NCBI GenBank assembly: GCA_900073065.1
Contig: FJOG01000001.1
Location: 1,644,439 to 1,708,438, forward strand
Origin: Phialocephala subalpina
Taxonomy: Eukaryota; Ascomycota; Leotiomycetes; Helotiales; Mollisiaceae
Reading direction: 5' to 3'
DNA length: 64,000 nucleotides
Made by a program: the position numbers and the translations under genes. The notes beneath the pieces are model-generated. The model saw only the letters and a list, made by a program, of their open reading frames with translations. It searched no databases and had not been told where the DNA came from. This document shows positions 1 through 64,000 of this stretch, in pieces. How positions within the stretch are numbered: position 1 is the stretch's first letter; each line of letters begins with the position of its first letter.

Positions 1-1331
1 GAACTGAAGAAGCACATTGACCGCATCCGAAAAGACTACGAGAAGGACCTCAAGGCTGAACTTATGGCTGATCGTCAGCGAGCCACAGCTGTCTATCTGA
101 TCGACAAGTTCGCTCTGCGTGCCGGAAATGAGAAGGACGCCGAGAATGAAGCAGAAACAGTTGGTTGCTGCTCTCTCAAGTACGAGCATGTCACTCTCAA
201 ACCCCCAAATACCGTCATCTTCGATTTCCTTGGAAAGGATAGCATTCGGTTCTACGATGAAGTAGTTGTCGAGGAGCAGGTTTTCAAGAACTTGAAGATC
301 TTCAAGAAGTCTCCAAAGAAGGAGGGTGACGATATCTTTGACCGTCTCAATGTAAGTGCGACTACTCTAATGCAAATCCGCCTTCTAACAAAATCTCAGA
401 CCACACAACTCAATAAGCACTTGACGAACTATATGCCTGGTCTCAGTGCCAAGGTTTTCCGTACCTACAACGCTTCATTCACAATGTCAACTCTGCTGAA
501 GGGGCTGAAGAACCAGAACATTTCTATGCAGGAGAAGGTCAAGCTCTACAACGACTGCAATAGAAAGGTCGCTATTCTTTGTAACCACAAGCGTACCGTT
601 GGTGCCAGCCATGAAGCGGCAATGGAGAAGATGACAGATAGGGTAAATATTGCGCACATTTACTTATTGCACTTGCTCACAAGATATACAGATCAAGGGC
701 CTCCAATACCAGCAGTGGCGTATCAAGCAGATGATTCTCGATGTTGACCCGAAGCAGAAGAAGAAGAAGGGCGCTGAATGGTTCGAGCTTGATGAGGATC
801 TCGACGAAGCCTGGATTCTTGAACATCAAGCTTTCCTTGTGAAGCAAGAACGAGAAAAGATCGAGAAGAAGTTCGCCAAGGAGAACGAAAAACTTCTTGC
901 TGATGGGCAAAAGGAGATGAAGGCAAAGGAGCTTACCGAGAGACTTGAAGTCGCGGATGATCTCGAGAAGAAATTCAAGAAGGAGAACAAGTCCAAGAAG
1001 GTCGAGGCTGAGGGTAAAGGCGCATCGGCTGAGAAATTCGAGGCCAACATCAAGAAGCTGGATGACCGCATTGCAACTATGAGACTTCAAGCTGAAGACC
1101 GAGAGGGCAACAAGGAGGTTGCGCTCGGTACCAGTAAGATCGTAAGTAAAGAGGTAGTTTTGTTTTGGATCTTGACTAACTGTGTTTTAGAACTATATCG
1201 ATCCTCGTCTCACTGTGGTCTTTGCGAAGAAGTTCGAGGTCCCCATCGAAAAGTTCTTCTCCAAGACGCTCCGAGACAAGTTCACATGGGCCATCGAGTC
1301 GATTGAAGATGAAGACGACTGGGAGTTCTGA
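1..1331 (+). CDS. TOP1: DNA topoisomerase I (type IB), 3' part
   Basis: The gene enters from the left edge, in frame from base 1. Exons: <1-351, 400-642, 692-1141, 1191-1331. The product is the catalytic core and C-terminus of eukaryotic topoisomerase I, which relaxes supercoils in the nucleus through a 3'-phosphotyrosine intermediate. The core motifs [25 protein letters not shown] and [12 protein letters not shown] are present. A long Lys/Glu-rich linker follows (about 760-1080). The last exon opens with NYIDPRL, which carries the catalytic tyrosine (codon 1194-1196), and the protein ends in a short acidic tail. Three introns of 48-49 nt have GTAAGT/GTAAAT donors. The N-terminal domain is outside the window. 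Family identity is certain; exon borders rest on frame closure. Confidence 0.96.
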
Positions 1332-1900
1332 GCAATCAACTCGCCTATCCATTCATTTCTCGTTGCGCCTATTCCGACACTCACTGAACATTCGTATCAG
1401 TGTTTACCTACCTACCAACTTTATTTCATTCATTCAGGTTTGACGTTGCATTTACATGGAGGAGCATGGAGGCCAAAATCGCATCATTTAGCGTTTAGGG
1501 GGGTTCAATTTGGAGAGAGACTTTAAGGAGGATCGACAGGATAAGATTTCCCAGAACCATGGAGATTCAGGATGTGCTTTTGTGCTCTGAACTCCCGGTT
1601 GCTGCTGCTTGTCCATCGATGTCCTTTGGAGGCAGTTCCGCGAGGTTCAGTTCTCCGTCTTCTCATCGCTTCTTAGAGCGACCCTACACGATAGTAAGAT
1701 ATGCCACGAATAGATGCACATACATAGTCGAGAAAAATAGAAATCCCATAAAACACGTAAAACACATCCACTGAATTGTCCAAGCCCTTTGAAATTGTGA
1801 CCCCTGTAGATTTAGCCCCACACGTGCAATCAAGCTCCGAGCTCCTTCTCGAACCACTTCCTCTCAGTTTGCTTCCTCCAACACAACACTCAATGTCACC
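1332..1900. other. intergenic, TOP1 3' flank and COQ6 promoter
   Basis: No supported gene. The first part is the TOP1 3' untranslated region. A CACGTG hexamer at 1821-1826 lies 75 bp before the COQ6 start. ORFs here are short and overlap on both strands. Confidence 0.6.
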
Positions 1901-3446
1901 ATGAATCCAATGGCACAAGCTCTCCGTTCGCGCCAGCTCGGTGTCTACGTCTGCACCGCCTGTTCCCGTCAATTGCGGCGGCAACGAAGAAGCTATGCCG
2001 CCACAGCAGCCAAAACACCAGACATCTATGATGTTGTCTGCATTGGTGGCGGTCCTGCTGGATTGAGTTTGCTTGCTGCTCTACGTATTTCCCCCAAATC
2101 ATACCAAATCATACATCTCACAATAATCAGATTAAATACTGATAAGACAAACAGGCTCATCGCCCGCCACTTCAAACCTCAAAGTCGCTCTCATCGAATC
2201 CCAGGATCTCAGCAAGACTCGCGATTTTACTTTACCGAAAACAGAGTTCTCGAATAGATGTAGCTCCCTCACTCCCTCCTCTGTCAGTTTCCTAGACAGT
2301 ATCGGAGCTTGGAAACTTGTCAAACAAGAAAGGGTACAGCCATATCAGGAAATGCAAGTCTGGGATGGGGTTTCGGGAGCTAGAATCGAATTCGATTGGC
2401 CGGCTGAAGGGAAGGGAAAGACGATTGCTTTCATGAATGAGAATCTCAACTTGACGTCGGGACTATTGAAGAGGGTTGAGGAGTTAGGGGACGTGGAGGT
2501 TTTTGATAAGCAGAGAGTTGCGGATATTGGTTTAGGAGAGGAAACTGAAGAAGGGGATTTGAGGGGATGGCCGATCGTGAAGTTGGATGGGGGGAGGGAG
2601 GTAGTTGCTAGGTTATTGGTGGGAGCGGATGGAGTGAATAGTCCTGTGAGGCAGTTTGCGGGGATCGGATCAAAGGGATGGGATTATGGGAGGTATGGAG
2701 TGGTGGCTACGTTAGAGTTGGAGGGGAGTGGATGGGGAGGTGAAGATTTGAAGACTGCATATCAGAGATTCTTGCCTACGGGGCCGGTGGCTATGCTTCC
2801 TATGCCAGGGAATTATTCGACGTTGGTTTGGTCCACGACTCCGGAGTTGGCAGCAGTTTTGAAGAGCTTGAGTCCGAAGGACTTTATAGCTATGGTCAAT
2901 GCTGCGTTTAGGTTGTCGCCGACGGATCTGGCGTTCTTGCATACGCAGACTGAGGGGCAGGCAGATGAAGTCGCTTGGCGAACACAGCATACGGATTTTG
3001 ATGCTTCAAGGATACCTCAACAAGTCATCGGTGTTCAAGAAGGAAGTGTAGCATCATTTCCTTTAAAGCTTCGACACGCAGATACCTACATCGGCGAACG
3101 CGTAGCACTCGTCGGAGACGCAGCACACACCATCCATCCCCTCGCCGGCCAAGGACTAAATCAAGGACAAGGAGATGTCGAAAGTCTGGTAAAGACTATC
3201 GAATATGCCGTTACTCATGGACAGGATATTGGTGTCCAGATGTCGCTGGAATCATACAATGCGGAGAGATATGCGGCGAACAATATGATGCTTGGTGTCT
3301 GCGATAAGATCCATAAGTTGTATGCGGTGGAGAGCGGACCTCTGGTTCCACTAAGGAGTTTGGGGCTGAGGGCTGTGAATGCGTTGGGTCCGTTGAAGCA
3401 GTTCTTCATGTCGCAGGCTTCGGGCACTGGTGCGAAGATACTATAG
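1901..3446 (+). CDS. COQ6: COQ6-type ubiquinone biosynthesis monooxygenase
   Basis: Two exons, 1901-2084 and 2155-3446, give a 491-residue protein, normal for the family. The product is a flavin monooxygenase that hydroxylates the ubiquinone ring on the matrix face of the mitochondrial inner membrane. The first 35 or so residues are Arg/Ser/Ala-rich with no acidic residues, as in a mitochondrial presequence. Motifs: the FAD-binding GGGPAG just before the intron, DGVNSPVR in the middle (DG motif), and GDAAHTIHPLAGQGLNQG near the C-terminus (second FAD motif). The 70-nt intron splits an Arg codon; exon 2 then reads SSPATSNLKVALIE, the second strand of the FAD fold. The large exon uses many G-rich codons but the frame is clean. 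Confidence 0.93.
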
Positions 3447-5132
3447 AGTTCAGAGTTCACACTATAGTTAAGTGTAATATATTATCATGACACGAGAAAT
3501 ATAAGATATGCATGAGCATTGACGATGGCGGTGGCGACAATCGCGGAGAAAAGATTGCGTTCAGTCGTCTGAATCTCTGTGCTTTTTCAGGGGAAAGGGG
3601 GAAGGAGCGCAAACTGAGCTGATCCCTTGAGATGAATCCTCTTATGCACAGATATATTTGGCATCATTGCGAATTTGCGGACATCATGATCTTCAGGATC
3701 TTCTTGCGTCAATGCAAAAAGGAAGATGTGCATTTCAAAGTCATCTGGGAGAGTTGCTGAGCTGATATTCCAGAGATGAAGAGGGCTTGGTAACCAATCT
3801 ACAGTACATGAACGGACGGAAGTACAGATGGCCATATAAACTTGAGATGTGATAAGACGTAAATAGTTATCATTATGGCCCAGAGACGCAGTAGAGCGGG
3901 CGTCGTGGAGTCGCTCGGAGCCGTCAACGGTGCGGTACTTGGAAGTCCCCTGAAGAACATGTGGTCCATGCCCTTCTCACAGCAAGAGGAAGGTTGGATT
4001 GCTGTCTCAGCGCTCAGACTTGGGCAACGGAACTTCTTCAACTGCGATGCGACTGAGTAATTCACTCAGATGGAGTCTGGCCATGCGAGCGAAACAACCC
4101 ATCCGAAACACTTCTACTTTCTAAACATCCCCAATGGATAGAGTTTGCCTGTCAGCAAGGAGTCTGAACTCAAGTACCAGGCCGGTCCGCCGTCTTCCGC
4201 TAATTGTCTTCATCCGTTGTCTCTGTCTCTGTCTCTGGATGTTGTACGAGTATTCATAAAAACAAAATTATACATAGGTTGACGTGCAGAAGGAAGCACA
4301 CCCACCCTCTCGAGCCTCTCTCACGACTTGTGTATCACTATGCAAGTTGGGCGTTTTATGGTCATCGAGCCCTGCCCTTCCATGCAGCCGTCACCACGAC
4401 ACATCTCAACTCTTCGGACGAACCACACAGCTCAACTCGCAGCTGACTCGACATCGCATCATTCGAACGGCGCGGACCTTAGGAACCTCGGGCAATTGGT
4501 GACGGTGTGGAGAGAACGGCGAGCGCACAGATGTTCTCAGACGTTGGGAAGCAGGAGAAGCGGTGCGTGCAGGGCCCATCATCAACGCCTTCAACCACTG
4601 GCAGGGCAGAGAAACAGAGAATAGCATGGGAGAGTGCAAGGGAGCAGGGAGAGCCACCACCAACGGGACACCACAAGGTCCATCTCATCCATGCACTGGC
4701 CGTGGGTGGCTCGAATGTTTCGTTTCTCTCGGGCACAGGACTGTTGCACCTCCACATTTGGCCGATCTCCATGAGAATTTTCTGCGAGATGAGCCCTCGT
4801 GGGCCTTTTTCATGCTCTCCAACTCACCCAAGCCATGGAGGGGTCTTCCTTCCCCCATTGTCAGATAGGGACCGATGTGCAGCCAGGGTAGTAATATCCC
4901 TTGTAATCCCTAACAAAATGTGTGAATGCACGCTCGAGTGAGAGGGGGCTGGTCAGTGTGGTGAAGGAAAAACGCTGGGACATTATTTGCTTCTTCTTCT
5001 TCTTCTTCTTCTCTTATAACCTCCTCATGCATCCAGAAGGCTTTATGTTTCTGCTCTGTTTTCGATTTCGTGAGATCGGTCTAATTACCCGCGCGCCGTC
5101 TATAATTCGTTTTCTGATCCAGAGCTGCAGCT
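3447..5132. other. intergenic region, no gene recognised
   Basis: About 1.7 kb between COQ6 and the next gene. Several short ORFs overlap on both strands (for example around 4204-4941), but none has a recognisable domain or consistent splice sites. A CTT trinucleotide run lies at about 4990-5012, and the segment is probably a long 5' leader of the downstream gene. Confidence 0.5.
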
Positions 5133-6770
5133 ATGGCCAACTCAAGCTGCCGTCGTCGTTCCTCTCAATATTCTCTCTTTCCAAACTGCACTTCGCCTCC
5201 AACGGAACCCAGTATTATTACAAACAGCAGGAAGTCTCTAAGTCGAAATTCATCAGTATCTTCTGCTTCGTCCGACCGGCCACGGAAGTCTGCAGATCTA
5301 CCCTTGCGAGATTTCAAGACAGCTACAAACGACGAGGACAATAACATTGATCCTACCGAGAACGGCAAACAACAATCGAAACAATCTGACAAGATGGCGC
5401 GGCTAATTTCTCTCAAACCCGAGGCTGTGCCTGCTACGAATTCGAATACAAATCTGCCATCGCCTTCCTTCTTGTCGAAATCCTCCTCAATTACTTCGTT
5501 TATGCCCGAGTCGCCAATTTTGCCAATATCACCAGGCTCACCGATTTCACCAAAATCGCAGCCAAAGTCACAACCACAACCAAAACCAAGACCACAATCG
5601 AGACCACGGCCAGGACCTGTCACTGATCTCACGATATTACCGTATACACAAGACGAGTGGAAGAAAGTCACGGAGGAAGTAAAGATCCTGTACTCGAAAG
5701 GACAATATAAGCACTGCAGTATGCGCTGCAAGCAAATTCTAGACAACATCAAGGACCCAGTAAGTCCCTTCGCCTCCACATCCTCCCAATTCCACCTTTC
5801 TAACAACAAGCAGCACAAGGCCCACTCTCTCTACCAAATCTACCTCTCATTCTTCGCTGCCTCTTCCCTGGAAATGACAGCTAGCACCCTCCACAACCAC
5901 TCCAGCTCCAAACTCCCCCTCTTCCAAGAGTCCCTCTTCTTCTACCTTCAAGCGCAATCTAGTATCGATTTCGTGTCATTCCAACATTCTCACTACTCGA
6001 CCGCTTCGATCACCTCTTCCGTCCGATCATCTGTCGACTCTGTTTTCTCGAGCCCCGCAAACTCGGCGCGTTCATCATTGGCGAGCTCACCCACTGATGA
6101 GATTTTACCTGTTGTTCATAAACGGACTATTTCTGCTTCATCTTCTTTTTCGAGTTTGAATTCGAGAACAACAGGAAGAAGACATAAGAAGAAAGTTTCG
6201 TTTTCGATTGATATCAACCCCTCACCTGCCAACTCGGATTCAGAACCAGAGTTGCCACTGCTACCAAATAGCGCCGCGATCTCATCTTCATTACTGGATT
6301 CTTTCCCCGCTCCACCGAGCCAACTAGATCCTAGCATTACGAGCACAAAAGACCTCCAGATCCAACCTCGCTCTATCTCACCGACTCAAGACAACCTCAG
6401 CGTTTACCTCCTAACCCAATCCCTATCCCGCTACCGCTCTCACCTCCGCGATCTCTCAACCCAACTCCAATACCACATCTCCAGCATCCACTCCCAGATC
6501 TCCCAACTTTCTCAAGTCCGAAAGAGCCGGCGATCAGCACTTCCTAGCCAGTTTACCGGATTCGAGAAACGAGAGTTTGGAGTCGGGTTGGGGATCGGGT
6601 TTGGGAGTATGGGAATGGAAGGTGTAAGTAGAGAAGAAATTCTGAAAGTTGAACTCCAGGAACGGATTCGAAGACTGAAGGAAAATGGGTGGAGGAGGGA
6701 ACGGTTTAATGGTGAACGGTATCAATTACTTTGCGAACGAGCTTTAGGAGAAGCTGCTGGTGGTGTCTAA
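5133..6770 (+). CDS. Ser-rich protein with TPR-like helical segment
   Basis: Unassigned function. An ORF of 545 codons contains a likely 54-nt intron (5760-5813, GTAAGT donor, CAG acceptor). Because 54 is a multiple of three the frame stays open through it; removing it gives 527 residues and joins NIKDP directly to HKAHSLYQIYLSF. The first 165 residues are low-complexity, rich in Ser and Pro, with a Pro/Gln/Lys/Arg run near 140-165. Residues about 170-290 (after splicing) look like paired amphipathic helices (EEVKILYSKGQYKHCSMRCKQIL), as in TPR-type repeats. A second Ser-rich linker follows, then a helical C-terminus with Arg/Glu-rich heptads. It resembles conserved fungal hypothetical proteins rather than any characterised enzyme. 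Confidence 0.75.
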   Translation: MANSSCRRRSSQYSLFPNCTSPPTEPSIITNSRKSLSRNSSVSSASSDRPRKSADLPLRDFKTATNDEDNNIDPTENGKQQSKQSDKMARLISLKPEAVPATNSNTNLPSPSFLSKSSSITSFMPESPILPISPGSPISPKSQPKSQPQPKPRPQSRPRPGPVTDLTILPYTQDEWKKVTEEVKILYSKGQYKHCSMRCKQILDNIKDPVSPFASTSSQFHLSNNKQHKAHSLYQIYLSFFAASSLEMTASTLHNHSSSKLPLFQESLFFYLQAQSSIDFVSFQHSHYSTASITSSVRSSVDSVFSSPANSARSSLASSPTDEILPVVHKRTISASSSFSSLNSRTTGRRHKKKVSFSIDINPSPANSDSEPELPLLPNSAAISSSLLDSFPAPPSQLDPSITSTKDLQIQPRSISPTQDNLSVYLLTQSLSRYRSHLRDLSTQLQYHISSIHSQISQLSQVRKSRRSALPSQFTGFEKREFGVGLGIGFGSMGMEGVSREEILKVELQERIRRLKENGWRRERFNGERYQLLCERALGEAAGGV

Positions 6771-7533
6771 CTTACTCTTCTATTTTATTTTATTTGTTTG
6801 GGGAAGAGGGCTTAGATGAGATAAGAGAGATGAGATGGTATTGTATGAGATATGAGAAGATGGCATATGGTGGATTTAGCGTTTCCCCCCCCTTTTTTTT
6901 GGACATTTCGACACTTCGATAACTTCGACATTTTCTTTCTCCAACACTTCCACACAGACTCGACATTCTGTATTTTTCTTAGGGTTTGGTTGCATAGTTC
7001 GGGGGCATGTTTATGTATGTATGTATGTATGTATGGGATACGGCCGGCTAATGAACGATTTGAATATGATACTATGTTAATATAAGATTAAGATCACAAT
7101 TTGAACCAAGACGAAACTGGAATCCATATCCTCGATTTTCCATACATCAATGGCAGTGCCAGTCTCCAATCTCCAATCTACATGCGACTATCTAATTTAG
7201 TGCAACACTGCATATTAGTGTTCTATTTCTTGTCTCTTCTACCTCTTGATGGGCTCGCTCGGAGCCGAGACGAGTAAGAGATGAGAGGATTTGAGAGTAA
7301 CGTTACAGCAGACGACGTGCAACACCGTACGTATGATTGGAAGTCATTTTGGGATCGAGGGTTTGTATCCATATTCATGATTTTCATTCCATCCAGTCTC
7401 CAGCCAGACCATTCTGGCAGTTCAAAGGTCGCACGCAATGATCAAGAGGCTAACTAACGTAAAAGCAACGCACGCAGCCCTTTTCGGGTATCGAATTCCA
7501 CAACCAACTTTCCAGTAAATACAGAAACCCAAT
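6771..7533. other. convergent intergenic region with ATGT microsatellite
   Basis: 3' flanks of two convergent genes. A tetranucleotide ATGT run of about six units lies near 7010-7034, and short C and T homopolymers lie near 6886-6900. No gene seen. Confidence 0.6.
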
Positions 7534-9171
<1,638 letters not shown>

Positions 9172-9991
9172 CGTGACTGCCTTTTTTGGTTCTCGAACTC
9201 AATTGCAGTTTTCGTAAATGGTTCTTGCCAATATTGAACACAAAGTCAGCGTGGTTCACGCACGCGCTCGAGTTCAACGGTTTAGATTCGGAGAGGAGGC
9301 GCAATGTTGTTGTCGTATGGTGGGGCTGAGCTGGCGAAGAGCTGAGTCGCTATGATTCAACAGCCGTCGTAAGGCCGCAATGCTTCTTCAAGTCTCGAGT
9401 GAAGGTTTGTTAAGGAAGATGGGTGTAGCTTTTGTCGTGCAGATAAAATAAAGGTTAGATCCTCGCAGGACTGCAGTCAGTCACTGGTCTGCCTTACGAT
9501 TCAGCAGCAGTCAGCCGCAGCAGGAGGCAGGGCTGGAGGGGCTGTGGCTTAGGAGGTCCTAATTATTTCAGGGGCATGGTGCAGATCAACACGTGAAGTC
9601 CTTCAAGAGCGGCCGACGTTCTTTGAATATTCCTCAAAGTTGCAATCAATAGCTACAATCAGAGAGCGGGAGTTGACAATAGACAACCACCCGAGATTTT
9701 CTGTTTCCATATGCAACTTCTTGATCTGGGAATCCGCTCTTTCTTCATCTGAAAATGCTGCCTAACACACAACTCTATCGATAAGGACTCGGCCGCATTT
9801 TAGCATCCAAACCTGGCCCCCCTCCTGCAGTACAACTTCCTCAGTAAACTTTCAGATCCGGCACTCCATAAATTCTCTCTTTTCTTCAGCTGGTACTTCC
9901 CAAAGCCACCAGAAGCAAGATCGGGTCTTACAGTCCTACTCAAGGAAGACCATCACACGTTCCCGAACAGTACACAGAATCACCCGGCAAG
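9172..9991. promoter_or_regulatory. divergent promoter region, kinase and E2 genes
   Basis: 820 bp between two divergently transcribed genes. No coding potential seen. Pyrimidine-rich stretches precede the E2 start, and one CACGTG lies at 9590-9595. Confidence 0.5.
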
Positions 9992-10616
9992 ATGGCATTC
10001 GCAACGAAACGTCTGGGCAAGGAGCTTACCAAGGTACGTCCAAACACTCTCGCAGACCATGAAGACGTTCCTAACCTTTCTATTCAGCTTCATGGAAGTT
10101 TACCACCTGGAATCGAGCTCGTGAGCGCAGAAGGCTTCGAAGAATGGCTCCTAGATATTAAGGTCCTCGACGCGAACCCACTCTACCTCAACCAGACATA
10201 CCGATTAAAGTTCAAGTTCAGCCCTTCATACCCTATTGGTACGCAGCTTCCCCTCTTCTACTTCATCGTTGCACACTACGGAGTCATATGATTTCCACCT
10301 GCTTCCATTTTTTCAAATCCTGAAACCTAGCTCTGACTCTTATACAGAACCACCAGAAGTCACTTTCGTGAACACCAAGGACCGACCGATTCCTATGCAT
10401 CCACACATCTACTCCAACGGAATTATCTGTCTCGACCTCCTCGGTTCGCAGGGGTGGACACCTATACAGAATGTGGAGAGCATATGCATGAGTCTACAGT
10501 CCATGTTGACAGGCAACACCAAGAATGAGAGACCAGAAGGAGATCAACTATTCGTGGCCAATAATAGGAGACGACCACGGGATATCGATTTCTATTACCA
10601 CGATAACACGGTATGA
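9992..10616 (+). CDS. ubiquitin-conjugating enzyme E2, UBE2W/Ubc16 type
   Basis: Exons 9992-10033, 10088-10238 and 10348-10616 give 153 residues, the size of human UBE2W (151). The UBC fold is complete: an N-terminal helix (KRLGKELTK), the segment FKFSPSYPI, the PPEVTF strand, and the active-site region HPHIYSNGIICLDLL, with the catalytic cysteine at residue 92. The Trp-Thr-Pro after the active site (QGWTPI) and the C-terminal RPRDIDFYYHDNTV match the UBE2W class, which in animals ubiquitinates protein N-termini; that activity is not shown here. Both introns keep frame. Confidence 0.93.
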
Positions 10617-11925
10617 GGCTTTGGACCCGGGAAGGTCAGAGAGGGCGTTTAAGCTAGGCATGGTTACAGGGTTTGGTTGGAGATGTTTATAGTGGATAGC
10701 CTGGGCGCTTTGAGATGGATGGCATTATAGCGTGGCGTTACGGAATCTTCTCCTAGCGAGTGTGACTTTTGAAATTGTAGATCATATGCGGCGTTGATTT
10801 GAGGGGACATCTCTGAGTCGAATTTGAAAGAATTCCTCCCTCTTGACAAATCTGCCGAAGTATCTCTCAAGGCTGTATCCAATTTGTTTTCCGACGTCCG
10901 AAGTGACAATACTACAATCTGCCCTTACGTTTAGTTGGAAAGTTCCACCAAAGCAAGAAGTCAAATGCCCTGGTGCGTCTACTTTGCTCGCTTTCTGAGG
11001 CCCTTTGGACTCAAATCTAATACATTCCAATTGGAAAGTCTGCCAAGCCAGCTCTCAGTCAGCGAGCTCTTGGAATTCAAATGTCCCACACACCTACGGT
11101 CTAAGCACTCCGTAACTGGTTCATCTTGGAACTGGAACCGAGATGATTCAGGAATACCAGTAAAGCTCCGATTCACTTGCTGATTCCGGAGGACTAAGTT
11201 GTGGTATAGCAGGTTGAAGTCTCACAATTAGAAGAAGTTACTTGAGAACTTGAAGCCAACACAAACTCTAATTACTTTCTATAGAAGCAAACTAAACACC
11301 TCCAACCCATAATCGAACCAAACTCCAGGCTGCCTCGGGGTATCCTTGAAACTAGACCAACCCCAGAAGCTCCGAGGGTCCCAGCAACAGACAGAAAACG
11401 AGAAGTTTGGGTGTCTTCACATCAAACGCCAAATTGTAGCAAATGCAATATCCAGACTGCGTACTTTAACACCCCCAAGCTATTCTTGTGCCAATTTGTA
11501 CTTGAGGTTCATTGACCTTCGAGTGATTCCATCGAGTAGACGTATACAATAACCTCGGAACTCGCGTGGGTATTTAGACTACGAATTTGACTTACTATGG
11601 CTTTAAAGTATATGATAGGATAGGAAGGGGAAGGAAGTGAGAATACAAGGCCAGTAGAGGTATAGCCGCAGAGGAGGTAGAGGAAGGAGATCGAGGCGTG
11701 CAACAACTCTTGGATGAATGACCTACGTCCGTCGGGACATTGAAGCATGGCAATAGCTAAGCGTTCTGTATGTAGGCAGGCAGGGGACGTGATGGTGGCC
11801 ATAGCATTGCATTCGTCTATAATGTTCCCGATCCCCAAGGTCTTTTTGAGTATATCCCCCGACCAACGCCTCCAACAATGCTATGCTTCAAAAAATGTAC
11901 ACCGAAAGTCCCCAGAAACCACGGA
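10617..11925. other. intergenic region, no gene recognised
   Basis: 1.3 kb between the E2 gene and the 3' end of the histidyl-tRNA synthetase gene. Small ORFs on both strands overlap each other and lack domains or consistent splice sites. Nothing else seen. Confidence 0.5.
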
Positions 11926-14006
11926 CTATGAGGCAGGGGCAGTTCCAATAGCTTCTTGCGAAAGTGATGACTCCTCTGCTGGCTTCTCCGTCTCTGGTAC
12001 TGAAGCTTCGGCATCCTTCAATTGTACCTCCTCCAGCTGGCCTTTGATACCATCCACGACCTTCAATCCTTCGGCTGACGTGAAAGATCCGGTCACCTTC
12101 GAGAATGTCTCCAGACGACGCTTCACTTCTGGTACGATGTCTGACAGGTTGACCAACACTCCTTCTTTCTCCGGGTGACCTTCGGGAAGACCCATTTGCT
12201 TGACCTTGACCTTGCCTTGCTTTATCTCATCTGGCCCGACGATGATGCCAAAGGGTACACCGGTTAACTCGGCGGCTTTGAACTGCTTGTCCAGCTTCGG
12301 CTTCACCTTTTCCTGGAACTCGGCCTAGAAATCTGGTATTAGCACACTTGCCAATTTGAATGACCCTTGTTAGGTGGGATATTGGTAGACATACCTTGAT
12401 TCCAGCTCGCCTCAACGTCTTGTAGATCTTCATACGATCCTTGAGGTTACCATCTGCTTCCCTGCCGCCAAGCGCCATGACAAATACATCTACCTCGTTT
12501 CCTCGGACTTTGGGGGCGTTCTTGTCTGCCTCCAGCCTGGCCTTGGTGATGGCGAAGATCCGCTCCACTCCGAAGGAGATTCCGACGCAGGGGATTTGCT
12601 TCTTCCCCGAGAACATGCCCACCTACAGCGGATTCAGCAAACCTACTTATGGGAGAGTTGCATTCAATGTTCCAGGAGATCCGGGACATTTAAATCAGGC
12701 AAATGGGAGTTCTGAAAGGTGGCACTTACAAGATTGTCATATCGTCCACCAGCCGCAACACTGCCATAACCAACAGTAGGATCTGAGGACCGGTCTTCGT
12801 CAAAGTCCGCGCCAGCCTTGGACTTTGACGGCTTCTTTGAGGGTTTCGGAGGCGCCCCTGTCGTTACAGATGTTGGAGCCAGTGGTGCTGAACCTTCAGT
12901 AATGACCTCGTAGATAACCCCTGTATAGTAGTCAAGTCCACGTGCCAGACTTAAATCGAAAGAGATAGAGCCTAAAACGTCTAAGTTCTCGAGGTACTCG
13001 AAGAGAAGCTCCATATCTGCCATTCCTGCTTTCATGGATTCGTTGGCCGCGAGCGCCGGGTCGTCTTTGAGTGTTTGGAGCAGAGCCCTCCCTCCCTTCT
13101 GGACCACATATTCTCCAATCTTATCTGCGACTTCCGCCGCCAGACCTTTCTCCTCTGTCATCTCTTTGCGTACTTCCTCCCATGGCAGCTTGTCCAACTT
13201 GTCTACCGCGGATGATATTGTGCGAATCTTGTCTGCTGGTACCCCGCATACCTCGAAGATGCCATCAAGAATCTTTCTGTGGTTGAGTTTGACTGTGTAT
13301 TGTCCCTTCCATCCTAGATTATCGAATACTTCAGTTGTAATGCTGAGAATTAACGCGTCGGGGATCATAGGGTCGTATGTTCCGGCAATATCGAAATCGC
13401 ATTGCCAGAATTCACGCATTCTACCTTTGGTCATTGCTGGCTGATCTCGTCTGTGGACTTTGCCGATAACATAGCGCTTGATTTGCGTGACATCTTGGTT
13501 CATAGCCAGCCATCTTGCGAACGGAACAGTGTGGTCATATCTTAGCGAGCATAACTCTCCTCCTTGGTCCGCAAGGTCGTAGATGAGTTTGCTGTCTTCG
13601 CCGTATTTGCCAGACAGGATTTCCTTTAATTCGAAGTCTGGTGTATCAATTGTGACTCCTCCATTACCCTTGAAGACATCAATGGTCGTTGAGAAGATCT
13701 TGTCCCTGATTGCCATATCCTTTGGGCCAACTGAACCAGAAATCAGTCCAAGACAATCCAGGCGTACTTGTCTAACTTACAATCTCTCGTTCCCTTTGGG
13801 ACTTTCACCTCAATTTTCTGGCCTTTGGGCGCCATGTTGAGGTCGAGGTCGAGGTCGAGGTCTCTCTCTTTTCGCCTCGCCGTCACAGCGAAATTTCGTG
13901 GATTTACAATATCCCAAGCGCGTGGAGAGATTTGAAATGCTCTTCTGGTGGGTAAAATTCGTAGTGATCTCGCAGGCCTTAGTAGTGGTATCTGAGCAGT
14001 CCTCAT
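11926..14006 (-). CDS. HTS1: histidyl-tRNA synthetase (class II)
   Basis: Exons on the minus strand: 14006-13781, 13730-12730, 12622-12395, 12324-11926; 617 residues from the first Met. It charges tRNA-His. Diagnostic motifs: [12 protein letters not shown] (motif 2), the histidine-binding RGLDYYTG, and GGRYDNLV joined across an intron to [21 protein letters not shown] (motif 3). The C-terminal 130 residues are the anticodon-binding domain ([22 protein letters not shown]). The first 57 residues are basic with no acidic cluster until a DLDLDLDL run, and look like a mitochondrial presequence. A second Met (13835, [10 protein letters not shown]) starts the conserved body, so one gene may supply both the cytosol and mitochondria, as known for yeast HTS1. 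The neighbouring VPS33 starts 208 bp away, divergently. Confidence 0.95.
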
Positions 14007-14214
14007 TCAAATTCACTACTGAAGTAGTCGTTGCGTCGTCAAAAGTTCGAAAAATTCTGAGTCATTGGTGGGAGGGCTCGACGAGGCTGAATGTTTTTCT
14101 GGCATTAGCCAGTTCTCGCTAGCCGGCCCGCATCTTAGCGCATCTTCAGAACCCACTTTGCAGTGTTCCTCCTCACTTCAAACCTCTTCAGCCGCAGCCC
14201 GCATGTAGCTCACC
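14007..14214. promoter_or_regulatory. short bidirectional promoter HTS1/VPS33
   Basis: 208 bp separate the two divergent start codons, so the core promoters must share this interval. No specific operator motif is identified. Confidence 0.6.
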
Positions 14215-16530
14215 ATGGTTCCTCATATTGGGTTTGACACCGACCAGATCAAGGACAAAGCCCGGAAGGATCTTTTGTATCTATTAGAGGGTGTAAGTAA
14301 GGCTTCCCTATCCATCTCGACCCCTCAAGGCACCGACTTACATCATCTATTCGCACACAGGTTCGAGGAAAGAAGAATCTAGTGATTGAGAAGGGCCTTG
14401 CTGGACCGATCGGACTGTTCGTCAAGTTCTCGACCCTGCAGGACTACGGTGTCGACAAGGTGTTCTTCTTGGAGAATGGCAATGCCGATGTCAGCCAGCG
14501 AAATGTTGTGTTCATCGCGAGAGGAGAGAGTGCAAGGCATACCTCCTCAATAGCCGGTACGTACATTTTAAGACTGTTCATTTATATGCCAAGCAAGTAT
14601 CACTTCAATTGGGCTCTTAAAGGAGACTTTGTAGACGACTTGTCCACTCTACTTAGTCAGTCTTGAGCCCTACACGAATCACTGTACAGCGCGGTTAATA
14701 GTGTCTCTTTCATCTTTTGATATGCAAGTGATACTGCCATTACGTGCTGACATCTAATCAGATCACATCAAGCGAATGCAACGAGAAAGTCAGACTGGTC
14801 ATGAATTTTCGATATTCTGGGTACCTCGAAGGACGCTCGTTTCCCAAAAGATCCTCGAGGATGCCGGTGTCCTTGGCGACACAAACATCACAGAATTCCC
14901 ACTGTACTTCTTAGCCGTCGAGAAAGATCTCCTCTCCCTCGAACTCGACGACTCTTTCAGCGACCTATATTTACGAAAAGATCCTACACCAACATTCTTA
15001 TTGGCACGTGCTCTGATGCTCATACAGCAAAGGCATGGCCTCTTTCCACGCATCACTGGAAAGGGAGACAATGCCAAGAGACTGGCAGATCTGCTCGCAC
15101 GCATGCGGCAGGAGTTGATAGCTGGTGAAGATACAAACGAGAGCAGTAGGCTGGGCTTGACCCCGAGCACCACTATTGAGAGCCTCATTGTCATTGATCG
15201 CGAAGTCGACTTTGCTACCCCTCTTCTTACACAATTAACTTACGAAGGTCTGATCGACGAAACAGTTGGCATTCAGAACAATCAAGCGGAGGTGGACTCT
15301 TCCATTGTGGGACCAGCTCCTCAGGCTGCTCCAGGGTCGTCAAAGACCGTTGGTGCACCAGTACAAGCGAAGAAACGCAAAATCTTACTCGACTCTTCGG
15401 ACAAGCTCTACGATCAATTGAGAGATACGAACTTTGCTATTGTTGGGAATCTGCTGAATAAGGTCGCTCGGCGACTTCAAACTGATTATGACAGCAGACA
15501 CGGGACTAAGACAACGGCAGAATTGCGAGAATTTGTCAACAAACTTCCAGGATACCAAGCCGAGCAACAGAGCTTGAAGATACATACTGGACTTGCCGAA
15601 GAGATTATGAAGCATACCAGATCAGATCAATTCAGCAGATTACTGGAAGTGCAACAGAATCTTGCAGCCGGGGCTGATCCATCATCTCAGCATGAGTCGA
15701 TCGAAGAGCTGATCTCGCGGGATGCTCCACTTACAGAGGTTCTGCGATTATTGTGTCTAGAATCTTGTATCACTGGCGGCATAAAACATCGAGAGCTAGA
15801 GGGGTTCAAGAAAATGATCCTGCAGGCTTATGGCTACCAGCATATTCTCACTCTGGACGCTTTAGAAAAGCTGCAGTTGCTTCTATCGAGGAGCTCACCT
15901 GGGGCCTCGATGATTCCGATGTCTGGAGGTGGATCCAGCACTGGAACTAAGACCAACTACACTTATGTGCGCAAAGCTCTTCGACTCATTGTTGACGAAG
16001 TCAATGAACACGATCCGAACGATATCGCTTATGTATATAGCGGCTATGCACCTCTTTCGATACGCCTCGTCCAATGCATACTACAGAAACAGTATCTCAC
16101 TTCCATCACGCGCGGCGGAAATGCGAATAATCCAGCAGGTGTAAGCGGCGGGGCGTCGCAAGGATGGCGAGGTTTTGACGAGGTAGTGAAGCATGTCAGA
16201 GGACAAACATTTGATGAAGTCCAAAAGGGTGAAGACAAGGCTGCGAAGGCTCGCGCTTTGCTCACGGGCAGTGGCGAGAAGAAGCTCGTCTTCGTTGTAT
16301 TCCTAGGTGGCATTACATTTACGGAAATCGCTGCTCTGAGGTTCATCGCGAAGAAAGAAGGTAAGCAGATCTTCAATCATCCTCCTCAACAATAGCAAGC
16401 GGACTCACATCTGCCAGCCCGAAAACAAATAATCATATGCACAACTTCGATCATCAGTGGGAATAGGATGATGGATGCGGCTATTGAGAAAGCATCTCTG
16501 GGAAAGAATACCATTGTACAAGACTCGTAG
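14215..16530 (+). CDS. VPS33: VPS33, Sec1/Munc18-family vacuolar sorting protein
   Basis: Exons 14215-14292, 14361-14556, 14762-16360 and 16418-16530 give 661 residues, normal for VPS33. It is the SM-protein subunit of the HOPS and CORVET tethers that chaperones SNARE assembly at the vacuole and endosomes. Visible Sec1-type features: KKNLVIEKGLAGPIGLFVKFS near the N-terminus, SLIVIDREVDFATPLLTQLTYEGLID in the middle, YVYSGYAPLSIRLVQ, and LVFVVFLGGITFTEIAALRFIAKKE just before the last intron. The last exon reads ARKQIIICTTSIISGNRMMD, the usual C-terminal strand. The third exon holds Ser/Gly-rich insertions. The second intron is 205 nt, the others 57-68 nt. Confidence 0.94.
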
Positions 16531-17073
16531 TAGACACATGAAATGCCAGCAATGAGCACAGGCAGACCAAGTCTAGTATAATTCAATAATTTTAATGATG
16601 AAATGACCAATTCTCCATGACATCTGGTATAAAGAAATGCTGCATGTGTATCAACGAGTCAACGACGTCTAGTTTGCGATCGTCCACCAAAGCATTACCT
16701 ATGATGCACGTGATGATTGCTTTGGCATCATGGATCATTTGGGCCGAGACTCAGAAGAGACTTGATATCACATATCGTACGACACGACCACCCAACGAAC
16801 CTCTCCGAGTCTTCTCTGAGGACGTTCCTCTCCTTCTCGAGCGACGACGACATTGACGAAGAAATTGCATGAAGCTCGCGGCAGGATATACGTGTGGCAA
16901 CAGACAATATCGAATGCGACAGGTGAGACGGTTCCACGTGGGTGATACATATACCATTATCGAGTTTGTTGAAGAGTCGCTAACTGTTCCTCATAGTCTA
17001 GAAAGACGCGGTCGATCGATCTCATCGATGATACTTGCGGGAGGGGTGTGCAGTTGAGCGATATCAAAGTGGC
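16531..17073. other. intergenic region upstream of LSD1-type gene
   Basis: 543 bp with no supported gene; probably the VPS33 terminator and the promoter or leader of the next gene. In the LSD1 frame a stop at 17029-17031 blocks an upstream extension without splicing. Confidence 0.5.
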
Positions 17074-20000
17074 ATGGGACATTCGAGTAGCAGCGCTGAC
17101 CCAACCACCGTTGCCGACAACCCATATAAGTCCAAGAAACGACCCAAAGTCACAAGACTCAAGGTTACAGACATGGCGGTAACAATGGAGACTCAAATCC
17201 CGCAACATGGTGATATCAACTTGATGGGATTACAAGAATTGGACTCGCATCTTTCAATATTCGAAGCCTCAAATCCCGGCAGAGACTCGTCTACCCCCGG
17301 TGCTATGTCAAACTCTGCCTATGGCGACTCTATCAACACTGTTGATCAACATTCTCATACTATTGTTGTTGAATCTCCTAGTGAGAACTACTCATCTAAA
17401 TCTCATTACGGAGTAGGTTCTCGTGCTAGGTTCGCAGACCAAAAGTTCAATATGAGGTACGTGGTCGCTCTTTCCTTGCGCAGTTTTGAGTTTCAAGCCA
17501 CAACCAGAAAGTCCTGGTGTGATAATGAATACATCCCATTGACTTATCACTACAGAGTTGAGCGGAATTCTTCTTCTACTTCGATGGGCAATGTTCTTCT
17601 CAGACCTGAAAGTGCTCGCGATTCTATGGCATCATCCATGACTACCGACCTTGACGACGCTTCATCAGCCCTTTCATCGATATCGAGTAAAGCCACGTCC
17701 CCGACCGGGTTTGACGGAAACTCGAAAGACAATTCGAAGTCAGCTTCTCATACTGCAGAGCGACGCCAGACATATGATGTACGCCCGAAGGTTTCCATAC
17801 CTACTGATATTGCGCCGAGCGAGTATGCGAGGCAATGCATTGCAGCTGCAGAATCATCACGCCTCAATCCTTACAGTCTACATGCGGAAGAGCATGCCTT
17901 ATTACGCAAGCATATCAGTCATCAACAAGTCACTACGTATCTTAACATTCGGAATGGCATTCTCAGATTATGGACAAGGAATCCTATGATTGGTGTAATG
18001 CGCGATGAAGCCATCGGATGCGCAAAGGATTCACGTTGGTTTGATGCTGCCAATGTCTGCTACGAATGGCTGGTACGACGTGGTTACATTAACTATGGCT
18101 GTCTCGAGCATCTTAGCCCTGGCAAGGAGATCAAAAAGCCACAGCGTGGCTCTAAGAGGAAGCGCAAGACTGTCGCTGTCATTGGGGCTGGCATGTCTGG
18201 TCTCGGCTGTGCGAGGCAACTTGAGGGTCTATTCTCACAGTTCGAGGAGCGCTTCCGTTCAATGGGAGAAGATCCCCCACAGGTCATTGTTCTTGAGGGC
18301 AGAGATCGAGTCGGCGGCAGAGTGTATTCTCGGGCCATGAAATCGAAGCCAAAACAGCCAACCCTCGCTTATGGAAGTCGGTATACAGCAGAGATGGGTG
18401 GCATGATCATCACTGGCTTTGATCGAGGTAACCCACTCAATATTATTGTCAGAGGTCAACTAGCATTGTCTTACCATGCCCTTAAACCCGAAACTACGAT
18501 ATACGATGCGAATGGAAAGTCGGTGGACATCAATCGAGACCAGTTCGCAGAGAAGCTCTTCAATTACATCCTCGATCGAGTCAGCGAGTACAAGTTCAAG
18601 ATTCCGGCACCACCTGCCATTGATGGAGACAAAAGCCTTCTCGACGCCGGCCGCGATGTCAATTCGGAAGGCACAAAAACAATTAGCGAGGTTGAGGATG
18701 CTTCTGCACCTGGCACTCCTAACATCTCGAAGGGACCAAACTCTCCCACTGATGATGTACAGATGATTCCAGTCTCATCTGATAGACTTACTGGACGAGC
18801 CCACCTTGAGCTTGGCATACCTGCTGTTCATACTGCTGCCTACAAAGCCAAAGAAATCGGCTGGCAGTTACGACCAGGGGTTGGAATTGAGTATGATCTG
18901 GATCTTGAATCTGCTGTCAACTCGAAGTATGCTACACTTGGCTCAGTATTTGACGAAGCCATTCGCCAGTATACACGCATTGTTGATTTCACTCCTCTCG
19001 ATCTGCGATTGATTAATTGGCACGTGGCGAACTTGGAATATAGTAATGCTGTCACTTGCAATAAGCTCAGTCTTGGTGGCTGGGATCTTGACGCCGGCAA
19101 CGAATGGGAGGGCAAACACACTATGGTCACCGGAGGCTACCAACAGGTCCCAAGAGGGCTTCTGAATTGTCCAACACCTTTAAATGTTCAGAGACAGAAC
19201 AAGGTGAAGAAGATCATCTATGATCCCGAAAACAAGGGCTCCGCATCAAAGATCGAGTGCGAAGATGGTCAAACCGTCGAAGCAGACTATATTGTCTCGA
19301 CAATACCTCTTGGTGTCTTGAAGCACCGAAACGTGAGCTTTGAGCCAGCTCTACCCGAATGGAAGGAGGGACCAATCTCGCGAATCGGCTATGGAGTCCT
19401 CAACAAAGTGGTCTTGGTCTATCGAGAAGCCTTCTGGGACCAAAAGCGCGACATCTTCGGTGCTCTTCGCAACCCTATGAATCGTTTCAGCTTAGATCAA
19501 GCTGACTACTTCACGCAACGCGGTCGCTTCTTCCAATGGTTCAATGCCAGCAATACTACTGGCCTCCCAACATTGCTTGCATTGATGGCTGGCGACGCTG
19601 CATTTTCCGCAGAAAGTACTCCCAATGAACAGCTCATCTCTGAAGCTACGAAGGTGCTACGTACTGTGTTCGGTCCTTCGGTACCTGCCCCTATCGAAGC
19701 AGTTGTGACTCGGTGGAGCCAGGATGAATTCTCGCGTGGCAGTTACTCTTACACTGGTCCAAGCTTTCAACCGGACGACTACGACGTTATGGCACGACCT
19801 GTTGGCAATCTCTTCTTTGCTGGCGAACACACTTGTGCCACACATCCTGCGACTGTCCACGGCGCTTACATTTCTGGGTTGAGAGCAGCCTCGGAGGTTC
19901 TCGAGACGATGATCGGCGCTATTCAGGTACCGGAGCAATTAGTACCTCCAAAGGACTCGTCATCGAAGAGAAAATCCGAGACGATCCAAAGCCCCAAGGA

Positions 20001-20493
20001 TCCCAAGCAGGCGCGCCTCGAGGCATATGAGTGGGAGATTTATGGTGCTATCGTTGCCAAATTTGGTGAGCGACCTTACCGCCCCGCAAACAACTATGCC
20101 AACCCGTACCGCATGTACAGTAAAGACCAATGGGAAGAAGCGAAGCGAAAATGTGAAGAGGGCCGAAGACCTGGCAAAGGAAAGCCCATTCCTAATGAGG
20201 TCAAGAAGATGGTCACGAAGATGTGGAAGGAGGCCACCGATGAAGCAAAGAAGCCCTACAATGACAGAGCAGATGTTCAGAAGAAGGCATACGCTGCTGC
20301 TATGGCTGCATATAACGTCAATGCAGCACAATGGGACAAGGAGGCTCTCGCGTTTAGAGCGGTTTATGAAAAGGAACACCCAAGTGTACCAGGACCTGAG
20401 GAATCAAGCGGTAGCCCTTCAAGGAAAGACAGACGAGCAAAGCGAGGTGTGAGTGGATACGCAGAAGATTCTGACTCCGAATTGGACATTTGA
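17074..20493 (+). CDS. LSD1-type lysine-specific histone demethylase (SWIRM, amine oxidase, HMG box)
   Basis: The first in-frame ATG is 17074. A likely 99-nt intron (17457-17555, GTACGT donor, ACAG acceptor) is a multiple of three and so stays open; splicing gives about 1,106 residues. Order of domains: Ser-rich N-terminus; SWIRM at about 205-310 (SLHAEEHALLRKHISHQQVTTYLN); FAD-dependent amine oxidase starting VAVIGAGMSGLG near 334, with EGRDRVGGRVYS; a Lys near 745 in LNKVVLVYREAFWD, equivalent to the flavin-proximal Lys of LSD1; and FFAGEHTCATHPATVHGAYISGL. An HMG box follows at about 965-1065 (NPYRMYSKDQWEEAKRKC, KKPYNDRADVQKKAY). The SWIRM-oxidase-HMG order is typical of fungal Lsd1/Lsd2 nuclear demethylases. 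The exact start is less sure than the rest. Confidence 0.92.
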   Translation: MGHSSSSADPTTVADNPYKSKKRPKVTRLKVTDMAVTMETQIPQHGDINLMGLQELDSHLSIFEASNPGRDSSTPGAMSNSAYGDSINTVDQHSHTIVVESPSENYSSKSHYGVGSRARFADQKFNMRYVVALSLRSFEFQATTRKSWCDNEYIPLTYHYRVERNSSSTSMGNVLLRPESARDSMASSMTTDLDDASSALSSISSKATSPTGFDGNSKDNSKSASHTAERRQTYDVRPKVSIPTDIAPSEYARQCIAAAESSRLNPYSLHAEEHALLRKHISHQQVTTYLNIRNGILRLWTRNPMIGVMRDEAIGCAKDSRWFDAANVCYEWLVRRGYINYGCLEHLSPGKEIKKPQRGSKRKRKTVAVIGAGMSGLGCARQLEGLFSQFEERFRSMGEDPPQVIVLEGRDRVGGRVYSRAMKSKPKQPTLAYGSRYTAEMGGMIITGFDRGNPLNIIVRGQLALSYHALKPETTIYDANGKSVDINRDQFAEKLFNYILDRVSEYKFKIPAPPAIDGDKSLLDAGRDVNSEGTKTISEVEDASAPGTPNISKGPNSPTDDVQMIPVSSDRLTGRAHLELGIPAVHTAAYKAKEIGWQLRPGVGIEYDLDLESAVNSKYATLGSVFDEAIRQYTRIVDFTPLDLRLINWHVANLEYSNAVTCNKLSLGGWDLDAGNEWEGKHTMVTGGYQQVPRGLLNCPTPLNVQRQNKVKKIIYDPENKGSASKIECEDGQTVEADYIVSTIPLGVLKHRNVSFEPALPEWKEGPISRIGYGVLNKVVLVYREAFWDQKRDIFGALRNPMNRFSLDQADYFTQRGRFFQWFNASNTTGLPTLLALMAGDAAFSAESTPNEQLISEATKVLRTVFGPSVPAPIEAVVTRWSQDEFSRGSYSYTGPSFQPDDYDVMARPVGNLFFAGEHTCATHPATVHGAYISGLRAASEVLETMIGAIQVPEQLVPPKDSSSKRKSETIQSPKDPKQARLEAYEWEIYGAIVAKFGERPYRPANNYANPYRMYSKDQWEEAKRKCEEGRRPGKGKPIPNEVKKMVTKMWKEATDEAKKPYNDRADVQKKAYAAAMAAYNVNAAQWDKEALAFRAVYEKEHPSVPGPEESSGSPSRKDRRAKRGVSGYAEDSDSELDI

Positions 20494-21540
20494 GCACTGG
20501 TTTATAGCATTCTCCCATTTTTGCATTGCTTTGTATGATCATAGGGGCATAGGTATCGCTTGGTCAGCATTTTAAGGGGTGGTGGCTCCGGCGTACTGGC
20601 TGTGAGATTCGACTTTGGGGAGTATGGTTGCATATAGTAGCTGTGTAATGAGCATTAGTACAAGTATTTTGGATTATTGCCAAAAACATTCTGCACGCCG
20701 ATGAGTGACCTTTTGAAGCCAAAACCTGCTGCAAGTTACGCTCAACGACTCTTGCTCGGTGTAACGAATGAATGAAATATCCTCTCGCTATGCTCATCTC
20801 TTACAAGTCGTGCACAATCTACTTGCTCCTTTGCAGGCTAAAGAGCTTGGATAGCGTCTATGTTCAACAAGTATTCTTAGGCAGAGACAGCAAAACATGA
20901 TTGCGTTGTGTCCAAGGTCGCAAGTTCAAAGGGGCTTTAGCGAGACTAATTCTACCAACTGATGACTCGCTTTCAGGATGCCTTTGGCAAGTTTGATTGT
21001 CTGAATCTGCGAATACACATTGGGGTACGAAAATATTCATCAAAGTACCCTGAAAAAGCTGGACTTTCAAGAATCTGAAAAACCTAATACCCTCAAAGGT
21101 GATAATTCGGAAGTTTGGAAGTATGAACTGGCTCTTGCACACCTGGAGATGTGGAAAGAAGGTGAGTTGGACAGTAAAGCCCACCTGACAATGTTATCTC
21201 CTTGTGGTTCAAGAGTACCAGAAGACTTCCACATTAGAGCAGTACCGCCAAAGCTCCGATCTTTGAGCACTTCACCTTTCAAGTCAAAGCCATCCAGAGT
21301 TGAACAAAGACTGAACCAATGTCACCCAAACTTCTTAGAAGACTGAATGATCCAATCTTTGAGCAGATCACCTTCCAATGTTGAGTCGTCCAGAGTTATC
21401 TCGTCTCTAGATTCACCTTTGAAAGGACCAGTAGATCGGATATTTAATCTCCTCCTCTTCCTCTTCTTCACCTTCTCTGGTTTCCACCAACAGCATACCG
21501 GATTGCTGCTTCGATCTTTCCAAACGCACCGGTCGAGACC
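20494..21540. other. intergenic region, no gene recognised
   Basis: About 1 kb. A 45-bp imperfect direct repeat (copies near 21258 and 21354, beginning ATCTTTGAGCA and ending TCCAGAGTT) lies in the second half. A pyrimidine-rich tract (CTCCTCTTCCTCTTC) precedes the downstream start. No gene supported. Confidence 0.5.
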
Positions 21541-23210
21541 ATGGCATCCAACCCGGAAGCCTCTGCTTACATTCAAGCTATCGAGCGCAGAGACAAGGCG
21601 GCATTCGTGAAGGACGCCTACCCACAATTCACGGAAAAGACCATCCTCGAATATCTTCAAAGAAGCGATTGGGACGTTGAACAGGCTACCGTAGCTTTGT
21701 CAAAGCGACAGAGCGGCCCAGAAGTACAACAAGCCGAAAGTTCAAAAGTCCAAGAAAAGCTCCAGCAGCAACAACACTCGAGTAGTGCCGCTCCTGGAAG
21801 CTCAAAGCTTGCTTCTCGACCCGCTACAACCACAGGCTCAGGCTCCAGTGCTCCTCATCATGCGATCTCTATCGCGATTGATAGCAACGATGATCAACCG
21901 GGGATAGATCCTAGCGAGAACGACGATCCTGCTTCGGACCTCTACGGTGTCAGCGACGAGGAAAGAAACCGCCAGAAAAGTGAGAAGAGAGGAAAAAGCG
22001 GTAAGCGGGCTGCCAGTTCAGAGGTAAGCCAACCTTACTCGTCTCCACAAAGCTCCAGTTTCTATATCATTCGCGAAGTCAACTCGAGCGTGTCTGCTGG
22101 TGCCTCGGGTCAATGTCGAATATCGCAGGTTGAACACCCAGTCTTCCTAAAATGAAGCATTCTGGATATATCCAAGCCTCTGGAAGAAATACTAACTGAA
22201 CACTAGGGCCAACTTCAAAGCTCGCGAAAGAAGTCCAAGGGATTAGAGGAATCAGAAGGATCAAAGGGAGAAAGAGACGGCGAGGGATCAAGAAGTGGGA
22301 AAGAAAAAGAAAAGGAAGAGCAGAAGGACGAAGAAAAGGGAGACGAGCAGGAAGACGAAAAGGAAGAAGATGATTCAGCCTCGGACTGGGTTGAGTAGGT
22401 TTGATCTGCCATCGGAAGGAATCCTTGTTAACATATCTGAATAGGAATGCAGCTGGTCAATTCAAGTTGAAGACTGGTATCGTCCTTGCTCTCGACTCAG
22501 GTGATCACCCTGTCGTATTTACCAGGAAGCTACTCAGAGACCACTTCGATTTCTTTGAGGAGAGACTTCAGCCAAACCCACCTGGTGCAAAAATACTACT
22601 GGAGACAATCGAAGTCCCGTTTGTTAGTCGTGTGATGTTTGACATCATATTCCAATGGGCAACATCGACGTGTCGACAAGGTCTAATTGTTTTGACTGAG
22701 GCACGGCTGAGGACACCCACGATTGAGATCGATAACCTCATTCAGTTGGCTTTGGCTGCCAAATTACTTGGACCACCGTCCTCAGATCTGCTGGAGACCA
22801 CCATCGCAGACCGCATCAGAAGTATCCTTCGCGAAGATCGAAACAGGCTGAGCGACTATCATATCGAGCGCGCATGCGGCGGGTTCAAGCGAGAACATGC
22901 CGTTCGAAGAGTGATCATTGATACTCTGGTTGAACCATACGCAAAGTGTAGGGGTGATATTCGAGTTGCTGCCACGCGCAAGCCATACGTCGATGCGAGC
23001 AGCGAGCAAAAGTGCTATGCCCAGATAATCGACACTCCGGGTCTGGAAGCCGAACTCAATGAACTGGTTATGGTTGCCATCCGCGGAAGACAAAAGTGGG
23101 ATACCACAAGAACCGCACCAACGGAGCTTCAGGACCCTTTGTTTAAAGATGGAGTTAGGGGAGGACAGTTCGTTATCAATGTCGATCCACACACATCGAA
23201 GACTACTTAG
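21541..23210 (+). CDS. CUE/UBA-like plus BTB/POZ-like protein
   Basis: Proposed exons 21541-22023, 22207-22389 and 22467-23210, giving 469 residues. The N-terminus (AYPQFTEKTILEYLQRSDWDVEQATVAL, about residues 26-53) has the shape of a CUE/UBA ubiquitin-binding helix bundle. A Ser/Gln-rich linker and a strongly acidic Lys/Glu stretch follow. The C-terminal exon resembles a BTB/POZ domain (VFTRKLLRDHFDFFEERL, then a helix-rich tail). The second junction is unsure: the acidic exon would hit TAG at 22396-22398 if not spliced, and the BTB part has no usable ATG of its own. A donor GTTGAG at 22390 with an AAG acceptor at 22466 keeps frame and joins SDW to LKTGIVLALDSGD. The alternative is two separate genes, the second missing its start. 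Confidence 0.55.
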
Positions 23211-23648
23211 GAGGAATGTCCCGTCCGTTCAGGTACTAGATTCCATACACAGAAACATCGAGGCAATTTGTCCTATCCTATTTCGTCTCTCGTGTCCCTT
23301 TTCCCGTGAACCAAATCTTCCATCAACTAGCAGAATCGAATGTTGCTGGTGTATACAGACAGCCTAACATTGAAGCAAAATTGACGAATTCGACGAGACT
23401 TCATGTGTTGCCTGAGAGAGAAACTGTATCACTAGGTCTTGGGATTACAAACGACGATGACGGCAAATTTGGATGGCTGGCTTGAAAAGGCATGCAAAAA
23501 GCTTGGTACGGAACGTTGAGAGTTCGTAATGTACCAACGCTGGTCTCATTGCTGTATTGAGCGCAAGTCGCATGCTGGGAATATTTCGAAGACAAAATTG
23601 CTTTCTACCAATCGTTGTTTCATTGATAGAGTGGAACCTCCTTGGCAT
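23211..23648. other. convergent intergenic region
   Basis: 438 bp between the 3' ends of the BTB-like gene and the DUF1640 gene. Nothing recognised. Confidence 0.6.
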
Positions 23649-24556
23649 CTACATCAACAACCTCCAAGCACCAAGAATCAAAGCAGCAGTACCTGTTCAT
23701 CTGTTAGTACATCGTTCGTCCACGAGAGATCAAAATCAGCTTACCAGTGCAGACTCCCATGAGCCACTGCAAAGTCTGGAACTTTACTCCTTCCAACTTC
23801 TCCCTTAACCCAGCAACCTCCTGTTCAATCTTCGTTTCCGTCTCCTTGATCTTCAGCTCCTGGACGTTGGCTTCCTCCCGAATCCGTCCCTTTTCCAGAT
23901 TCAAATCTAACCTAACAGAAGCCTGTGTTCTGCCAATCTCGTCCCTCAATCTGCTGTTCAATTTCGCAAGATCGTTGGTCAAGCGCTCATGGGAGGCCCT
24001 TGTTGTAGCTGATTCTGTAGAGTCTGCAGAGAGGAGCTCAGAGCGAAGCTTTGCAAAATCAACTTTCTGTGTATAGGTCGCCTTAGCCTGATCTTCACGA
24101 AGCACCATTGTCCGAGTTAAGTTCTGGATACTGTCGTACGTCAGTTACGTTGCCCCGAATGAATACTGGTGAGAATGTCTACCTCTCCTCGATGACATCG
24201 CTGAGCACTTTCATCATTGCAACAGCCTGTGCCTCTGTAAATCCTTCCTCTCTTAATCGCTGAACAAATTTGAGGGTATCGAAGTGGTGATCTCGGGATT
24301 GACGTGTTGTTGCATGGAAAGCTCTTCGGATTGAGGGGTTTTGGCAAATGCTGCTTGTTGAAGGTGTAGCCCCATTGTTTCGTGGACGATTGAGTGGCCT
24401 GCTGCTTGAAAAACTCCCAGTTCTTTTGTACTTGTCGTAGGTTGGAGCTGCAGTGCTTAATGCTCGAATGGTGTTGAAAGGAATGGCTGAGGTTTGCCAG
24501 CTCAATTTAGGAAGCAGGAACCTTGGAAGAGCTCTGGCCACGCCCACGTTCGCCAT
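23649..24556 (-). CDS. mitochondrial coiled-coil protein, DUF1640 (CCDC90/FMP32-like)
   Basis: Exons on the minus strand: 24556-24183, 24130-23745, 23692-23649; 267 residues. The N-terminal 60-80 residues are Arg/Ser-rich without acidic clusters, as in a mitochondrial presequence. Then FDTLKFVQRLREEGFTEAQAVAMMKVLSDVIEES is the hallmark start of the DUF1640 family (yeast FMP32, animal MCUR1/CCDC90). A long coiled coil follows (LRDEIGRTQASVRLDLNLEKGRIREEANVQELKIKETETKIEQEV, broken here by eye into heptads), and the last exon supplies a C-terminal membrane helix (LQWLMGVCTGTAALILGAWRLLM). Likely anchored in the mitochondrial inner membrane; FMP32 has been linked to cytochrome oxidase assembly in yeast. 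Confidence 0.9.
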
Positions 24557-24897
24557 GTTTGAAGATACAGTAGATGAAAGAGATCCTGAGCCTATGCGAA
24601 GACTGTGCCCAGGTTGGACATCCTTCGCAGGAGACGTCTTGAAATCCGCTCAAAACTTCGAGGTTGAAGGTCCGGGTCACGTGTTACGCGAAAAGATGAG
24701 TCTTCTGGTGCATGGCGGGGTTCGACTCATCGAGCTGCCCACTCAAAATATTGCCTTAGATTAAATTTCACGAACTTCATATCTCCAAGCCGCCACCAAA
24801 CACTCACCTCTGAATACACGATCTAGTACATACCCACGAAGTCTCTGCGACATTCAAGGCAATCAAACCATCTCGAGGAACACTCAAACTCATCACA
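24557..24897. promoter_or_regulatory. bidirectional promoter, DUF1640 gene and eIF2-gamma
   Basis: 341 bp between divergent start codons. One CACGTG at 24678-24683. No other motif assigned. Confidence 0.6.
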
Positions 24898-26510
24898 ATG
24901 GCGGCGAACGGCGACAAGTACGGGAATGATGCGGAGTCTTCAGACTCTGACTCTGGCCCTGGGTCCCCGGGTCTCGAGCCCCAGAATGATTTTGGTGATC
25001 ATGTTGAGGAGCTCGAGGACAAGCCCATCAAATCTGCGCTGAAGAAGAGCACACACAAGGAGCCTGCGCCTACGATAATACGCCCAACCCTTCCCCCACA
25101 AACGGAACCCAAAGACCTCGATGTCAAGTCTCTGACTCCTCTTACCCCCGAGATCATTGCGCGACAGGCGACAATCAATATCGGAACTATTGGGCATGTG
25201 GCGCACGGAAAGTCGACAGTTGTGAAGGCCATCTCAGGTGTCCAGACTGTTCGATTTAAGAACGAGTTGGAGAGAAATATTACGATTAAGCTGGGTTATG
25301 CCAACGCAAAGATCTACAAGTGTGACAACGAGGAATGTCCAAGACCTGGATGCTTCAGGAGTTACAAGAGCGAGAAGGAGGTCGACCCGCCATGTGAGCG
25401 AGAAGGGTGCTCTGGCACATACAGATTGCTAAGACACGTCTCGTGAGTACCCTCTATCTTTGATTACGACACGAGGACTGACAGTATTATAGTTTCGTTG
25501 ATTGCCCTGGTCACGACATTCTCATGAGCACTATGTTGTCTGGTGCCGCCGTTATGGACGCCGCTCTCCTCCTCATTGCTGGAAACGAAACCTGCCCTCA
25601 ACCACAAACCTCCGAGCATCTTGCAGCTATCGAGATCATGAAACTCGACAAGATCATCATTCTCCAGAATAAGGTGGATCTGATGAGAGAAGAGGGTGCA
25701 AGCGCTCACTACGCAGACATTCTCAAGTTCATTCGAGGAACCGTTGCAGGAGGAGCACCAATCATTCCCATTTCCGCCCAATTGAAGTTCAACATCGATG
25801 CTGTTAACGAGGCTATTGTCAACACCATCCCAGTCCCACCCAGAGATTTTTCGATGGATCCTCAAATGATCGTTATTCGATCTTTCGACGTCAACAAGCC
25901 AGGTGCCGAGATTGAGGAACTGAAGGGAGGTGTAGCTGGTGGAAGTATCCTGCACGGTGTTGTAAAGCTCGGCGACGAGATTGAGATCCGACCCGGTATT
26001 GTCACAAGAGATGAGAAGGGAGCCATCAAGTGCACGCCAATTTTCAGTAGAATCGTCACGCTCAACTCTGAGAACAACGAGCTGAAGTACGCTGTTCCTG
26101 GAGGACTGATTGGTGTTGGAACTCGAATCGACCCCACACTCTGCCGTGCTGATCGTCTTGTTGGTTTCGTCCTCGGTCTCAAGGGCCGTCTGCCGGATAT
26201 CTACATCGAAATCGAAGTCAACTACTACCTCCTCCGAAGATTGTTGGGTGTCAAGACCGCAGACGGAAAACAAGCCAAGGTTGCTAAGTTGGCGAAGAAC
26301 GAGGTTCTGATGGTCAACATCGGATCCACTGCTACTGGAGCGAAGGTTGTGGCTGTAAAGCAGGATGCTGCGAAGTTGGTGTTGACCAGTCCGGCTTGCA
26401 CGAACGTGGGAGAGAAGGTTGCGCTGAGCAGACGTATTGAGAAGCATTGGCGACTAATAGGCTGGGCTACGATTGCCAATGGCGTTACTCTGGATCCTAG
26501 CACTTCATAG
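24898..26510 (+). CDS. GCD11: translation initiation factor eIF2 gamma subunit
   Basis: Exons 24898-25442 and 25493-26510 give 520 residues, the normal size. It is the GTP-binding core of eIF2, which brings Met-tRNAi to the 40S ribosome. G-protein motifs: G1 GHVAHGKST, a Zn-ribbon-like insert ([11 protein letters not shown] and CEREGC, four Cys pairs), G3 FVDCPGHD formed exactly across the 50-nt intron, G4 as QNKVDL. Domains II and III follow ([43 protein letters not shown]). The first 90 residues are acidic and Pro-rich, as in fungal orthologues. A 327-codon open frame on the opposite strand (25464-26447) is only a shadow. Confidence 0.97.
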
Positions 26511-27146
26511 ATGTATGTTCTGAGTTCTTGATCTGCATATGGGGAGTTGATAGATTGGGCAAAAGTTAGCTCGATTGGTACATTACTTGACATACATCAA
26601 GACATTCTCAGTATGACTACTGTTTTGTAGGAAAGAAATGTGAATGTTTGCTTTCGAATTTGGTGGCTGTGTTTCGTCTGCGGTTTTTGGTCTTCATGTG
26701 CGTTCTCAGACCTGGTTAGCATAGGAGGAGGATCAGATGCTCAATCCGTTGTCAATTTGGCTAATAACTTTCCTATTTCAAGTACAGCATTTCAGAAGCT
26801 TCAATCCAGCCTGCCACCAAGTAGTACTCGTACAAGATTCTGCACGAAACAAGCTCTGATCCATAGCTTCTTCTGGAACAATCACACGATTCGCAAGATG
26901 ACTGCTTCCTTTGAACCATCACGTGGAGTAGTTTTCTTCTATTCTGTTCAACTTCAGAGTACTTCCAAACCCTTGGTGTTGGTACTTGTACTACTGCAGA
27001 AGTGCTATGTTGCATCGGATCTGCGGATCTACTTGTGACATCGAGCACAGGACCACACGATTCCGCCTTCTTACATACACATCATAATATGGCCCTCCTT
27101 ATTCCCTTCACACTGTCTGCTATTTTTTTGCATAACCATTTCCAAG
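26511..27146. other. intergenic region
   Basis: 636 bp; eIF2-gamma 3' flank and upstream region of the candidate secreted protein gene. Nothing else recognised. Confidence 0.5.
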
Positions 27147-28073
27147 ATGAGATTTGTCAAAGCCATTCTTCTCGCCATCCTCCCCTTAACAAATACTCTC
27201 CCAACGGACGGCGACCAAACCTTAGACGTTCGTCAAAGTAGCGCCAGGTGTCCAGCTGATCAACCCGAATGTCCTACCAAATACAAAGTCCGAAATGGCC
27301 AAGTAAAAGAAGGGCGTTAAATCTGCTGCATCAATGATACACAACATGTATTTCCTCTACTCCACTTCTCTCCAACTCTTCGAAGCAAAGGAAGTTATTC
27401 ATGTCACCTTATCTTAGTGCTCCCAAACATCATCTTTCAGTCCTGGTGGAGCCCAGATTTATACCCTCGGATATGTAAGTTAGGTTTCGGGAATGAAGAT
27501 ACTTGCTGATGTAAGAAGTGCTACCCGAAATGTGAAGCGCCGAAGATAGCTTGTAATGGGTGGCTAGATCAAATTATTCAACAGCGGTTGCAATTCGATT
27601 CTTATTCGAGGCCCGCTCCTTCTCCATCCGACGACACCAGCACCAAAGCACCTTCTCCCCCCCATAACGAACTGCGTGGAGAATCGATCTTACCGGGTTG
27701 GAAATCAGAGACGATACGAGTCACATTTGGCGATGCATCTGTCAAAAACCCGAATCCTGTCCTCAAAGCAGAGTTTCGAGTTTCTGCTACCGCATTTTCT
27801 CGTTTCCTCACGCAATCAAACTTGCCAGCTCTTTCTTTGCAAATGAGTGCATCATGTCCCGTGATCTTTCAATATGAGAGTCTTTTTTTTACTCTATCTG
27901 CAAGAAGTTCCTTTCAGCAGCGAATCGTCTCACCAACATTCGAAATTCACCACTATTCTTCCTCGTTCACCTTCAATTTTGGTATCGATATCAAGCTTCA
28001 ACGCTGCCCATTACCTTGGGCACTGTTTCTTCTGTCTGATTTCGAAGTATATCAGTACGCACTTTTCTTTTAA
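27147..28073 (+). CDS. candidate secreted Cys-containing protein, model uncertain
   Basis: Function unknown. ATG at 27147 opens a signal-peptide-like segment (MRFVKAILLAILPLTNTLP) followed by RCPADQPECPTKY. Unspliced, the frame ends at TAA 27318 after 57 residues. A phase-consistent three-exon model exists: 27147-27302, 27418-27474 (CSQTSSFSPGGAQIYTLGY) and 27516-28073 (KCYPKCEAPKIACNGWLDQII...). All junctions fall between codons, with donors GTAAAA and GTAAGT and acceptors TAG and AAG; the second intron would be only 41-44 nt. A further intron (GTATCG donor near 27981, CAG acceptor at 28083) could extend the protein toward 28140. The Cys pattern, leader and isolated position suit a small secreted protein; the exact structure and whether it is intact are open. 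Confidence 0.38.
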
Positions 28074-28278
28074 TCCTTTGCAGATGGTAGCACTTGGGCT
28101 TTGTCTCACTGGATTTTTGGCCTTCGCGCCTTTGGGGTAAGAACTTCCGAGTCCACATTCATCAACGACGCCTGGGACATCTGGCAATTCCTCGAGTTCT
28201 TTCCACAATCTCTATATTCTATCAAACATGTCTGTGCTACGAAAGATCAGCATTTTCCGATAACAAAGCTTAAACATG

Positions 28279-28778
28279 CCTATAACCCAAATCAGAGTCG
28301 ACAAACATCCAGACCAAACCATCAACCCTTGCACCCCTTTTCGAAGCGAGTAACACGTGCAACTCAACTCGACTCCCTCAACACCCCAACCTGTCTCTCC
28401 CCCCCCAAATTCCTCAAATCACAAACCTCCATAACCACCTCTCATTCCATCACATCCAAAAATCATCATTTTCATCCTCAACTTCTTTTTTCTAACACCA
28501 ACGTCGAAATCAACAACCCACACGTGATCCTATAACCCAAATCAGAGTCGACAAACATCCAGACCAAACCATCAACCCTTGCACCCCTTTTCGAAGCGAG
28601 TAACACGTGCAACTCAACTCGACTCCCTCAACACCCCAACCTGTCTCTCCCCCCCCAAATTCCTCAAATCACAAACCTCCATAACCACCTCTCATTCCAT
28701 CACATCCAAAAATCATCATTTTCATCCTCAACTTCTTTTTTCTAACACCAACGTCGAAATCAACAACCCACACGTGAT
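28279..28778. repeat. perfect 250-bp tandem duplication
   Basis: Copy 1 is 28279-28528, copy 2 is 28529-28778; both start CCTATAACCC and end CACACGTGAT. By eye I find no difference between copies. Each unit is C-rich and G-poor on this strand and contains two CACGTG hexamers. Open frames through it (28101-28535, 28579-28806) are the same frame read twice and are not supported as genes. It could be a recent duplication or an assembly artefact. Confidence 0.9.
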
Positions 28779-29186
28779 GGGCAGGGGTGGGGAAGTTTGG
28801 AGTTGATACGTTGAGGTAAGGGTATGGCAGAGGTGTGAATGTGGGGATCAATGTTGTGGGGATTGTGGTGGCGGGGAGAAGGAAGAAGCTGTATTCTGAC
28901 AACGGACAAATTGAGAGAGGACGATGTTTGGAAGGACTTCATTACCTAAGAAAAAGTCCCCATATCAAACCAGGCACCCTCAATCTCAAAATCCCCACAC
29001 ATCCACGAATAGCGAGTTGCCAAAAAGGTATAATTTATTCGGTTTCATGAAGACATACAAACTTCCAAGCCCCAAGCCTGCCCTATCTGATCACCGACAC
29101 CTCAACATCCACAATCTAATCACCAATCCCAATCCCCTTTTCGCCTACCAAAGCCAATTTTCCAAAGCTCGAAAAAAAAGAATACT
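28779..29186. other. intergenic, 3' flank of pyruvate carboxylase
   Basis: 408 bp between the tandem duplication and the PYC stop. No gene recognised. Confidence 0.5.
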
Positions 29187-32100
29187 CTACTTATCGCCCG
29201 GCTTGACAATCTTACAGATGAGGTCTGAGCCCGCCACGGAATCACCCTCCTTAATCTGGACACTCCCCACTTTGCCAGCATGTGGTGCCGAGATGACCAT
29301 TTCCTGCATCCATTATCAGCGACCAGCATCTCACTCGCAAGGGGGGAAAACTCACCATCTTCATAGCGCTAAGAACCGCAAGAGGATCGCCCTTCTTAAC
29401 CTCCCCACCCTCCTTAACCCTCAACTCAACAACCACACCTGCCATCGGCGCACCAACCTGGCTGCTGTCTCCGGGATCAGCCTTAGGTCTGCTGGTATTC
29501 TCAACCGCAGCCTTAACGTCATCCACAGTAACCTGTCTCACTTCACCATTCATCTCATAGAAGACTTCGCGTTGACCAGTAGTATCTGAGAGAGGACCAA
29601 CAGCAAGAAGCTTCAAGATCAATACCTTACCCTTCTCAAGCTCAACATGGAACTCCTCTCCAATTTCTGGTCGAGAGAGGAAGTACCTGGTTGGGAGAAC
29701 GCTGAGATCACCGTACTTCTGGATGAACTTGCGGTAGTCCTCAAAGACCTTGGGGTACATAGCGTAACTGGCAACATCGCACTCGGTGACGCTGCCGTAC
29801 TTTTTGTAGATGTCTCTCTTAATCTGAGCAAGATCAAGTGGCTCCAAGGTAAGACCAGGTCGTTTGTCAAGCTTGCGACGACCACGGAGAGCATTGGTTC
29901 TCAATGGTTCAGGGAAGCCACCGTATGGTTGACCCATAAGACCTTCAAAGAATTCGAGAACTGAGCCTGGGAAATCAAGCTCAGCAGCACGCTTCTGGAC
30001 ATCATCGAAGCTGAGCTTGTTGGAAACCATAAATTGAGCCAAATCACCAACAACCTTGGAAGTAGGTGTAACTTTGACAATGTCCCCAAGCAAGTCATTG
30101 GCTTGCTCGTAAGCCTTCTTGGTCTCAGCCCATTGAGCACCAAGACCAAGTTGGGAGGCTTGGAACATCATGTTGGTTAATTGACCGCCTGGAATCTCAT
30201 GCTCGTAGACCTCTGGATCGGGACCGTGCAAACCAGCCTCGAATGGAGAATAGAGTAGACGGAGCTGCGACCAGTAGGTATCGATAGCTCGGACATGGTG
30301 AACATTGAGACCAGGATCAAGATCAGTGCCCTCCAATGAAGCAAGAACGGCACCAACACTCGGCTGAGAGGTCATGCCAGACAAGCTGTCAGTAGCAGTG
30401 TCGACAGCATCGGCACCTGCATTGGCACAAGCCACCATGGACGCAACGCCGGTACCAGCCGAGTCGTGAGTGTGAACGTGGATCGGAAGATCTGGGTACT
30501 TCTTCCGGATCGCTCCGACCAAGAGAGTCGCTGCTTTAGGCTTGAGAACACCAGCCATATCCTTGATGCCCAGGATGTGGATTTTCAGGTCCACAAGCTT
30601 GTCGACCAAGCTGAGGTAGTATTCCAAGTTGTACTTCTTGTGTGGGTTGAGCACTAGAAGATCGGGGAGTCAGCAATTGCCCTTTCAAGAATATTTTAGG
30701 AGAATGTCTTGGGAGAAGTATCATGAGGCATCCCAAACAGGAAAAAAGGTGTATCCCCCGTGTACTCACTATCACCGCTGTAGCAGACAGTACCCTCAAC
30801 AACACCACCAGCCTTGTGAACAGCTTTGATACCAACCTCAAGTTGGTTGATGTCGTTCAAAGCATCGAAGATACGGAAAATGTCAACACCGTGCTTCTTT
30901 GCCTGCTCGCAGAAGTGGTAGATGGCGTTATCTGGCAGAGAAGAATACGCAACACCATTGGCTCCACGAAGCAACATCTGGAAAGGAATGTTTGGAACCA
31001 GCTTGCGCATCTTTCGGAGTCTGTCCCAAGGATCTTCGTAGAGGAAACGCATAGCAACATCGAAAGTTGCTCCACCCCAGCACTCAAGAGAGTAGAGGTT
31101 GCTGTACGCGTGACTGGTCTCCTTGGCAATGTTTAGAAGATCAACTGTTCGGACACGCGTAGCCAACAGCGATTGATGGGCATCACGCCAGGTAGTATCC
31201 ATAAGAAGACATCCCTTGTTCTTTCGGACGGCTTTGGCGAATGCCTCTGGTCCCTCCTCAACAATGATGTTTCTCCAGCCCTTCTTGCATGGCTCGGATG
31301 TATCAATCTTCTTGCCAGCGTCATCGAAGAGTTCTGGCATGATGATATCACCCTTGAACTTGGGCTCTCCAATCTGTCCTTTGATACTGCTGCCATTGAC
31401 AGCAATATCACCCAAGTATGACAGCAACTTCTGGGCACGATTTTGACTGCCAACAAGGTCGAACAGCTCAGGGGTATCATCGATGAAGGTAGTCCAGCAA
31501 TTGCCTTCGATAAAGGTAGGGTGAGTGAGCAATGAAGCTAAGAAAGGAATGTTGGTCTTAACACCACGAATACGGAACTCGACGAGGGCTCGAAGCATCT
31601 TCCGGCGAGCAATTTCGTATGTGGAGCCATGGCAGGTACATTTGACCAACATGGAGTCATAATGAGGAGTGATGACCGCACCCGCGAATCCATTGCCACC
31701 GTCAAGGCGGACTCCGTTACCACCAGCAGATCTGTAGACCTCAATCTTTCCAGTATCGGGGGAGAATCCTTTCGAAGGATCTTCGGTGGTGATACGACAC
31801 TGAATAGCAAATCCTCGAGTGGAAATGCGGTCCTGGGTCAGACCAAGCTGAGCCAATGTAGCACCTGCCGCAATCTGGATCTGAGCAGCAATGAGATCAA
31901 TGCCAGTGATCTCCTCAGTGATGGTGTGCTCGACCTGGATACGAGGATTGATTTCGATGAAGTAGTATCGGTTCTGCTGATCAACTAAGAACTCCGCTGT
32001 TCCAGCATTGCGGTAGTTGACAGACTTGGCGAGCTTGACAGCGTCTGAAAGGAGCGAATCTCTGACATCGGCCGGGAGGTCCTTTGCAGGAGCCAATTCG

Positions 32101-33482
32101 ACGACCTTCTGATGTCTTCGTTGCACAGAGCAGTCACGCTCGTACAAGTGAACAACGTTTCCTTGGTTGTCTCCGAGGAGTTGCACCTCGATGTGCTTGG
32201 GCTTGTCCAAGAATCGCTCGACAAAGACAGTGCCGTTGCCGAAGGCAGACTTGGCTTCGGAGGTAGCTCGCTCGAATGAATCCTTCAAGGTTTCCTGCTC
32301 TCGCACAACACGCATACCACGTCCACCACCACCATATGCAGCCTTGATGATGATTGGGAATCCATATTCATCAGTGAATTTCTTCACATCCTCGAACTTC
32401 TCCACAGCGCCTTCAGTGCCAGGAACAACTGGGACACCAGCCTTGATAGCAATTGTTCTCGCAGAGACTTTATCACCTAGGGAATCGATGACTTCGGGAG
32501 AGGGACCGACGAACTAGAAGGTAAAATGTCAGTCATTGTTCTGAAGTTTGCAAAAGTGAAAAGTGAGCATACAATGAGACCAGCCTTCTCAACATTCTTC
32601 GCAAATTCGGCATTTTCAGAGAGGAAACCGTAACCTGCAGAGCTGTTAGAGACCATCTGCCATTGCCCAATGTCGGTTCCTACCAGGGTGAATCATCTGT
32701 ACGCCATGTTGCAGAGCAATCTTGATAATCTCGTCGCCCGCCAAGTACGCCCCAACTGGTGTATATTGTCCACGTTTTCCAATCACATATGCCTCATCCG
32801 CCTCTGCAGTAACACGTTGTGATCAGCAAACAACCTCTTGGCCTCTTGGTGTCTTGGCTGGGGAGCCCGGGAAGGAATAACTGACTCTGTCTGTGCATAC
32901 TAAGTCGGTCCTCATAACTGACAATACATTAGCTCCGTGCATCGCGAATGCTGCCAAGCTTCAATTGGCCGTACCTGAAAACCGCGACGGTCTGCAGAGA
33001 AAGTTCATGTGCCTATTGTTGAGCCCCGAGTCAGCACCTGCATGATTCCCACAATTCCTAAAACCATAATGCAGTGTTGGGAGAGGGAGGAACTTACAGT
33101 ACGGAAGATCTAGAGAGCGGAAAAAGCAATGTCAGTAAGCTCGAACTACCCCGCCAAGCTGATAACGTACACGGATAGCTACACCAGATCAGCTTCCGTG
33201 AATCACAACATTGGGTCCGTAATAGGATGTACTCACGAATTTCTCCTCGATTGGCCACTGTAAGATACGAAGAAACATCGTCAGCCCATCTCACTCTCCA
33301 AATCGAAGCTCAATGAAGCTCTGTTCGTTTGTTGGGGCAGCCGAAAACTCACCGAGAATCTTCTTCAGTTGCATAATGCTCGAATTGGCGCGGATACGGT
33401 GGATAGTCTGAGCCTGTCCTGCATCCTTGCCCTCCTCGAAGACCTCGCTGTAGGCGCCATTGGGGTTATGTTCGTCCGCCAT
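29187..33482 (-). CDS. PYC: pyruvate carboxylase
   Basis: Eleven exons on the minus strand: 33482-33353, 33257-33237, 33178-33171, 33109-33098, 33012-32975, 32917-32886, 32803-32684, 32634-32573, 32513-30770, 30653-29356, 29303-29187. They total 1,194 codons, so 1,193 residues, the length I recall for Aspergillus enzymes. It makes oxaloacetate from pyruvate and bicarbonate, normally in the fungal cytosol. Order: biotin carboxylase (VANRGEI, EDRLSMHRQKADEAYVI, HPGYGFLSEN, the ATP-grasp loop YGGGGRGMR, EINPRIQVEHT); carboxyltransferase (DTTWRDAHQSLLATR, KDMAGVLKP, HVHTHDSAGTG); biotinyl domain with AMKM, the biotinylated Lys near 1154. The N-terminal quarter is cut into very small exons, one of 8 nt; every junction closes the frame onto conserved sequence. 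Confidence 0.97.
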
Positions 33483-35384
33483 GGTGATGGTGAAGTAAGT
33501 TGGAGTTGTTGTTGATGCTGAGGAGAGCTCTCTGACTCTGGTAATCAGCTCTCACGTTGGCGGCGCTGCTCTTACTCGCTTCGTGCCGAGCTAGAACCGA
33601 ATGGAGGGGTGAATGAGCTTCACGAGCTTGGGGGATCAGCGTGACGGAAGTGTGCGCAGCGTTCAATGGGTGAATGGGTGAATGGAAGTATGATATGATA
33701 TGGTTTGATTTTGTTGTGTGTTCTTATCTTAGATGAGATGAATGGGTGAATGAAGAAGGGAAGAAGGAGGGGGAGCTCCACGGTTTTTGTTGAATGGTGC
33801 TCGGCTTAGGTCTAGGTGTTCTGGTTTGTGTTTGGAAGAGCTCTTGTCGGTGTCGTAGTTTGGTGGGGTTGAAATCCTGTCCCCCCTCGCTCGTTCCTGC
33901 CGGACCAGCCCTCTCCAAGACACAGGCAGTGAGTTGCCAGCTCTTCCGGCACCAATTGCGAGCTTGCGATATGCCATCAGGGATTGTGAGAAGAATCTGC
34001 TGCAGATGGGATGCGTGCGTTGCTGCGATGCGGCAGATGCAGTAACGTGATGCAATTACATTACAGTAGTTTCAATATCCCAGATCTTCAATCTCGAATC
34101 TCGTCCCCCCACGATAAGGCTATGGGAGCTATGACATAAGTGCAGCTCTACCGATATAGGGGATGAGATTGCTGGTAACGATAGTACAGTGCATGTTTAT
34201 CCTTCTAGATATCAACATCTTTTATACCCGTGGAGAAACTCCTCCCCAGCACCAACATTCCCATCTTCAAAATATCCTCTATCTGCACTGCGCTTTATGA
34301 AAATCATTCCTTGGCTGCTCGGCTGGAAGTTTCTTCTCATCTTTCCTGCAGGGGCCGGAACGGCAGAGTCACAGCCAAGGTCCACGGTCAGCGGATAGGT
34401 CACAGCCAAGTGCTAAGCTGTTTACTCCAAGCCGCAAGCCTTGCAGCTTGGGGTTGAGAGATATTTTTTCCTGTCACTCACATGCCACCAAAATAGCCAG
34501 GCCCAGAAAGATAGCCTTGCTTCGTCACTCTTTCAAAACCCCTCGTCAAGCTCACCCCGGCAGCCGATTTCGCTCGGTAGGAAAATTTGCGAAAAGACGA
34601 GGCCGAGGGTTTTATGTCCACCTCTGGTTCAAAATCCATCCGATCGAAGGGAGCAATAAATTGGGCATGGTACAAGCGAGAAAAAGTCCGACGAAAGCCG
34701 CTCATCAAAAGAAAATAGATCTACTTCGTTGTGCTACACGGCATGTGGAAAGAGTCAGTGGCGTTTCCTGTCGAAAGACTTGTCAGCCCACGTGTGGTAC
34801 AGAAACGACCCCAGATTCTGTCGTTGACTGGGAAGCCAGTATGCAGAGTAATAAATGGACTTTTTTGGGGGGATCTTGGACACGGCGAGGAGCATACAGT
34901 AGTGTAGGTGGAGGAAAGCCCTCCTCCGCAACTCCATCATGATCTGAGAATCCAACCACCACGGACGAAAACATCATGCAACACGATTATCAGTCCATGC
35001 AAGACGGATGACCCCGCATATAAATTTGGGAAGGAAAAAATCTACATCTGAGCCACTTCGTCACGTCACATCACATCTAAGACAGCATATAGATGTAAAA
35101 AGGCTTTTAGTCTAAATACACCTGAAGAATCTAGAGAAAAAGCAAGCAAAGCATTGACGCTCCTATCAGTTACAATGTGCCTCATGACCACCTAGGTGAC
35201 TGAGACGCGAAAGCCACCCAATGCAAAAAAGAGGCCTACAACTACAGTCATAATGAAGAACTATGAGCACATGTTCTCCTGAAGTAAACCCCGCTGTGAA
35301 AATCAGAAAGGTACAACCCAAAGATGCCCCAGTCATTATGTATAACGCGTCGTCGTCAGCCTCCCGTCGGAATTAACGCCCACC
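33483..35384. other. intergenic, PYC promoter and clathrin 3' flank
   Basis: 1.9 kb with no supported gene. The PYC side has GAATGGGTGAATG-type short repeats (about 33611-33750). Short ORFs near 34189-34977 overlap on both strands without domains. Confidence 0.5.
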
Positions 35385-38300
35385 TCAAAAGCCGGAATAT
35401 CCAGTTGGTTGTGGTGCAAAGCCGTTGGTCTGTGGGAAAGGTGCTGGCGATTGACGTCCAGCTGGACCAGCCGTAATCATTAGTCGATTACCGCCAAGTA
35501 TAGGAGCGTTGTTCTCCTCCTTCTCCTGAGACTTCTCTCGAGCCTTTCGCTCTTCGTTGTCCTTCTTCAAGATGTCAATGGCAGATGCCTGTTGAGCGAG
35601 GTAGTTAATCATGAATGGCATCGTAAAGTCGGTGAGGCCGTGGCGCCAGGAGATCTCCATAACGACATGAATCGGGATGAGGTCGTAGCATGCATAAAGC
35701 ATACCAACATAGCACTCGCGGCTGCCAATATCGACGAACTAGGATATAAAGTTAGCATGTGCATTGGTGAGGGGGTGGAGTGAGCCTACGTATCGGAGCA
35801 ATTCCTCAACAACATCCGACTTGCCAGACATAGCAGCGGTCTCGATAGCATCCTTGAAGAGCTTGTCTTGCTTTGAGAGAGCAATAGACTTCTCCCAACG
35901 CTTGTTCTTGCGGTAGATGTTGGCAGCGATTTGGCGGAAGAAAACTAAGTCGTGGCGCTCCAAGCGTTGAGCAAGCTCGGCAGGGTCGTAGTTGTCATAG
36001 TTCTCAACGGAGTCACGAAGAGTCTTGTAATCCTCCTCCTCGATCAACAGATCATTGATGGCACTGTTGACGGTCTTCTTGTTCTGGGTCTGAACATTAA
36101 GAAGGAACGGCTTGATGAGAGGGATGTTGTCGGACTTCTCGAACATCTTGACGACACGGTTGACATCAATACGAGGGGTCAAGGCTTGCAAGAGATCGGT
36201 CAACAGTGATGGCTGCTCTTGAAGGTAGAAGTTCAAGGCGCGGTAGTAGATCTCCAAGTTGGCGACTTTGATGACGATATCCTTGAATGAGTGGTGCTCC
36301 CAGGCATCGGCCGCACGCTCCATCATGGCGAGAGCTGCATTGTCCCATTCATCGTAATGGCAGTACAAGAAGACCAATTCTGGCCAGAGATGAGCGTCCT
36401 CGGTAGCGCGGATCATCTTGGGGATATTAATTCTGCTCCAGAACAGCTTCAAGTGCTCCATCACACGATCTGGATGGTATTTCGACAAAGCAATACCGAG
36501 CTCAGTAAACATACCCATATGGGCACGCTCTAGACCAAGACCTTGCTCAAGGAGAGCAATGAGCTCGTCGAAGTAACCATTTCGCTCATATTGCTTGACG
36601 AGACCTTGCAATTCCTCAGCATCAACAATCAAGTTCAAGCCGCAAATTTGTGCGAGTCTGAATTCCTTCTTCTCAACACAAGCAGCATTAACTTGCTTCC
36701 AGACCTTGATGTTGTTCGCCTTCCGTGCACACTCAACAGCAGCTTGGTAGTCCTCAAGGTGAACGAGGGTGGTTGCAAGCTTAGCCCAGTTCGAGATGCT
36801 GGTAAAGAAGATCTTGGCAGCTTGGTGGTAACCCTCAGCGTAAGCCTTGTCACCGGATTCCTCGATGTCAGCGACATTGGTGCCTCTAAGGAAGTCTTCC
36901 AATTCGCTGAGCTGATCGGTGCGTGCATAAGCGAAAGCCAAAGCGGTGTCGATGGGAGGTTCCCGCAGAGTCCTGCGTGCCATACGGAGATATTTGATAA
37001 GATCCTCATCCTTGCCAGCATGCGTAGCGATCTCAATGACCTCGTTGTAGTTGCTTGGATCCTCGGCGCGGATGTATGAAGCAATACCATCGCTGACACG
37101 CAGACCGTCCAATTGAGCCTTAGCGACTCTGCTCCAGACCTCAGGCAGCTCAACACGCTCGGCATACTCTTGAGCACGATCAATACTGACAACATGCTCA
37201 ACGAGGACGTTCGCAGCGCTAGTGTGGTCATTGATCTTCTTGTAAACCTCGAATGCTTCCTCAAACAAGCCAACCTCGATACAGATAGAGGCGATGTCTT
37301 GGGAATCATAGGCAGAGAGTTTGTGGATGTAGTCCATGACACGACCTGTTCAGTGTTAGCATACTGATCTGGAAGGAATAGAACTCCGAGAGATTGAGAC
37401 TTACCCTTATCAGCCTTAGTAGCAGTGAGGACCAGGAGGTTCTGTAGATTGGTGTTATCTGAGAACGGGGAAGGCTCTAGGACAATCTTCTCAAGAAGCT
37501 CGATGAGTTCTGCGGGCAAGTCGGCAGCCAAGAACGAAGCGACTGCGACGGAGACCTTGTCGGGCTCGGTCGACTCGGGGACGGCGGTAGAGATGACCTG
37601 ATCAATGACAGAACGACGATGAATGTTGTTGGGGCTGAGAACGAAGGCCCACAGCTCGGGATCAGCTCTGCTGAGGAGGTATCGAGCCTGAGCCTTGAAC
37701 ATGGAGTTTTCGGAGGTGATGCTGATCAACTCTAAGTCGTTTTGACCTTTGGAATAGCAAATGTAGGCTATTTTCGAACAAATGTTAGCGAATACTCTAG
37801 GATACTCAGATAAGTTTGGAACAGTCCAAGTTGAAGACCTCCAGATAGGTCTGGGTAGACCTCAGGCAGATGTGGACCGTCCGGGAGATGCATTCCAAAA
37901 GTACTTTTCCGGTAGGGTAGTCCAGCTGTTAGCAATACTCGAGATCTCTCAGACATGTCTGGAGCAGTCCAGGAGATCCGGTCCAAAAAGTAGTTTTCCG
38001 ATAGAGGAGTCGAGCTAAGAGCTCGACTCCATCAACTTGGCCGCCTTGGCAGCGTTGTTGATGTGCTTCTTCGTCTTCTGGTGAACAGCAAGCTTTGACG
38101 CACAGGTAAAGGCACAGTCACAGAGCTTGCAACAATGTTTCTGTGCAGCTGCCATAACAGCGTTGACCTTGTGCTTCTGGGCCTTGTGGTCCCTAAGATG
38201 TGTCGAATCGCGAAAGGGACGATCACAGATGTCACAGACAAATCTCCGTAGAGCAACATTCTTGTTGACTCTGTTGGTGCCAGCAACCCTATCGAGATGC

Positions 38301-41300
38301 TTTTTGGAGTTGTTGTGAATATTGAGGTCGTTTGAGTTTGCGAAGACAGTACCGCAGGTTTTGCATGCATACTTTCCGGAGGCTTTGATATTGGCTATGG
38401 TCGTGCGGTTGTATTGGAGTCTTTGTGCGGGAGTCAAATTCGCTGACCGGGCTTTGGATTGCTCTCTTCGTCTCTGGTCTATTTCGAGTTCCTTGGCTGC
38501 CATTTGCTCAGGAGTGAGGTTCTCGAAATCGTCTCGAACGGATTCAGCTAAGGCGGAATGAGAGCAACATCCATCATACTCCATATCTTCGAGAGACCAA
38601 GGGCAAAGATGAGGCATGCCGTAGTCTTTTGTACGAGAACACATAGCCCAGAGCACAATGGATAAGGTAGCTTCGATAGCGAGAAAGAGGGCGCGGATTG
38701 CAAATCTCTTTCCAGGAGTTGGGATAGGAGCCCAGCATAGAAGCCCTTTGTGCACGATTGTATAACCGTCGTCCAGAGCGCGCTGAACGTACAGAGGTGG
38801 AAGTGTGTTGGTGTCGTAGTCCACGAATCGTGCAGCTACACCACGAGCGCTGTGCGTACCAGAGCCGATGTAGATCTTAGGTCGGCAACCCGGTTGCTCG
38901 AGCACAAGCAAGTACACACCCCAAAGCTTCTTGACTTCAGTTGGTAAGATCTTGAAATAGGCGATTGTAGGGGGAGTAGAGGCCTGTAAGACATCCAGAA
39001 GGCCAGGAGCAAAGAGACAAAGAGAGTCTGAGCAGAGCTGCTGTAGTATGTCTTGCGTAGCAAGGATCATGGCGAAGACAGGGTTTTTAAGCTTGGCAGG
39101 CGTGAAACTGACGAAACACCAGACTAGCCCCACCATGTACGCGAGGATATCGGAGGCCTCGGAAGCCATCGTGGACCACGATGACAGCTATATCGAAAGT
39201 ACTTTTCAGAACACAGGCTGTTTGGAAAAGTCTGCCAGAGCTCTCTGACCAGACACCACAACACCTGCCATTGAGATCAGTACTTGGATGCCAGATGGGA
39301 GATCTGGAGTCCGCATACCGAACAGAACCAAGCTTTTAACTGAGCTCAGCTCAGTTATCTCTGGCAGCTGTGCGAAAAGTACTTTTCCAGACAGGAAATT
39401 CAGAGAGTTCTGCCAGAGCTCTCTGACCAGACACTGCGACACCTGCCATTGAGATCAGTACATGGATTCCAGGAAGGAGATCTGGAGTTGACATACCTAG
39501 CAGTTCTCAGACGCGTCTGTTGACTTTAGTCGACACTGGTAGGCAGCAGTGCTTCAGAAGTACTTTCGAGCAGGTAAGCTGTTCAGAGAATCGGGGCCTT
39601 GATTGTTGTGTTGATGCTACAACATGAAGGAGAAGGAGAAGGAGTCCTTCATGTTGTTGACGCGTCCAGGGCTCCTGGGGAAGGTACGTTCTTACCCAGA
39701 TTCAGGGGAAGGTCCATTCTTACCCAAGTCCAGGAAGGTCCAGTCTTACCCAAGTCCAGAGGAAGGAAGTCGGAATGAAAAGGGAAGGTCTTACCAAGGT
39801 TCGGGTCTCTTGATTGGCAGTAGCGACCGACGATAAGAGTATCATATTGGTCGTTCTCCTTCAAAAACTTCTCTGGATTATTGTTAGAGTCGATATAGAT
39901 CTTGGCCAATGCATTGTAGACAGCCTTATACCCGAGATATCGAAGTTAGCATTCCTATTTCAAGCACTTCAAGAGGAGAGGAGAGAATGTTTCAGGAGTC
40001 TTGGGACATTCAGGACTCTCGAAACAAAGAGGAAAGGGGAATATTGCTCGAAGAAGGTGGGCTTACCTGTTGTTGGTTGCCGGCTTGAAGAGTAGCCTCT
40101 AAGAATGGCAAGAGAAGCTTCAATCGGTTGCGTGACTCAACCTCACTGACAAGCTCATCAATTGGAATGGATGCGGGATTGACGCTTGACAGAAGGTTCT
40201 TGATGATGCTTTCATCACAGTCAACGTCGAGGAGACCACCGATAACGGCTGGCGTACGAGCCGGGTTGACTCGTTGGACATAAACCTCAATGGACTTGAA
40301 CTGTTGGTTTTGGTAGAGGTAAAGCACCAAGTCGTGGATCATGTTGAAGCGATCGCAGACAATGATGAGCGGTAGCTGCTCGGTCAACTTGGCTTCCTTG
40401 AGGAAGTTTTTGACTTTTTCGGCATTGTAACTGCGAGGAAGTCAGTAATTGCTTCATTCAAGAGGTTCCTAGACATATTGACTTACTGGTTAGAGTCGCG
40501 GCAGATACGCTCAACTTCCGTGAACTGACCCATCGAGACCGCAGCCTGGATGTACTTGAAATTAACATCCTGATCCTCGCTGAGATTGACGATGCTTCCG
40601 AGATAGTAGAACAAGCCTTCAGAGGTGTGATATTTCTCCAAGAGATCAATGATTCGAGTTGAGCCGAGAAGATCCGAGTACTTGGTAGCAATCTGGACAA
40701 CAGCCGCAAGGTTTTGTCGGATGTTGGTCTTCAACATAGCATCGAGGCAGTCCAACGATTGCTCCAGGGACAAGCGACCGAAGAAGTTGGTAAGCCAGTC
40801 CTGGCTGAAGTTGGGAGTGGCGACAATATTGACGATGACACGCTTGACAGCCTCGGGGTCGTCGTAATGCTCCAGCGCTCGCTGCGACAAACCAGCCTGC
40901 TCGCACAATTGTGCAATACGAGCTCTATCGTAGTGGGAGAACATATCATTACCGAGAATGGCATCAGCAACTTGGGGAGCATTGATGAGGTTCATCTCAA
41001 GCAAACGAGTTTGCAAATGTCCTTGTTCTGGCCTGTTGTCCTTGAGAGCATCAAGAAGGAAAGCTGTGGCAGGTTGAACCATACCCTGGGCTTGGAAGAC
41101 ATCAACAACGCGCTCAATGTCAACAAGAGAACCCCCTTCATGGTTTGCCAATTGAGTAGCGAACTCAGCACCTTTCTGTAAAGTAATTAGTAAGAAATGT
41201 TCCAAAAATTCGAAGAGCACACGAGGCTCCCAATATATCTTGAAAGCAAAGGCAAAAAACAGCTTACCTCTGGGTTGATACGGACGATGTTTTGCAATAA

Positions 41301-43118
41301 CACAACATAGTCTGGTTGGTATCCAACTTGTTGGGCGTAAGGCAGGATCTTGTCAAACTGCCCAGTCTCTGCAAAGGCAGCGACAACCTTACCAGGAACA
41401 CCAGAGCGGAGGTAGATACTAAGAGCAAGGTTCAAGTCATGTGGGCGCACAACATCACCAAGCTCTTCAGAGCAGTCGAGCTTGTTCTCCTTCATCCACT
41501 TCTCGAGCAGGTGCTTTCGGTTCTGTGCAAGAACAGGTCTGACAAGCTCGAGGGTCTCGTGCTTGTTCAGGCTTCCCTTGTCAAGAAGCATACCAAAATA
41601 CTGGAGAATAACGGACAACTGTCCTGGTGCTGCAGGCAATGCCTTGAATCGTTCGATGGTCTGAGGTGTTCGGAGGAAGCCACGAGGTGAGTTTGCGGCG
41701 ATCTTAGCAGCCTCAGCATAGTTCCCGGTGCTCAGCAATTGGTCGAATTGTCCTGCGTACAAGTTGTCTGCACCTGGTAGTCCAGCCCGTGATGCAAGCT
41801 TAACAGCAAGACTTGAGTTCGCAGGGTTCTGGAGGAGGTATGGGATAACAGTATTCTCATCAACAGACACTGATAGAACCTGACCCTTGCGATTAACACC
41901 CACGAGTCCTGCAGACTCCGAGTCTGGAGCTGTGATGAAGATTGTCTCGCTCGAGATTCGGTTCATGAATATGCAGGTACCAGTCTCCAAATCGTATAGG
42001 TGGATGAAACCGTATTTTGTGACCAGATAAATAATGCTGTATCGCTGCGAGACTTGCATAGCAACTGGAAAATCATTAACTGCCTCAGCCGGGAAGTAAA
42101 CATCCACAGCCTTCTTGGGGAAGACAGGATTTGTTTGTTGGTGGTCCACCTCAACAATGTGTAGCTTGGCTCCAGTTGCGGTACGGACGGAGAAGGTGAA
42201 GACCTTCGTATCTGCCGGAGCTCCCTCGAGTCGTAATGTGCCAAAGGCAGCGGCGTGTCCCTCGATGGCTTGGCTGATGCCTCGGTCTCGAGAATATAGT
42301 TGCATAGCACCAACGACTCGTCCTTGCTGTTGTGTGATCCCAACCACGACCATCCACTTGCCATCGTCGCTGACACGGTAGTTGATGATTTGACATCCCT
42401 TGACAACCTATTAGCTATCATTCACCTTTGTGTCTGCTATTGTACTCACTGCAAGATTCTGGTTTCTCTTGAAGATCTCAACTGGCGAAGCTTGATTTGG
42501 ATCAAAGACATCCCAGTGGTAGACTGCTGAATCTGTGACCAAACCTAACGATGTCTCGCTGAACCACTTCCAGAATACCACGTCCTCGTTCATTGTCGCC
42601 GACTTCAGCTTTTGCTTCTGGCCCAAGTCGAATATCTGGAGTGTTCGGGATTGTGCCTTGAGAGCAATAATCTGTCTTGTCCAGTGCATGATAGCACTAT
42701 CGGCCTTGATGGGTCTGCGAATGACATTATTGCCGTTCTTCAGGTCGACGATAACGACTTCGGGTTGTGAGGCTTCATCTTTCTTCTCTCGGACGCAAAT
42801 GAAGGAATCGGATTCGAGGGTCTGCGATCAGTATTAGCTATGCCGGCAGAAACTTCGGAACTTGAAGCTGAGCACGTACACATGAGTTGAATCCAATTGA
42901 TGCTGGCTGCGATGATGCATGTTAGCTCAATGTCGTTATGGTTGTTGCCTGCCCTGTCAACAGCTCGAGGAGCTTGGGATTCCCGGGAACGTACCAGAAT
43001 ACCGGAGGAGGTCAACTAGAGGGCATTGTCAGTTGCATTCTAATATCGTGAAGTGGAGGCAGAGCTTTTCGCATACCTGGAGCAGCTCCGTAAACTTGAT
43101 GGGGAGAGCAGGCGCCAT
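35385..43118 (-). CDS. CHC1: clathrin heavy chain
   Basis: Eleven exons on the minus strand: 43118-43077, 43015-42995, 42906-42880, 42821-42450, 42407-41268, 41175-40487, 40430-40067, 39924-39795, 37767-37405, 37345-35790, 35738-35385, giving 1,685 residues. It forms the three-legged scaffold of coated vesicles. The N-terminus [14 protein letters not shown] and the beta-propeller ([33 protein letters not shown]) are followed by the alpha-solenoid of clathrin repeats ([58 protein letters not shown]) and the trimerisation end, with a QPTGYSGF tail. Exons 2 and 3 are only 21 and 27 nt. Exon 5 could start 9 nt later (AAG acceptor at 42399), giving LAGCQIINY. The intron after exon 8 (39794-37768, inside about residue 929) is 2,027 nt and carries its own nuclease ORF. 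Confidence 0.96.
37897..37997. repeat. palindromic AAAAGTACTTTT motif, 3' intron side
   Basis: A perfect 12-bp palindrome AAAAGTACTTTT at 37897-37908 and a one-base variant (AAAAAGTAGTTTT) starting at 37985 lie downstream of the nuclease ORF. Each is followed by TCCGRTAG. They sit at the end of two loosely similar segments of about 140 bp beginning TTAGC(G)AATACTC. Confidence 0.7.
38006..38030. repeat. perfect 11-bp hairpin over nuclease ORF stop
   Basis: Arms 38006-38016 (GGAGTCGAGCT) and 38020-38030 are exact reverse complements with a 3-nt loop. The nuclease stop codon (38017-38015) lies at the loop edge, so the structure straddles the end of the ORF. It could act as a 3' processing or termination signal, or be an element end. 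Confidence 0.8.
38015..39169 (-). CDS. GIY-YIG nuclease with three C2H2 zinc fingers, nested in clathrin intron
   Basis: A single uninterrupted 384-residue ORF on the same strand as the host gene. Residues 1-80 are hydrophobic or helical and unassigned. The GIY-YIG core follows: GVY at 84-86, YIG at 100-102 (KIYIGSGT), a conserved-type Arg at 114 and a candidate metal-binding Glu at 166 (FLAIEATLS). All signature residues of the superfamily are present, so the nuclease may be active. Residues about 218-262 are charged and helical. Three C2H2 fingers follow: C269/C272/H285/H291, C312/C315/H328/H333 and C347/C350/H363/H369, a plausible DNA-binding module. It resembles intron homing endonucleases in logic (cleavage domain plus separate DNA-binding domain), but those sit in self-splicing introns or inteins; here the intron is spliceosomal. 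Expression would need its own promoter or the clathrin pre-mRNA. Confidence 0.82.
   Translation of the reverse strand: MASEASDILAYMVGLVWCFVSFTPAKLKNPVFAMILATQDILQQLCSDSLCLFAPGLLDVLQASTPPTIAYFKILPTEVKKLWGVYLLVLEQPGCRPKIYIGSGTHSARGVAARFVDYDTNTLPPLYVQRALDDGYTIVHKGLLCWAPIPTPGKRFAIRALFLAIEATLSIVLWAMCSRTKDYGMPHLCPWSLEDMEYDGCCSHSALAESVRDDFENLTPEQMAAKELEIDQRRREQSKARSANLTPAQRLQYNRTTIANIKASGKYACKTCGTVFANSNDLNIHNNSKKHLDRVAGTNRVNKNVALRRFVCDICDRPFRDSTHLRDHKAQKHKVNAVMAAAQKHCCKLCDCAFTCASKLAVHQKTKKHINNAAKAAKLMESSS
39190..39570. repeat. degenerate 178-bp direct repeat with GTACTTTT palindromes
   Basis: GAAAGTACTTTTC at about 39195 and GAAAAGTACTTTTCC at about 39374 open two related segments. Each then contains TGCCAGAGCTCTCTGACC (39233 and 39411), CACCTGCCATTGAGATCAGT and GGAGATCTGGAGT at matching offsets. 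A third, shorter palindrome (GAAGTACTTTC) lies near 39557. The repeats lie just upstream of the nuclease start codon. Confidence 0.8.
39620..39656. repeat. perfect 12-bp hairpin in intron 5' part
   Basis: CAACATGAAGGA at 39620-39631 and its exact reverse complement at 39645-39656 flank a 13-nt GA-rich loop. Together with the hairpin at 38006-38030 it brackets the nuclease ORF and its upstream repeats. Confidence 0.75.
39680..39802 (-). repeat. tandem repeats of the 5' splice site
   Basis: On the minus strand the unit TTGGGTAAGA...GGACCTTCC recurs with 26-28 bp spacing. The real donor (GTAAGA, 39794) is followed by GGGTAAGA copies beginning near 39749, 39724 and 39696. The intron therefore starts with one used and three decoy or alternative donor sites. 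Confidence 0.75.
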
Positions 43119-43910
43119 CTTGAAGGTATGCGCTGCGCGTTGGGCGCTGAGGACCCGCAGACGTGCTCAGTATCAGCAAAGGGGAAAAGCAGTGTAATCA
43201 GGGAATGAGCGTGATGATCAAAGCTCCCTTCAAAAATTCGGGACGCTGTTGATTGCTTGAGGGGGATTTGTATGTTGGTTGCGTAGATGCTTGAAGCCAG
43301 CTTCGCGAACAACACTTTCCAAAAGGGACGGCCGATTTCAAGTAAGCGTCACGTGCACTAAGCCTCATCGGGCTTAGTAAGGGGATGAATTGGGAAGGAT
43401 CTCAGCACTGTCACAGCTCGGCATCAAAAAATTGTGTGCAGTGCGAAAGTTCTGTATTTGTGCTTCCAGAGACCCAATTTCTCACCCTTTCGTCGTTTCA
43501 TTACAAAAAATAAATATAACTTTTCAATGTACCAGATCAGCCTAATCAAAATCTCAACCACTCAACACTAGCGAACCTCATCTTAGGGACGTTATGAAAA
43601 ACACTTCACTGACCCATATCATACGTTCCAATGTTGACTGACAAGATGTGTCGAACAACCTATGTTCTCTCATTATATTTATCTATTTCTATCATACTCG
43701 ATTCGAGCTACGACTATCTATTTAGCCATCAGGACCCATCTATAGCCTCGGACCCATATCATACAAAGAGAAGGGTGGGTGTATCCCATGCCACGTCTAA
43801 TAAGGTAGCCAAAGAAAATTACAAAGTCGTAGGAGTACCCCCTTCACAATAACGCCTGGGTATATGCAAATCGCTGTACCGACCATACAATGCTATAAAC
43901 CAATCATTAC
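43119..43910. other. clathrin promoter and MFS 3' flank
   Basis: 792 bp with no gene recognised. A CACGTG at 43350-43355 lies in the clathrin promoter. The distal half is AT-rich. Confidence 0.5.
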
Positions 43911-45826
43911 TTAAGCAGCTGCCATTTCAAGCTTCTTCCCCTTGACTGACTTCCATTCGATCGCTGCTGCACCAACCATGGTGAAGGCGGCCATAATGGC
44001 AGCAACCAAAAATGAATGGGTCAAAGCGTTGTTGTAAGCCAGAATGACGCCAGGAAGAACGTCTTTTGCGACAGAAGTTTGGAGATTCGTGGCACCAGCG
44101 GTGAGAACAATCTTCGGGTCGAGGCTGGGTGCGTACTTGGCCAATCCTTCAACAAGTTTGTTGGTGAAAGTGTTTTGCCCAATGGACACGAAGAGGGCTC
44201 CACCAAGTGTTTGTACGAAGATGATGATTGATGTACCGATTGGGACGAGAGAGATGTCGAGAACAGTTTGAACAGCAATCAAAGGTTGCTGCATTCCAAG
44301 ACCAATCCCAATGCCGATGAGAGCTTGGTACCCAATCCATTTCTGGTGGTCAGAATCTGGAGCCAAGGTGGACAGTAAACCAGCGCCAATAGCAGCAAGA
44401 ACACTCGACGCGATCATGAGAGGTGCGTCTATTACCTAGTCAGTATATGATCACCCTCAAGAAGGTAGATAACTTACAGTAACCGAGAACAGTGACACCG
44501 ACACCGCTCAAGATAGAGACCGTGACAAGAGTAAGAATCATAGGCAAGTTCATGATTCCAGACTTGACAGCTGAAGCACCCTTAACAGCCTGAAACCAGA
44601 TTGGCAAGAAGTAAACCAAAAGCAGGAAAAAGGATCCCATGCAGAATGAGAACCAAGCTGCAGACCACATGCTTCGCTTCTTCATGATTTGAGGTGGGAT
44701 GGTGGCAACGTCTTGCTTCCAGAATTGAATGGCGATGAAGGTAATGATCAAGATGCCGAAGAAGACGAAGAGGAGGATGATTCTCCACGAACCCCACTCG
44801 TACTTGGTTCCTCCCCATTGCAAGGCCAACAGGAGGGAAATGATGGCTGGAATGAAGACTACAGTGCCGTAAAGGTCGAATTCCTTGACGCGGGCCTTCC
44901 ATCCAAGATCTGCCACGGCGGCTCTCTCAGGAGCCTTAAAGAAGATGGCAATAACGACCATGGTGATCGCACCAATTGGCAAATTGATGTAGAAGCACCA
45001 TCTCCAGGTGGCCTTGTCCGTGAATAGGCCGCCCAGAAGAGGTCCTGCGACAGAAGCAATACCATACATGCCTCCAATGAATCCAGAATACATTGGTCGT
45101 TTTTGGAGAGGGACCGAGTAGGCGACAATGATGAGTGCTCCGGAGAAGATACCGGCTGATCCAAGACCTGCGATAGCGCGACCAATGATCAAGGCGATCG
45201 AATTCGGTGCAGCACCACAGATCAAACTGCCGAGCTCGAAAATTCCAATAGCGATCAGGTAGACATATTTGATGGAGAAGAAAGTGTAGAATTTGCCGAA
45301 GAGCAGTTGAAAAGAGGCAGTCGTCAACAGATACGCAGAACCATACCATCCAACATCAGGAAGAGAGTGGAACTGATCCGTGATCTTGGGAATGGCAGTC
45401 GCCTATTCTTCGAGTCAGCCTTTGTATAGCCAGGGAATCCTTTCATCATCCGCCGCAATGTCCAAATCGTGGTACTTGGGAACCAAGCGAAAGACGTCAG
45501 CGTATAGTACGTACGATAATGGTATTGTCCAATGCCATCAAGAAGACCGAAAGACAAAGGGCGAGCGATATCAACCCGAGTTTCACTCCAGTGGGATATT
45601 CAACACCCTCTGCGCTGGTGTTGACCTTCTCCAAATCCGGCCCGGTCGCACCCTCTCTCGTCGCATCCTCGCGAATCGAACGCGTTGGTGTTGGGGAGCT
45701 CGAGCCTTGTCTCACCGATTCCTCAGCCTCGACCTGAGCCTTTTCGTTCTCGTTGACACTGGGGCTGGCGCTCTTAAGAGTCTCGGAAGTCGAGTCGTCC
45801 ATAGTTTGCTTCTCGATCGAAGTCAT
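43911..45826 (-). CDS. MFS drug-efflux transporter, DHA2 (14-helix) type
   Basis: Exons on the minus strand: 45826-45515, 45402-44478, 44428-43911; 584 residues. An acidic, Ser/Thr-rich cytoplasmic N-terminus of about 80 residues is followed by helix 1 (LISLALCLSVFLMALDNTII). Splicing then gives ALDNTIIATAIPKITDQF, the antiporter-class motif of DHA2 transporters. Other motifs: GRAIAGLGSAGIFSGALII, YSGFIGGMYGIASVAGPLLGG (motif C), TWRWCFYINLPIGA. The helix count fits the 14-TM family of fungal toxin and azole exporters in the plasma membrane. No biosynthetic genes flank it, so the substrate is unknown; the gene-poor DNA upstream is the edge of an accessory stretch. Confidence 0.93.
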
Positions 45827-48581
45827 GATTGAAAGGAATGACGAACTTATTAAACGGTAACGAAGAAGAATGAAGGCTGTGCTTGAGAAAAAGTCCAGAC
45901 AACGAAAAGGAAGGCTGCTCTTATGATCATATACGCGGCGTTCGCTTGCAAGGGGAGAAATCGGGCTCGGAGGCGGGTCAGTCCAGAATGTCCGACGCAC
46001 CACAGGCTCTGTGAGTGGCTGAGTTGGCCTGCTGAAAGGAGGGCCCACAGAGCCCAAAACGAACACGAATTCGATCGTGGGGTTCTGGAATGAATTCAAT
46101 TAAGCTTTGATATCTTCGAGATCCTCAGAAATAGCAAAAGCGATAGATACACAGGCACGCCTTCCTCATACTGTATCTCTAAAGTGCAGGTGCGATGGAG
46201 GCACATCGGGCAGACAGTCATCCGTCCCATAGCGAGATGCCAGTCCAAGTCCACGATGCACGCCATCAGTCGGGCACATTCTTTGTTGACGCTCGTCACG
46301 ATCCAGACTTTCCTCTCTCCTTTTCCAAGGTGACGGGATGATTACGATCCGAGTTCTTTGTCGCTAACCCAATCTCTCATTCCCTTCCTTTGATTGATTG
46401 GATCCCGGACATTGACAACCTCCACCCCCTGCTTCCCGTCCCATCAATCTCGTTCCGCCGCCTCGGACGAAGCAACTTTCACGCAAGACATCCACAGAAT
46501 TGAGTCAACGGCATAGCATTGACGGTCTTGGCACCTGGATTCGAACGCCGGATGAAGAAATTGACGTCGCGGTTGCCCCTCAATTTCTGGCCTGGTTGCG
46601 CTATGGTTGCACGAGATGACCCGCAGGCAGCAACTGCAAACGATGCCGCTGGCCGGGTAAGAAAACACGATGTTTCCTAAATGACAGTTTGCGTATACAT
46701 TTCGCAGGCTGCAGCTTCCGATATGCTGCTCATCATGAAGCTATTCGGTGATGAAAAAGGGTTACGAAATACGAAACGGAGGTACCTCCTAACTCCGTAC
46801 ATCCACTTTATAACTTTTGCAACAAGCAGATCCAGAAGCAAGTGATGTCTCTCGATTACCTTCCGTCCCGTTAATCTGGTCCAGATCATGAGTCGAGGCA
46901 AACAAAGCAATTTCAGATAGCCGCTTGTGGAATTCAACAGAAAGCCGAGTACGAAAACGCATCGTGAACAAGAACGCGAACACGAAAACGCCTTTCAAAC
47001 GAGAGATGCTGCAGTGCTTCACAATCATCCAACACGCCAAAATGAAGAACTCCAAAGAATAATGTAAGCACAGCAATATTTTATACAGCATGACATGCTT
47101 CTCAAAAGTTCATGTTGTACAGCACAACTCCACCCGCCAGCTCGCTTGAGCTATCGCTCTTAAGTGGGGCTTCATCTTGATGCAGAACACTCGCAACTTC
47201 ACTCGCAACTTCATTCAACAAACAACGTCGACATTTTCGAAGGATGTCTGTCGTTCAAATAACCTTCAAGTGGTTGACAGTCCAAGCCTCGCTGACAACA
47301 GTTTCACTAGTTCATGCTTATCCTCATCTCCACCACTCGTACACGCGTATTCATGCTTTCCACTCCACAATACGCGGAACACCGGATCGGCATCTTCCAC
47401 TCTCATTCTTTCCTCTAGACTTCAAGTGAAGTGAAGTTCGAATAAGGTTATAGTAGCTTATGCTGAGCTCATCTTCCCCATAGAACGAGGATGGGGCTTC
47501 CCTGGGATAGGGATGAGGCTAAAATCTGCTTGCCACGGACTCCCTGCTCGGTACTTCGAATGTTGCACAGATATGAGATGAAGTTCTTGATATGGTTCTT
47601 GGTTTCGAAGCATGTTTGGATTTTAGCTGCTGTCTTTCTTCGCTGTTCTGCGTTTTCAATTCAAGAAAATCGTCTTCCGGCTCATCCGAATCCCAAAATG
47701 TGTTTCTCGTTCCATTCAAGTTTCAACATCACATTGCCTTGCGAACACCACAAACGGTCGAAGCTGTCTCAGCCATGATTAGGAGATTACTTGGGTCAAA
47801 GAAGGAAGTCATACTTCTTCTGGATGTCAATCACCGTATCCCACAAGGGACATTCGAGGGAAGTATTCCGCTGATGATGAAGATGGAGACTACATGTGTC
47901 ACTCCAAGACCCTGAAGAGACACAGAAGTCATCCATCTTTCAAAGTTGATCTTCAACCAAAGTTAACAACTTCGAAAAATGCAGCAGAATGAACGTCATT
48001 CAATTCATCCTCGAAAAATTCGCGTTGCAGTGCACATCAACGAAGAATATAAGGTAGTCAAGTTTGTTGTGCTGGGATGGACTCTGTCATCTTTGTTTGC
48101 AATCGTTCTGATCTGAAATTTGCAACGACGACTTCTTCAAATTAAGCCAGCGCACTGCGGTTTGAGGTTCCTTGGCATCGTTGCCGTTGTAATAATCTCT
48201 AGAATGTAGTATCGAACTTGTCCGAAGGAGCTTGCAATGTAAGGTCTCGAGCCCTCAATTGTTGCAAGTGCAAAGGCAATGAATTTCGTCCCTATTGCAC
48301 ATGTCGATATATACGCCTGTATGAATGGGTTACACGAATGCTGCAAGCTGCAGCTCTTCTTCGTCGCTTTTCCTTTTCTTCTTTTTCAAATCTTTTTCCC
48401 CTCCAAAGTGTCACGGGACCAGATATGCCCATGCCGTCACTGCTTATTTACGATTCTTTCTACGCACGATCACACGAAAGCAACGATGGAACATCATAAT
48501 GTTACAATGTATTCACTGTCCTTGTTCCAATCTTATTCCAAGGAAAGCGCTCACATTTTGATATCTTCTCGAAAATACCTT

Positions 48582-48614
48582 GGTAATGCTGGCAATGCTG
48601 GCAATGCTGGCAAT
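48582..48614. repeat. 9-bp tandem repeat GGCAATGCT
   Basis: About 3.7 tandem copies of GGCAATGCT, the first with one substitution (GGTAATGCT). Confidence 0.85.
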
Positions 48615-48666
48615 CGTCATTCGTCAGAGCCAGTGACGACAGCAAAATAGCAAGGATACCACAAAT

Positions 48667-48765
48667 CCAGGAAGAGTGCAGATCTATTTCATCAGCCACA
48701 AGTTGGCTGGAAGCTCTATTTGAACGACCGTTGTGGCTGATGAAGTAGATCTACTCTCTATCTGG
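48667..48765. repeat. long imperfect inverted repeat (hairpin)
   Basis: Arms of about 35 nt (48667-48701 and 48731-48765) are reverse complements with a few mismatches. The inner 24 nt differ at two sites, and both ends read CCAG/CTGG. The loop is 29 nt. Could be a tiny foldback element or a structured RNA. Confidence 0.7.
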
Positions 48766-49053
48766 ACACTCCTCAAGAAGGATCGTCATTTGGACGCGAA
48801 ATGGAACCTCTTGCCCTTATCAGCTGCAGTAGAACTTTGCGGAAGAAGTCCTCCTAGGACATGGCATTTCAGGTTTGATGGGGTTCCATGACGGTGAAAA
48901 GTTCAAAGCTCACTTCCAAGTTTGTGGCAGAGTTCATCTTCACAGAGTTTGTTGAGCCCGCCCGTGGTCTTCATAAAAGAGTTGAATCTCCCTCCTATCC
49001 TGATTTTTTCTCATCCTTAAAACACATTCAATTATCAACCTTCACCCGCCAAC

Positions 49054-49780
49054 ATGTTTGGCCGTACCAAGAACACATCCACCCGAACTGGGGCAGGAAC
49101 CGCGTCCGGAGTCGCAGGATCTCCCCGCCAAACCAAATCCCATCAACTCATCCAACACCTCCTCCGACTCCTCCAATTCCTCTCCGCCACCACCTCACTC
49201 ATCCTCTTCTCCCTCCACCTCGCAAAAATCCTCCGCCTAGTCCACAAAGCCTCCCGCTCCAACAGTGCCGTTGAAGGCATAATCGCAGCTGCCGTTCTAT
49301 ACACATTGGTCGCCATGGCACTCACTTCCGCTCTGAAGGCAGGCGGTAGCAACGTGCTTCGCATGCTACTCATTATCTTCGACATTCTATTCGTCGCGGC
49401 TTTCATTGTTGTTGCTGTTTTGACGAGCCCGAAGAGGCATGGGTCGAGTGGACCTTGTGGAAACACAAGCAATAACGATGCGAATGGCTTCCTCAATCGC
49501 CATGTCCCTAGTGATATCAATTGCAGATTACCGTGGGGGACATTCATCTTGGCTATTCTCAGCACGTAAGTGAAGATACTTCTTGCACTTCTTTGATGCA
49601 CTAACTTATCTTCGCAGTCTTTTGCATGCGATCACTGCTGCGTTCCATGCTGCTAAAGATCATCGACGCACCAAGCGCAATGATCGTGTTGTTGAAGAGA
49701 AGGCTTATCCTGGTGGACGTGATGAATTCATTGATGATAACGCAGCTGGGTATGTTGGTAGCCGTGAAACACGAGTCTAG
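49054..49780 (+). CDS. four-helix membrane protein (MARVEL-like)
   Basis: Exons 49054-49565 and 49618-49780 give 224 residues. Four hydrophobic helices are visible: about 31-57 (LIQHLLRLLQFLSATTSLILF), 70-92 (SAVEGIIAAAVLYTLVAMAL), 100-125 (VLRMLLIIFDILFVAAFIVVAVL) and 158-180 (LPWGTFILAILSTLLHAITAAF, joined across the intron). A Cys-containing polar loop lies between helices 3 and 4 (GPCG, NCRLPW), and the C-terminal tail is charged. Helix spacing, the conserved-type LPWGTF before helix 4 and size fit fungal MARVEL-domain proteins of the plasma membrane or secretory vesicles; no specific role can be given. Confidence 0.8.
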
Positions 49781-51001
49781 ATTGATATTGGAGGTGAGAT
49801 GCCGATGTTGTTTGGGCGTAACAGAGCAACTTTGCTCGGAAGCTGATGGAGAATGTTGCAGCTACGCAGAACTTTCTGGTGAGAAGGAGAGCGGAGAACC
49901 TACCTCATCAAAGAGTGAGATGTGAATATTTGGATGGGTAAGATATGCTTCACTTAGAAACCGAAGTTTTCCAGGGAAGGAGATTTTACCTTGGCAGTTT
50001 GGTCATTGTTCCAGCAGACGAGGGACATGGTAACACGTTCGAGGTATTATCTTGTATAATGCAGATTATGCTTATGATCACAGTCGTCTCGGTTGCACTT
50101 CTAATGTCTCCCACTTCGTTTGCTCCCCAAAATTCTTCAGTTCTTGTATCCTCTCGAGTCTTTCCTTTTCCTCTCGTATCCTATCTATTCAGTTGGCGTT
50201 CCTTCTCCTCGTTATTTTGTCTGGATCTAGTAATCTTACCTCACGTTCAATATCTACCTCTTCATGGTACGTCAATGGATTGTTTGCTTGGGATCGTCAG
50301 GGCAAGCGTGCTAAACTCTCAAGTTTAGCTGTCGAAAGTTTTCTTGAGACCCGTTAATATTCCTCGTTCAAACCCGAAGCTGTGATATTCCGACCTGCAT
50401 GTTGCTCCCCGAAAGCAGCCTACCTACCTACCCTTGATCTTAGGAGGTAGCGTATGCGTCAGTACGTACACTTTTCCTTTTTGAATCTTGTTCTGTCGCT
50501 CTAAATATGCCTCAAGTCTTAGTAGTTCAAGCTCCTGCTATAGATCAGTGCAGAACGCGTTCTTGTGTATCCGAGTTCAGCAGCAGAAGTAGTTTAATAT
50601 TGACGAAGGCACTGTTCAGCTCTCCACTCAGCGATGGCATGCTGTATGTAAAAGAAAGGCATTCACTTCGAATGAAAGCAGGGCGCTGAAGCTTGTACTG
50701 TGAGCAAAAGAAATGGTTGAGCTTGCTGCAGGAAGAGATTGCCTGGCTTTGATGTGCCGCGATTCCTGACTGGGCAGCGAAGAACAGGTGCATATTGGTG
50801 GCATAGGCATCACGAGCCATTCCGCGCGGGCGCACTCGGTGAGCAGATATCCGTTCAGCTGTCACCAGCTTTGCGTTCGCTTACAGGGGACTTTAGTGAG
50901 GTCACGTGCCGAACGCAAAGCGGTGGCAGCGCAACGGATCTCGTTGCAAGAAAAAACTTCGTGAAAGCTTTAATGCGATGATCTGATGGCGCAGCTTCCT
51001 A
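49781..51001. other. intergenic region, no gene recognised
   Basis: 1.2 kb between the MARVEL-like gene and the MITE-like element. A CCTACCTACCTACC run lies near 50421. Short ORFs only. Confidence 0.5.
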
Positions 51002-51274
51002 ACGAGCCTGGGATCAAAAGTCTGTGCTTTTTAGGGCTTCTCGCTAACAAATGAGCGCTGAAGCAAAATCTCGACTTTTAAACTAAAAAATAGATTCTTT
51101 AAGTAAATTGCGAAGATATACTTTGACTTCGTTTAAATATAGAGCCACGAGTTAAAATAATTCTCATTTGTAGTTGTTTTAAATTTTTAAAGTGGTAGCG
51201 TCGACTTTGATGTTCCTCGCGAAAAAGGGAGCCTGAAACCAGCCTGAAAAGCAGACTTTTGATCCCAGGCTCGT
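51002..51274. mobile_element. MITE-like element with terminal inverted repeats
   Basis: The 273-bp segment begins ACGAGCCTGGGATCAAAAGT and ends with the exact reverse complement of that string. Complementarity continues inward with single mismatches to about 33 bp. The interior is AT-rich and non-coding, so it would depend on a transposase supplied elsewhere. A target-site duplication is not clear; TA-like bases occur at both borders but not symmetrically. It lies about 500 bp before the decayed HET gene. Confidence 0.8.
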
Positions 51275-51772
51275 AAGCTCTGCCATCATGCTCCGGGCGT
51301 ACAATACTCGCTTTCTGCTCTATGGGGCCTCCGGCACTCTTAGCAATTTAAAGTGCTTGGCAAAGTACAAAAAATTACTAGCTTTCAACCTCTAGGCCTT
51401 CGACTTACAGGATTCACACATCCTTCTTGCACCTTCCTTTGGCATACTCGTCCAAGGCTTGTGCGCTCTTTGCTGCTAGGCCTCGCCATTGCAGCCATGG
51501 ATGACCCATCAGAAGCATACGTAGGTGTTACTATCGCATGCTTTATATGTCTGAGATCTGACTGACCGGATGAAGCGTGCAATAGGGACTGAGGAAGGAT
51601 ACGTCAACTGCTCTGAGATGGACTGTGCAGATACATGGCGCTACTGGGAGGCCGTCGGGGAGTCTCGAGGCGTCGATAAGAGCACAACGAATACTATAAA
51701 AGCTACCCCAGGAGAGTATTTTCCTCCAGTAGCACAGGAAGTTCCCTGCCGACTCTACCCAGCTCGGAACTA
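51275..51772. other. region between MITE and HET pseudogene
   Basis: About 500 bp with short open frames (51353-51565, 51570-51776) that may be decayed upstream sequence of the HET gene, but no motif proves it. Confidence 0.4.
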
Positions 51773-53947
51773 TTGAAAGGATATACGAAGCATAGAACAG
51801 AGGATGGACAGAGCCACTACCCCGACAGCCTTGTACCGAAGCTAAAGGCTCACGATACAGCGCTTACGCCACCCAGTGCCAACTCCTACCTTCCTTCTAC
51901 CAACAAACGCAACACTCCAAACCGACTCGACTCATACGTACGTCTGACACCCTTCTTACCATACCTTGATAAGAGGAATGAGCACCTTCAAGATCTTGAA
52001 TACACCTTCAACAAGCCGGACGACAAATGGATTGATCTTGAAGTGATCAAAAATTAGATCAAGCGTTGTGATACCTATCACGCCGATCATTGCCAAGTCC
52101 CTTCAACCATCAAAACCACGATATCATCAAAGAGGCCACTTTAGGTCATTGATGTTCATCGTTCTTGTCTAGTCGCAGCAGAGCATGTTCCTCGATACGT
52201 GACTCTCAGTTACGTATGGAGTCGTTCCGAGGCTGCTAGTACGACATTAGCAAACTTAAGTGTCCTTCAAGAAAAGGGAGCACTCACAAATTAGCTTGTT
52301 GTACTGCCCCGGACAGTCACGCATGCGATCTGCTTGACTCGAATGTTAGGAGAGGACACAACGACGAGAGTATGAAATCGGCTCAGATAAATCAATGGCT
52401 ACTATTTACGCAAATTCCTATTTTACCATTGTCGCTGCGTAAGGAGATGATGTCGATTCAGGGCTGCTGGGGATCTCCTCTGTCGACACTTCTCCGCGCC
52501 AGTTGCTACAGCCGAAGTATTTGGAAAACTCAATGCGGACGGACACAGAGGGGACAGTTGTCGCTTTTGATTCGCCCTCGGCAATCCTTTCGAGATCATT
52601 GAGATATGAAAATCATTACCATGCGCTCTCAACCCAAGCTTTCGGACTCATGCGTACCAGTTGGTATAATCGAGGTTGGACGTTTCAAGAGCATCTATTT
52701 TCGCGCCGCAAGATAGTCTTCCACGACCACACGATAAATTGGGAGTGTTATTGCAGCACCTTGTACGAGAACCAAGGAATGTTAGACCACAGCGCCTACC
52801 TCCCCTATAACAAGAAGCCTCTGAATAACGGAACTGGTTTTGACACCACTGCTTAGCCTTACTTTTACCGCTATGCTCGCCTCGTATCCTTATACAATCA
52901 GCGCTTGCGTACATATCCGGAGGATATCCTCGATGCATTTGCAGGATTGACCTCAGTCCTTAATCTCACATTCGATAGGGGATTCATTTGCGGACTTCCT
53001 CAGATGTTCTTCGATTCTGCCCTTTTGTAGCAGCCATGGCGGCCCTTGGATCGTCGTAGAGCTGTGAGGTCGCCAGGAGGGTTACCTAGCTGGTCTTGGA
53101 TTGGATAGCGTGGCAATTTGCATTCGGAAAATTGGCGTAGCGGCTACGTCTACATGAAAGGAAGTCTAGATGGTGAGGGCCAGGAGAGCGGGGAACCCAT
53201 CACGTGGCGCACGGAGTCTAAAGTTCAATGGTTCTGCTCAAAGCATCTTGAAACACAGAAGTGTCCTATCAAAATCTCTTCAAAAAGGCGCCAAATGAAA
53301 CATATCCACGAAACTGTTGGTCTGCCAGAAGGTCGGAGCTTCCATACTATTGTTGAAGCTACCGGAAGACGAACATATTTTAAGCACAGAGCTCTTAGCT
53401 TTCTGCTCAGAGGATGGAATTATGGACGAGGACCAAGTGACGACAAATACCATCACCCTGAACTCGGAAAGGTGTGTTACCGGCACGTTTCAGACCCTAC
53501 TCAGGAATTCTGGTACCCAATACCACTTTCTGAATTCTTCACGAGCGAGTCAATCCCTTTTCAGCCCTCATTCCTACACGCCCGCATCCGTCGTTGTTCT
53601 CTCAAACTCGGTGCTAAGTTTCAAACCCCCGAGACGTCCGAATGTCTCTCCTGCGATATTGTCGATATGGATGATGTATGGGCTGGTGTTTTGCAACTCA
53701 ACCTCCCCTCCTCATCTGACTTCAATGAAAAGGGAAGCCAATGTTCACTTATTCAATTATCTTTCGGCTTCGTTATCAGGCCACCGAAGCCATAAGCTTT
53801 GATGAATGGTATAGGCCAGATTGTCCGAGAAAGAACGGGATTTACGAATTCTATAACGTGCTTTGGGTTGAAGCGAGCGAAGGGGTCGCGTATCGGAAAA
53901 GCTCTTGGGCGGGTGGTAAAGAATGTTTGGGAAAGGATCTCTATTGA
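51773..53947 (+). pseudogene. decayed HET-domain (heterokaryon incompatibility) gene
   Basis: Conserved HET-protein blocks are readable in order but in changing frames. They are WIDLEVIKN followed by IKRCDTYHADHC, RYVTLSYVWS (52200s), LPRTVTHAICLTRMLG, MATIYANSYFTIVAA, SWYNRGWTFQEHLFSRRKIVF, RTYPEDILDAFAGL, FICGLPQMFFDSALL, LPSWSWIG and the C-terminal FDEW and YEFYNVLWVEASEGVAYRK. In-frame stops interrupt at 52055, 52142, 52292, 52373, 52440, 52854, 53028 and 53106. The segment expected between the LG block and MATIYANS is missing, and a frame change occurs near 53750. Intact HET proteins trigger nonself-recognition cell death after hyphal fusion; this copy cannot make one. Several stops sit where Trp is expected (see findings). 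Confidence 0.85.
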
Positions 53948-54462
53948 GGCCGATGTTACTCTCGGTTGAGCATAGTTCTTAATTTCAGGGTAATAGTTCT
54001 AGCAGTTTATGGATATGGCTGGGAATGTGGGATGTAGGTGGTTAGTTTGGTAGGATTGTAAGTGTCCCGCGAGGTGACCTCAGTATCCCAGCAGTGGAAA
54101 ATGTTGAGCTTCTTGGTCTGATCAGTACCGAAGATACTAGCATGTGGTCTGGATAGACGTCTGTGTCAAGCTATACGAGTCTTGAAATGTCCCGACTGAG
54201 AAGAGGACATGGAGTTGTGTGCGTTCCAAACCTCACAAAATACGTCCCAAGCTTCAGCTCCAAATTTTACAAGCAAAAGTCAAGCCCCAGTTCCTATAAG
54301 AAGAATTGATGCACCAAAAAGACTATCAAATACATTCAGGATAAGACCTGTGAGGCTTGTCCTCTACAAAAGGGGTGGGGTTGTGGTAGCTCGCTTAAGC
54401 CATGCCCCCCTAAATTGGCGAGTTCTCCACCAAACCCCACAAAACTCGGGAGCCAAAAAGGC
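53948..54462. other. intergenic region
   Basis: About 500 bp after the HET pseudogene and before the 5S rRNA terminator. An open frame of 102 codons at 54209-54517 runs into the 5S gene and is not supported. Confidence 0.5.
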
Positions 54463-54469
54463 AAAAAAA
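54463..54469 (-). terminator. RNA polymerase III terminator of 5S gene
   Basis: Seven A on this strand, read as seven T immediately after the 5S 3' end, the standard pol III stop signal. Confidence 0.85.
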
Positions 54470-54470
54470 G

Positions 54471-54589
54471 ACATACAACAGTGGGTATTCGCTGGTGGTC
54501 ACCCACCCAACTACTAATCCACCGATAGACTGCTTGTGTATGGCAGAGCGGACGGGATGCCCAGTTCTCAGTCTTCTATGGTCGTATGT
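54471..54589 (-). rRNA. 5S ribosomal RNA (dispersed copy)
   Basis: Read on the minus strand, the 119-nt segment starts ACATACGACCATAG and ends TGTTGTATGT; these termini pair as helix I. The internal control region is intact (GGCATCCCGTCCGCTC and CCATACACAAGC), and the loop E/helix IV region TTAGTAGTTGGGTGGGTGAC and CAGCGAATACC match fungal 5S. The helix II arms AGACTG and CAGTCT pair. A T7 terminator follows at once. Dispersed single 5S genes are usual in filamentous ascomycetes. It appears functional, although it sits next to a decayed gene. Confidence 0.93.
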
Positions 54590-55183
54590 GCCAGTTTTTG
54601 GTCTATTTAAATATATGGAGGACCGTGTTGAGCGCTGGTCAGGCTTTACCTCATGAGGTTAGCCTTCTCAAGAGAAGGGATGACGTGCCAACTCATCTAA
54701 TTCTTCTTCTTTTTCCAAGGTGAACTGCCCTGGGTGATGCTTTTTCGGCCAATGATAGCAAGTGCTTGAAAATTGCCTCCTTTTCCCAAATAGAGGCCAG
54801 CAGCTCTCTCGATAGCACCACCTGTGCATATTCCACCTTTCATTCACCCCCATTCATGCAGCTGTTCATTGTCTTCGCATCTAAACAGTATATCTTGGAT
54901 CATTGACTCAATTGAATTATACCCGAGTCAAGTAACCACGAGCTTCGCTATCCCAAGTCATCCACTTCTACTACTAGTGCTTCAAGAACAAGTCTCCTCA
55001 ACCACGCATTGTGCCAGCATTCTCAATCCCCCAGCCTTGCCTGGACTTTACCATCCCACTTCCCTTGAACAAAGACGATCAATAGCCGGTGCTATGACAT
55101 TCACCATTCCATGTGGTATCTCAGCCTAGGTCCTCCTCAATTGTGCCATCAAGGCTAAAGGATTAAAAACGCTATATTGTTCT
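54590..55183. other. intergenic region
   Basis: About 590 bp between the 5S gene and the 3' end of the SRR1-like gene. A small perfect hairpin (CCTTCTC/GAGAAGG) occurs near 54664-54679. No gene seen. Confidence 0.5.
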
Positions 55184-56455
55184 CTATATCTCACGGAAGC
55201 CGTTAAGATATTCAATAAAAGTGCGGTCCTCACACCCAGGGTCGTATAATATGGACAGGAATCTATTGACGTCCTTCTCATACTTTTTGTGGTCGTCGGT
55301 CTTCCCTCGTACCCAAGCGAGAAGGTCGTTCTCCATAGATTGTGTACTCTTGTTGAACACTGTGGACATGAAGTTGTAGATAAATCTATGCTGCTCGATC
55401 TGATTGAGCTTCGAGTACCCAGCGTCGTAGGCACGCTTAAACTCTTCGACATCTCCGGAAAATCCGAGTTCGCGAGCAGCATCAAATCGAACTTCGAACC
55501 TCTGTTCATCTGTCCTGATGGGTCTCCACCAGATCTCAAAAGGCGACAATCCCTTCATATTCCCAGGGGCATCAACTAACTTGCCATTGCATCTATCACA
55601 CGGGACGTCTTGATGATTGGTGAACTCGGTGTCGAACATTGCGGGTATTGATGCCTTGTCCTCAGGAATGTTTGGGCTGGCTGTCAAAAACGTAAGCATA
55701 ATGTCCAACCTATCATAGCACTTTGAGATCAAGAAGCACCACACCAACCACTTACCCGTTCTAACAGTCCTCGCGAGATCTTCCCCATTTCCCATGAACA
55801 TTGCAAGTTCTTCGGTTGGCTGGCCTTTTAGACCCCCAAACAAGTGTTCTAGACAAACAAACGCTGAGATGAGGAATGTGTTGGCACCAACGAGCTTGAA
55901 CGCTGCTGGGCTTTCGACAACTTGACACCCGTGATTCAAGAAAAGTGCCTTCATTTCGGGCATCATAAGTGGATCTTGAACATAAATATTGCTCAACAAC
56001 TCTGGATTGGCGACAGCGAGTTGAGCGATAATTTGAGAAAGTACCACGAACTGTTGAACATCCAGGCTCACTCTAGTTGGGCTTGAACCTTCTCCACCAA
56101 TTCCTAGGCAAACAACATTGGAGATGGGACTTTCGTTCCGATCCTCAACGATCCGAGCTATAATGGCTGCAAGCTGGTCCGGATAAGGGGTTGCTAACCA
56201 GGTCTTCTTGAATGTGAGCACGGCTTTCTCCACACGTGATAGTCTTGCGCTCTGAAGACGGTCAGGATCGAGATCTGTGGGTGTTAGGGTTTCCAAAAAC
56301 GGATATGCTGCAGACCGAAATCCGTCCCGAATTGCGGATCCCATGTTGGCGGTGTTCGTGGTACTCGTCAATCTTGCATTTCGTCTAGAATTAAAAACGA
56401 ATCGAAATGATTTGAAGAGTAAGAAGAAAATCAGGGCAAGAATTACTGCTAACAT
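55184..56455 (-). CDS. SRR1-like domain protein with N-terminal membrane helix
   Basis: An open frame of 423 codons contains a likely 75-nt intron (55755-55681, GTAAGT donor, ACAG acceptor). As a multiple of three it stays open; splicing gives 398 residues and reads RTASPNIPED. The N-terminus is a membrane anchor (MLAVILALIFFLLF). The core has the SRR1 signature order: VVCLGIGGEGSSPTRVSLDVQQFVVLSQI, then IYVQDPLMMPEMKALFLNHGCQVVE. The C-terminal third (DEQRFEVRFDAARELGFSGD, helical, charged) is not recognised. SRR1-like proteins are poorly characterised; plant SRR1 acts in light and clock signalling and the yeast relative BER1 in microtubule-related processes, so no function is assigned here. 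Confidence 0.75.
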   Translation of the reverse strand: MLAVILALIFFLLFKSFRFVFNSRRNARLTSTTNTANMGSAIRDGFRSAAYPFLETLTPTDLDPDRLQSARLSRVEKAVLTFKKTWLATPYPDQLAAIIARIVEDRNESPISNVVCLGIGGEGSSPTRVSLDVQQFVVLSQIIAQLAVANPELLSNIYVQDPLMMPEMKALFLNHGCQVVESPAAFKLVGANTFLISAFVCLEHLFGGLKGQPTEELAMFMGNGEDLARTVRTGKWLVWCFLISKCYDRLDIMLTFLTASPNIPEDKASIPAMFDTEFTNHQDVPCDRCNGKLVDAPGNMKGLSPFEIWWRPIRTDEQRFEVRFDAARELGFSGDVEEFKRAYDAGYSKLNQIEQHRFIYNFMSTVFNKSTQSMENDLLAWVRGKTDDHKKYEKDVNRFLSILYDPGCEDRTFIEYLNGFREI

Positions 56456-58493
56456 TTCTCAAAATTGAAGTCTCTATGAATTGCGCAAATATAGAATAGT
56501 TTTGCTTATGCTATATCAGCTACCTCGGTGGGAGATAACGTTGCGTATTATGTTCTCAACAAAGACTTTCAAGCAACGCAGGCGACACCCACAATGTACT
56601 GCAAGTGAAAGGACATTGGACTGAAGAAACAAAGCCTTAGTTGCATGCAAACAATATCAACAATGCGATATGACCGAAGAGAGATCGATCCGAAGCGACA
56701 AAGAAAAGGGAGCGTGTCGATTGGGTTGACTAAATGCGGAGATGCACCACGGGATATGGAACTTTGTGAAATACCCCAACGTCAACAAGCTTGATTTTCC
56801 AGCAATATGAGGAACGATCACAATTAATACACGCGCATAGTCTTGTGTAGTGATACTCCAATGGGCCGTCCCTCAGCTCTCATGACGTTGGTGAGTGTGC
56901 CTCAATCGAGCGTTGGTTCTTACACGAATTCTGGCACACTCAGGCGATATAACTGTCGATCATAGATCTGGACATGCTACTACTCCGGCGTAAGTTTGTT
57001 CGATCTTAAATATGCCAACAAACGTGTGAGCAGGTCAGCGTTGGTTGCCATGTCGTTGTTCCATTCGAGAATTCCAGGAGAGACGGGTTTCGAGCCTCAA
57101 TCTTGAGATGCTCACACAAGATGTCTCATTTGGAAGACTGTTGAAATACTTTGAGCAGGATATGAGCTTCAAGATGTGCTCTGGAACCCAAGATAGAAGT
57201 ATTTATAACTTGCATGGAACTTCTAAGGCAAGAATGAACTGCTTCCGTGGACCGTAGCCAAAGGCATAGGTTGTAGCATTGTCGAGGTCGGACGCGCGGT
57301 CTCGCATAAAAATGGGAAGGACAGTGAGAACATACATATCTCGAAGATGAGCGGCTCCGCTCCATGAGAAGGGTTCCTTCTCCCAGTATCATGGTCGAAG
57401 AGGATCGACAGCTCAAGAAGAGAATAATCGAGCCAAAACAGCAAGACTCAAGAGACAACACACACTTGACATAACGCAGCTTGAATGGGATTTCGAACCA
57501 AAATTATCCACTGTGGTTTTGCCTCACTCGAGCATCAGTTGAATCCTTCGAAATTCCTCTTAGAATGTCACACCTGAGGATAGGAACACCCTTGCCACCA
57601 AAAAATGCGGGGTGCATCGTCATTGCAAAAAGGTCCAGACTTCACCCGAACAACAACTCTTCCTCAGATCAATTCCCGTGAAAACCGCGAACACGACGAA
57701 ATATTTGTTCGATTTCTCATGCTGAACCATTCCTCAGCAAAGCTCTGTAATCAAATACAAAACCACACGTGCCAAATTTCCTAAACTTGTCAAGATCGCC
57801 ACGACCCTTTCTTTATCAAGGGAAAGATCCCCACGATCGCACTAAGAAACAGCAACCTCTATTCGTCGTTATAGACTTGCTTTGACACTTTGGACGAGTG
57901 GCATGTTCCCTGACTATCTCCTGCTGCAATTGGTCTGATAGCAAGAACGATACTGATGCGTACTCGTAGTCTTGCAAGGACCTGTGAGGTGTGGAGGGGC
58001 ACACAAGCTCGAGGACTTGACAAGTGAGCGTGAGTTGATTGGTTCTTTTTGTGGAGCTGGAAGTTTGATTGATGATTTGATTTTGGAGAGAACAGACGAG
58101 GCAGAACAAGTATTTTGGTTGGATGGAAAGTTCGGGAGGAGTTTCAGGAAATGGATGCTGGTTGGAGGATTGGGAAGGGTCATGCCACAAGGGCGGGGTA
58201 GAAGCACGTACAGGGCTGAGTGGGCTTTGCGATTGCGCGAGACGCTGCGAGAGAGCCGATGGGTGGATGAAGTCATTATTAATGCTTTTTATGGTTCGCT
58301 GGTTGGAAGCTTGCGAGTCCTGGGCTTGATGAGCATGGGATGTATGCAGTACCCTGCTGGAGGTATATCACTGGCAGCTCCCCTCTCTTGTCCCTTTTTA
58401 TCTAAACTACTTTTGCTTTCAGAACATCATCCAAATTATTTGATCTCTAAACTATACCATTATCCTTATTAACTCTCATCCTATATCTTCAAG
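56456..58493. other. 2-kb gene-poor region
   Basis: Open frames on opposite strands overlap at about 57816-58472, up to 166 codons, but neither has domain, leader or splice support. The last 100 bp before 58494 are pyrimidine-rich, like a promoter. Confidence 0.5.
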
Positions 58494-58865
58494 ATGAGTT
58501 CAGGAAGAACCACAGCAGTGACGGGAGGTTCAGGGACTCAGAGCACACCTGCAAACAACATTGGTGGCGAGCGAAGAGTACGTTCCTCCCCTTTCTACGA
58601 GGGAACCCCGCCAAAGATGTTGAAAGCTGACACTACAGCACAGGGTTCCTCTTCATCGGGCATGTTTTCTGGCCTCATGAACCAGAAGCGCAACAGCACA
58701 GATGCGGCAGCAAATGCCAGACGACAGAGTTTCAATGAGATGCAGCCTACCACTGGCTTCGTCGGCAAAATGTGGCACAAGTAAGTTTAATAGTTTTGAG
58801 ATGTCTGCCAGGACACTGCTGACAATGCACTCAACAGCTTCACCAAGGGTTCTTCTCCCAAGTGA
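58494..58865 (+). CDS. small Ser/Thr/Gly-rich protein with C-terminal VGKMWHNF motif
   Basis: Exons 58494-58780 and 58838-58865 give 104 residues. The protein is low-complexity and polar without a leader or membrane helix. The C-terminus reads TTGFVGKMWHNFTKGSSPK, with the 57-nt intron inside the Asn codon after WH. The next gene has a comparable end (AVGKMFNNL), suggesting two relatives side by side. Clean splicing and codon pattern support a real gene, but the family is not one I can name. Confidence 0.7.
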
Positions 58866-59462
58866 GAAGGTTGTCGACTCGACAAGACAGAATAAAAATT
58901 TCGGTCCGAGATTATATTAGCATACCGGAGTAGGCGATTGGGATACCTCAGATATTGTTAGGCATGATTATTTGGGTCTCTTTTATGAGCACCGGGATGG
59001 CTGGTGTTTGGTGTTTCCTCAACCAATTGTATTATACTACCATATTACATGAATGAACTCAACATCAACATTTACCGTATTATCTTCGATTCTCTCAAAT
59101 GAACAAACATGTGAAAAAAAGTAAAGTGTCAAAATGCTTGTCGACGATCCCAAGACAGAACCACTAATGTAGTGTATATCTTGAGCCTTTCTGACGCCGG
59201 TACCTCGATCTAGAAGACCCCTTCATGACGTCTACCCTCTGACACAGCCGAACCGAACTCCTTCAGACACCGTTCCAAACAGACTTGATGCTTATGTAAA
59301 GTACATGGCTTGAGTGGTAACTCAAATCACTAAGATCTTAGAAATGGTTACGTTGAACGGAACCTCGTAGTCGTATTTTGCCTCAACCATATTTGTAGGA
59401 AGGGTCTTGAATCTGCTTATAAGATACTTCTTCTGAAAACAAATCATACCAAAACAAGAACA
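58866..59462. other. intergenic between the two VGKM genes
   Basis: About 600 bp; 3' flank of the first and promoter of the second small gene. Nothing else recognised. Confidence 0.6.
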
Positions 59463-59819
59463 ATGTCAGACTCAACACCAGCACAAGAACAGAAGAAAGG
59501 AGACACCACCAGTGTCCTCGGTGGTCTTCTCTCAGGCAAGACCCCTGGAGTGCGGAATATTGAAGCCGCGTACAGTCGAGCAGGAGCCTCAAATCACCAC
59601 ACACTAGGATCTGCAACGAAGTTGGGCTCGCAGGACCAGGTTGGTACCAGTGAAGCTCAAGGAGTTGGAAGCCAGAAGTTTGCAGATGGGATCAGTGATC
59701 AGAGACGAGAGGTATGTTGATGCTGAGAGAGGAAGAAGGGCTGTGTTGACACAAAGCAGCCTTCGGCGGTCGGGAAGATGTTCAACAACCTCATAAATGG
59801 AACGGATAATACGAAGTAA
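59463..59819 (+). CDS. small polar protein with C-terminal VGKMFNNL motif
   Basis: Exons 59463-59711 and 59760-59819 give 102 residues. Without splicing the frame ends four codons into the intron; splicing (GTATGT donor, CAG acceptor) adds PSAVGKMFNNLINGTDNTK. Upstream it is Gly/Ser/Gln-rich (TTSVLGGLLSGKTPGVRNIEAAYSRAG). Same length, same strand, same late intron and similar tail as the preceding gene. Unknown function. Confidence 0.68.
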
Positions 59820-60290
59820 TTGAAGAGAGGCGGTGATGAGAATTGGCTGGATGGTGATATCATTGCTTGAGGTTGGGTTGTTAGACGGCGGGAAATGTTC
59901 TCGGAGTTATCGACTATTAGAAAGATGGATAAAGGGAAGATCATTTGGGAACTTAAAACAAAACTCGTTACTTCATCATATAGAAAGATGAATGTCTGCT
60001 TTGGGGAAATAGCAGCTTCATATCCCCTAGCACAACGAAAAGAAGATCCAGGAAATGAAATAAAAATTCCGTCGCACTTTCACATCACAGTAATTGAGAT
60101 CTTTGCGAAAAGCCGGCAAGCCGGTCGGTCTCTTTGGCCGCAGCTATCCCGAAGGAAAAAGCTGAACAGTTTTGGCAAACTGCTTCATTGTGTCCTGATC
60201 CGTAGATTCAGTAAAGTACAGCCAATGGTGCCCCCACCCATGCACAATCGTTTACTCCAGAGCCCATGCCAGCAACCATTTTGTCATCAT
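59820..60290. other. convergent intergenic region
   Basis: 471 bp between convergent 3' ends. No gene recognised. Confidence 0.6.
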
Positions 60291-60914
60291 CTACCTGACG
60301 ATACCCTCGAATCGGTTCTTGAACCACTTGACGGTCTCATCACGCTTGATCTTGTGGGCGGATCCAACCTTGGTCTGGCATCGACGGCGCTTGGCAACTC
60401 GCTCACCAGGACGGGTCCTAAGAACTGTCAACACTATCCAACATATCCCAGGTATGTTCGTATACTCACATGCAGCAGTAGAAGTCCATGCCGTAGATAC
60501 CGATCGCAGGATCGTACTTGATACCGAGATCGATGTGTTCGCTAATACCGAAACCGAAGTTGCCAGTCTCAGAGAAGTTGCGCTTGCGGAGCTCATATTC
60601 CTTGACCTTCAATCCACGCTCCAAGATTTCCTCAGCCTTTGGTCCACGGACAGTAACGTGCACGGCGATCTTTTCGTTACGACGGATACCAAAGGTACGG
60701 ACGGTGTATCTGGCCTTGCCTGGAGATAATGTTAGATTTGTTCTCTTCGTTCTGCGATGGTAATCGTACTGTAGACTGGAGTTTGACCACTCAATTGTTC
60801 CAACACCTTGGCCGCACGAGTGAGTCTGTCACCAGATTCTCCGACGGAGATGTTGAGGACGAGCTTTTGGATGCGGAGCTCCTTCATGGGGTTGCTTCCC
60901 TTGTCTTCGGCCAT
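60291..60914 (-). CDS. RPL11: 60S ribosomal protein L11 (uL5)
   Basis: Exons on the minus strand: 60914-60770, 60719-60470, 60417-60291; 173 residues, the expected size. Reads [20 protein letters not shown], then [20 protein letters not shown] and [20 protein letters not shown] across intron 1. The C-terminal half has [17 protein letters not shown] and [19 protein letters not shown] across intron 2. uL5 binds 5S rRNA in the central protuberance of the large subunit. It shares a 318-bp divergent promoter with the SmB gene. Confidence 0.97.
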
Positions 60915-61232
60915 TTTGACGGATGTCGAAGGATTGTCGTTGGGAAATTGGTTGTGAAGTTGTCGATTGTCGTTCAAAAAGTTCGAGGTAGTTCAATTTT
61001 CGAAAATGTTCAGTGGTGCGCCGAGCGCTCGCGAGAGTTGGGCTAACCGCATTCACGTTAGTGGATGGCAGCCTTCTCAAATCCTCAAAGCTACGACCTT
61101 GAAGAACTCCAGGTCAAACTCCACGCTTTGCAAAGAGCCCACGAGTTGACTGAAGTCCAAGAAACTTCAAAACCCAATCTTTGAACCCCTCAAGAGAAGC
61201 CGACTTGTCGCGCATCTCGCAATCTAGTCAAC
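60915..61232. promoter_or_regulatory. bidirectional promoter RPL11/SmB
   Basis: 318 bp between divergent start codons of a ribosomal protein and a spliceosome core gene. No specific site assigned. Confidence 0.6.
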
Positions 61233-62120
61233 ATGGCGAACAAGCAAGGAAAAATGGTGAGTTGCACCCCTACTCTACAGCTCTGCAAGCTTTATGTTGA
61301 CATTATAGGCTGACTATTGCTATCTATATAGGCCGGTCTCGTACGTTATCCTTATTGCGCGGAGCCTTGAAGCTGCTTGCGCCTCTGTTGGAAGGTCATG
61401 TGCTGATGTGGATTTAGATCAACTACCGGATGAGAGTGACCATGAACGATGGGCGCCAGATGGTTGGACAGATGCTTGCCTTTGATAAGGTATGCGTAGA
61501 CTCACTGGTGGCTATTTTGGACCTCAATCGCTAACTTATAGCCCAGCATATGAATCTCGTTCTCGCAGACACGGAGGAGTTCAGACGCGTCAAGCGCAAG
61601 GCGAACAAAACACCTGCTGCTCCAGGCGCAGCCAGTACCTCAGCACCACTCGTCGAGTCCGAAGAGAAGCGTACACTTGGTCTTACGATTGTTAGAGGCG
61701 CTCATATCATCTCCCTCTCCGTCGAGTCACCACCGCCAGCAGATCCATCCGCACGATTGGGAGCGAGCGCGCCGGGAGGAATGGCCTCAACCATGGCCGC
61801 TGGCGCTGGTATTGCTAGACCTGCTGGACGAGGCATGCCCGTTGGATTGGCTGTAAGTTTGGCTTCCACAAGGGTTTTGGATGTATCACTAACACGAATA
61901 GGGACCTGCTGCTGGAGTTGGCGCACCACCAGCATTTGGAGGTTTCCCTGGAGCACCACCATTCGGCAGAGGAGGTAAGGAAATCAAAACATATCTACGG
62001 CTGAATCTACAGCTAACATATTCTCCAGCTCCCCCACCAGGATTTGGAGGTTTCCCACCACCAGGATTCCCAGGAGGACAGGGACCACCACCAGGATTTG
62101 CTCCTCCTCCCAGACGGTAG
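61233..62120 (+). CDS. SMB1: small nuclear ribonucleoprotein SmB
   Basis: Exons 61233-61256, 61332-61340, 61418-61489, 61547-61852, 61902-61974 and 62029-62120 give 191 residues. The Sm fold is clear: INYRMRVTMNDGRQMVGQMLAFDKHMNLVLADTEEFRR (Sm1) and KRTLGLTIVRGAHIISLSVE (Sm2). The tail is Gly/Pro-rich with PPPGF and GRG repeats, typical of SmB. It is part of the heptameric ring on U1, U2, U4 and U5 snRNAs. Exon 2 is only 9 nt (Ala-Gly-Leu). The exon 4 acceptor was set at CAG 61546 because it yields FDKHMNLVL. Confidence 0.94.
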
Positions 62121-62530
62121 TTGGACAAGGTCTATGATCTTGAGGTTGAGGATAATTTACGAGAAAATTGGGTGGCAGCGGAAAATCAAACACCGCATGG
62201 GCGTTGAGGGAGGAGTTTGGCACTTCATACCAAAAATGGTCAATTTGTAGCATAGACAGCGCAACAATGCGAAGCAAGAGAACTCTGATGTCTACTATCT
62301 GAATCACCATCGTCCTCTGAATCTCTCTAGAGCACAATCTGAGCCATTGCTACATTTTCAACCCCTCATTTCGGCGCATTTCTCTTTGAACGATCGGCAC
62401 GTGACCCTTCCTATTTTCGGCCTTGAACTTTCCCATCAAAAAGTCCGCAATCGCCGTGCAACCTTCATAACCAAGCTTCACCTTCAACTCTCCACTCCAC
62501 CTCTTCCTCACGAACCACCATTTACTCAAC
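62121..62530. other. intergenic, MPC1 promoter
   Basis: 410 bp; a CACGTG at 62398-62403 lies 128 bp before the MPC1 start. No gene seen. Confidence 0.6.
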
Positions 62531-63199
62531 ATGGCGGCCTTCTTCAAAGCGGTCAATGCGAAGATTCGCGCGAATCCAATGCTGAGCTATGTCTGTTCTA
62601 CGCGTATGTTTCCCACTTCCTCTTGGCGGGCTCGGCCAGTTACACACCTGGTTGTTCAGGATGTGACTTGTGGGATGGAAATTTGGGAATTGGGAGAACA
62701 TTGAAGCTGATAGAGAAAACGCAGATTTCTGGGGTCCGGTTTCGAATTTCGGTATCCCGATTGCGGCGGTTATGGATACGCAGAAGAGTCCTGAGCTGTG
62801 AGTTGCTCTCTCTGACTGTTCCCCAACCTTCACCTTTCCCTTCCACCAGCTTCTCATTCCTTCCCTACCAAATTATCTTCCTTTGTCAACTCAGTTACTA
62901 ATTCTTCCCCCAGCATCTCCGGCAAAATGACCGGCGCCCTAGTGGTCTACTCCGCAACATTCATGCGCTACGCCCTGGCCGTCCAGCCCAAGAACTATCT
63001 CCTCTTCGCCTGCCACTTCGTAAACGAAGGCTCCCAGCTCACGCAAGGTTATCGGTGGATGCAGTATCACAAGTGGGGTGGCAAGGAGGAGATGGATAAG
63101 TTGAAGGCAGCAGAGGGAGGGGTTAAGTCAGCCGTTGAGAAGGTGGGGGATGAGGTTGGAGCTGTGGTTGAGAAGGCTAAGTCGGTGGTCTCGAAGTAG
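62531..63199 (+). CDS. MPC1: mitochondrial pyruvate carrier subunit MPC1
   Basis: Exons 62531-62603, 62725-62797 and 62914-63199 give 143 residues. It is one half of the inner-membrane pyruvate carrier. Core motifs: [18 protein letters not shown] (formed across intron 1), [46 protein letters not shown] 35-residue C-terminal extension rich in Lys, Glu and Val ([22 protein letters not shown]) is helical and longer than in yeast MPC1 as I recall it. Both introns are over 115 nt, longer than most here. Confidence 0.95.
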
Positions 63200-64000
63200 A
63201 GGTGGATGCTGAGAGATGGGGAAAGAAAGGGATGATTGGCATAGAGTTGCTGATATGGGACGAGTGGGTGGTAGGAATGGGGAGGAAAATGGGATGAGTT
63301 GACGAGAGATGAACGATCTTGCTACATTATCCGGTGATCACGGAAGGCATCTGCTTTTACACTTGCGAGAGAGATGCACGGTTGTACTTGTAGAGCGAAG
63401 CTGCCGATAAGGCATTTATCAATGCGGCCCTACAATGGCTTTTCAACAAGTTCTGCTTTGGTTGAATTTGGCTTGCTCTGGATTTTGTGCTGCGATTGCT
63501 GTCTGTAATTTTGTAAGTTCGGAGACTGCTTTTGGTTGGAGCTTGCCTTCTTCTCATCGTCTTTACTTCTAAAACTCGTAATTGAGCATTTCCTTCTACA
63601 GCTTTGTGTTTAAAATTATGTTTTTATTCCTCCTCGAGCGATTCCCTCTTTCAACTTTACGTCCAGTGACGATAGGAGGTGCCTTGAAGGGTAGTACAAC
63701 CCAGATCTCATTTACGTTGAACGAGGAATAATTCTGATTACTGCTACTCGAGTTGAATTGAGCACCTGCAGAAGCTCAACCCAAGATTGTTAGTCACTGG
63801 TTGTTCTTACATCCTGCTTAGCTTGCCTTATTCGTCACTCGAGACATTCATTCTTCAAAGGCGAGATGTCCTTGGAAACTTCGAACACGGAATTTTTCTG
63901 CTCTTCCAGTGTCCGCACCATAGTGAAACAATGTACCTCGCTCAGTCTATCATCTTGGGGGGACATTGGGTATTATATTGAGCGCAAGCAACCAATGTCC
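63200..64000. other. right-edge non-coding region
   Basis: 800 bp to the window edge. The MPC1 3' flank is G-rich. The last ORF (63787-63981) is short and unsupported. Confidence 0.5.

Follow-up and report, generated by a model that had tools for sequence, protein, structure and literature searches.

Probable spliceosomal homing introns bearing a GIY-YIG-type nuclease in conserved nuclear genes of Phialocephala subalpina and other ascomycetes

Within the literature searched, homing-type nucleases in spliceosomal introns have been reported from mirusviruses only. The mirusvirus shintrons hold an endonuclease gene within a spliceosomal intron of conserved genes, with four endonuclease classes that include GIY-YIG, and its authors describe this association as unobserved until then (PMC12768974). 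Our literature search, with bioRxiv and most subscription papers outside its reach, found no fungal nuclear or other cellular precedent. GIY-YIG homing endonucleases are known from fungal mitochondrial introns (PMC7487136), and nuclear rDNA has group I introns that carry His-Cys homing genes (PMC9548176).

The locus described here is an intron of the clathrin heavy-chain gene of P. subalpina. The ascomycete introns have in common with mirusvirus shintrons the nested endonuclease, the absence of group I or II features and a preference for certain target genes. The shintrons of mirusviruses belong to viral genomes, whereas the ascomycete hosts are chromosomal housekeeping genes, and the ascomycete nuclease carries C2H2 fingers, unlike the mirusvirus endonucleases as described there. 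The group I introns of nuclear rDNA are likewise mobile homing introns in fungal and protist nuclear DNA but differ in their rDNA location, self-splicing and other nuclease family (PMC9548176). A further point of comparison lies outside introns altogether. Fungal nuclear inteins with homing domains, such as those of VMA1 and PRP8, which use a LAGLIDADG nuclease, are also selfish homing inserts that occupy conserved nuclear genes and leave the host gene unharmed once removed, but that removal takes place at the protein level.

The clathrin intron and its nuclease

The window, meaning the whole 64,000-nt stretch of contig FJOG01000001.1 that was analysed, contains the following features at the clathrin locus.

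37768..39794, minus strand: nuclease-bearing intron of the clathrin heavy-chain gene, the proposed mobile unit (2,027 nt, phase 1, GTAAGA...TAG, spliceosomal type)
38015..39169, minus strand: nuclease ORF (384 codons, intact, host strand)
38654..38929, minus strand: GIY-YIG-type domain (residues 81-172; Y86, Y100, R114, E166)
38297..38371, minus strand: C2H2 finger 1 (residues 267-291)
38171..38242, minus strand: C2H2 finger 2 (residues 310-333)
38063..38137, minus strand: C2H2 finger 3 (residues 345-369; E 0.71; conserved C2H2 residues in the alignment)
38006..38030, minus strand: perfect inverted repeat spanning the ORF stop codon (11-bp arms, 3-nt loop)
39375..39386, no strand: palindrome AAAAGTACTTTT, upstream of the ORF
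39196..39205, no strand: palindrome core AAAGTACTTT, upstream of the ORF
37897..37908, no strand: palindrome AAAAGTACTTTT, downstream of the ORF
37784..37789, minus strand: branch-point-like GCTAAC ahead of the 3' splice site
39679..39766, minus strand: three tandem repeat units, spacing 28 and 26 nt, with GTAAGA in each (read by eye)
35739..37337, minus strand: clathrin heavy-chain exon 3' of the nuclease intron
41187..42353, minus strand: clathrin heavy-chain exon 5' of the nuclease intron (propeller, linker)

A 532-aa clathrin exon has a single match across the genome, and joining the exons at GTAAGA...TAG restores a 14-residue protein stretch (read by eye). The initial annotation had described a complete 384-codon ORF on the host strand of a 2,027-nt GT-AG clathrin intron, with the GIY-YIG signature residues and three C2H2 fingers. 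The ORF is confirmed, all three fingers were located, and the residues are borne out by an alignment of 90 family sequences, in which Y86, Y100 and E166 are directly seen to be invariant and R114 is conserved at 90% or more. The GTAAGA of the tandem units also resembles the nearby real 5' splice site of the clathrin intron.

In terms of family membership, the protein carries the GIY...YIG, Arg and Glu signature of the GIY-YIG superfamily, in which, so divergent as it is, a Pfam match is a detection aid and not a defining trait. Up to E 1, the curated Pfam GIY-YIG model did not match the clathrin-intron protein, and it was absent from the best 25 of 148 families when 90 members were compared. 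In a second look at structural similarity, the intron endonuclease I-TevI (structure 1mk0) ranked first; Foldseek yielded no significant match among 155 in the PDB and none among 368 in BFVD at E 0.001, phage GIY-YIG proteins being topmost in the latter. I-TevI has a DNA-binding part of its own, where the clathrin-intron nuclease has C2H2 fingers instead. Common to this protein, I-TevI and the fungal mitochondrial GIY-YIG enzymes are the signature residues, a separate DNA-binding module and, as judged from a model, the order of the nuclease domain; the clathrin-intron protein differs in being nuclear and in residing in a spliceosomal intron. Scans with the nuclease family gave 32 pattern matches in viral contigs and 29 in prokaryote genomes, none of them a relative. 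Kinship with an SLX1-like ORF of the same genome was rejected, the profile comparison being insignificant (probability 2.4), and that ORF is a separate gene.

Nested copies and their intron signals

A protein search of the P. subalpina genome (68 Mb, 119 contigs) gave eight matches corresponding to seven nuclease copies, and two further queries led to identical places. All seven are directly observed to be nested in introns of conserved genes, on the host sense strand, the nuclease-bearing introns measuring 830-2,248 nt. The hosts, named from their flanks by eye and Pfam, are clathrin (CHC), GPI1 (Pfam 4.9e-19), DED1 (DEAD domain split at profile position 93), the CPSase large chain (CPA2), ATP synthase alpha (ATP1), a tricalbin-like gene for an SMP/C2 protein (TCB) and TRIP12/UFD4, the last by PDB search (E 1.1e-47). 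The shared sense orientation suggests a dependence on host transcription.

With respect to integrity, the clathrin copy is intact, and the DED1 copy is open across nuclease and fingers, with a start codon that would need an upstream exon. In ATP1 the nuclease frame is open but the second signature Tyr is missing; in UFD4 it is the first that is missing, and the copy there reads on from one flanking host exon into the other in a single frame. Frame changes disrupt the GPI1 and CPA2 copies, and the TCB copy is truncated; broken copies entered our comparisons as open stretches, none of them mended. The clathrin and DED1 copies, open and with their signature residues, are what would be expected of old nested host genes, vertically inherited and domesticated for a cellular function, but five of the seven copies are broken or short of a signature residue, copies are scattered over the tree, and host gene and site differ among close relatives, so that we hold domestication to be very improbable. 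Nuclease remnants, N-terminal and C-terminal, also lie in two separate introns of an SSB-type HSP70 gene, and a 793-nt intron of the aconitase gene, which contains two palindrome cores but matches the profile only weakly (E 0.028), is possibly an eroded nuclease copy.

Spliceosomal signals were directly read in all ten introns examined: each begins and ends with GT..AG and, on inspection of its tail by eye, has a CTRAY-like sequence close to the 3' splice site. Judged from such signals, an endonuclease ORF in an intron of spliceosomal type, as in a shintron, is present in seven genes of the genome, the clathrin gene of the window being one of them. GIY-YIG enzymes often accompany group I or II introns (PMC12768974), and an intron of that kind, or a degenerate derivative, could be envisaged as host of the nuclease. 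We consider this exceedingly improbable given the spliceosomal signals, together with Rfam searches that found no self-splicing core in window positions 37600-40000 up to E 1 and none in seven other loci at the gathering threshold.

The occurrence of several copies per genome in unrelated host genes would fit a conventional DNA transposon, or an introner, inserting by means of a GIY-YIG nuclease. Neither a TSD nor a TIR was found in the ten introns searched for them, however (TIR match 2-6 of 15 bases; longest end-shared word 4-7 nt), the seven copies are intron-only and sense-only, those within P. subalpina are not mutual closest relatives, and same-site copies of two orders are sisters; we regard this alternative as quite improbable. 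A shared exon motif at the insertion sites, such as AG/G, was looked for and not seen.

The lack of TSD and TIR across ten introns also counts against a different proposal, that only the ORF cassette is mobile and lands in existing spliceosomal introns, the intron being old and not itself the mobile unit. Palindrome cores on both sides of the ORF in the CHC, CPA2 and GPI1 introns favour such a cassette, but the CPA2 and GPI1 introns are alike outside the ORF too, from 39 nt past the GPI1 5' splice site, where 0 of 20 control pieces match.

The palindrome AAAAGTACTTTT itself occurs at 24 genomic places, versus 4 for a control. Six of these are within the seven nuclease introns. CHC and CPA2 have two apiece, on either side of the ORF; in GPI1 a single one follows the ORF, and in UFD4 one falls inside the frame. 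One more lies in an HSP70 remnant and one in the aconitase intron; since AAAAGTACTTTT itself led to the latter intron and to HSP70 intron 2, they lend the motif no independent support. We rejected AAAAGTACTTTT as a universal marker of nuclease introns, no convincing relative having been found at 16 of the 24 places (13 loci). Of eight introns examined, CHC, CPA2 and TCB have a perfect 10-11 bp hairpin that overlaps or abuts the end of the ORF, its sequence being different in TCB, and simple shuffles give 0.15 stems of at least 9 per 12.7 kb. The CHC and DED1 introns contain further perfect stems at other positions.

Relatives, filled sites and empty sites

Database searches returned 243 relatives with a first query and 166 with a second; the best 120 of each, which overlap, are mostly metagenomic, protein records without visible gene context. 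Among 189 proteins, ten fused nuclease-host models were recognised, all ascomycete, and these are, as judged from sequence, accidental fusions of the nuclease with a conserved host gene. Five combine nuclease and aconitase (P0157, P0183, P0184, P0188 and P0189, from Pleopsidium, Lachnellula, Vermiconidia, Diaporthe and Elasticomyces), three nuclease and CPSase (P0185, P0186 and P0187, from Neonectria, Monosporascus and Lachnellula), one nuclease and pyruvate carboxylase (PYC; P0073, Cryoendolithus) and one nuclease and HSP70 (P0180, Fusarium decemcellulare). One search admitted long proteins only, and its yield of seven fused matches out of seven is therefore partly by design; P0068 and P0108 are named cpa2 but are without host sequence. 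The Monosporascus CPSase sequence resumes past the nuclease (NPETLSTDFD), which demonstrates true nesting. The host half of P0180 has as its best match (87%) the remnant-bearing HSP70 gene of P. subalpina and starts within about 10 codons of remnant intron 2 of that gene.

By look-up, the classes with relatives are Leotiomycetes, Sordariomycetes, Lecanoromycetes and Eurotiomycetes, the last through P0108, which is nested by name only. Lachnellula is assigned to Helotiales and Monosporascus to Xylariales (look-up), Neonectria belongs to Hypocreales, and Cryoendolithus, Vermiconidia and Elasticomyces are Dothideomycetes. Recurrent targets are aconitase, in five fungi, and CPSase, in three as well as P. 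subalpina, with one CPSase site common to two genera. Homologues are not always free-standing genes at syntenic, vertically inherited loci: the seven copies here are all nested in introns, in seven different hosts, and the ten fused models of other fungi involve four host kinds.

The common CPSase site, TIM(I/V)N, is filled in Neonectria and Monosporascus, of different orders, whose nucleases are direct sisters in the tree (support 0.96) and 72-73% identical, versus 82% for the CPSase host. The Lachnellula CPSase copy, from another site, groups with these two among 11 members, 8 of them unnamed database proteins (0.94). Copies from two host genes lie far apart both in Lachnellula (46% identical) and in Elasticomyces (53%, the CPSase host being so by name only), and each of the seven P. 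subalpina copies has a database protein as its nearest tree neighbour, the nearest fellow copy ranking 7th to 130th.

Over 472 residues, the CPSase exon of P. subalpina shares 95.6% identity with its Lachnellula subtilissima counterpart, and it runs uninterrupted through MIN/YNPET and RLQETG, sites filled elsewhere (RLQETG in Lachnellula), both being intron-free for about 25 codons (by eye). PYC here likewise reads through KIALQH, whereas the Cryoendolithus model turns into a related nuclease after KIALEH.

32682..32729, minus strand: pyruvate carboxylase exon, IIKIALQHGVQMIHPG uninterrupted, empty counterpart of the Cryoendolithus site

Given these uninterrupted exons, filled sites differ between relatives, and the two CPSase sites, plain exon here, are at odds with a cassette that lands in existing introns. 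Aconitase speaks for the cassette. The Lachnellula, Diaporthe and Vermiconidia models leave or rejoin the host sequence no more than one codon from ordinary P. subalpina introns of 52, 52 and 50 nt, so that three of the five filled positions coincide with ordinary short introns here; the Elasticomyces and Pleopsidium models depart 3 and 5 codons from one. Given this coincidence, nuclease and intron need not in every case have come in together: either existing introns were entered or replaced, or the short introns may be the residue of decay. Overall, movement of the ORF cassette alone appears to us somewhat unlikely. The Pleopsidium aconitase position is not counted as an empty site here.

A proposed homing cycle for nuclear introns

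Taken together, these data support the earlier suggestion of a selfish, homing-type nuclease living in a spliceosomal intron, with seven of seven copies nested, ten fused models and two empty CPSase sites. The clathrin intron is probably a spliceosomal homing intron, or shintron, in a cellular nuclear genome, subject to a cycle of homing, fixation and decay; the many host genes and sites, the filled and empty sites across species and the decayed copies that bear on this cycle are likewise direct observations. As to mechanism, we infer DNA cleavage, in which the GIY-YIG nuclease, steered by its zinc fingers, would cut an allele without the intron at a conserved exon site, and homing, in which repair off the filled allele would carry the intron and its nuclease into the site, be it previously intron-free or occupied by a short intron. 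The spliceosome would then remove the intron from the mRNA, hiding the element from selection and making insertion into an essential gene cheap, and different nuclease copies would each have acquired targets of their own among conserved genes. With the site occupied, selection on the nuclease would relax, and ORF decay, as the likely fate, would leave shorter introns behind.

A nuclease family of this type in ascomycete housekeeping genes would extend the shintron phenomenon to cells and accounts for the ten anomalous gene models in which aconitase, CPSase, pyruvate carboxylase or HSP70 is fused to a nuclease. It also adds natural nuclease/zinc-finger proteins with uncharted target sites. How spliceosomal introns move, and perhaps how they are gained, is a question of long standing, to which the family brings a testable route. 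More tentatively, ascomycete nuclei could possibly harbour an old, still active guild of shintrons, natural site-specific drives on essential genes that move between species and decay into ordinary-looking introns. The coincident short aconitase introns may be decay products under that reading. If it is true, conserved genes would owe some of their new spliceosomal introns to such a guild.

Repeats in the clathrin intron and non-coding RNA

The clathrin intron carrying the nuclease frame also contains repeated sequence on the 5′ side of that frame, and the true donor of the intron adjoins the tandem repeats. Across the window, the sole Rfam match at the gathering threshold was a 5S rRNA gene.

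39679-39794, minus strand: tandem repeats, with the 5′ splice-site region copied in every unit
39213-39325 and 39391-39503, inside the clathrin intron, upstream of the nuclease ORF: 113-nt direct repeat (81%)
54470-54589, minus strand: 5S rRNA gene (Rfam, 78.5 bits)

Small introns and palindromes at other loci

By eye, the nuclease copies in the DED1 (L012) and ATP1 (L014) host genes display an intron-within-intron arrangement, and palindromic pieces in the two appear alike.

L012, oriented about 4212-4283, minus strand: small GT-AG-like intron directly upstream of the nuclease frame, DED1 copy
L014, about 4298-4345: small GT-AG-like intron directly upstream of the nuclease frame, ATP1 copy

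The palindrome AAAAGTACTTTT occurs four times within 3.1 kb at locus L018 (3283-6365; G000 C67, 627782-630864), neighboured by two ORFs, one with a VWA domain and the other weakly finger-like. This interval yielded no nuclease match, and the cluster may represent another element type.

Host–nuclease junctions in aconitase and UFD4

The aconitase gene (L027) contains a 52-nt intron (about 3224-3275) at a K/D position, the same position at which the fused Lachnellula model switches from aconitase into nuclease; its donor is probably of the GC-AG type. In the UFD4 copy (L016, minus strand, oriented 3825-5702), the host exon, the nuclease intron and the next host exon form a single open frame of 626 codons. 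Judged from this sequence, unspliced UFD4 mRNA would encode a host/nuclease fusion protein.
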